Shown in pieces: positions 1 to 38,340 of a stretch of 38,340 nucleotides of DNA. The notes under the pieces were generated by a model, which worked only from the letters and a program-made list of their open reading frames with translations, made no database searches and was not told the origin of the DNA. The DNA comes from a virus: positions 1-38,340 of IMG/VR virus record IMGVR_UViG_3300034198_002577; one strand, given 5' to 3'. The position numbers and the translations under genes are program-made. Numbering within the stretch: the stretch's first letter is position 1; the number at the start of each line of letters is the position of its first letter.

Positions 1-2015
1 GATGTCATTGCTTGAACAGTTCCAGCAGTTCCCTGACCCTTGATTCCAAAAGCATTATTGCCAACCATATGCTGACCATAACCAGTCTCTACGGCACTCT
101 GAGACGCTCCGAGCTGTGCTATGACTTCAGGATTAGGAAGTCCCTTAGCTTTAGCTGCTGCAAAAACTGAGTTATACATCTTGCTATAGAAGTCGCCCTG
201 ACTGCCACTAAATGGAGTGCTCTTTATATTTGTGTCAATTGGAGTCATACCACCCCCTCCACTAGATGGTGTAGTCCCCGGGGATATTCCAGACTGAGGT
301 GTTATACCTCCGCTATTGTTTATTGATGCTGATATTCTACCTAGCCCTGACATTCCACCTGTCGATCCGCCAGAAGAACTACCTGATGTTCCTCCAGAAG
401 TACCACCTACGGGATTATTTAAATTGTCATTTCCTGTATCGAATATGTAAGATTTAGCATTAAACTCTATGTTTCTTGCATTAAATTCTAAGCTTCTAAG
501 CGATAGTGATCCATCAGCCTCGAGTGGTATGATGAGTTCTTTTCCGTGAAGAGTAGCTGTATATCCACTCTCGGGACCATCCGATATACCACCCTCGCGA
601 AAGTATCTATAGTTCTCACCTCCTGGTCCTTCTAGAGGATCATTAGGAACAAAGTCTTCTCTCTTTAAATTCTTTATATCATTTAATTCTTTGCCTAAAG
701 CCTCTGTGTATTTTCTAATATCTTCTTCATCATTACTATCACCGAGGCCTGTCGCTACTAGAGCTTTCTTTATGCTAATTATAATCCAGTTTACCATATC
801 CTCTTCACTAGAGAAGTGATTTACAATCTCCACCGACGTCATAGCGGCTAGTAAACCAGCAATTAGTCCTGCTAAAGCACCGACACCGGCTCCAGCAGCC
901 GCGCCTACTAATGTTCCTATTAAACTATCTACAACTATAGCTACTGTAAACCCAACTGCAGCTAGTCCATACTCTCTAGTAAGTATTGCTATTTTCTTTA
1001 TAGAATCGTCTTTTAAATTCGGATCTTTATCCGCAGCTAGCGTTGCAATCTCTATTATAGTGACTATCGTGTCTTTTAAAAGTTCATAAGCAGCTACCCA
1101 CGTTAATACTTTTGCAGTTGCCCCAACGGCTTTTGGGACATACTTATTAAAAACACCAGGTGGCTTTCTAAACTCGGGAGTAGTAACTGGAGCAGCAGTC
1201 TTGGGTGGTGGAGGAGGCGCAACTCGTGTCCCGTGCGCATTTACATCTTCACCGGCAGCCAATCTTCTTTTTATAGACGGTCTATCCTCAAGCCCTAAGT
1301 CTGCCGCTGTAGCATCAGATATAATATGGCCGCCGCCTCTACCTTTATATTGATCAACCCAACGATCTAATTCTGGATTATATCTAAATCTTCCACTATC
1401 ATCAGTAATTTCATCAATCTTCTCAACTTGCTTCTCGACCTTAGCTGCATTATCCTTTGTAACCCTCTCGACCTGTGTAGGTTCTCTAGCCTTATTTTTA
1501 GCTTCTCTCTCTTTATAAGTTTTTTCGTTCTCTTCTTTTAGGTCTTTTTGTCTCTTTTCATTAGATTTCTTCTCTTCTTCTGCGTTTGTACGCTCTCTCT
1601 CACGCTCTTTTTCTCTCTCACGTTCTTTCTCGCGCTCTTTTTCTTCTTCTTTGGCTTTTTCTTCTTCTTTAGCTTTTTCTTTAGCTTTTTCTCTCTCTTT
1701 TAACTTATCTCTGAGCTTCGTGCCTAATATATCTAATAGGTTTTTACTATCATTTTCGGCATTATTGATAGAAGTTAAAATATCGACTGCCTGAACTTGC
1801 TTATTGACTATTTGTCTAAGAGTCTCATTTACAATTCTAAATGCCCCGACATAGTCCTGAGCATGATCATCCGCTTTTGTAAAAGTTCTCTTATTATCCT
1901 GAAATACCTGGTCAAATTTCTCAGTAACAACATTCAGAGACGCGTCTAGTGACGCCATTGACGTACTTACATCTGATAAAGTATCTTCATTAGCAGCAGC
2001 CTTAAAATTATCCAT
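1..2015 (-). CDS. Tail-associated coiled-coil protein with GH73-type glucosaminidase domain (C-terminus cut by window edge)
   Basis: This open frame starts with ATG at 2015, one base after the stop of the M15 gene, and runs off the left edge with 671 codons present. Residues 1-100 are helical. Residues about 100-175 are an extreme Lys/Glu/Arg coiled-coil. Two hydrophobic Gly/Ala-rich stretches follow at about 304-327 and 349-392, and a Gly/Ser linker at about 545-595. From about residue 605 it resembles the FlgJ/GH73 (LYZ2) family: FYSKMYNSVFAAAKAKGLP, then QSAVETGYG, where E643 sits at the family's catalytic glutamate, then NNAFGIKG. The family cleaves the glycan strand of peptidoglycan. Inference: a virion-associated hydrolase that opens the wall during DNA entry. 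The coiled-coil plus hydrophobic layout also fits a tape-measure-like role. It is the last gene visible in the left operon. Confidence 0.8.
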   Translation of the reverse strand, partial: MDNFKAAANEDTLSDVSTSMASLDASLNVVTEKFDQVFQDNKRTFTKADDHAQDYVGAFRIVNETLRQIVNKQVQAVDILTSINNAENDSKNLLDILGTKLRDKLKEREKAKEKAKEEEKAKEEEKEREKEREREKERERERTNAEEEKKSNEKRQKDLKEENEKTYKEREAKNKAREPTQVERVTKDNAAKVEKQVEKIDEITDDSGRFRYNPELDRWVDQYKGRGGGHIISDATAADLGLEDRPSIKRRLAAGEDVNAHGTRVAPPPPPKTAAPVTTPEFRKPPGVFNKYVPKAVGATAKVLTWVAAYELLKDTIVTIIEIATLAADKDPNLKDDSIKKIAILTREYGLAAVGFTVAIVVDSLIGTLVGAAAGAGVGALAGLIAGLLAAMTSVEIVNHFSSEEDMVNWIIISIKKALVATGLGDSNDEEDIRKYTEALGKELNDIKNLKREDFVPNDPLEGPGGENYRYFREGGISDGPESGYTATLHGKELIIPLEADGSLSLRSLEFNARNIEFNAKSYIFDTGNDNLNNPVGGTSGGTSGSSSGGSTGGMSGLGRISASINNSGGITPQSGISPGTTPSSGGGGMTPIDTNIKSTPFSGSQGDFYSKMYNSVFAAAKAKGLPNPEVIAQLGASQSAVETGYGQHMVGNNAFGIKGQGTAGTVQAMT

Positions 2016-2016
2016 G

Positions 2017-3969
2017 TTATCTTACTTCGTCGTGTCTATTATTATATTTTGGACTTATTGCTGGACCAAACCATACTGGATACATGGCGTGGGCGTCAGG
2101 TGGCTCGACTAAACCGACTACATTTGAGTCCCTTAGTTTAGCTGGAGCTCCTGGACCAGTTGGTGTTGATGGAGGAGATGATTTTACAGGAATAGTTGTT
2201 TGTGATGGAGCTGAGCTCGGTGTTGTTGAGCCAGACATAGATGTAGCTGTAGCGAGATTAGTACCCTGTGTTATAGTAGGCAATACAAAATTAGGTGTTT
2301 GTTGTGACTGAGTCTCTGTTCCGGATCCACCGGTTGAACTAGGAACAAATATATCTCCGGTTCCACCTTCATTTGGTGCAGCAGAGAAGTGCATTGGGTC
2401 TTTTACACTTTTCCAATTCATGCCCCAGCCTAAGCCAAAACTCTTTGCTACCATTCCTATTCCTGGAGGAAGAGTAGTCTTTGTCGAGCCATTTGGATTT
2501 TCACTTGGATTAATATCTAAAGCTGCTCCATATGCGTGCCAACTAGGTACAGAAGGATTATTAACATTTGGCCTGTTATTGTATCCCCCTAGCACCTTGA
2601 TATATCCAGGATTTGTGTTATCTAGATAGTCTACAAGGCCTTGGAATCTTTCCTTGTACTTTACCGCGACTTGAGCAGAGGCTCCTCCTTTAGACTTTAC
2701 AGTGGCAAGTTCAGGTTTAGGTACTGGGAAGAATCCACCCGGTGAATTATAACCACTTTCTGGTGTCGTTCCACTTCCAAAAGAACCAGGCTGTTCCGTA
2801 TCTTCACCTCCAGATTGTTTAAATAATATTCCATCTGCGTTAAAAGATATTTTCTCGGCATCTATCTTTAAGTCTCTATTTGAACTCTCGGAAGTTGTCT
2901 CGAGTTCCTCAAGAGCTGCACTCACGGTATTTACTGGCTTTTTATCATCTACACCCGCCTCAAACGATGGCTTAAGTTGACCTTCTTGGGTAGTATAGTC
3001 TGACATTCTCATAGCAAAGCTGCTTACGCCATACTTCTTTCCTATATTACTCTTATAAGAATTTAATATAGTGTCTAGACCTCCAGCCTTTGATTGCTGC
3101 TCGGAGTTCATATTGCTATATGTGCTTATAATCTCAGAAGATCCAGACTCAAACTCCCTCGTAGCAGCCATCTGTCTCTGCGCTGTATCATCAGATTGTA
3201 TAGAGGCAAGCCGTATATTTGTGTCTGCCCTCTCAGCGTCAGATCTTTTTTCTGGAACTTGAGGTGTTGGGATTACTGGAGGTGGTGGCTCTGCTATAGG
3301 AGGTGTGATATCAGATGCTGGAGTTATATCATTTGGCTTATTATCACCACTTAACCATTTTTGTATGTATGGAATTGCAGCTACAGCGCCTATACCTAAT
3401 AATCCACCTATAAATGCGGAAGCCATACTTCCACCAGAAGACGATGATCCAGAAGATGTACCACCTTTACTTAATATTTGTCCAAGTAGACCAAGCATCT
3501 TGGTCATTTGATTATTTAATTGAGCTAGTAGATTATTAGTCTCATTTAGCTGCTCTGAGACACCCTGCATACTATTGTCTAGCTTATCGCTAGCTCTATT
3601 CGTCTCAGATATATCTGTGTCTAGTTCTTTTAATAGACCTGAAAGTCTAGGGAACATAGTAGCGAATATTTTATTGTTTACTGCCCTAGCCGCCCTACCA
3701 AATGCTCCTAGTGCACCTCCTTCCTTTGTTGGAAGAGGTGTTTTAGTATTATCTTGCGATTTCGGCTGCTCTAGTTGTGCAGGCGCCTCTTGTTTCTTAG
3801 TGGCTTTGGACTCTTGAGCATCGGCTTGTTGTATAGCTATTTGCTCTTTGATAGTGTCGGCCATTCCACCGCCTATCTTATTATTGAGTTCGTCTACTAC
3901 GTGACCCTCGTCAGTTATAGAGTACTTTCGTCCTAACCAGTTAATACTATTTGGGTCTTTACTGGCCAT
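2017..3969 (-). CDS. Tail-associated protein with M15 peptidase domain
   Basis: A 650-residue protein. The N-terminal 100 residues are polar and Gln/Lys-rich. Residues about 118-165 are coiled-coil-like (many Asn, Leu and Asp). A Gly/Ser linker leads to a hydrophobic stretch at about 180-207 (ASAFIGGLLGIGAVAAIPYI). Residues about 430-530 match the M15 (VanY / L-Ala-D-Glu endopeptidase) family: GGYNNRP, SWHAYGAALDINP and DPMHF give the expected zinc ligands H478, D485 and H527. The last 120 residues are Ser/Thr/Pro-rich linker. The family hydrolyses peptide bonds of peptidoglycan cross-links. The start overlaps the holin gene by 11 bases, suggesting coupled translation. Adjacency to a holin would fit an endolysin, but the length and the coiled-coil and hydrophobic segments fit a virion protein better. 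Confidence 0.85.
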   Translation of the reverse strand: MASKDPNSINWLGRKYSITDEGHVVDELNNKIGGGMADTIKEQIAIQQADAQESKATKKQEAPAQLEQPKSQDNTKTPLPTKEGGALGAFGRAARAVNNKIFATMFPRLSGLLKELDTDISETNRASDKLDNSMQGVSEQLNETNNLLAQLNNQMTKMLGLLGQILSKGGTSSGSSSSGGSMASAFIGGLLGIGAVAAIPYIQKWLSGDNKPNDITPASDITPPIAEPPPPVIPTPQVPEKRSDAERADTNIRLASIQSDDTAQRQMAATREFESGSSEIISTYSNMNSEQQSKAGGLDTILNSYKSNIGKKYGVSSFAMRMSDYTTQEGQLKPSFEAGVDDKKPVNTVSAALEELETTSESSNRDLKIDAEKISFNADGILFKQSGGEDTEQPGSFGSGTTPESGYNSPGGFFPVPKPELATVKSKGGASAQVAVKYKERFQGLVDYLDNTNPGYIKVLGGYNNRPNVNNPSVPSWHAYGAALDINPSENPNGSTKTTLPPGIGMVAKSFGLGWGMNWKSVKDPMHFSAAPNEGGTGDIFVPSSTGGSGTETQSQQTPNFVLPTITQGTNLATATSMSGSTTPSSAPSQTTIPVKSSPPSTPTGPGAPAKLRDSNVVGLVEPPDAHAMYPVWFGPAISPKYNNRHDEVR

Positions 3970-4507
3970 TTATCTTTGCCAACTTTTCTTGTCCACGCAT
4001 GAAGCTTGTGACACCAAGAATTGCGCCAAATGCCAAGTGAATTAATCCACCATTGGATAATGTTAGGCTTTGCCATGGAGCATAGGTAAATTGTACACCT
4101 AGGCCCTTAAATATAACAGGTAAGAACATAGTAATTAGTGGGAATCCTATAAAGTCCATGAAGCATATTCCCATATAGAGCCATCCCATTGCTGGGCGCC
4201 AATATGCCTTTACCCAATGCTCATCTTGGTTATCTAGTTGTTGCTCTACAATCTCTTTATCAATGGCAGTTTGTGCTAGACCCACAGATGCCTGGGCCTG
4301 CGCAGTAGCTTGAACAGAAGCCATTTGAACAGTCTGTTGTGCCATAACTGAAGAGTTTTGGTTATTGTTATTCACATCAATTACTGTAACTGCTGGTGCA
4401 GGAGCTGGCGCGGGTGCGGGTGCAACTGGAGCAGGAGCTGGCGCGGGTGCGGGTGCAACTGGAGCAGGATCAGTATTTTGATCATCTGGTTTTGCAAATT
4501 TAGCCAT
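3959..4507 (-). CDS. Holin-like membrane protein (3TM / GTA-holin type)
   Basis: A 182-residue protein. The N-terminal third is an Ala/Pro-rich linker built from a duplicated 33-base unit. A Gln/Ala-rich helical stretch follows, then the motif WVKAYWRPAMGWLYMG and hydrophobic segments at about 100-135 and 152-170, ending in a short basic tail. The WRP motif followed by three closely packed helices resembles the GTA_holin_3TM family, which permeabilises the inner membrane. The ATG at 4507 was chosen over one nine codons upstream (4534) because it has a strong AGAGGA ribosome site and overlaps the -1 frame stop at 4500-4502 in the common ATGGCTAA arrangement. It lies between the gp26 frameshift region and the M15 hydrolase. 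A holin role is inferred from topology and motif. Confidence 0.75.
   Translation of the reverse strand: MAKFAKPDDQNTDPAPVAPAPAPAPAPVAPAPAPAPAPAVTVIDVNNNNQNSSVMAQQTVQMASVQATAQAQASVGLAQTAIDKEIVEQQLDNQDEHWVKAYWRPAMGWLYMGICFMDFIGFPLITMFLPVIFKGLGVQFTYAPWQSLTLSNGGLIHLAFGAILGVTSFMRGQEKLAKINGQ
4398..4463. repeat. Two perfect tandem copies of a 33-base unit
   Basis: Copies lie at 4398-4430 and 4431-4463, and the first six bases recur at 4464-4469. The unit encodes the Ala-Pro-Val linker near the N-terminus of the holin-like protein. It is locally far more GC-rich than its surroundings. Confidence 0.9.
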
Positions 4508-4687
4508 TCGCCTGTTTCCTCTGTTCTTCGACATCTTTCAGGTGTCGCATTATCATCTCTACGTAGAGGTCGCGCTCGAATGGTATAAGATTCTCTACTT
4601 CATTTATTGAGTATTTATGGTGCTGAGCCAATGAGAATATTGTTGTATAGTAATTCTCTAGATTATTGTGGTTCAGCGCAATGTAAA
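4500..4687 (-). CDS. -1 frame extension of gp26 (gp51-like tail assembly segment), no start codon of its own
   Basis: A 61-codon open stretch in the -1 frame relative to gp26, from the T-run at 4685-4691 to a TAA at 4500-4502. A TGA lies just upstream in this frame. No ATG or GTG occurs before residue 43, so independent initiation is unlikely. The product is coding-like: LAQHHKYSINEVENLIPFER, then DLYVEMIMRHLKDVEEQR and a charged tail. This HH-(K/W)(Y/W)S...E...PFER.(L/I)YV pattern is familiar from short proteins just after gp26 in T4-like phages and resembles C-terminal parts of tail assembly chaperones. Slippage at the T-run would add this segment to the first 231 residues of gp26, giving a 292-residue fusion. 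The frame and conservation-like content are seen directly. The fusion is inferred. Confidence 0.75.
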
Positions 4688-5377
4688 AAAATCAGATAGT
4701 GTCGTTAACTCGATCTCCCTGTCGCTTCCCTTTAAATTCTTATATTTTATAATATAAGACATCTTTGGCTGATTTGACATAAATTCTCTGACCTGCTCGA
4801 ATGTCTTAACATCTAGATTCTCTAAATATTCACCTATTTCTTTTAATGTATATTGAGAGCAGTCATAGACTTCATCACCCTCATAGATCTTATCAACACA
4901 TCTTACTATAAGCTGAAAGAATGCCTCATTTCCGGACTCTAGGAATTCCTTATCTTCGTATAGAGTTATCTTTGGATATTTTAACTGTATTCCAGAAGTG
5001 CTAGTGATCTTTATAATATTTTTTACATTTTCTGGAAATATAATATTGATTTTTTTCAGGTTAATATCAAAGTCATAGATCTTCTCGTCTTCTTTATCTT
5101 TATAAGATACCTTGACGGTATCATTTACTGAGTTAGCGCGTATCTGAATAAACAAATACTCGAGATCAAATAATGATAATATATCGATATCAAAATCATC
5201 TAATATGCAGTTATTAACGACCTGTTTTATTGAAAGAAGTATATCACTTTCTTGGTCACTGTCTTTTGCCATTAATAAAATCTTTTCTTCTTTAACAAGA
5301 AAAGGCCTAAAGTTTAATTTTTGCTTAGTGCTTGGAACTTCTAGCACAAATTGTGGATAGGATGTTTTTGGTAACAT
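4673..5377 (-). CDS. gp26: gp26-like baseplate/tail assembly protein (T4_baseplate family)
   Basis: A 234-residue protein resembling the T4_baseplate family (T4 gp26, 208 residues). The N-terminal pattern is typical: LPKTSYPQFVLEVPSTKQ, then FRPFLVKEEKILLMAKDS. Residues about 70-130 form a beta-rich middle part and the remainder is helical. A good CTGGAG ribosome site precedes the ATG at 5377. The frame ends with DFFTLR-stop, and a run of seven T residues directly precedes the last three codons, which is where the -1 frame begins. In T4 the product acts in baseplate hub assembly. The architecture here is like the lambda G/GT tail assembly chaperone pair, where most ribosomes make the short form and some make the fusion. 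Confidence 0.85.
   Translation of the reverse strand: MLPKTSYPQFVLEVPSTKQKLNFRPFLVKEEKILLMAKDSDQESDILLSIKQVVNNCILDDFDIDILSLFDLEYLFIQIRANSVNDTVKVSYKDKEDEKIYDFDINLKKINIIFPENVKNIIKITSTSGIQLKYPKITLYEDKEFLESGNEAFFQLIVRCVDKIYEGDEVYDCSQYTLKEIGEYLENLDVKTFEQVREFMSNQPKMSYIIKYKNLKGSDREIELTTLSDFFTLR
4685..4691 (-). promoter_or_regulatory. Candidate -1 ribosomal frameshift site (T TTT TTT)
   Basis: On the minus strand the gp26 codons read GAT TTT TTT ACA, which gives a heptamer T TTT TTT in the frame required for tandem -1 slippage. A -1 shift leads straight into the 61-codon frame ending at 4500. The gp26 stop follows only nine bases after the run. A weak stem GAGAAT/ATTCTC (4653-4658 with 4633-4638) begins about 27 bases downstream, farther than usual for a stimulator. 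The same frame change could also come from polymerase slippage adding one U. Confidence 0.7.
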
Positions 5378-5399
5378 AATATACTCCAGTTAAATATAA

Positions 5400-6188
5400 T
5401 TAAAAGTTTGGATCTAGTGTTTGATCTGCAAATCCATAAGAACCGCGTTGGCTATATGCAGTGTTATAACCATAATCTGATGACCCACTAATTAAACTCG
5501 TTAATGCACTTCCTACAACATATCCTGCTGATGATGGAGATGAGAATGCTCTTACAAGAGTGTCAAAATTAATACCACCACCTCCACCAGTGATGTCCAC
5601 TTGATCTACTGACCAATTCTTAAATGTAAATCCAACTGTCACTTTCATCAGTGAGTTATTATTACCCCAGTCCAAGTTAATATCATTTAGACTATTAGGA
5701 AATGCGTCATAGAACGTGACTTGCTTTGTTAATAGACCATAGTTATCAAAAACAAATATATCGATGTCACTAACATAATCATCTTTATAGTTTGTCGTAT
5801 AAGTTGGAACAGAATAGTTTAATAGTGTTCCTGTAAAGTCAACAACTGATGTCATCCAAGCATAGAAATATCTATAGATCGATCCATTAGAATCGGCTAG
5901 AAATGTAAAACTAGTGTCTGTAAACTGGGCATTAAAAGGCATCTTTTCATTGACACCTAGGCCATATCTCCTTACATCATTTGTCTGTAATAAAACGCCC
6001 GGGAGTCTTGCCTGCTCAGCTCTAAATTGTATAAGTCTCTCAATACCATTAACGTCAATACCTGCACCCCTATTCCATACAGTCTCTCTGATTAATTGAG
6101 GCGATGACATGACTATGAAGAACTTATTGTTCTGCAATACTCCATATCTAGCTATATTTGAGTTAAAAGATGATATGTTAAATGCCAT
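5400..6188 (-). CDS. gp54: gp54/gp19-type tail tube protein (probable baseplate tail-tube initiator)
   Basis: A 262-residue protein with the contractile-tail tube fold signature: FFIVMSSPQLIRETVWNRG, then RLIQFRAEQARLPGVLLQTN, a YGLG..EKMPFN.QF.DTSFTF strand pair, YRYFYAWM, and a late TFYDAFPNSLNDINLDWG. The last 55 residues are Gly/Ser/Tyr-rich. T4 gp54 (320 residues) and the tail tube gp19 (163 residues) share this fold. The length, the position beside gp26, and the presence of gp48 across the junction favour gp54, which sits on the hub and primes tube polymerisation. A tube subunit or paralogue cannot be excluded. The ATG at 6188 overlaps the preceding stop by one base (TAATG). Confidence 0.75.
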   Translation of the reverse strand: MAFNISSFNSNIARYGVLQNNKFFIVMSSPQLIRETVWNRGAGIDVNGIERLIQFRAEQARLPGVLLQTNDVRRYGLGVNEKMPFNAQFTDTSFTFLADSNGSIYRYFYAWMTSVVDFTGTLLNYSVPTYTTNYKDDYVSDIDIFVFDNYGLLTKQVTFYDAFPNSLNDINLDWGNNNSLMKVTVGFTFKNWSVDQVDITGGGGGINFDTLVRAFSSPSSAGYVVGSALTSLISGSSDYGYNTAYSQRGSYGFADQTLDPNF

Positions 6189-6793
6189 TATCTTACCTTA
6201 CTGAGAGAGTCTTTGTAAATGCTCGCCGCAGTTGATTTCTTAAATCTCTGAAGCGGTAGCATCAGTGCAGTGTCCCAATTCTTAGGCTGCACATATAGGT
6301 ATTTATTGCCCTGCACGTGATCCCACAAATAATGCTTCAAGCAAGGTGCAAAGTGCTTAAACTTTGATGAGCTCTGTAAGATCTCATAAGATATTCTCAA
6401 TTTAGTCGAGTCGTCATACTTCTTGTTATTAGCAGTTTGGTATAATGCATCCATTAGCTTTGCCCTCAACATAGGAGGCAAATAGTGAAGGTTAATCCCC
6501 AAGAATCCATCCGACTTAAATCCAATTGGAAATACCAATGGAAACGTATCATAGAATGGTAGAGTATCTTTGTGCTTTGGATCATAAAAGAACATATACA
6601 TCTTACCGATCGACTTAATATCGATCTTATTGACGACATTATCCTTATCGGTCATTAGTCTCTCTGGCTTTACATTACGCGAAGACAGATCGCTCGCCGA
6701 GTTCCTGTACCAGTCACGGGCATCCTGAGTCTGATTAGGTGTTATACCGGAGTCAGATCCACCAGCTGCAATTTGTGTGAAATAATTTGCCAT
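6188..6793 (-). CDS. Conserved T4-like phage protein of unknown function
   Basis: A 201-residue protein. The N-terminal 50 residues are polar and look disordered. The core has IGKMYMFFYDPKHKDTLPFY, then DTFPLVFPIGFKSDGFLGIN and LHYLPPMLRAKLMDAL. The C-terminal third is basic with several aromatic residues (YLYVQPKNWDTALMLPLQRF). The pattern feels familiar from hypothetical proteins next to gp4 in marine T4-like phages, but I cannot name its function. In T4 the genes around gene 4 act in head completion and DNA end protection, so a role in head completion or the head-tail joint is possible from context only. The start overlaps the gp4 stop by one base (TGATG), so translation is probably coupled. 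Confidence 0.8.
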   Translation of the reverse strand: MANYFTQIAAGGSDSGITPNQTQDARDWYRNSASDLSSRNVKPERLMTDKDNVVNKIDIKSIGKMYMFFYDPKHKDTLPFYDTFPLVFPIGFKSDGFLGINLHYLPPMLRAKLMDALYQTANNKKYDDSTKLRISYEILQSSSKFKHFAPCLKHYLWDHVQGNKYLYVQPKNWDTALMLPLQRFKKSTAASIYKDSLSKVR

Positions 6794-7236
6794 CAGAAGT
6801 TTATATTTAACTCTCTCTCGGTAAAGATATGGAAGCTCCAGTTTCTGTCCTCACAGAATGCCTTTGCAGCCTCCCACTTAGCATTATTTATTCCCCATGT
6901 ATAGACCTCGTTTATGTACCTCTTAGTAGCTTTCTTTTGTATAATTGGAGGAACTGTCTGGGATGATGGCTTTATTTCAATTACAGCAATCTCGATCTTT
7001 CCATCAGAATTCTTCTTCTTAACATAGAAGTCAGGAAAGTATCTGTGTATACGCCCGTCCACGGGAGACCTATATGGTATACAAAACTCTTCAGAAGACC
7101 ACTGTATGATATCTTTATGACTATCCAGATACATCATTAGCTTGAGTTCCCAGCTGGATCTATAAATGATGTTAGCCGGGTCACCCTTGTATTTATCGGG
7201 ATGTTTAGGCTTAAAGTATCCCTTGTGTGTCTTCAT
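6793..7236 (-). CDS. gp4: gp4-like head completion protein (TnsA-like nuclease fold)
   Basis: A protein of 147 residues from the ATG at 7236, close to T4 gp4 (about 150). The match is clear: KGYFKPKHPDKYKGDPANII, then YRSSWELKLMMYLD, WSSEEFCIPYRSPVDGRIHR, YFPDFYVK and VIEIKPSSQT. The E...D...E.K residues resemble the restriction-like nuclease core of the TnsA family. In T4 the protein finishes filled heads before tail joining. A longer in-frame version starting at GTG 7275 would add 13 residues. That GTG lies upstream of the predicted late transcript start near 7270 and has no ribosome site, so 7236 is preferred, although its own ribosome site is weak. This is the first gene of the left operon. 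Confidence 0.9.
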   Translation of the reverse strand: MKTHKGYFKPKHPDKYKGDPANIIYRSSWELKLMMYLDSHKDIIQWSSEEFCIPYRSPVDGRIHRYFPDFYVKKKNSDGKIEIAVIEIKPSSQTVPPIIQKKATKRYINEVYTWGINNAKWEAAKAFCEDRNWSFHIFTERELNINF

Positions 7237-7254
7237 AAGATTGACCAATTTGCC

Positions 7255-7262
7255 TATAAATA
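7255..7262 (+). promoter_or_regulatory. T4-type late promoter, rightward
   Basis: An exact TATAAATA, the T4 late promoter element recognised by the gp55-type sigma factor. With T4 spacing, transcription would begin near 7268, about 26 bases before the gp48 ATG. An AAGG ribosome site lies within that leader. Confidence 0.75.
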
Positions 7263-7275
7263 AACTATCAAACAC

Positions 7276-7283
7276 TATTTATA
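7276..7283 (-). promoter_or_regulatory. T4-type late promoter, leftward
   Basis: The minus strand reads exact TATAAATA at 7283-7276. With T4 spacing the start would be near 7270, giving a leader of about 34 bases to the gp4 ATG at 7236. The element faces the rightward promoter, with 13 bases between the two octamers. Confidence 0.75.
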
Positions 7284-7293
7284 AGGTAAAAGT

Positions 7294-8382
7294 ATGTCTA
7301 TATCAGATATTGCAAAGTTTGGGGGTTATGCTCTCGCGCTAGGTGCTACAGCTTATGGCGCAAAAGATATCATAAGTGCCAAAGCAAACGACCCAAACGC
7401 TGTAGTTAATAGGGACATGTTTGCTGGACAAAACTTAACTTTTCCTGAAGATCTAGTAGCAGATGATATAGGTAGAAATTTCTATATAGACATACAATTC
7501 CAAAAGTATCAGAGAAGATCTATATTCGATCAGCCTATATTACAGGCACAGGGTGGAATACAACTACCTATACCGAACAACTTAAGAGATCAAACTGGTG
7601 CCAATTGGCATCAGTTTAATAATGAAAATAGTCCTGCACTTGGAGCTGGTATAGAGCAGTTTTTAAAGAATAACCCAAACTCAGCGACTAAAGGATACGA
7701 CACGGGTAATTTTACCGGTGATTTAAAAGCTGTTAGTGCAGCGGTTGCCGCTGGTGCTGCAACTAATGCCACTAAAAATTTATTAGATGGACTAGCACAA
7801 GGTGCAACAGCACAAGGTCTACAAACATTTGGTCTTGCGCAGAATCCATTTATGACAATGTTATATCAGAGTCCACAATTTAAGTCACACATATTCGAGT
7901 GGACATTAGCACCTAGAAATGAGTCTGAGACAGAGACACTAAAGAATATAATACTGTCGTTTAAGTCACATATGCTACCTAGTTTTGCTCCAGCGAGCGG
8001 TGGTATATTACTAACTTATCCTGACATGGCTATAGTGACATTATATCCAACTGGGTATCTATATGATTTTAAGATGTGTGTTGTAAAGGATCTAACTATA
8101 AACTTTGCTCCATCGGGACCATCATTTTTTAGAACTATTCCTGCACCGACACAGGTAATCTTAAGTGTTACTCTACAAGAAATTGAGTTCTTCATGAAAG
8201 AAGACATACTTGATCCTACAGGAACACAGGGTGGGCTAAGAGGACAGGCAGACTCATTTAGTGCTGGCGGTGGCCCTGGAAGATCCGCTGGACCAGGAGG
8301 TCCTGTAATACAACCACCACCAGCTCAAGTTACACCTTTTCCAGATGATTCATCTGCTTTTGACAATTTACTTTCTCCATAA
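7294..8382 (+). CDS. gp48: gp48-like baseplate tail-tube cap protein
   Basis: A 362-residue protein, close in size to T4 gp48 (364). After a short hydrophobic N-terminus it has NFYIDIQFQKYQRRSIFDQP, then GGIQLPIPNNLRD, a Gly/Ala-rich middle, and a conserved tube-fold half: FEWTLAPRNESET, MLPSFAPASGGILLTYPDM, then YLYDFKMCVVKDLTINFAPS. The last 50 residues are a Gly/Pro/Ser-rich tail. In T4 gp48 sits on the hub and starts the tail tube together with gp54, which here lies on the opposite arm of the same promoter region. AAGG lies eight bases before the ATG. The gene ends in tandem stops (TAATAA) and is first in the right block, directly after the late promoter. Confidence 0.85.
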   Translation: MSISDIAKFGGYALALGATAYGAKDIISAKANDPNAVVNRDMFAGQNLTFPEDLVADDIGRNFYIDIQFQKYQRRSIFDQPILQAQGGIQLPIPNNLRDQTGANWHQFNNENSPALGAGIEQFLKNNPNSATKGYDTGNFTGDLKAVSAAVAAGAATNATKNLLDGLAQGATAQGLQTFGLAQNPFMTMLYQSPQFKSHIFEWTLAPRNESETETLKNIILSFKSHMLPSFAPASGGILLTYPDMAIVTLYPTGYLYDFKMCVVKDLTINFAPSGPSFFRTIPAPTQVILSVTLQEIEFFMKEDILDPTGTQGGLRGQADSFSAGGGPGRSAGPGGPVIQPPPAQVTPFPDDSSAFDNLLSP

Positions 8383-8402
8383 TAAAGGCACTCTGCACAA
8401 TA

Positions 8403-8418
8403 TGGTGTAAGAACACCA
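8403..8418. other. Small perfect hairpin between gp48 and gp53
   Basis: TGGTGT and ACACCA form a six-base-pair stem around the loop AAGA in the 58-base gap. No T-run follows, so it is not an intrinsic terminator. It could be an RNA-processing or stability element, or chance. Confidence 0.3.
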
Positions 8419-8440
8419 GATTACTAGTAGGATTAATAAG

Positions 8441-9325
8441 ATGGCTGAAAAATACTTTTCAAAGTTTCCATTAACACAATATGCAAATAATATAGTTGTT
8501 AATATTATTGAGCGCGCTAAATTAACTAACAGCGTTATCAATAACCCGTACATATACTATAATTATGAGATAAAGGAAGGTGAAAGGCCAGATCAAATTG
8601 CCGACTTTTATTATAACGATCAATATATGGATTGGCTCCTGTATCTCTCAAATCAAATAGTTGACCCATATTACGAGTGGTATTTACCTGAAGATACATT
8701 TAATTCTTACCTAGTTAAGAAATATAATCTAGGAACTAATATTAATATATCAAAATTAAAAAATAAAGTTTACTATTATAAGAATAATTGGTATAATGAG
8801 TCTAGAATAACTGTATCTGACTATAATGCCTTACCATATAATCATCATCGTTATTGGCAAGAAGTTTATAATGATTTTGGCAACATAGTTTCTTATACTA
8901 GAAAGCGTAATGATTGGACTATTAAAACTAATAATATAATTAGCTATACATATCTCAATGAAATACCAAATAATTTCATTGTGAATGAGATAGTATCAGT
9001 ACACTATAGTAATACGCATGTTGGAAAAGGACAGGTAGCCAGTTCTAATAGTTCACATGTTGTTCTACAGCACTTAAGTGGCTATGTATTTTTTAGTTCT
9101 GGTTATTCTTCACCGTATGTTTATGGCACAGAAAGCGGTGCTAATGTTGTATTTAATGCAGCGACTAGCTTGGCAAATAATATAGTTGTTGGAGAAGAGA
9201 TCTATTGGGATCCAATTAGTATCTATGATTATGAGAGGATACAAAATGAGAGTAAGAAGAGTATTAAGGTCCTTGATAGGGGACTTTCCATGCAAGTATC
9301 TGAGAGCCTAACGAAACTGTTATGA
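8441..9325 (+). CDS. gp53: gp53-like baseplate wedge protein
   Basis: A 294-residue protein. The first 110 residues match gp53: INNPYIYYNYEIKEGERPDQ, IADFYYNDQYMDW, then LLYLSNQIVDPYYEWYLPED (T4 has the same DPYYGW core). T4 gp53 is 196 residues; the extra length lies in the second half, where GKGQVASSNSSHVVLQHLSG resembles the short beta-modules repeated in the large wedge proteins downstream. In T4 gp53 is the last wedge component and joins wedges to each other and to the hub. AGGA lies upstream of the ATG. The end overlaps the next gene by four bases (ATGA). Confidence 0.9.
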   Translation: MAEKYFSKFPLTQYANNIVVNIIERAKLTNSVINNPYIYYNYEIKEGERPDQIADFYYNDQYMDWLLYLSNQIVDPYYEWYLPEDTFNSYLVKKYNLGTNINISKLKNKVYYYKNNWYNESRITVSDYNALPYNHHRYWQEVYNDFGNIVSYTRKRNDWTIKTNNIISYTYLNEIPNNFIVNEIVSVHYSNTHVGKGQVASSNSSHVVLQHLSGYVFFSSGYSSPYVYGTESGANVVFNAATSLANNIVVGEEIYWDPISIYDYERIQNESKKSIKVLDRGLSMQVSESLTKLL

Positions 9326-10554
9326 GTAATCCAGGCGATATTCAAGTAAGTTCTTTTACTATAAAGACTGCTTCAGGAACACTAGACCTGACTTACTCAT
9401 TTGTGAGCGCTTCTATCTACGAGAGCATTTTTACTCCTGGAATAGTTATGTATGTTAAGGTACTTGACACCGATGATCAGGTAGGAATACATAAGATAGT
9501 AGGTGGAGAGCCTGTGTCTATATCTTTAGGAATCCCTGGTGGAGTCAAAGCAAACTATAAGTTTACTGTTATGCAAAACGACAACACTGTTGGTGCTACA
9601 GCGTCGATGAAGTCTAAGATGTATATGCTAAAAATGGTATCCGACGAGGTCATTCATGGGCATATCAATACGACAATTAAGAGTGCAGACACTCAGATAT
9701 CAAATCTTGTTCAGCAGATACATAAAGACTTACTACACAGCACAAAAAACCTCATAGTTGAAGATACTCAAGGAAACCAACACTTATCATTAAATGGTGG
9801 TATGTCTGCTCATGAAGCGATAGCTATGATTAGAAAAAGAGCTATGTCTGCCGAGAATAAGTCATCTCTCTTTGTCTTCTTCGAGACAAGACAGGACTCT
9901 GAAACTGTTTTTAAATTCTCTACTATAGAGAATCTTTTTAAATGTGACTCGGTCAAGACATTCCAGCAATCTGACGCTATTAACAGTAGCATCTATAATC
10001 AAACGGATAATCAGATTATAGCTATGGAGATACCGACCCACTTTAATACGATGGAGAGAATAAAGAAAGCCGCATCTGATGTCATCGAGTTTGACTATAC
10101 AACTTGGCAATATACTAAAAAGAGAATAGTATCGAATCCAACAGACTATACGACCGGTGGTACCGGAAATATGATATCAGCTGATGTCTTTGATAAGTTT
10201 ATAAATGCTGCAAAGAATCTTCCTCAACTATTTGTGCCAACCGATAACTATAAGAGGGCAGTCACACACATACCCGAAAAGATTCAAGATAGAAACTCAT
10301 ACCTCTCAACACTATCGCAAAACTCGATAAAGATTAGAACTTATGGGGATCTTGCTATAAAAGCAGGTGACGTAATAACCTTAAATATACCAACAAGATC
10401 TAGCACGACTGATAATAAGAAAAATGATTCACAGCTATCTGGTAAATTCCTAGTTTCTAGAATACACCATGATATAGGATTGGTCTCTGAGTCTCCTAGA
10501 TATACTTGTGTTATAGAGTGCATTAAGGGTAATATAGAGACTGGTGTACAATGA
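9322..10554 (+). CDS. gp27: gp27-like baseplate hub protein
   Basis: A 410-residue protein, close to T4 gp27 (391). The hub fold shared with P2 gpD and Mu gp44 is suggested by a first beta-domain (FTIKTASGTLDLTYSFVSAS, IYESIFTPGIVMYVKVLDTD), then SLFVFFETRQDSETVFKFST in the middle. The last part, SQLSGKFLVSRIHHDI with TCVIECIKG, is the typical end of the family (a (G)K(F/Y)LVS..HH strand). In T4 a gp27 trimer forms the hub between the tail tube and the gp5 spike. The gene overlaps gp53 and the gp5-like gene by ATGA at both ends, so the three are probably translated together. Confidence 0.8.
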   Translation: MSNPGDIQVSSFTIKTASGTLDLTYSFVSASIYESIFTPGIVMYVKVLDTDDQVGIHKIVGGEPVSISLGIPGGVKANYKFTVMQNDNTVGATASMKSKMYMLKMVSDEVIHGHINTTIKSADTQISNLVQQIHKDLLHSTKNLIVEDTQGNQHLSLNGGMSAHEAIAMIRKRAMSAENKSSLFVFFETRQDSETVFKFSTIENLFKCDSVKTFQQSDAINSSIYNQTDNQIIAMEIPTHFNTMERIKKAASDVIEFDYTTWQYTKKRIVSNPTDYTTGGTGNMISADVFDKFINAAKNLPQLFVPTDNYKRAVTHIPEKIQDRNSYLSTLSQNSIKIRTYGDLAIKAGDVITLNIPTRSSTTDNKKNDSQLSGKFLVSRIHHDIGLVSESPRYTCVIECIKGNIETGVQ

Positions 10555-12170
10555 CAGAAACTAATCTAGGTAGCAATTTCTCATGGTGGGTTGGCAAAGT
10601 CGTTAATGTAAAGGACGACCCATATCTATCCGGGCGCGTGCGTGTAAGAATAATAGGTCGCCACGACGATATTAATAACTTTCCAGATGACTCTCTACCA
10701 TGGGCAATGCCTATGCAACCTATCACTAGCGCAGCAGTCGGAAGAATAGGAACATCACCGTTAGGCCTTTTACCTGGCTCACACGTATTAGGGATGTACG
10801 CCGATAAAGACCAGCAGTACCCAATAGTACTCGGCTCATTTGGTAAAGGTGGAGATGCCGACGGTGGACCCATTGAGGATGGAGCAATATCAATAGACTA
10901 TAAGAATGGTGGAAGTATACCATCTCTTAGCCAGTCGGATGACGTGTTAGATAATAACGCCTTCAATAAATTATTTCTTGGTAGAGCTCTTACTGAGAAG
11001 ATATATGACAGTCTTACAAATAATGGGGGTCCTAATCCTTCGACACCTAATACTAGAGGCTCTAATATAACGAAAGATGTTAAGGCAAAATTACATAAGC
11101 CTGATGTGCCTACTACAGCTTCAGTAGATCCAAAGGATAAAGGTAACGTATTAGATCATATTAAACAGGTAGACCCACAATTTCGATCTACGGTACTCCC
11201 TAATGCTACAACTAATGTATCATCTGTTAGGGATATTATGCAGATGGCTAGCCCAAAAGGCATTAATAATTTATTACAAGGATCTATGACTAGAGCATTT
11301 AGTTTATTAGCATCTAGCGTAGGTTTAAGCCCTACTCTAAGTATGTTATCTGGATCACTTTTATCAGGAGCGATATCGGGTAATTATCAATCGATAATAA
11401 GATCGGTAATGAATGGACTATTATTATCTGCTGCTGGAAACGGTGGTATATTACCTAAAATAATTAGTCCACGAGCTAATGTGATTACTAATAATTCGCC
11501 GAGACCTTTTATTAATTCGATTGTTTCAGTTATACCACCGTTATATGTTCAACAATACTACTCTATAGAAAATGATCCTTATCCTGGATATATACAGTGG
11601 AAAGGACAAGCGGGTGATTTTCTGTATACACTCAGAAACGGGGAGCCTAATTATAGTTCTCCTCAACAGCACATAACGGCTCATCATGGAAATCTTATGG
11701 GTTCTGGATTGGGTGTTATTATGAATCAGGGTTTAACTGGTGTAGCACTAGGTATAGCGTTATCTACATTAATGAATGGCACTAAGTCTTCTATATCTGA
11801 TATGGGCTTATCTAAGATAATGGGCTCAGGAGCATCAGTAGGAAATATGTTATCTTTAGCAACTAAGCTACTCGGAGGAAGAGGTTTAAATATACAATCA
11901 TTTGTTGGTAGCATGGCGGACTCTGTTTTATCATCTGGATTTTCTTCATCTATGAATAACTATGCGCATAAGCAGTCTATATTAGCTATGAAGAAGAAAG
12001 CTCTAAATGAAGTATATAATAAAACTGCAGATCAACAGGATTCTGAAGCTATCGATGCTGCTAAACAATATGCATTGGCTAAACTGGATTCTATGCCAAA
12101 TTTATCATCTATTACGGAATCAGTTCCGCTCTCTGATGGGACCGCGTATCAGGTAAAGGTTTCACGATAA
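10551..12170 (+). CDS. gp5: gp5-like hub protein with N-terminal OB domain, no lysozyme domain
   Basis: A 539-residue protein. Residues about 8-105 match the gp5/gpV OB domain: WWVGKVVNVKDDPYLSGRVR, VRIIGRHDD, LPWAMPMQP, then LPGSHVLGMYADKDQQYPIV and LGSFGKGG. The other 430 residues do not show the T4 lysozyme fold. They are Gly/Ser/Leu-rich, with hydrophobic stretches and a helical, Lys/Ala-rich part near the C-terminus. T4 gp5 (575 residues) fuses OB, lysozyme and beta-helix. Here the OB part stands without the lysozyme and the beta-helix is encoded by the next gene. The product should still anchor the spike to the hub. The function of the long C-terminal region is unknown. Confidence 0.8.
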   Translation: MTETNLGSNFSWWVGKVVNVKDDPYLSGRVRVRIIGRHDDINNFPDDSLPWAMPMQPITSAAVGRIGTSPLGLLPGSHVLGMYADKDQQYPIVLGSFGKGGDADGGPIEDGAISIDYKNGGSIPSLSQSDDVLDNNAFNKLFLGRALTEKIYDSLTNNGGPNPSTPNTRGSNITKDVKAKLHKPDVPTTASVDPKDKGNVLDHIKQVDPQFRSTVLPNATTNVSSVRDIMQMASPKGINNLLQGSMTRAFSLLASSVGLSPTLSMLSGSLLSGAISGNYQSIIRSVMNGLLLSAAGNGGILPKIISPRANVITNNSPRPFINSIVSVIPPLYVQQYYSIENDPYPGYIQWKGQAGDFLYTLRNGEPNYSSPQQHITAHHGNLMGSGLGVIMNQGLTGVALGIALSTLMNGTKSSISDMGLSKIMGSGASVGNMLSLATKLLGGRGLNIQSFVGSMADSVLSSGFSSSMNNYAHKQSILAMKKKALNEVYNKTADQQDSEAIDAAKQYALAKLDSMPNLSSITESVPLSDGTAYQVKVSR

Positions 12171-12901
12171 TGGCAGACGTAAATAATAAGAGATACCCAG
12201 ACTCTCAAATTGCTTCTCAATATCCATATGCTAAAGTGACCATGCATCCTGATGGGAGTGGTAGATATGAGGATCATACACCAGATCATGAGACTTTTAG
12301 AGAATTCTTTGCTGGCGGTGGTCATAGGGAAGTTGGAAATAGTCCGGACGGCGGGATTGGAAGAGAGGTATTAGCTACTCTTGGAAAAGTATTTCATAAC
12401 TTAGCTGATGGGATGAGCCACACTGTTGCTGGTCATCATGATAGGACTACTGGTGGAAATCACAGAGAGCAGACAGAGGGTGATCATCATGAAGAGAAAG
12501 GTGGTAATCACTATAATGCTATAGCAGGTCATGTTGTTTCTACAACAAATGAGACGGTAGTAAATCACACGGCAGATGGCGATCATCACCATATAACCTC
12601 AGGAGATCATATAATAGATCATGATGGAAGCATTCACACTAATGTGAGTAATGATCATATATCTCATGTTGAGGGTAATCATGGTTTAGTTGTTGCAAAA
12701 GGTGACCATGGTATACAGCTTCAATCTGGTAATATGAATATTGAAGTGACAAATGGTGAATATAATCTTAAGACTCTTCACCCTATAACGATTAGAAGTG
12801 ATGAGAAGATAACTTTAAAGGTGGGAAAGAACACTATAGTAATGGATCAAAATGGAATAACAGTGACTGCAATTGCCGTCAGCTTTATTAAGGCTAGTTA
12901 A
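12170..12901 (+). CDS. His-rich beta-helix spike protein (gp5 C-terminal-like)
   Basis: A 243-residue protein. From about residue 80 to 175 it is built of eight-residue units around (G)(D/N)H, for example HREQTEGD, HHEEKGGN, DHHHITSG and NHGLVVAK. A less His-rich beta-helix continues to the end. T4 gp5C is a triple-stranded beta-helix of octads, so this looks like the detached spike helix of gp5. I count 25 His in 243 residues. The ATG overlaps the OB gene stop by one base (TAATG), and the PAAR tip follows three bases after the stop. OB protein, shaft and tip are therefore consecutive genes. Confidence 0.8.
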   Translation: MADVNNKRYPDSQIASQYPYAKVTMHPDGSGRYEDHTPDHETFREFFAGGGHREVGNSPDGGIGREVLATLGKVFHNLADGMSHTVAGHHDRTTGGNHREQTEGDHHEEKGGNHYNAIAGHVVSTTNETVVNHTADGDHHHITSGDHIIDHDGSIHTNVSNDHISHVEGNHGLVVAKGDHGIQLQSGNMNIEVTNGEYNLKTLHPITIRSDEKITLKVGKNTIVMDQNGITVTAIAVSFIKAS

Positions 12902-12903
12902 CA

Positions 12904-13203
12904 ATGTCTTTTGCACACAGAGACGGTGATGCAAGAGCGTGTGGAGCAACTACTATAGTAGCTGGCCAGGATTTTGTTACTATAGACGGAAAACTTTGGT
13001 CAGTGGATGGCGATGATAATACTGACGGTGGTGGTGCACTGCACCACTCACAATCATATATAACTATTGGTGGAATCTATGTTATATTGGTTGGAGACCA
13101 TGCTGACCCAGATGGTATGTCTCCCGATATTATTGATGGTGGTGTTACCCCTCACGATGATCCGATAGCCACCGGATCTGATAGTTTTGTCGACGTAGCA
13201 TAG
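12904..13203 (+). CDS. gp5.4: PAAR-like spike tip protein (gp5.4-like)
   Basis: A 99-residue protein, matching T4 gp5.4 (97). It begins MSFAHRDGDARACGATT, the usual start of phage PAAR proteins. H5, C13, H47/H48 and H66 are candidates for the zinc site at the tip. The fold caps the beta-helix spike with a sharp metal-bound cone that pierces the outer membrane. It follows the spike gene directly. Confidence 0.85.
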   Translation: MSFAHRDGDARACGATTIVAGQDFVTIDGKLWSVDGDDNTDGGGALHHSQSYITIGGIYVILVGDHADPDGMSPDIIDGGVTPHDDPIATGSDSFVDVA

Positions 13204-13211
13204 GAATTCAG

Positions 13212-13631
13212 ATGTCAAGAGCAGATACATTTACACCACTAAGTGGAACTAGAGAGATATACAGTGATTTTTTAGTAAATCTAGACTCAAATCCAATGAC
13301 TGGTGCTCTAGGAAAGATCAGTAATGAGGCAGCAGTTAGAAGATCAATAATGAATCTTATAACGACCAATATGGGCGAGAGAATGTTCCAGCCAAATCTT
13401 GGTTCTGATGTTTATAGGGCTCTCTTTGAGCCACTCGACCAGATTGCAGCTTCCTCGCTACAAAGAGCGGTCAAGAATGTCATAACTTATCATGAGCCCA
13501 GAGCTAATCTTCTTAGTGTTACTGTTTATCCTGGAGTAGATAGGAATACTATGGTTGTTAATGTCATATTTTCTCTAATAAATAGTAATAAACCGGTATC
13601 TCTAGATGTAATTCTAAGAAGAGTAAGATAA
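13212..13631 (+). CDS. gp25: gp25-like baseplate wedge protein
   Basis: A 139-residue protein (T4 gp25 is 132). IYSDFLVNLDSNPMTGAL, then AAVRRSIMNLITTNMGERMF, QPNLGSDVYRALFEP and a conserved YHEPRANL match the GPW_gp25 family, including the central EPR motif that contacts gp6. In contractile systems it links the wedge to the hub and sheath. AGGA lies upstream of the ATG, and the stop is directly followed by the gp6 ATG. Confidence 0.95.
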   Translation: MSRADTFTPLSGTREIYSDFLVNLDSNPMTGALGKISNEAAVRRSIMNLITTNMGERMFQPNLGSDVYRALFEPLDQIAASSLQRAVKNVITYHEPRANLLSVTVYPGVDRNTMVVNVIFSLINSNKPVSLDVILRRVR

Positions 13632-15458
13632 ATGGCCAACAGTTCTATAAATCTAACATCATTGGACTTTGATACTCTCAAGAGCAATCTTAAGTCATAT
13701 CTCAAGTCTCAGTCAACGTTTAAAGACTATGACTTTGACGGCTCAAACATGAATGTTTTATTAGATATCTTGTCTTATAACACTTACCTAAATAGTTTTT
13801 ATCTGAATATGGCTATCAGCGAGTCTTTTCTTGACACTGCTCAATTAAGAGACTCTGTCATAAGCCATGCTAAGGAATTAAATTATACGCCATACTCTAG
13901 TAAATCTCCAGAAGCTAAAGTAGATATTACATTTAATACTTCTGGAATAAACTCAGGATTATTTGAGATTCCAAAGGGGACACCATTCTCTGGAACTAAC
14001 TCGAATGGATCATTTATTTTTACTACTGATCAAAATCTAATAGTATCATCTACATCTAATACATTCGTATTCTCAAATGTATCGATTTATGAGGGAACAT
14101 ATATTAATGAGTCTTATGTAATGGACTATACTATAGATAATCAGAGATTTATACTATCAAATCCAACTATAGACACGAACAGTCTCACTGTTCAAGTAAT
14201 TGAGAATACAGGGGCTAATGTTTCTTTATTCACACAAGCCGGTAAAATATATGATTTAACTAATACTTCTAATGTGTATTTCTTACAAGCGACATCTGGA
14301 AATCAGTATGAGATAGTATTCGGAGATGGTGTCTTTGGTAGAAAGCCGCTAAGCGGGTCTACTGTTTTAGCTACATATAGGGTTACGCGTGGAACTGCTG
14401 GTGGTGGAATCAAAAACTTTTTATTGGACAGAGATCTTGGCGGATACAATGGTGGAAATGCTATATCTACAGTCGTTACATCCATATATGCATCAGATGG
14501 AGCCATGGAAGAAAATATAGAGAGTATTAGATTTAGAGCACCTAGATCTTATCAATCTCAAGATAGAGCAGTAACTGTCAATGACTATAAGACTCTTATA
14601 TTAGATAACTTCCCAGATATCGAAGATGTTAATGTTTATGGGGGAGAAACTGCACCAAATAACACAAAATATGGAACTGTGTTTATATCTCCATCCACTT
14701 ACTCCGGTGCTCACTTATCAAGTGAAAGACAGACAGATTTATTAAATTTCTTATCTACAAAGAAGATTATCAATATAAGAAATGAAATAGTAGAGCCCGA
14801 ATATGTCTATGTTATTGTAAATACTACAGCCACTATTAATTTTAGTTCTACATCTTTAACTACTGCACAAATAACTACTATCATTAATAATACTATAAAA
14901 TCTTACAATGATGTAAATCTAAAAAAATTCAATGATGTGTTAAGACTATCAACATTAATATCGTCTATTAACAATTCTGATCCAAGCGTTATCAGTAATC
15001 AAGTAAGTCTACAAATATATAAAGACTTTTCACCAGAATTGGGCAGTGCGCAGACCGTCACAATAAATCTTAATAATCCTCTACAACCGGGGACAATAAC
15101 CAGTACTCCGTTTTTATCTTCAGATGGTAACTCTTATATATTAACCGACTATAGTCCTAAAAACGATACTTTTATTAGAGACAATAATATTACTCAATAT
15201 ATAGTAATTAATAAAAAACCAATAATATATCTAAAGCAGATAACGACAAATAATATAGAAAATTATTTGGTTGTTGGAAGCGTTGATTATTCTTCTGGAA
15301 TAATAACGGTTAAGAATTTAAATGTTATAGAAGTTCTTACTAGCCCTGGAATAAGAGTGACTGCTAGCCCTAGTGCCGGTGATGTGTTCTCTAAATTTAA
15401 TAATATCGTAGAAATAGATACTGGAAACATCAATACAACAGTGATACCATACAGATGA
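13632..15458 (+). CDS. gp6: gp6-like baseplate wedge protein (baseplate J family)
   Basis: A 608-residue protein (T4 gp6 is 660). The N-terminus, LDFDTLKSNLKSYLKSQS, FKDYDFDGSNMNVLLDILSY, NTYLNSFYLNMAISESFLDT, is typical of gp6 in T4-like phages. The middle carries the baseplate-J type beta domain (YEIVFGDGVFGRKPL and VTRGTAGGG). The IEDVNVYGGE region and the C-terminal beta part complete the family pattern. In T4 gp6 dimers form the inner iris of the baseplate that opens on contraction. The gene follows gp25 with no gap and overlaps gp7-like by four bases. Confidence 0.95.
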   Translation: MANSSINLTSLDFDTLKSNLKSYLKSQSTFKDYDFDGSNMNVLLDILSYNTYLNSFYLNMAISESFLDTAQLRDSVISHAKELNYTPYSSKSPEAKVDITFNTSGINSGLFEIPKGTPFSGTNSNGSFIFTTDQNLIVSSTSNTFVFSNVSIYEGTYINESYVMDYTIDNQRFILSNPTIDTNSLTVQVIENTGANVSLFTQAGKIYDLTNTSNVYFLQATSGNQYEIVFGDGVFGRKPLSGSTVLATYRVTRGTAGGGIKNFLLDRDLGGYNGGNAISTVVTSIYASDGAMEENIESIRFRAPRSYQSQDRAVTVNDYKTLILDNFPDIEDVNVYGGETAPNNTKYGTVFISPSTYSGAHLSSERQTDLLNFLSTKKIINIRNEIVEPEYVYVIVNTTATINFSSTSLTTAQITTIINNTIKSYNDVNLKKFNDVLRLSTLISSINNSDPSVISNQVSLQIYKDFSPELGSAQTVTINLNNPLQPGTITSTPFLSSDGNSYILTDYSPKNDTFIRDNNITQYIVINKKPIIYLKQITTNNIENYLVVGSVDYSSGIITVKNLNVIEVLTSPGIRVTASPSAGDVFSKFNNIVEIDTGNINTTVIPYR

Positions 15459-17584
15459 GTATTGAAAAGATTATCTCACCATTTATAGAGTCTCAATTTC
15501 CGTCATTTTACAAGAGTGACGGTCCAAACTTTATAGCATTTGTTAAAGCTTACTATGAGTGGCTAGAGCAAGAGGGAAATGTAACTTGGTATTCAAGATC
15601 ACTTTTAGATAATGGTGATATTGATAATACTCTAGCAAAATTTATAATTTATTTTAAGAATAAGTATATTAATAACTTACCTGAGAATATTGTAGCAGAT
15701 AAAAAGCTATTAATTAAGCACATCACCGACTTATATAACTCTAAGGGTACTGAAAACTCTTATAAGCTTTTATTTAGAATGATATTTAATGAAGATATTG
15801 AGTTATATACTCCTGGTGATTTTATATTAAAGCCTTCTGACGGAAAATGGGTAGCTCCAAAATACATAGAGGTCTCTGATTATCCAGAGATGCAGCTATT
15901 AGTCGGCAATCCTATTAGAAGCACTTCTGGGGCTGAGGCTGTAGTAGACAACTATGTTAAAAAGAAAGTAAATGGAAAACTTATTAATATATTATTTTTA
16001 TCTAACATATTAGGTGAGTTTAAGTTTGGAGATAAAGTATATAGTCCAGGAATAGTAGACTTATCTGAGAATTCTCCAGCTATATTTGGCTCAATGACGT
16101 CTGTTAATATAGTAAATGGAGGTTATGGATACAATGTTGGAGACAGACTAGTAGCTCATGGTGAGGGTATGGAAGCAGTAGCGACTGTAGCTTCTGTTTC
16201 TGATTTAAATGGTAGAGTTAAGTTTAATTTAATTGAAGGCGGTTTTGGTTTTACTGTTAATTCTATAATTTCTGTTGTAGGAGGTGGTGGAACTGGAGCT
16301 ACATTTAAGATAGGCGCCATAGCAGATAAGCAGGTCGTATCGATATATACTGACACTATACCAATTAATACTCATATGGATATAGAAACTTCTAGCTATG
16401 ATATAGGCATAACTGGAAATACAAATGCATTTAATCCAAATGAAGTTGTTACATTCTCAGCAAATAGTCTTATTTTAGATACTCATATGCCTGGTAATTC
16501 AACAATTTATGCAGGAGAGTCTTTAACAAATACGGCTTTAGGAATTACTGGACCAAACGCATTGTATGTGTATAGAGCAGATGGAAATTTATTATTCACG
16601 ACTGGCTCTGAGGAAGCTTTAAATAGTTCAAACTTATATAATAAAGATCTTCATACTGGCGCAACACTAGTTAGTAATATAACTGGAATTTCAGTTACTG
16701 TTTTGAATAGGCACAATAAAGATACAGTTACAGCAAATGGAACTATAAACACTGCGGCATCAAATAGCACATCTTTACACGTTTATAGCACAAATCCTGC
16801 AACTTGGACTTATCAGCCAAATACAAGTGCTCCTGCTACGGCTACATATGGCACCGGTCAGTATCCTGTTGGTTTCTTTTTCTCTACCGGAACTTTAACT
16901 GGAGTAACCAGTCTTACGACTGCTCAAGTAACTTCGGTTACCAGAGATACTGATTGGAATCCGGACGGAGGAGTGTTTCCGGCTGCTCTAGGGCAAGTTA
17001 ATTTAGATACGAGGTTAGTCGACGCTCTAAGAGTCGTTACTTTAGAAATTGGAAGAATAGCTTATATAAATGGAATTAATCCAGGAAGTGGCTATGCATC
17101 TAGTCCTGTAGTTACTATCACTGAGCCATTAATATATGATCAAAAGATACCAGATGGCAAGGGCGGATATTGGGGATATGATGCGAAAGTGACTAGCACG
17201 GCAGGAACTGCAAATGGCGTAGTTAGAACTATAAATATCAAGAACTCTGGATATGGATTTAGAAGAGATGAGTATATTACTCTATCTAGTAATACAAATA
17301 CGGTTGCTGTTTACGGAATAGCTGGAGTAGATTTAACAGGAAAATCAGAGGGGTACTATAGGAACAATAGCGGATTTTCAAGTGATAATATTTACATACA
17401 GGACAGTGAATATTATCAGAATTACTCGTATGAAATATCCGCAGAGAGAATGATTGACACCTATATAACCTTCGTTGAGGATCTAGTACATCCAAGTGGG
17501 GTTGCTTTATATGGAAAATATGCTATAAGAAGTACTTTAGATGAGCAATTATCTATACCTGTTTATTTTGAACTCTCGAATTAA
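15455..17584 (+). CDS. gp7: gp7-like baseplate wedge protein
   Basis: A 709-residue protein (T4 gp7 is 1032). The N-terminal part, SPFIESQFPSFYKSDGPNFI, AFVKAYYEWLEQEG, is shared by wedge proteins after gp6 in marine T4-like phages. Residues about 150-300 carry Gly-rich beta modules (GGYGYNVGDRLVAHGEG, GGFGFTVNSIISVVGGG). The C-terminal part has SGFSSDNIYIQDSEYYQNYS and FVEDLVHPSGVALYGK, also typical. Residues about 320-540 are less conserved-looking and Thr/Asn-rich. In T4 gp7 joins the wedge core to gp8 and gp10. The assignment to gp7 rests on order and these patterns. Confidence 0.8.
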   Translation: MSIEKIISPFIESQFPSFYKSDGPNFIAFVKAYYEWLEQEGNVTWYSRSLLDNGDIDNTLAKFIIYFKNKYINNLPENIVADKKLLIKHITDLYNSKGTENSYKLLFRMIFNEDIELYTPGDFILKPSDGKWVAPKYIEVSDYPEMQLLVGNPIRSTSGAEAVVDNYVKKKVNGKLINILFLSNILGEFKFGDKVYSPGIVDLSENSPAIFGSMTSVNIVNGGYGYNVGDRLVAHGEGMEAVATVASVSDLNGRVKFNLIEGGFGFTVNSIISVVGGGGTGATFKIGAIADKQVVSIYTDTIPINTHMDIETSSYDIGITGNTNAFNPNEVVTFSANSLILDTHMPGNSTIYAGESLTNTALGITGPNALYVYRADGNLLFTTGSEEALNSSNLYNKDLHTGATLVSNITGISVTVLNRHNKDTVTANGTINTAASNSTSLHVYSTNPATWTYQPNTSAPATATYGTGQYPVGFFFSTGTLTGVTSLTTAQVTSVTRDTDWNPDGGVFPAALGQVNLDTRLVDALRVVTLEIGRIAYINGINPGSGYASSPVVTITEPLIYDQKIPDGKGGYWGYDAKVTSTAGTANGVVRTINIKNSGYGFRRDEYITLSSNTNTVAVYGIAGVDLTGKSEGYYRNNSGFSSDNIYIQDSEYYQNYSYEISAERMIDTYITFVEDLVHPSGVALYGKYAIRSTLDEQLSIPVYFELSN

Positions 17585-17585
17585 C

Positions 17586-17593
17586 TATAAATA
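17586..17593 (+). promoter_or_regulatory. T4-type late promoter before the gp8-like gene
   Basis: An exact TATAAATA in the 33-base gap after gp7-like. T4 spacing predicts a start near 17599, some 19 bases before the ATG at 17618, with an AGG ribosome site in between. Confidence 0.65.
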
Positions 17594-17617
17594 TAAGAAA
17601 GATTATTAGGTAGATCG

Positions 17618-20600
17618 ATGGCAGTTTTAACTATACACCACTATATAGATATCATTGATTCTTTTGTAAACAATGTATTATCTAAAAATAACACATACTA
17701 TTTGTATGTTGGAAAGCCAGATCCATGGTTAGATATTAATGGAAATATAACGACAAGTCCAGTCACTGCCATATCTAGTGTCGAGCAGTACGAGCTAGAT
17801 TTATATAAAGATATTGTATTTGGAAAAGAGATAACCCCAGGTCACATATCATATATGGTTCCAAGATATACTTGGACGGCAAATACTGTTTATGACTATT
17901 ATGATTATACAATTCCGGATCTATATAGTAAGAAGTTTTTTGTCATAACTGATAACCTTGAAGTTTATAAGTGTATCGATAATTTTAATGGTGCTTTATC
18001 CACAGTTAAGCCATCACTAAATTCAAAATTTGGTACTTTTCAGACTGCCGATGGTTATACATGGAAGTATATGTATAGCATTGACGCTGCTAATAATATG
18101 ACTTTTAGTACACCAAACTATATTCCTGTGATAGTAGACCCAATTGTGGCCAATAATGCAGTATCAGGGAGCATCGACGCGATTAGGTTACGGGCCGGGG
18201 GCGCTGGTTATATTACATATTATAGCGGATATGTTGTACAACCTATAAATGACTATAATTTAGTAATAGATAAATCGGCTAGTTCGATAAATGACTTCTA
18301 TGCTGAATCTTCGATATATTTAAAAGCAGGATTTGGAGCTGGTCAACTTAGAAAAATTAAAAAATATGATGGTCTTAACAAGATTCTATCAGTATACGAG
18401 CCGTTTGATTCATATACTACACTAAATGTAGCTAATAATACTGGAACTTTTAATCTAGGCGATACAATAACACAAAATATAGACGACATTACATTCATAT
18501 ATCAAAAAGGTGCATTTCAGATAGGCGACATCGTATTGCAATCTGACACTGGTGCAAATGCTACTGTAGCTTCGTCTAATTCTACTGTTTTAAAACTTGT
18601 TAGAGTTGATGGATCATCATTTCTTAAAGATTTCCAGATAGGATCTAATGCATATCCTTTAATAAGTCAAACACAATCACCTACAATAGCTTCTGGTACT
18701 GTTAATATTGCAAACGCTACGACAATATATGTTAATAGTGCTTCTAGTACATCGTTTACTACAGACTATGCAGTTGGAAGCTATATACAGATAGGAAATA
18801 CACAAAATATAAACACAAGACGTGTTATAACTGTTAATAGCAGTGTTATTCAAGTTGATTTGCCATTTGGAAATTCTTTTACATCAAATGTACACTATAA
18901 AGTAACAACCGCTGCTATACCTTATTCTGTCGTTATGTCTCAAGCTAATGGATATGTATCAAATACAAATTTAAATGGATCTGTTATAACATATAGTAAT
19001 ACATCAATACTTGGACAAAGCTTTATAGTTGGTGAGCGCGTAGATCTTGTCGACATATCTAATACTAGTCAGAGTGTTTATGGAACAGTATCATATGCAA
19101 ATAGTACTAGTTTAATTTTAAGTGATATAAGTGGCTCCGGATTTATAGGAGAAACTGCAAATAACTCACTTACGGTGGGATATTCTGGAAATACTGGACC
19201 ATTTACAGTGGGTGATAAAATAACAGATGCTAATACTATAGCAACTGGAATTATATCAAGTATATCTTCAGAGGCTAATACCTTTATACTATCAAACGTT
19301 TCAGGTTATTTTGGCACTGGTGATGCTTTAATAGATCAAACTAATACTAGTGTGACAGCAACAGTATACAGTATATACAGTACAAATCATTATATACGTG
19401 GGAGTTCTTCTTTACAAAGAGCTCATATAGACTCGGTCGATGCTTATCCAAATATTACTATTAAGTCACAACTAGGTAATTTTACTCTAGGATTACCAAT
19501 ATTTTCTAGAAATAGTGCAAATCTACAAGTAATTAATGGATCTGCAAATCTTATATCTGATTTTAATTCTATAAATCCACAAACCCAATATATCATATCA
19601 CCTTCAGTTAATATAGAAGGTGATGGAAATGGTATGATTGCCTACACTACTGTTAATAATCATATTAAGATATACTATGATATGTTAGATGCAAATGGTA
19701 TATTTAATATTGGAGATAGCATAATTGATACCAATGGTGGATCTACTGGTATTATTATTAATGCTAATAGTAGTGTTCTGTATATACAACCAACTCTAAA
19801 TGAGTTTAGAGTTAATGATATCATGAAGAATCAAAGTGGAACGACCGCTACTATTAGTGGAATAGGAGAAACTACACCAGGTATAAGTTCAAAGGTTTAT
19901 TATAAAAATTCAAGCGCGGCTTTCTATTTAGGTGACACTATAACGGAAACAGTAACAGGAGCTGTTGGTATAGTAACAGAAGTTAATCCATTATATCTAG
20001 TCATAATGTTTAATAATGGTTTCTTCAAAAATAAAGATTATTTTGTAAGCAATAAAAATGTTCATGGGCAAATAAAGAGCATAATTATATCTCCACATAA
20101 TATTGAGTCAGTTTCAGTAGTTAATAGTGGATACGGTTACACTTTTGCAAATGTATACATTACGGCAAATACACTTTATGGAAATGGTGCCGTAGTCTCT
20201 CCAGTTATATCTCCTGCAATAGGACACGGGGGAGACGTAAAGGCTGAATTGGGTGCAAGGTATGTTGGAATATCGCTAGATTTTAATACCGCATCTAATG
20301 AGTCTTATAAGTATCCAATGGCTGGAACATTCAGTAAAATTGGAATAATAGAAAATCCATTATTTGACGATGTTGTAATTAATCTCGATGCTAATACTTT
20401 TACAAGAACACAACTTGGTTTAACATCTGTATCTGGTACTTTTGTTAACAATGAAATAGTTATTCAAAATAATTCTACCAGTCCTAGTGGGACTGTAGTA
20501 TATAGCAATTCGACTTATATGGAATTACAGAATGCATTTATACCATTTGCTAATGGTGGTCATTATTCAAATGGCACTGTGGCAAATGATAATATAGTTG

Positions 20601-21445
20601 GTTTATATTCTGGAGCAAGAGCGAATGTTAATTATGCAAATGTATCTATGTTTTCTATGCTATCAAATGTCGAGTTGATCTCAGAGACTACTTCTGGATC
20701 AACCGCAACTATAACTACAGCATATAGTAATACTAAGCTTCATTTAACTAATGTTACTGGAAAGTTTAGTAACAATGATATTGCTTATGATCCTGTGACA
20801 AATGCATATGCAAATGTTGTCTCTATATATACCTCTAATGGAACTATAGATGTTACATCTATATTTGGTATTAAATTTAATCAATCACTTAGACTCCCAA
20901 TAACATCTTCTACAGGATCTTTTGATCTTTATGAGATGGTAGTTCAAGGCGGAACAAATGCCAGAGGTAAAGTAATTGATAATAGTACAAACTATGATTT
21001 AAAAGGAATTACAAGTAATACTGGAGCGTTTATAGTCGGTGATACTGTTGTAAATCAAATTAACTCGCATGCAATTATAACATTTGCTAATTCATCATAC
21101 ATGAGACTATCTTCCGCTACAGGTGGCTTTTATAACGGCGACACTATAACCTCTTTGCCACATACACAGACTGCTACTGCAGCTAATGCCTTTAGTGTCA
21201 TCGTACTCAATGACGTATCAGGCGTAGATGCTGTAGCTGGAATTGATAGATTCCAAAGTGGTACATACTCTGCAAATATTGTTGGGCAAACGTCTGGCGT
21301 ACAGGCAAAAAGTGTACTAAATAATACAATTGTATATCCAGATCTTGTAAGAGGTTCTGGAAATGTAGTTTATCTAGAAAATCTATCTCCCTTTACGGTC
21401 AATTCGACCTCTAGAGAGAGTGTTAAGATTATAATTAGTTTTTAA
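17618..21445 (+). CDS. gp8: gp8-like baseplate wedge protein greatly enlarged by beta-module arrays
   Basis: A 1275-residue protein; T4 gp8 has 334. Residues 1-180 match gp8: YYLYVGKPDPWLD, MVPRYTWTANTVYDYYDY, VYKCIDNFNGALSTVKPS, then FQTADGYTWKYMYSID. A second core piece lies at about 860-925 (ISPAIGHGGDVKAELGARYV, FSKIGIIENPLFDD). The end (VYLENLSPFTVNSTSRESVK, IIISF) matches the gp8 C-terminus. Between these pieces, residues about 225-800 and 930-1190 consist of repeated modules of about 40-60 residues with the pattern F..GD.I....(10-15)..A.GTV....S..L.L....G. In T4 gp8 dimers bridge gp10 and gp7 in the wedge. The insertions probably project outward and could be an exposed binding or structural layer; this is inference. 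Confidence 0.8.
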   Translation: MAVLTIHHYIDIIDSFVNNVLSKNNTYYLYVGKPDPWLDINGNITTSPVTAISSVEQYELDLYKDIVFGKEITPGHISYMVPRYTWTANTVYDYYDYTIPDLYSKKFFVITDNLEVYKCIDNFNGALSTVKPSLNSKFGTFQTADGYTWKYMYSIDAANNMTFSTPNYIPVIVDPIVANNAVSGSIDAIRLRAGGAGYITYYSGYVVQPINDYNLVIDKSASSINDFYAESSIYLKAGFGAGQLRKIKKYDGLNKILSVYEPFDSYTTLNVANNTGTFNLGDTITQNIDDITFIYQKGAFQIGDIVLQSDTGANATVASSNSTVLKLVRVDGSSFLKDFQIGSNAYPLISQTQSPTIASGTVNIANATTIYVNSASSTSFTTDYAVGSYIQIGNTQNINTRRVITVNSSVIQVDLPFGNSFTSNVHYKVTTAAIPYSVVMSQANGYVSNTNLNGSVITYSNTSILGQSFIVGERVDLVDISNTSQSVYGTVSYANSTSLILSDISGSGFIGETANNSLTVGYSGNTGPFTVGDKITDANTIATGIISSISSEANTFILSNVSGYFGTGDALIDQTNTSVTATVYSIYSTNHYIRGSSSLQRAHIDSVDAYPNITIKSQLGNFTLGLPIFSRNSANLQVINGSANLISDFNSINPQTQYIISPSVNIEGDGNGMIAYTTVNNHIKIYYDMLDANGIFNIGDSIIDTNGGSTGIIINANSSVLYIQPTLNEFRVNDIMKNQSGTTATISGIGETTPGISSKVYYKNSSAAFYLGDTITETVTGAVGIVTEVNPLYLVIMFNNGFFKNKDYFVSNKNVHGQIKSIIISPHNIESVSVVNSGYGYTFANVYITANTLYGNGAVVSPVISPAIGHGGDVKAELGARYVGISLDFNTASNESYKYPMAGTFSKIGIIENPLFDDVVINLDANTFTRTQLGLTSVSGTFVNNEIVIQNNSTSPSGTVVYSNSTYMELQNAFIPFANGGHYSNGTVANDNIVGLYSGARANVNYANVSMFSMLSNVELISETTSGSTATITTAYSNTKLHLTNVTGKFSNNDIAYDPVTNAYANVVSIYTSNGTIDVTSIFGIKFNQSLRLPITSSTGSFDLYEMVVQGGTNARGKVIDNSTNYDLKGITSNTGAFIVGDTVVNQINSHAIITFANSSYMRLSSATGGFYNGDTITSLPHTQTATAANAFSVIVLNDVSGVDAVAGIDRFQSGTYSANIVGQTSGVQAKSVLNNTIVYPDLVRGSGNVVYLENLSPFTVNSTSRESVKIIISF

Positions 21446-21460
21446 AGTTCAGAGGACCAT

Positions 21461-24400
21461 ATGACTCTCCAGACAGATTTATCCCGTAGTCCATATTTTG
21501 ATGATTATGATAGTACGAAAAACTATTATAAGATATTATATCGTCCTGGTTTTGCTCTCCAAACACGAGAACTTAACCAGATGCAGACTATTATGCAGGA
21601 CCAGATTGATAAATTTGGTAGACATATTTTTCAGGACGGATCGGTTGTAGAAGGTTGTGCTTTTACTTTTGATACCAATTATACCTATGTAAAGATTAAT
21701 GATAACTATGCTAATGGAAGTGCCTTTAATAGTATTAATGATTTTATTGGATCCGCGGCTACAAATGTAAATGGATTGTCTGCTATAATAGTTAATGGTA
21801 TATCGGGATATCAATCATCTGATCCAGATTTAAATACTCTCTATTTAAAGTATAACACCACTGCAGCGTATACAAATGGAACTCCACAAGGATCATTTGA
21901 TTCGGGTGATACTTTAGTTATGAAAACATCAGAAGGAATTCCTATAGGAAATCTTACAGTAGCATCGGTAGCTAACGCTACTGGAAATGGATATGCATTT
22001 ACTACTACGGCCGGAGTTATATTTAAAAAGGGTTATTTTATAACCGTAAATCCTTCTACTACTGTTATTTCAAAATATAATAATTACCCAGATGGTATAT
22101 CTGTAGGTTTTGACGCTGTCGAAAGTATAGTTACTGTAGATACTGACTCTTCATTATATGACAATGCTGCTGGATCTCCAAACTATACAGCTCCCGGTGC
22201 ACATCGCTTGAAGATGGTGCCTACTCTTACAATTCGTAATATCGCCGACTCGTCTAATACTAATAGCTTTTTCTCTCTCTGTGACTTTAAATCTGGTAAA
22301 CCGGTGTCTATTAAGAATGATCCACAATATGGAATTCTTCAGAATGAGTTTGCTAGACGCACGTACGAGACAAATGGAAATTATATCGTATATCCTTTTG
22401 TTCTAACAACAGAAGAGAAAGCAAACAATGATCCATTTGTTTCTAATAATGTAAATCTAGTATCATCTGCTGGATTAGGATATGTTGAAGGATACCGTGT
22501 TCAATATGTTAACAATAATAAAGTTGACCTTAGAAAAGGTACAGACGTTGAGTCTATAAGCTCAGCGACTGTAAGTCTTAATTATGGAAACTATGTCTAT
22601 GTTAATGAAGTTTGTGGAGAATTTAACACTGACACGCTAGTACAAGTAGAGCTTCATAGTGTTGCAAAGACTTCATTGTCTGGTGGAACTTATTTGTCTA
22701 CTGGATATTCTGGAAGCACAAAGATAGGAACCGCTTATCTTAGGGGTTTTATATTAGATAGCGGTACCCCTGGCACATCAAGCGCGCAGTATAGAGCTTA
22801 TCTATTTGCTATAGGTATGACTGAAGGATTTAACTTCTCTAATGTAAAAAGTATGATATCATATAATGGTGGGCTTTTAGGTGTAGCGGACATTGTGACA
22901 ACATCTAGATCTATTGCTAATAGCTCTGGTGGCCTTATTCAAGTCCCTGGAGCCTTTTTAGAAGAGTCTGTATATAGCAATATGATATTCCCAATCGGTC
23001 AAAAAGCTATTAAGCTCGATGGATTTAATCATACCCAGTATGTCTATAGAAATAGAGCTGCTGGAACATTTAGTAACTTAGTAACTGGCTCTATGACTTT
23101 AAATCTAGGTACAGTTAAGGGGACTGCTTCTGAGTCTATAATACCAACAGGAACTTATAGTCACAATGAAGCAAACATGATAAGATTAATACCAACGACT
23201 GCTGGATATAGTACTAATAAAACAGGTACAGTATCAGTAAGTGGTTCGGGAGCAAATATAGTAGGAAATGCAACAACATTTTTAACTGACTATAGTTCTG
23301 GAGAGTTTATATACATTAATTCTGAGACACAACAAATTAATCAGATTGTCAATAATGCGTTTATGAATATAACCTCGACATTTGTTTCGGGTGCAACAGC
23401 TAATACACATAAATCCATCTATCCTGCTGGAGTTGCGATAAATCTTGGTACTACAACAAGATCTGTAACATCTACAAATACATCTATCACTATAACTCTA
23501 GGTGAGGAGCTTACTGGATCATTTAATGCCGTAGCATACTTCGATGTATTAAGGTCGTCTACTGTTCCTATGAAGAAGAAAATGAAGAGAAACGTGTATG
23601 TCGCTATTAACTGCGCCAGTCACTTCAATACTACATCAGGTCCTTGGTCTTTGGGACTGGCGGATATGTATAGAATTAATCATATCTATGTAAACGACGC
23701 GTTTTTCTCTAACACTGTAGCAGATGTCGTTGATAAATTTAGATATACAACAGGCCAGACAGACTCGTATTATGGTCTCTCTTATCTAATATCTGCCGGC
23801 ATTCCACTTAATAGTACTTCTAGAATATTAGTTGATATGGATGTGTTCTCTTTTGATATGTCACAGGGGGTTGGATTCTTTACTGCTAACTCATATCCTG
23901 TTGACGACACTAATACTGCAAATACTAATTCTATAAAAACCGAAATGATACCGCAGTATAAAGGAAATCCTTCGACTTTTGATCTTAGAGACTGTATAGA
24001 TTTTAGACCATTTGCTAATAATACTGCAAATATCAGTGCTAATAGTACTAATTGGGCTTCATACGCAACTATTAATCCATCTAGCGATTTAAATTTTTAT
24101 GTTGATACATCTTATGGTAGTTATATACCAACTCCGGATGGTAATTTTGAATCCGATCTTCAGCACTATCTAGGAAGAAAAGATAGAGCTGTAATAAGAC
24201 AAAATGGAGATCTAATTGTTGTAGAGGGTATACCATCAAATACACCTGCAGCGCCTCTTGAGCCAAATGGTTCTATGGGTATCGGTATTATTAATGTTCC
24301 ACCATATCCTTCATTGAGTTCAAAGTATGCAAAAAATATCAATAGATATGACTATGCTATTACTACTTCTATGACTCAAAATAAAAGATATACAATGAAG

Positions 24401-26074
24401 GATATTGGAGCTATCAATAATCGAATAGATCGTTTAGAATATTATACTTCATTGTCACTATTAGAAAAATCAGCTTCTAGCTTATTGGTTCGCTCCAATA
24501 ATACTGGGCAAAATAGATTTCAAAATGGAATTTTAGTTGATCCATTTAAGGGACATGATATAGGAAATACAAAAGATCCTGCATATAATATATCGATAGA
24601 ACCAGTAGAAAATATGAGACCGAAGTTCTCACAAACAGCCATTCCTATAGTCTTTGATGCTACGCAAAGCCAAAATGTCGTCAGTGTCGGTGAGCTAGTT
24701 CTCCTGGACTATAATGAAGTTCCTTATATAAGTCAGCCATTTGCATCTAAGTATAGAAATTGCATAGAAGGAAATATATATCATTATACTGGAAGAATTG
24801 ATTTTAACCCAACCGGTGACTTCTCACCTGATATAACTAAGTCTCCAGATGTGACCACAAATCTTGACTTAGCCTCTAACTTTGTTAATATAGCAAAGGC
24901 ATTTGGAACTAAGTGGGATAATTGGACTACAACTGATACAGCAACAAATTCTACCACTGGAGATGCTACCAAAACAGCATCATCTACGGATCAGTATGGA
25001 AATGTTACTGATACATATAATACTACAACAACTACTACGACAGACGCGACGCAGACGAGAACTGGAACACAACTTGGTGTTACGGTAACAAATAATAGTT
25101 ATAATTTAGGAACATTTGTCACAGATTTAAGCATATTACCATATATTAAATCTATGACAACATATCTAACTGCTACTGGGCTTAAGCCAAATACAAGGGT
25201 ATATGCCTTTGCAAATGATATAGACGTTAACTCGTGTGTTATGCCTCTAGATGGATATGTAAATACAACTCAAGGAACTGGTGGTACAAATTCATCAACA
25301 GCATATGGCGATGGTAACACTAAAAGCTCAATAACTGTTAAAGATAACTCAGTTCCTGGTCAAAATCAAGTAACTGCAATAAAAAAACAAGATGCGATAG
25401 GCGGATCGCCTCTTATCACTGACTCTACTGGAACTCTGCACGCTGCGTTTTTAATACCTGTAAAAACTTTTACATCTACTACTATTGAGTTTAAGTTGGT
25501 TGATGTGCCCGATCCAGTAACTGGAGCAGATGCTATTACTACTTCAGCTGTTGGTAATTTTTATGGATCAAATATATCTATATCCAAAGGTGCTGAAATT
25601 CTTAATACGAGAGAAGCTGAGGTTATAAGTACAACTGTTGGAGATAGTCAAGTAGTACACTCCGTGACCAGTAATACTGCAGTGTCAGTAAAGGTGACAG
25701 CCGCACCTCAGCCAAATACTAGAGTGGTGATTATTAATAATAATAACGCAAACACAATTACTACTGCTAATACTACTAATATTACCGATGTTAGTCCTAA
25801 TCACAATTTTATGGTACAATGCCCTGATGGATCATGGGTTAATAAAAATGATATGTGTAATTGTAATGATGTTCAAAATAATACAGTCGAGGTTCAAAAT
25901 ACAAATGAAATTGGATTTTCATTTTCTGATATACAAAAAACAATCAATGCTGCTGTGGAATCAGATAAGGTTGCTGAAACCGTAAAAGTTGATAATGTTA
26001 CATCTGCTACTGTTGCTGAAAAGATATTATCAGATTCAACTGATAAACCCGACGGCGGCGATAAGGATCCGTGA
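21461..26074 (+). CDS. DUF4815-type large baseplate/tail protein
   Basis: A 1537-residue protein. Its N-terminus, YYKILYRPGFALQTRELNQM, QTIMQDQIDKFGRHIFQDGS, VVEG, is the DUF4815 signature found in cyanophage structural proteins. Further typical segments are RDCIDFRPFANNT near residue 845, a region around residue 1145 with AFGTKWDNW, a Thr-rich linker, and SILPYIKSMTTYLTATGLKP, NTRVYAFANDIDVNS. Near the C-terminus is a Cys cluster (CPDGSWVNKNDMCNC, C1454, C1466, C1468). The exact role of DUF4815 proteins is not established; order suggests a peripheral baseplate part in the place of T4 gp10. AGAGG precedes the ATG. Confidence 0.8.
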   Translation: MTLQTDLSRSPYFDDYDSTKNYYKILYRPGFALQTRELNQMQTIMQDQIDKFGRHIFQDGSVVEGCAFTFDTNYTYVKINDNYANGSAFNSINDFIGSAATNVNGLSAIIVNGISGYQSSDPDLNTLYLKYNTTAAYTNGTPQGSFDSGDTLVMKTSEGIPIGNLTVASVANATGNGYAFTTTAGVIFKKGYFITVNPSTTVISKYNNYPDGISVGFDAVESIVTVDTDSSLYDNAAGSPNYTAPGAHRLKMVPTLTIRNIADSSNTNSFFSLCDFKSGKPVSIKNDPQYGILQNEFARRTYETNGNYIVYPFVLTTEEKANNDPFVSNNVNLVSSAGLGYVEGYRVQYVNNNKVDLRKGTDVESISSATVSLNYGNYVYVNEVCGEFNTDTLVQVELHSVAKTSLSGGTYLSTGYSGSTKIGTAYLRGFILDSGTPGTSSAQYRAYLFAIGMTEGFNFSNVKSMISYNGGLLGVADIVTTSRSIANSSGGLIQVPGAFLEESVYSNMIFPIGQKAIKLDGFNHTQYVYRNRAAGTFSNLVTGSMTLNLGTVKGTASESIIPTGTYSHNEANMIRLIPTTAGYSTNKTGTVSVSGSGANIVGNATTFLTDYSSGEFIYINSETQQINQIVNNAFMNITSTFVSGATANTHKSIYPAGVAINLGTTTRSVTSTNTSITITLGEELTGSFNAVAYFDVLRSSTVPMKKKMKRNVYVAINCASHFNTTSGPWSLGLADMYRINHIYVNDAFFSNTVADVVDKFRYTTGQTDSYYGLSYLISAGIPLNSTSRILVDMDVFSFDMSQGVGFFTANSYPVDDTNTANTNSIKTEMIPQYKGNPSTFDLRDCIDFRPFANNTANISANSTNWASYATINPSSDLNFYVDTSYGSYIPTPDGNFESDLQHYLGRKDRAVIRQNGDLIVVEGIPSNTPAAPLEPNGSMGIGIINVPPYPSLSSKYAKNINRYDYAITTSMTQNKRYTMKDIGAINNRIDRLEYYTSLSLLEKSASSLLVRSNNTGQNRFQNGILVDPFKGHDIGNTKDPAYNISIEPVENMRPKFSQTAIPIVFDATQSQNVVSVGELVLLDYNEVPYISQPFASKYRNCIEGNIYHYTGRIDFNPTGDFSPDITKSPDVTTNLDLASNFVNIAKAFGTKWDNWTTTDTATNSTTGDATKTASSTDQYGNVTDTYNTTTTTTTDATQTRTGTQLGVTVTNNSYNLGTFVTDLSILPYIKSMTTYLTATGLKPNTRVYAFANDIDVNSCVMPLDGYVNTTQGTGGTNSSTAYGDGNTKSSITVKDNSVPGQNQVTAIKKQDAIGGSPLITDSTGTLHAAFLIPVKTFTSTTIEFKLVDVPDPVTGADAITTSAVGNFYGSNISISKGAEILNTREAEVISTTVGDSQVVHSVTSNTAVSVKVTAAPQPNTRVVIINNNNANTITTANTTNITDVSPNHNFMVQCPDGSWVNKNDMCNCNDVQNNTVEVQNTNEIGFSFSDIQKTINAAVESDKVAETVKVDNVTSATVAEKILSDSTDKPDGGDKDP

Positions 26075-26120
26075 GTACGATGAAAATAGAAGATAATACA
26101 TAATTGTGTGTTTTTTATAG

Positions 26121-26128
26121 AATAAATA
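26121..26128 (+). promoter_or_regulatory. Weak late-promoter-like element (AATAAATA)
   Basis: It differs from TATAAATA only in the first base and lies 25 bases before the ATG at 26154, the same distance as the exact element before gp8. It sits in an AT-rich gap after a run of six T, so chance similarity is quite possible. Confidence 0.3.
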
Positions 26129-26153
26129 TTTAAAATTAAGATTAGAGGGATAA

Positions 26154-28688
26154 ATGACTAAACCAATTGCACAGACTTTCTATGTAAATGAACCGTCAGG
26201 CGGCGTTGAGGGTGTTATCCTCACCGCGGTCGATATATATTTTGAATCTGTTAGTGCGATTTATGGTGTAGAACTTCAGATAAGAACTACTGAGAATGGA
26301 AATCCAACTAATAATATGTTACCATATGCCAGTCGTGTTTTACAAGTGACGGATCAATATAGTAATGGGGATCCAATAATAGTATCTTCAGCTAAAGCAG
26401 ACAAGCCAACTAAATTTTCATTTAGAACACCGGTAGTTCTTCAATCTCAAACATCTTATGCTCTAGTTATTATTCCTCTAGGTGGTAATCCTGACTATAG
26501 AGTTTGGACTGCAGAGATTGGAATGAATGATGTGACAACATCAACCGCTAGTGTACTTGTACCCATCGCGACAAATAATGATACTGGAACATTATTCCTA
26601 TCATCAAATGATATACAATTTACAGCCGTACAGAGTGAAGATATTAAATTTACACTATACACTGCAGATTTTATATACACTTCAGGTAAAGCTGCATTTA
26701 GGGTCATGGATCAAGAGCCACTGGTTATTAAAAATATAATCGGAAACTTTATACAGGGAGAAAAAGCTTTTGTCACTAATGGAATATTCTCATTGGCTGC
26801 GTTATCTATAGGATCAAATGTTGGCATATTTAATATTGGGGAGAACATATACCAGAGTAATGGCACAGCAAATACTGCTACTGGTGTGATATACTCTGCT
26901 AATACGTCTAAAATATTAATAACAAATTCTGCAGGATCATGGACTACTTCGTATCAAGCAAAGGGAGATACAAGCGGTGCTAATGCTATAGTCTCATATG
27001 TATCACAAAATGTTATAACATACTCTAACTCGACCGTAGTTGTTCCATTTATTGGTAATACAACAGCAAATTTATTTTACGCTAATCAATCAATTTATAT
27101 AGCTACAAATTCAAGATCTGTAACAGATGTTTTAATGGTTAATACTATAATTAACTCTACTTCTTTCTCTACAAATATAAAATTGCATAATTCTGTTGGT
27201 GATGATACGATTAAATCCATGAATGTGACTTTTACAGATACTAATGCGATTATAGGTCCAATAAGAGGAGATGGACTAAATCTATATGGTAATTATTATG
27301 GCACTAACGCTCAAGTTTCTGATGTTAGAACTATTACTATAACTAACCCTACATCAAATGGAACTTCAAATTTTACTAATGTATCTACTCAATATATAGT
27401 TGGATTTCATTCTCAAGCATCTGCATATATCATAGGCGCTACAAATATTATATATCACTCTGTAGTTCCTCAAATAAATTATAATGATATTAAATCAGGA
27501 GCAATAGATTTAACATTTAAAGGTAAGGGTATAAATGGAGATGATGATCCAGTACCTACAGCAGTTTATAAAAATCAAGCTACACAGTTTAAAGATAAAG
27601 CTAGATCGATTAGATCAAGAAGTATTGAAATAACTTCATACTCTAATATTTACACAACACATCTATTTGCAGATATTAATACATCTAATAATAAAATATC
27701 ACCAGTCATAGATGCTTCATCTGCTTATCTTATAACAACTAGAAATTCTACTGTGCCAATATATATGACCAGCGGATTTAGGTTAGACTACACTAATGCA
27801 ACTGGCTTATTTAGTCGAGGCGATAGTGTGTCTCAATCGAATGGTACAGCTATTGTTACTGGTACAATATTAAATGATAATAGAGATGCTATGACTATAG
27901 TCAATATATCTGGTCCATTTAATAGTGGGTATTCAATATACGCTACCTCTAATAATAATATTAATGCTCTTGCTATATCTTCTACACATCTACATGAGAA
28001 ATATAGCGGTAATGTTGTTCCAAATGCATCTAGATATATCTCTAAGAGTGTTATTCTAGCAGAAGGTCAAGATGCAGAAGATTTCAAGAGTTATATGGCA
28101 GCATATAGACCACAATATACTGATTTTAAAGTATATTGTAAAGTAGTAAACAATCAAGATACAATACTATTTGATAATCAAATATGGAGTAGAATGACTG
28201 AATTATCTTCTCCGGCTTTATTAAGTAGTAGCGTAAACATCAATGATCTAGTAGAACTGGAGTATGGTTTACCATCTAGCCAGATTGTTTTATCAAATGT
28301 AGTTTCTTGCAATATTACCTCTAATACGATCACTATGACAACTACATCACAATTCTCTAATGGAGACTTTGTGTATCTTTATAATACATCAAGTAATACG
28401 TTTATTGTTAGGCAGATATCTTCTGTGACAAATGCCACAGCTTTAACTCTAGAAGATGCTCCTACATTTATATCAAGTAATGCAGATATAGGAATTATAC
28501 CTGGAATAGAAGATCGCTCGGCTGTTTTCTCATATACAATGAATAATGGTATATCTAGATATGTTTCCCGTAATGACATAGTCTATGATGGATTTAAAAC
28601 TTTTGCTTTGAAGATAGCTCCGGTTTCCTCATATGCATATATAGTTCCACGAATGGCAGATATGAGATGCTTAGCTTTACAGGTGTAA
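26154..28688 (+). CDS. Large baseplate/tail protein resembling the C-terminal half of DUF4815 proteins
   Basis: An 844-residue protein. It opens with PIAQTFYVNEPSGGVEGVIL, TAVDIYFESVS and ends RNDIVYDGFKTFALKIAPVS, then VPRMADMRCLALQV. Both patterns are known to me from the later part of single long DUF4815 proteins in marine T4-like phages. Between them lie the same beta-modules seen in gp8-like (GNFIQGEKAF, VGIFNIGENIYQSNGTA, TGLFSRGDSVSQSNGTA). A strong GAGGG ribosome site precedes the ATG. The gene therefore looks like a separated second half of the preceding protein, probably assembling with it in the baseplate periphery. This is inference from order and motifs. Confidence 0.7.
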   Translation: MTKPIAQTFYVNEPSGGVEGVILTAVDIYFESVSAIYGVELQIRTTENGNPTNNMLPYASRVLQVTDQYSNGDPIIVSSAKADKPTKFSFRTPVVLQSQTSYALVIIPLGGNPDYRVWTAEIGMNDVTTSTASVLVPIATNNDTGTLFLSSNDIQFTAVQSEDIKFTLYTADFIYTSGKAAFRVMDQEPLVIKNIIGNFIQGEKAFVTNGIFSLAALSIGSNVGIFNIGENIYQSNGTANTATGVIYSANTSKILITNSAGSWTTSYQAKGDTSGANAIVSYVSQNVITYSNSTVVVPFIGNTTANLFYANQSIYIATNSRSVTDVLMVNTIINSTSFSTNIKLHNSVGDDTIKSMNVTFTDTNAIIGPIRGDGLNLYGNYYGTNAQVSDVRTITITNPTSNGTSNFTNVSTQYIVGFHSQASAYIIGATNIIYHSVVPQINYNDIKSGAIDLTFKGKGINGDDDPVPTAVYKNQATQFKDKARSIRSRSIEITSYSNIYTTHLFADINTSNNKISPVIDASSAYLITTRNSTVPIYMTSGFRLDYTNATGLFSRGDSVSQSNGTAIVTGTILNDNRDAMTIVNISGPFNSGYSIYATSNNNINALAISSTHLHEKYSGNVVPNASRYISKSVILAEGQDAEDFKSYMAAYRPQYTDFKVYCKVVNNQDTILFDNQIWSRMTELSSPALLSSSVNINDLVELEYGLPSSQIVLSNVVSCNITSNTITMTTTSQFSNGDFVYLYNTSSNTFIVRQISSVTNATALTLEDAPTFISSNADIGIIPGIEDRSAVFSYTMNNGISRYVSRNDIVYDGFKTFALKIAPVSSYAYIVPRMADMRCLALQV

Positions 28689-28689
28689 A

Positions 28690-28905
28690 ATGACTGAATA
28701 TCTTAAAGTAAAGGATCATAAAGAACTGGTCAGAGATCCTAGAAACAAGGCTATATTAAATAAAGATGCTGGATCTCTTAATAAATATAAAGAAGAGAGA
28801 GATTTTAGATTGAAACTCCATAATATAGTCATGGAACATGATCATATTAAGAGTGACATAGAAGACATAAAGAGTATGTTAACAACACTACTAGGAAGAA
28901 CATAA
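28690..28905 (+). CDS. Small conserved coiled-coil phage protein
   Basis: A 71-residue protein: TEYLKVKDHKELVRDPRNKA, then ILNKDAGSLNKYKEERDF and a helical, charged C-terminus (MEHDHIKSDIEDIKSMLTTL). The opening (K.H.ELVRDP...AI.N) is familiar from short proteins in the baseplate-fiber region of cyanophages; no function is known to me. It starts two bases after the previous stop and lies three bases before the first fiber gene. It could be a small coiled-coil adaptor or chaperone of the fibers. Confidence 0.75.
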   Translation: MTEYLKVKDHKELVRDPRNKAILNKDAGSLNKYKEERDFRLKLHNIVMEHDHIKSDIEDIKSMLTTLLGRT

Positions 28906-28908
28906 TTC

Positions 28909-31833
28909 ATGGCGATTCAGGTATCACCGGTAGCTAATACCCAGACGTTTGGCGCGTGGCTTCAAGTCACAAATTATATGACCCAAATCATCAGCGTAAA
29001 CACTGTCACCACTGACGCCAGTCTAGGAGGATCAGTTACGACTGGTAATGCTTTTGTTAACGGTATATTTGGATCTAACAGCATATTTGTTAATACCTTA
29101 TCTGGTGGTAATCTTACAGTTAATAATGTTCTAACAATAACGTCAAATGTTACTATCAATGCTACTGCGAGTATTGGAAACTCTACGGTTAATGTTGTAG
29201 CAGGCTGGTTAGCAGGAAATCAAACTATATTAGCAGCATTTACAAATGCAAATAATTATGGTGAAGTTGCATTTAATAACATTAATGCCGGAAGTAGTGC
29301 TTCTATAGACCTTGCACTTTATGACACTTATGGAATTCAAGCAAACAATTATATAGATCTTGGAATTAATAGCAATAATTGGTCTAATAGTCAATGGTCG
29401 ATCAATGGACCATCTGACGGGTATCTGTATACTGGTAATACTAACTTATCAATCGGTGTTGCAAGTAATAACTATATTAACTTCTTTACGAATGGAACAT
29501 TCTCTTCTAGTGAAGTTATGCGTATTACTGCTGGAGCAAATGTTGGTATTAAAAATACAAATCCTGATGCAACTCTTGCAGTAACAGGATCAGCGAATAT
29601 ATCTAGCAATGTTTATATCGGTGGTGCTATAACTGGTGGAAATACAATTGCCGTATTGGGAAATGCTACTTTCTCAAATGTCATGCATGTGGTTGGCGCA
29701 GTGACATTACAAAATACACTATCTGTTTCTAATGCTACAACACTGTCTAATACGCTTGCAGTAACTAATTCGACTACACTATCTAATACACTCTATGTTA
29801 TTGGAAATAGTACGCTTGCTAACACCCTTCTTGTCACTGGAAACACAACTCTATCTAATACGCTTGTAGTAATTGGGGCTGCCACGCTATACAGTACTCT
29901 TAATGTGTCAGATGCAACTGTGCTATCGAATACACTAGCAGTTACTAATGCTACAACACTGTCAAATACTTTATCAGTAGTCGGGGCTGCATCGCTATCA
30001 AATACACTAGCTGTTACTAATGCTACAACACTATCAAATACTTTATTAGTTGTTGGAGCTGCATCACTATCAAATACTTTAGCCGTAGTTGGAGCTGCAT
30101 CACTATCAAATACTTTGAGTGTAACAAATGCTACAACACTATCAAATACTTTATTAGTTGTTGGAGCTGCATCACTATCAAATACTCTTTCTGTAACTAA
30201 TTCTACTACTATGTCTAATACTTTGGCGGTAGCTGGTAATACTACTCTATCTAATACTTTAGTAGTCGTTGGGAATGCTACTTTATCTAATACACTTTTA
30301 GTTACTGGAAGTACTTCGCTGTCTAATACTTTAGCTGTTACAGGCGCTGCTACACTCTCAAATACTCTATCAGTAACAAATTCAGTAATGTTCTCAAATA
30401 CTCTTTTTATTACAGGAAATACTACACTAGCAAATACAATACTAGTTACTGGAAATGCTATCTTATCAAATACTCTTCTAGTTGTTGGTGCAGTCACACT
30501 AGCAAATACATTAACTGTAACAAACACAGCTAATTTCTCTAATACGGTTAATATTATAGGTAACACATCATTATCAAATAATATGAATGTTATTGGTTGG
30601 GTTGGTATTGGAAATAATTCACCGGCTATAGTTGATAAACTAAGAGTTGAGGGAAATGTAGGAGCTCTTGGCTCTATATGGAGTAATTCTGGTCAGATAT
30701 TTGCTAATAATCTTGCTATAATTGGTGATGGCACAAATGGTTATATTACACCTAATAATACAAACGGTACTCTAAATCTTGGTGCTAATAATACAACATA
30801 CATCAGTGTGAGTTCTATTAATTCTACAAATGCTTTATTAAATGGAACTAATGTTACTATAAATGCTGCTTCTTATACTATTGCACCAAATATGGTATCA
30901 AATACACTAGGGATATACCATACTGGAACTATAAACACTGCAACATTCTCTGTAGGATCTGTTCTTAATATTAACACAACCAGCATGTCCTTTAATAATG
31001 CAGTTTCATTTGCAAATTCATTGGCATTAACTGGAGCGGCAACATTCTCTAATACACTGACACTCACCGGCGCAGTTGTACTCGGTAATACTCTTAGCGT
31101 TACAAATGCAGTAACACTATCTAATACTTTAACTGTTACAGGACATATGCAGATGAATCAATCTGCTAATATAACTGGAACACTAGGAGTAACAAGTTAT
31201 GCTAATATAGCTGGAAGTATGACAATTGAAAATGATCTAGTAGTTAAGGGAAACCTATCCTTTACTGCTAATATAGCCGGAAGCATCATACCAACGAGCA
31301 ACTCATTTACACTTGGAAATAATACTAATAGATTTGCTATATCTGCTCTTGGTGGCGACTTTGCTAATCAATTAACAGTTACTAACTCGGTGTCATTTAG
31401 TAATACTTTGACTGTATCTGGAATTGTAACATTTAACAAAAATATCTTGGCAAATAATTTCGTATCAAACAATTTTGTAATAACAAATGGAATTGGATAT
31501 ACTGTCTCAAATACAGTGTCTGGATTCCCAGCTATTGGTGATAATTTAGTTGATAATGTGGCAATTACGGCATATAGGTCTGCAGATTACTTAATACAGG
31601 TAACAGATGCTATTACAAACAATCAGCAGGTGTCTAAAATACTAATGATACATAATGGAACCACTGCATATACTACAGAGTATGGAATATTCTTTACAAA
31701 TACTGCAGCAGGTCAACTAGCTACATTTAGCGCCAATGTTGATCCAGTCGGTGGTAATATAAGATTATATGCTAATGTGATTCAGTCTGCTGCAGTTGTA
31801 AAATTTACTAAGACGTCTATAGTACACGATTAA
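28909..31833 (+). CDS. Repeat-built tail fiber-like protein
   Basis: A 974-residue protein. Residues 1-70 are a virion-attachment-like N-terminus (AIQVSPVANTQTFGAWLQVT). Residues about 85-245 hold a beta domain with DLALYDTYG, DGYLYTGNTNLSIGVAS and EVMRITAGANVGI, which recurs in the larger fiber downstream. Residues 253-564 are 26 tandem 12-residue units of type TTLSNTLAVTNA, and further units occur near 705-745. The C-terminal 120 residues carry a conserved module, AYRSADYLIQVTD, ILMIHNGTTAYTTEYGIFF, common in T4-like structural proteins. The repeats probably form a long fibrous beta shaft. Host-binding function is inferred from architecture. Confidence 0.8.
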   Translation: MAIQVSPVANTQTFGAWLQVTNYMTQIISVNTVTTDASLGGSVTTGNAFVNGIFGSNSIFVNTLSGGNLTVNNVLTITSNVTINATASIGNSTVNVVAGWLAGNQTILAAFTNANNYGEVAFNNINAGSSASIDLALYDTYGIQANNYIDLGINSNNWSNSQWSINGPSDGYLYTGNTNLSIGVASNNYINFFTNGTFSSSEVMRITAGANVGIKNTNPDATLAVTGSANISSNVYIGGAITGGNTIAVLGNATFSNVMHVVGAVTLQNTLSVSNATTLSNTLAVTNSTTLSNTLYVIGNSTLANTLLVTGNTTLSNTLVVIGAATLYSTLNVSDATVLSNTLAVTNATTLSNTLSVVGAASLSNTLAVTNATTLSNTLLVVGAASLSNTLAVVGAASLSNTLSVTNATTLSNTLLVVGAASLSNTLSVTNSTTMSNTLAVAGNTTLSNTLVVVGNATLSNTLLVTGSTSLSNTLAVTGAATLSNTLSVTNSVMFSNTLFITGNTTLANTILVTGNAILSNTLLVVGAVTLANTLTVTNTANFSNTVNIIGNTSLSNNMNVIGWVGIGNNSPAIVDKLRVEGNVGALGSIWSNSGQIFANNLAIIGDGTNGYITPNNTNGTLNLGANNTTYISVSSINSTNALLNGTNVTINAASYTIAPNMVSNTLGIYHTGTINTATFSVGSVLNINTTSMSFNNAVSFANSLALTGAATFSNTLTLTGAVVLGNTLSVTNAVTLSNTLTVTGHMQMNQSANITGTLGVTSYANIAGSMTIENDLVVKGNLSFTANIAGSIIPTSNSFTLGNNTNRFAISALGGDFANQLTVTNSVSFSNTLTVSGIVTFNKNILANNFVSNNFVITNGIGYTVSNTVSGFPAIGDNLVDNVAITAYRSADYLIQVTDAITNNQQVSKILMIHNGTTAYTTEYGIFFTNTAAGQLATFSANVDPVGGNIRLYANVIQSAAVVKFTKTSIVHD
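30019..30078 (+). repeat. 60-base exact direct repeat, copy 1
   Basis: Identical to 30127-30186, an offset of 108 bases or three 36-base units. This suggests a recent unit duplication. Confidence 0.9.
30127..30186 (+). repeat. 60-base exact direct repeat, copy 2
   Basis: Identical to 30019-30078. The copies diverge directly after the final AATACT. Confidence 0.9.
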
Positions 31834-31845
31834 GGATAAAAGCCC

Positions 31846-32193
31846 ATGGCAATGAAGGCCAATATAACTATCGATCAAGGAACGTCATTTGCCACGTCGA
31901 TTGCGATGTCCGATGCGGCTAATAACCCATTAGATCTTACGGCTTATACTGGATATGCCCAGATTAGAAAGTGGTATAGTTCTGTAGCACACACTAACTT
32001 TCACGTGACACTGACACTCGGGGCTGTTAACTTAAGTTTAACGCCAGCTCAGACAGATGTTTTGGCACCGGGTAGATATGTGTATGATTTGGCTCTTGTG
32101 GATCATGCAAACTCCGTTACCCGTGTTATTGAAGGCGTTATAACTGTTACACCTAAAGTAACATCCTTGTCTGATTACGCAAACACACCATAA
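31846..32193 (+). CDS. Small beta-sandwich virion protein
   Basis: A 115-residue protein: ANITIDQGTSFATSIAMSDA, NNPLDLTAYTGYAQIRKWY, LSLTPAQTDVLAPGRYVYDL and RVIEGVITVTPKVT. The same layout (IDQGT.F...I.......LDL..YT..A.IRK, later GRYVYD, then EG...V.P.VT) is common in marine T4-like phages between fiber genes. It resembles the N-terminal beta-sandwich of baseplate proteins such as BppU, at low certainty. It probably decorates or connects fibers. AAGGA precedes the ATG. Confidence 0.75.
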   Translation: MAMKANITIDQGTSFATSIAMSDAANNPLDLTAYTGYAQIRKWYSSVAHTNFHVTLTLGAVNLSLTPAQTDVLAPGRYVYDLALVDHANSVTRVIEGVITVTPKVTSLSDYANTP

Positions 32194-32202
32194 AGATTAA
32201 AA

Positions 32203-32469
32203 ATGGCAGTACAGGTAAGATTAGCTACAACTGCACCGGCAATCAGAGCAAATACTGCATCTCTAACTGCAACTGCCGCTGGAGCGGCCCAGCAAGCCAC
32301 ATCACTAAAAACCACCCCGGTTGTACAAGACTACATTCATAATCTCATGGACGTGGTGGAGAAAGACCTTGTAGCCGGGGCCACACTTGTATATAATGCA
32401 AATACGCATAAATATGAGATAAAACCGATTGAGATATCAAATCAGATCTTAGATGGCGGTACTTTTTAG
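32203..32469 (+). CDS. Small fiber-region protein with C-terminal LDGGTF motif
   Basis: An 88-residue protein. The N-terminal 40 residues are Ala/Thr-rich. The C-terminal half, YIHNLMDVVEKDLVAGATLV, YNANTHKYEIKPI, LDGGTF, is homologous to the next protein and shares its last residues with it and with the large fiber. Function is not known. The pattern (DV....G..L.(Y/W)NA.T.KYE) is a recurrent module in phage fiber regions and may be a docking tail. The ribosome site is weak. Confidence 0.75.
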   Translation: MAVQVRLATTAPAIRANTASLTATAAGAAQQATSLKTTPVVQDYIHNLMDVVEKDLVAGATLVYNANTHKYEIKPIEISNQILDGGTF

Positions 32470-32478
32470 GGGAAACCT

Positions 32479-32676
32479 ATGGCAGAAGTAGATGGACAAG
32501 CTGCAAAAATAGCAACTACTAACCAGGTAAAACACAAATATGTACATGAACTACGTGATGTATCAGAGAATAATCCACCGGATGGTTCCTGCCTCGTTTG
32601 GAATGCGGAAACTAATAAATACGAGGTAAAGATTATAGACCTGAAAGTCATAGTACTGGACGGTGGGCTTTTTTAA
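32479..32676 (+). CDS. Small fiber-region protein with C-terminal LDGGLF motif
   Basis: A 65-residue protein: KHKYVHELRDVSENNPPDGS, CLVWNAETNKYEVKIIDL, VLDGGLF. It is a paralogue of the preceding 88-residue protein without the Ala-rich N-terminus. AGGGG lies upstream of the ATG. The stop codon lies in a 14-base palindrome (CTTTTTTAAAAAAG, 32668-32681) that also supplies part of the next gene's ribosome site. Function is unknown. Confidence 0.75.
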   Translation: MAEVDGQAAKIATTNQVKHKYVHELRDVSENNPPDGSCLVWNAETNKYEVKIIDLKVIVLDGGLF

Positions 32677-32690
32677 AAAAGGAAAATTAG

Positions 32691-35600
32691 ATGGCCAATT
32701 ATATCCAGATTAGAAGAAGTAATACAAATCCAACACCGGCCAATACACTAACAAGTGGTGAGTTAGCCTATTCCTACGCAGCAAATGTACTCTATATTGG
32801 TGCACAAACAGGTGTAGGTTTTGCATCTTTTAAGGTTGGCGGTCAAAAATTCTCGTATTTAGATAGAGCGTCCGTAGGTAACTTAACAGCTAATGCTGCA
32901 ATCATAACTGACGGTAACTCGTTTATCTCCAATACCTATACTTCAGGCCTTGTTATCGGAGCCACGATGGCTAGCCCGACATATGTCGTGGTTAACTCGG
33001 TATCCGACTCTAACTACTCAAATACTGTACTCGGTACACTTCAGGGAAACAATGAGCTCGTAACGGCCAATGCGATTGCTCACTACGTTCAGAAGTCGAT
33101 CCTCTTAGGTGGTGTGTACGCAAACGGCGCTCCTTCTGCTGGATCTAACGGAGCCATTCAGTATAACGACCAGTCGACTGGTTTTAACACGATCGCCGGC
33201 GCTCCTAACATGATCTATGACAATGTTGCCGGTACCCTAAAGGTTGGCAACACATCCTCATACGTATTGACTGGATACATCACCGACCTTAAAGCTACTC
33301 AGGAGAACCTAGGTAACCAGAACAACTACGTTCAGGCGATGATCCACAACGATAATACCGGCATCGAGGCCTCGGCTGACTGGGTTGCTTATAACGACGA
33401 CCAGTCTTACGCCAGCTTCATCGACATGGGTATCGTTAGTACTAACTACTCTAACGCTGCTTCTACCATAACACCTGCTGGAACATCTTACCTCTACACA
33501 GGTAACTCGGCGCTTGTTATCGGTACGGCTAATGCCCAGTACGTATCGATCTTTACCGGCGGAATTATGGCTGCTAACGAGCGCATGCGCTTTGACGCAT
33601 ACGGTAACGTAGCTATTGGAACTACAGACACAGCCAATGCAACGTTCATCGTCAAGGGTTCTGCCGAGTTCACGGCCGGTATCTTTGCAAACGGAAGCAT
33701 AGGCTCTAATGGATATGTCCTTCACAGTAATGGTACAGCTACTTACTGGGACACTCCGGTTGCTGGAGCTGCAGGTGCTAATACTCAGATTACGTATAAC
33801 GATTCTGGCTATGCAAATGGTTCTACTTCGTTCGTATTTAATAAGTCAAGCAATACTCTTACGGTTAATGGTACGATTAACACTATAGCTATCTCGGCTA
33901 ACGGGTCGCTCGGCTCCGCAAACCAAGCACTTCACAGCAACGGTACCGGTCTCTACTGGGCAAATGTCACGTCGATTGCTGGAACTAATACACAAGTACA
34001 GTTTAACGACGATGGTTATGCTAATGCAACTGCTGGATTTACCTTTGACAAGACAACTAATGCCCTATCACTTGGTACAAGCACAGCAAACCACAGCATT
34101 CACTTTGCTGATAGTAACACATATTTAAGTGCATTTAATAATAACGTTATACTTTCAACTGGTAGTTCATATAATGGAGATGCAGGTCATCAGAATAGAA
34201 TAGCTATAGGTCAGTATGCGGGCGACACTAATCAAAACTCTTACGCGATCGCTATTGGTTCAAATACCGGACAAATCGATCAGCGTTATGGCGCTGTCGC
34301 TATAGGTCAATTTGCGGGTTACGATCACCAGCACATCGATTCTGTCGCGATTGGTGCTAACTCCGGCGCTATTAATCAGCTATGGGACTCTGTAGCAATC
34401 GGCCGTAGTGCAGCTGAGCTAAATCAAGGAGCATATAGCATAGCTATGGGTCGCAGTGCTGGTGCTAATAGCCAGATGAACACTGCCGTGGCAATTGGTA
34501 ACTATGCTGCTGCTAATACTCAGGGTGCAAACTCGGTAGCTATCGGTTCTTATGCCGGTAATGAAACCCAACAGCAGGATGCTGTTGCTATCGGTGCTAA
34601 CGCAGGCGCCTTTGAACAGGGTGAGCGTTCAGTAGCGGTTGGTAAATTCTCTGGTAGTAATAATCAAGGCAGCGAGTCGGTTGCTGTAGGCTACGAGGCC
34701 GGACAATCTAATCAATCAAGTGACTCTGTTGCTGTTGGTACTCGTTCGGCTCTAGAGTCACAGGGCTCATACGGTGTCGCTGTTGGTGCTCATGCTGGTG
34801 AGATATATCAGGGTGACTCGGCTATCGCAGTTGGTCAGTCGGCAGGCAGATATAATCAGCAATCAAATTCAATTGCAATAGGTATTTTTGCCGGTGGTGA
34901 AGGTCAAGGATCTGGCTCGATATCGATCGGTGATTATACTTCTGAAGGTGTTGATTACGTATACTACAATCCAACATTCACTGTTGGATCTTCATCGTGG
35001 ACCATCGACGTATCATCTGATGGCGGAGAGTTAGACTTTTTTGTTGCTATATATGTTAATAACAATGACAAGAAAGTCTATGTAACTGGACCGGGAGTTG
35101 CTCCTGGTACATATATTACCAGCGGATCCGCGGGAACATATACTGTAAATCAAGTTGCTTTAGATAACTCGAGCGGACAAATCTTAGTAACCTTCGGCGG
35201 ACAAGGACAAAATGCCGTTGCTATTGGTACTGCAGCAGCTGACTCTTTCCAAGGATCTAATGCTGTAGCTATTGGTTATCATGCCGGTTATGCTAACCAA
35301 GAGACCGGTGCAGTATCTATGGGCGCAACTGCAGGATATTCAAATCAAGGATATAATTCGGTAGCTGTGGGTATTGGCTCAGGATATTCCAATCAAGGAT
35401 ATCAGGCTATAGCGATAGGTGATACCGCAGGTCATGCAAATCAAACATATCAAGCGATAGCTATGGGCTTCTTTGCCGGCGCCAACTCTCAGAGCGAGCG
35501 CGCTGTGGCTATTGGTTACTATGCTGGTGCAAATACACAGGGTATCAAGGCAGTTGCTGTTGGACGTTCCGCAGGTGAGGATAGACAAGGTCAAGATGCT

Positions 35601-36752
35601 GTTGCTATTGGTCATCGTGCAGGTCAAACAACTCAAGCTGTCGGTGCTATTGCTTTAGGCCGCTATGCCGGTGAGATAAATCAAGGTAATAACTCGATTG
35701 CTATCGGTTATCAGGCTGGTGTGACTAATCAAGTTAATAACTCTATTATCTTGAATGCTTCTGGATCAACTCTTGATGCGTCAGTTGCCGGTCTCTTTAT
35801 TAATCCGATACGTAACGTTGCCGGTAGCAGCAATGGATCAAGCAACTTCTTGTTCTATGATACTGCTACAAAGGAAGTAAGCTATGCTGTCATGGAAAAC
35901 CTGTCAGCTAATAGTACCTTAACTGTAGGTAACAGCAGCGTTAACACGGTCATCAATGCAACGTCTATCACGGTGCATGATATATACTCCAACGGCACCA
36001 TCAACGCTACATCGTTTACAATTAATGGCAACTTAACAGCTAATAGCTTAGGCCTCTATCTAAATCAGAATGGCGTAGTTAATGCTGGTGCTACTACAGT
36101 AACTGGACTTACAGTTAACGGTGACTCAACTATCACCGGTAACCTGACGGTTCAAGGTACTCTAACTACAATTGATACTACTCAGGTAGCAATCGCTGAC
36201 ATCAACCTTAAGCTCGCGTCTAACAATGCAGCCGATGTTGTTGACTTTGGTTTCTATGGTCAGTATAAAGTAGATGCAACTACTTACTACTCAGGTATCT
36301 TCCGTGATCACACCATGGGTGATGCTACTAATGCTGTGTATCACCTCTACTCGACTACAACAGAACCGGGCATGACAGCCCCGTATGTAGTAGATGGTAC
36401 TGCTGCAGGTTATCATCTATCAACTCTTATGTCTTACCTTGATACTGGTAAGGGATTTGTTGCTAATTCAACTACCGTTGCTCTTACTGCAAATGCATCG
36501 GTTAACGTAGCGATCACTGCTAATACTCTTCATCTTTCTAGTGCGCTTCCAGCCAACTCTGGTGGTACAGGTCTTGCTACTTACCTTGCAGGTGATATCG
36601 TGTATGCCTCTGGCACGTACGATGGTGGTGGTCAGACATCAACAACTCTAACTACTCTATCTGTTCCGATAGCAGCTGCTAACGATCAGATCCTAATGAT
36701 TAAAAACAACATACCAGCGTACTCTGATACAATTGACGGTGGTACCTTCTAA
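32691..36752 (+). CDS. Large tail fiber with 16-residue beta-roll repeats
   Basis: A 1353-residue protein. Residues 1-45 (YIQIRRSNTNPTPANTLTSG, ELAYSYAANVLYIG) are the typical N-terminus of phage fibers. Residues about 195-325 hold a domain (DWVAYNDDQSYASFIDMGI, SYLYTGNSALVIGTANAQYV, ERMRFDAYGNVAIG) paralogous to one in the first fiber. About 340-440 has two SNGT...W modules. Residues 505-744 and 844-1019 are 16-residue repeats AIGxxAGxxxQGxxSV, similar to YadA head-type beta-rolls, separated by a 99-residue module. The C-terminus has FGFYGQYKVDATTYYSGIFR and ends DTIDGGTF. It probably forms a trimeric fiber involved in receptor contact. Codon use and GC shift at about 33000-33760. Confidence 0.85.
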   Translation: MANYIQIRRSNTNPTPANTLTSGELAYSYAANVLYIGAQTGVGFASFKVGGQKFSYLDRASVGNLTANAAIITDGNSFISNTYTSGLVIGATMASPTYVVVNSVSDSNYSNTVLGTLQGNNELVTANAIAHYVQKSILLGGVYANGAPSAGSNGAIQYNDQSTGFNTIAGAPNMIYDNVAGTLKVGNTSSYVLTGYITDLKATQENLGNQNNYVQAMIHNDNTGIEASADWVAYNDDQSYASFIDMGIVSTNYSNAASTITPAGTSYLYTGNSALVIGTANAQYVSIFTGGIMAANERMRFDAYGNVAIGTTDTANATFIVKGSAEFTAGIFANGSIGSNGYVLHSNGTATYWDTPVAGAAGANTQITYNDSGYANGSTSFVFNKSSNTLTVNGTINTIAISANGSLGSANQALHSNGTGLYWANVTSIAGTNTQVQFNDDGYANATAGFTFDKTTNALSLGTSTANHSIHFADSNTYLSAFNNNVILSTGSSYNGDAGHQNRIAIGQYAGDTNQNSYAIAIGSNTGQIDQRYGAVAIGQFAGYDHQHIDSVAIGANSGAINQLWDSVAIGRSAAELNQGAYSIAMGRSAGANSQMNTAVAIGNYAAANTQGANSVAIGSYAGNETQQQDAVAIGANAGAFEQGERSVAVGKFSGSNNQGSESVAVGYEAGQSNQSSDSVAVGTRSALESQGSYGVAVGAHAGEIYQGDSAIAVGQSAGRYNQQSNSIAIGIFAGGEGQGSGSISIGDYTSEGVDYVYYNPTFTVGSSSWTIDVSSDGGELDFFVAIYVNNNDKKVYVTGPGVAPGTYITSGSAGTYTVNQVALDNSSGQILVTFGGQGQNAVAIGTAAADSFQGSNAVAIGYHAGYANQETGAVSMGATAGYSNQGYNSVAVGIGSGYSNQGYQAIAIGDTAGHANQTYQAIAMGFFAGANSQSERAVAIGYYAGANTQGIKAVAVGRSAGEDRQGQDAVAIGHRAGQTTQAVGAIALGRYAGEINQGNNSIAIGYQAGVTNQVNNSIILNASGSTLDASVAGLFINPIRNVAGSSNGSSNFLFYDTATKEVSYAVMENLSANSTLTVGNSSVNTVINATSITVHDIYSNGTINATSFTINGNLTANSLGLYLNQNGVVNAGATTVTGLTVNGDSTITGNLTVQGTLTTIDTTQVAIADINLKLASNNAADVVDFGFYGQYKVDATTYYSGIFRDHTMGDATNAVYHLYSTTTEPGMTAPYVVDGTAAGYHLSTLMSYLDTGKGFVANSTTVALTANASVNVAITANTLHLSSALPANSGGTGLATYLAGDIVYASGTYDGGGQTSTTLTTLSVPIAAANDQILMIKNNIPAYSDTIDGGTF
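34203..34922 (+). repeat. 15 tandem 48-base beta-roll units (first array)
   Basis: Each unit encodes 16 residues with pattern A(I/V)GxxAGxxxQGxxSV. All are of equal length with no indels. Confidence 0.9.
35220..35747 (+). repeat. 11 tandem 48-base beta-roll units (second array)
   Basis: The same 16-residue unit resumes in frame after a 297-base (99-residue) interruption at 34923-35219. Confidence 0.9.
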
Positions 36753-36779
36753 TTTCAACAGTGATAGGACTATTATATC

Positions 36780-36995
36780 ATGGATTCAGAATTTGTAAAC
36801 CTTTATATTGAAAAACTTTCGGCTAGAGTCGAGTTAATGACAAAGAACGAGATCATATATCAAGTTCAACTCGACCTAGCTAAGAAAGCCACAGCAGCCC
36901 TGGCGGCCGACAATGAGGACCTAAAGCAGCAGATAAATAAGCTAGAAGCCTCTTTAAATAAGAGGGCTTCAAAACCTACAAAAGAAGACTTTTAA
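36780..36995 (+). CDS. Small coiled-coil protein between fiber genes
   Basis: A 71-residue protein: DSEFVNLYIEKLSARVELMT, then KNEIIYQVQLDLAKKATAAL and NEDLKQQINKLEASLNK, a continuous heptad-like helix. Similar short proteins beginning FVN.YIE.L occur near fiber genes in cyanophages; the function is not known to me. AGGA lies 12 bases before the ATG. It could be a fiber chaperone or a coiled-coil connector. Confidence 0.75.
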   Translation: MDSEFVNLYIEKLSARVELMTKNEIIYQVQLDLAKKATAALAADNEDLKQQINKLEASLNKRASKPTKEDF

Positions 36996-36999
36996 TCCT

Positions 37000-37011
37000 C
37001 GGTATATACCG
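37000..37011. other. 12-base perfect palindrome
   Basis: CGGTATATACCG lies in the 33-base gap between the coiled-coil gene and the next fiber gene. It is only a few bases before the ribosome site and may be chance or a small operator. Confidence 0.25.
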
Positions 37012-37028
37012 GTTGATAGGAATGACAT

Positions 37029-37994
37029 ATGTCGCCACCGCCATCTAGTAAACTGAATATTATTATCAGAAGAACAGCCGTGTCGGGAAGAGTCCCCAAC
37101 ACGACAAATTCTGCTAATACTCAGTATATCAGTACCGGTGAGTTGGCGCTTAATCTAACAGATAATAAATTATTCTCATCAAATGGATCTGCAGCCTTCG
37201 AGGTTGGATCAAATCTCACCAGCCTAACAGTCAGCAATACTATATTCCTCGGTAACAGTACTGTCAACGCTACAGTAAACTCAAGCTCCATCTACATAGC
37301 TAATTCCACTGCTAATACACTAATCAAGCCAGGTAACGTAGCGATCTTTGGATCGATCTTACAGATCGGTAATAGTACAGTCAACAGTGTTATGACCAGT
37401 ACTGCGATCGCAGTTAACGGTGACTATGTCACGACAAACAACTACGTACAAAATACTTTTATAAGTAACACAGCGGCTTATGAGGCGTTTGCACTATCTT
37501 CACAAGTAACTAGCTCTGTCGATGCTACTATCTCTAATACACTTAATGTAGCTAACACACTATATGTCAATACAACAGCTATAAGGATAGCTAATAACAT
37601 TAGCTTATATGCTAATGGCGGCTTTGGTGAATCTGGAACATATCTAGCATCTAATGGTACTGGGTTATTCTGGGCATCGGCTATTGCTCCGAGTAGTCTT
37701 ACAGTCGATAGTGTTACTGTTAGTAATGGTCAATTAACAGTTGGTAACTCTACAATAAACACTGTAGTAACTAATACTGGCATAAGTATTAATGGCTCTT
37801 ATGGGTCTGCCGGACAAAAACTAACTTCAAACGGAACTGCTTCTTCGTGGGCAACTGTTTTTACTGCTAGTAGCACAGCACCTTCTAATGCTAACTATGG
37901 GGATGTCTGGTATTCTATATCAGATAGCAAGCCATATATGTGGGTATTTGATGGTACTAGTAGTTACTGGTTCGACTTTCTTCCACCGGCGTGA
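37029..37994 (+). CDS. Short tail fiber protein built of shared fiber modules
   Basis: A 321-residue protein. The N-terminus (LNIIIRRTAVSGRVPNTTNS, YISTGELALNLTDNKLF) has the I.I.R......P......GELA.N..D..L pattern of fiber N-termini. Three GNST(V/I)N modules follow (near 75, 115 and 240), with two SNGT...W modules (SNGTGLFWAS, SNGTASSWAT). The C-terminus, APSNANYGDVWYSISDSKPY, MWVFDGTSSYWFDF, is a common fiber end. AGGA precedes the ATG. It is probably a smaller fiber or fiber tip of the same adsorption apparatus. Confidence 0.75.
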   Translation: MSPPPSSKLNIIIRRTAVSGRVPNTTNSANTQYISTGELALNLTDNKLFSSNGSAAFEVGSNLTSLTVSNTIFLGNSTVNATVNSSSIYIANSTANTLIKPGNVAIFGSILQIGNSTVNSVMTSTAIAVNGDYVTTNNYVQNTFISNTAAYEAFALSSQVTSSVDATISNTLNVANTLYVNTTAIRIANNISLYANGGFGESGTYLASNGTGLFWASAIAPSSLTVDSVTVSNGQLTVGNSTINTVVTNTGISINGSYGSAGQKLTSNGTASSWATVFTASSTAPSNANYGDVWYSISDSKPYMWVFDGTSSYWFDFLPPA

Positions 37995-38005
37995 GGTATA
38001 TGTAG

Positions 38006-38340
38006 ATGTCATTTCCAATCCCAAGTGCTAATGGTGAAACATATACCATAAATGGATACACTTATCAGTGGAGTGAAAATCCAGGTATATGGAGAATTAT
38101 ATCAAAGTCATCAACTATCTCTAATGCTACTATTAATAATGCCACTATAAATGTGTCGTCATTTAATGGTACAGCCACGTTCAATGCTAATGTTTTTGTT
38201 AATAGTTCTATCATTACTGTTGGTAATAGTACAGTTAATGTAACTATTAATTCTACTGCATTTTCTGGTACTTCAAATAACTCATCTTATCTAAGTGGAA
38301 ATAGTGTCTCTGACTTACGCACATATAGTGATAATAAAGC
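38006..38340 (+). CDS. Tail fiber-like protein, N-terminal part (cut by window edge)
   Basis: An open frame from ATG at 38006 running off the right edge, with 111 full codons present. It reads MSFPIPSANGETYTINGYTY, QWSENPGIWRIISKSS, a typical fiber N-terminus (P...NG.TYT.NGYTY.W....G.W). Asn/Thr/Ser-rich repeats follow, including ITVGNSTVNVTINSTAF, the module also found in the three other fibers. GAGG lies upstream of the ATG. Confidence 0.75.
   Translation, partial: MSFPIPSANGETYTINGYTYQWSENPGIWRIISKSSTISNATINNATINVSSFNGTATFNANVFVNSSIITVGNSTVNVTINSTAFSGTSNNSSYLSGNSVSDLRTYSDNK

Follow-up and report, generated by a model that had tools for sequence, protein, structure and literature searches.

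Comparative evidence for −1 frameshifting in a tail assembly chaperone gene of an uncultivated T4-like phage

The tail genes of double-stranded DNA phages reportedly share a conserved −1 frameshift, said to have been described by Xu, Hendrix and Duda in 2004, with the tail assembly chaperones G and GT of phage lambda as the known case. In T4, genes 26 and 51 are said to be separate short and long genes, and frameshifting is reportedly conserved in several T4-like groups, both points being ascribed to Vladimirov and co-workers in 2022. According to the papers that cite it, the study of Vladimirov, Gautam and Davidson (Virology 2022; 566:9–15) identified tail assembly chaperone (TAC) genes in T4-like phages (PMC10885494, PMC12846349); one of these papers credits it with poly-T −1 signals in the TAC-N genes of such phages (PMC12846349), and the other mentions some T4-like phages that carry a short gene and a fused long gene in place of frameshifting (PMC10885494). 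The gp51 proteins of cyanophages and of marine vibriophage have been noted to lack the first ~200 residues (Sullivan et al. 2010, PMC3037559). Because frameshifted TACs of T4-like phages have, as far as the citing papers convey, already been described (Vladimirov et al. 2022), the finding reported here is not new in kind, and the preliminary description of the locus erred at that level in supposing it undescribed in T4-like phages. The TAC frameshift mechanism is not new, and the present locus is a well-supported new example. From the comparison of homologous loci, we consider it highly probable that a single TAC gene gives rise to two proteins by −1 ribosomal frameshifting of the lambda G/GT type.

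The window, i.e., the whole stretch of 38,340 nucleotides that was analysed (IMG/VR record IMGVR_UViG_3300034198_002577), is a contig of an uncultivated virus with a T4-like tail cluster. The minus strand carries, in this order, homologues of gp4, gp2 and the tail tube protein, 'gp26', the 61-codon segment and then two genes, a small holin-like one and one of 650 aa, with tail tube cap, hub and wedge genes on the plus strand. Scanning the window for Rfam families and tRNAs gave no matches. The elements of the TAC locus are as follows.

4673–5377, minus strand: short form (TAC-N), 234 aa, 27.5 kDa, annotated in relatives as 'gp26/baseplate hub'
4685–4691, minus strand: slippery heptamer T TTT TTT, its phase set by the zero-frame codons GAT TTT TTT
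4673–4675, minus strand: zero-frame stop TGA, three sense codons past the heptamer and within the 5' arm of an RNA stem
4500–4685, minus strand: −1-frame continuation (TAC-C, the 'gp51' of cyanophages), 61 codons plus stop, the first codon TAC re-reading base 4685
4500–5377, minus strand: predicted long form (TAC-NC) made by the −1 frameshift, calculated at 292 aa and 34.6 kDa
3959–4507, minus strand: next gene, encoding a small membrane/holin-like protein, whose start ATGGCTAA overlaps the −1-frame stop

The gp26-like reading frame ends in L-S-D-F-F-T-L-R (codons GAT TTT TTT ACA TTG CGC TGA). The short form matches PF12322 (T4_baseplate; E = 4.6e-51, 174 bits, against a curated gathering cut-off of 24.5) and phrog_150 (E = 5.3e-54), and the name 'gp26' for this gene of the window is a database convention only. 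The 61-codon segment matches phrog_634 (E = 1.1e-23), the family of the gp51 baseplate hub assembly catalyst, and when the two parts are joined by the −1 shift, the match to phrog_150 covers positions 7–282 of 282 with 213 bits, versus 184.5 bits for the short form. The −1-frame stop at 4500–4502 overlaps the start of the next gene at 4507 (ATG GCT AA). The preliminary description had picked out the seven Ts in T TTT TTT phase before the last gp26 codons (positions 4691–4685), a coding-looking, gp51-like frame of 61 codons opened by a −1 shift, and the overlap of its end with the start of the holin gene; all of these hold, the coding character being borne out by the phrog_634 match and by the codon-position selection given below. 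Its fusion product stands as a prediction, though with a calculated mass of 34.6 kDa rather than about 33 kDa, and its statement that the downstream frame has no usable start codon was nearly right: a TTG exists at 4631, but inside the conserved part, and no Shine–Dalgarno (SD)-like sequence is seen ahead of it.

Relatives were collected from phage records and from IMG/VR, where the queries were the downstream segment and gp26 from several lineages. A scan with four query lineages yielded 317 loci whose zero-frame stop was complete. The motif T TTT TTN lies just ahead of that stop in 316 of them (last base T in 160, C in 150, A in 5 and G in 1), which fall into 135 clusters at <80% identity, and the sole outlier (L009) was mis-anchored by tblastn, its real junction being T TTT TTG. 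All 136 unique junctions of a first set carry the motif as well. The distance from heptamer to stop is 0–3 codons in nearly all of the 316 junctions, the run of Ts (seven in the window) varies from 6 to 9 in relatives, and the −1 frame stays open for at least 50 codons past the zero-frame stop in every correctly anchored complete locus; each relative has a homologue of the TAC-C segment in that frame. One homologue set is biased towards two phenylalanines at the junction by its search peptide, FFYIALNH, whereas the search peptides of three other sets lay outside the junction, and these sets are free of that bias. Elsewhere in the same genes phenylalanine is encoded by TTT in 812 of 1221 cases (about two-thirds) and aspartate by GAT in 1370 of 1873 (73%), and the invariance of the heptamer therefore goes beyond codon usage; since the heptamer is present in all homologues examined, its occurrence in the window is more than chance. 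Related-locus searches with the D490 protein gave no matches, and those with the ACP17 protein returned the genome of ACP17 only.

The substitution pattern changes at the same point. Between pairs of relatives, the fastest-changing base upstream of the heptamer is the third position of the zero frame (0.59, versus 0.35 and 0.26 for the other two positions), and the fastest-changing base downstream is the third position of the −1 frame (0.53–0.56 versus 0.14–0.32). By these rates, the heptamer marks the point at which coding selection leaves the zero frame and takes up the −1 frame. The conserved residues of the −1 frame likewise start there, as FFY..L.H..L.NYY...F (Y 81%, L 92%, H 91%, L 96%, Y 92% and Y 97%), which is upstream of any conserved start codon.

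We considered that the downstream segment might be a separate small gene, i.e., gp51 as annotated, on which ribosomes re-initiate, or are coupled, at the stop of gp26 and use a start codon that is weak or not AUG. Database records do annotate a separate gp51 that starts just past or overlapping the gp26 stop (in D490 and RHph_I9 the annotated start overlaps it), and an ATG is present in the −1 frame of 44 of the 135 clusters. The position of such a start is, however, conserved nowhere. No ATG, GTG or TTG occurs at or before −1-frame residue +2 in 131 of the 135 clusters, or before residue 18 in 61 of the 135, and a start codon with an SD-like 4-mer is found for the −1 frame in 6 of 135 clusters, compared with 90 of 95 for gp26 starts under a similar test. 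Because the frame switch and the conserved residues begin at the heptamer and SD-like starts are rare, an independently started gp51 is very unlikely; in addition, translational coupling leaves the invariant in-phase heptamer and the stem that follows it unexplained.

A sequencing error, or decay of a gene, that split an originally fused open reading frame is a reading with next to no probability. One-base indels in homopolymers are a common error, and T4 relatives carry one fused frame; yet the same split is found in 316 loci, including the independently sequenced S-PM2, P-HM1, phiM12, D490 and ACP17, with purifying selection on both sides of the junction, and the comparative data already refute this reading. 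The survey of relatives thus favours the programmed −1 frameshift that the preliminary description had likened to lambda G/GT. The slippery run and the missing start, whose conservation was the question raised there, are conserved in the relatives, with T TTT TTN in all 316 correctly anchored junctions; a conserved non-AUG start with a ribosome site was looked for and was not found (SD-like starts in 6 of 135 clusters), and relatives with a closed frame or without a T-run were looked for and are absent among the correctly anchored junctions.

The RNA just past the heptamer is folded more stably than the rest of the gene. For the 60 nucleotides that begin 6 nt past the heptamer, the mean minimum free energy is −15 kcal/mol, as compared with mostly −6 to −9 elsewhere in the gene, and the z-score is −3.65, as compared with about −0.3 there. 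The element behind this in the window's group is a 9-bp stem with the consensus GCUGA(A/G)(C/U)CA paired with UG(G/A)(C/U)UCAGC; in the window itself 8 of the 9 pairs form, with one A–C mismatch, from the following arms.

4669–4677, minus strand: 5' arm of the RNA stem, GCUGAACCA, which starts 7 nt past the heptamer and holds the zero-frame UGA
4622–4630, minus strand: 3' arm of the RNA stem, UGGCUCAGC

Among 77 sequences, 92% of the cells are paired, versus 18–37% when the 3' arm is slid, and the stem shows 30 double-changed cells with a covariation score that 0 of 500 shuffles reached. The clearest covariation is at column 20/65 (G–C 37, A–U 19, G–U 14); because these two columns are second codon positions, Ser/Asn and Ala/Val tend to co-vary in the protein. 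Random choice of synonymous codons would give 5.07 of the 9 pairs, versus 8.34 observed, and by this measure the stem is kept beyond the protein requirement. An unbiased scan of all helices placed the 9-bp stem at the top, with 90% pairing over 117 sequences, whereas RNAalifold, run on the same 77-sequence alignment, returned the contrary result of no consensus structure. A downstream RNA stimulator 5–9 nt from the slip site is common, and not obligatory, in −1 frameshifting; with its 7-nt spacer the stem falls within this range and is a putative stimulator. On the 5' side, an SD-like sequence is present at −20 to −6 from the heptamer in 14 of 95 clusters, versus 0–3 in other intervals, and was rejected as a general upstream stimulator on account of this limited occurrence.

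The stem also bears on the possibility that RNA polymerase, rather than the ribosome, slips on the T run and makes a fused message. Polymerases can slip on runs such as this one of seven Ts (6 to 9 in relatives); such slippage, however, usually needs 8–9 Ts, and 52 of the 135 clusters have just six, mostly as T TTT TTC. Because of these six-T clusters, the phase, which always fits tandem tRNA slippage, and a stem that is selected beyond the protein at ribosomal spacing, polymerase slippage is disfavoured, and we regard it as extremely unlikely.

Other lineages have other structures downstream of the heptamer. The S-PM2-like and phiM12-like groups fold better than controls (z of about −2.1) with stems of their own: S-PM2 has a long hairpin and S-PM2-like phages one of 10–14 bp, P-HM1 and its relatives have a GC-rich hairpin (GCCCUC/GAGGGC), and the downstream folds of phiM12 and D490 are very stable. 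Some related lineages have little structure downstream (e.g., L205, L212 and L285). The loci over which these differences are seen are L002, L003, L005, L006 and L169–L326. We see about an even chance that the site is built in two layers, in which U UUU UUN is invariant across the sampled frameshifting T4-like groups and the stimulatory stems are replaced by non-homologous ones from lineage to lineage (9-bp long-loop, 10–14-bp S-PM2-like, GC-rich P-HM1-like), with T4 having separate short and fused long genes instead. The covarying stem and its turnover among lineages were not found described in the literature, and Vladimirov et al. (2022) may cover both.

The two predicted products correspond to two known T4 proteins. 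T4 and Thanatos-2 gp51 is one protein of 249 aa, and the Thanatos-2 profile match takes in both the N and the C part (PHROG 150 positions 14–282, and PHROG 634). In BLASTP, the frameshift product aligns with T4-type gp51 straight through the junction (DFF|YIALN with DLF|LIILN), and gp26 of T4 and Thanatos-2 (the latter matching PF12322 with E = 6.9e-29) is collinear with the N part and ends exactly at the junction (...KEFFELL stop and ...KDIFSLM stop, respectively). Since gp26 ends at the junction and gp51 aligns through it, T4 gene 26 corresponds to the short form and gene 51 to the long form. Neither the RNA stem past the T run nor the identity of T4 gp51 as the fused form was part of the preliminary description.

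A sequence search for solved structures found no match to the short form. In a structure search with its AlphaFold2 model (pLDDT 91.5), two PDB chains stood well above all others, namely 3fgx with Z 8.1 and 2ob9, the HK97 tail assembly chaperone, with Z 7.6 over 83 residues; the next chain has a Z of 2.5. The scores are middling and concern residues 1–93 only, and the Foldseek result for the same model (E = 1.1, probability 0.60) is not significant alone. The predicted fold of the short form thus resembles the HK97 tail assembly chaperone in the N-terminal 93 residues only.

Downstream of the TAC locus lies the gene that would encode the client of such a chaperone.

2017–3969, minus strand: candidate tape measure protein, 650 aa, with a C-terminal M15 peptidase-like domain (PF13539, E = 8.3e-12)

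Residues 386–538 match a domain that also occurs in Rhizobium phage proteins annotated as tape measure proteins, and the record of the phiM12 gene at the same place notes similarity to tape measure proteins; position and this one shared domain make the 650-aa gene a candidate tape measure gene. The small gene in between has holin profile matches (PF11351 GTA_holin_3TM, E = 9.3e-7; phrog_3427 holin, E = 6e-7), and its protein contains a repeated Pro–Ala stretch (VAPAPAPAPAP...). Its position between the chaperone and candidate tape measure genes suggests that the product could be a tail-related membrane protein.

T4 gp26 and gp51 have classically been called hub assembly chaperones (PMC3004832), and the frameshift could be real while its products act in assembly of the baseplate hub and not as tape-measure chaperones. 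We think this unlikely, given that the predicted fold is near that of the HK97 tail assembly chaperone, that a tape-measure-like gene follows shortly downstream both here and in phiM12, and that later work, as cited in PMC10885494, gives T4-like phages a short TAC gene and a separate, fused long one. The two roles may also be one, because the start of the hub needs a tape measure chaperone. Virion composition in a relative is compatible with the TAC assignment: in the proteome of S-CREM2, ORF206 and ORF207 (both chaperone halves) are absent and the next two, ORF208 and ORF209, are abundant (PMC10665884), as would be expected if the former are a chaperone and the latter virion proteins.

The S-CREM2 record (OR473000.1 154483–163554; L330) has, just past the chaperone, two adjacent large genes annotated as 'endolysin' (1565 and 1456 aa), the proteins of which are abundant in a virion with a 418-nm tail. 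These proteins look like tape measure rather than lysis proteins. S-H34, with a 129-nm tail, has genes of 936 and 735 aa at the same place, and the ratios of tail length to downstream gene length in these two phages, compared in order to pick out the tape measure, give no simple match. Elsewhere in the window, the plus strand encodes two long repetitive proteins of 974 and 1353 aa (28909–36752), one with many near-identical 'SNTLAVTNATTLSNTL' units and the other with 'AIGxxAG'-type repeats, which are probably tail fibres or adhesins, and the gp5-like hub/lysozyme seems to be split over two genes of 539 and 243 aa (10551–12901, plus strand), each matching a different part of phrog_430.

From the comparative evidence we infer slippage on the heptamer, at some rate, and a role for the products in tape measure assembly, as follows. 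Most ribosomes would read the 234-aa TAC-N and terminate at the UGA. A fraction, with tRNA-Phe in both the P and the A site on U UUU UUU, would slip back by one base, helped by the RNA stem, which begins 7 nt downstream and includes the UGA. The slipped ribosomes would read 61 more codons and produce the 292-aa TAC-NC. TAC-N and TAC-NC together would cover the tape measure protein and recruit subunits of the tail tube onto it, like gpG and gpGT of lambda.

If this reading is right, the 'gp26' and 'gp51' of hundreds of marine T4-like phages would be halves of one frameshifted chaperone gene, and re-annotation is possible. In NC_006820, NC_015280, NC_027204, OZ196389, MN988520, OR473000 and NC_041997 the halves are annotated apart (as gp26 and gp51, or as hypothetical), with the exception of ACP17 (NC_041997), in which the second half is wholly unannotated. 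The conserved stem, for its part, offers a compact natural set for how the slip rate of the bacterial ribosome is tuned, and for how this is kept in evolution.

The gene of the window has in common with lambda G/GT a short protein, a predicted −1 slip on X XXY YYZ just before the stop, a C-terminal extension without a start of its own and a tape-measure-like gene downstream; unlike in lambda, the heptamer is U UUU UUU, a 9-bp stem is conserved downstream of it, and a small membrane protein gene sits between the chaperone and the candidate tape measure. At the TAC locus of phage Adele (Vandenendeviridae) the −1 shift is likewise placed on a T-rich signal close to the TAC-N end, and the −1 frame of Adele-type loci is open in all genomes, as it is at the junction described here; Adele differs in belonging to another family and in its motif, GTTTTT (PMC12846349). 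The cyanophage 'gp26' and 'gp51' (T4-GC 11 and 12; Sullivan et al. 2010) are the same gene pair in the same frames, with T TTT TTC in S-PM2 and P-HM1, and differ in being annotated as two genes; if they are one split gene, the 'missing 200 residues' of gp51 are explained by the frameshift. The T4-like TAC genes of Vladimirov et al. (2022), as far as the papers citing them report, belong to the same protein family, the genome in the window being an uncultivated relative. T4 and Thanatos-2 carry two separate genes and need no frameshift, whereas the phage of the window and the cyanophages would obtain both forms from one gene.
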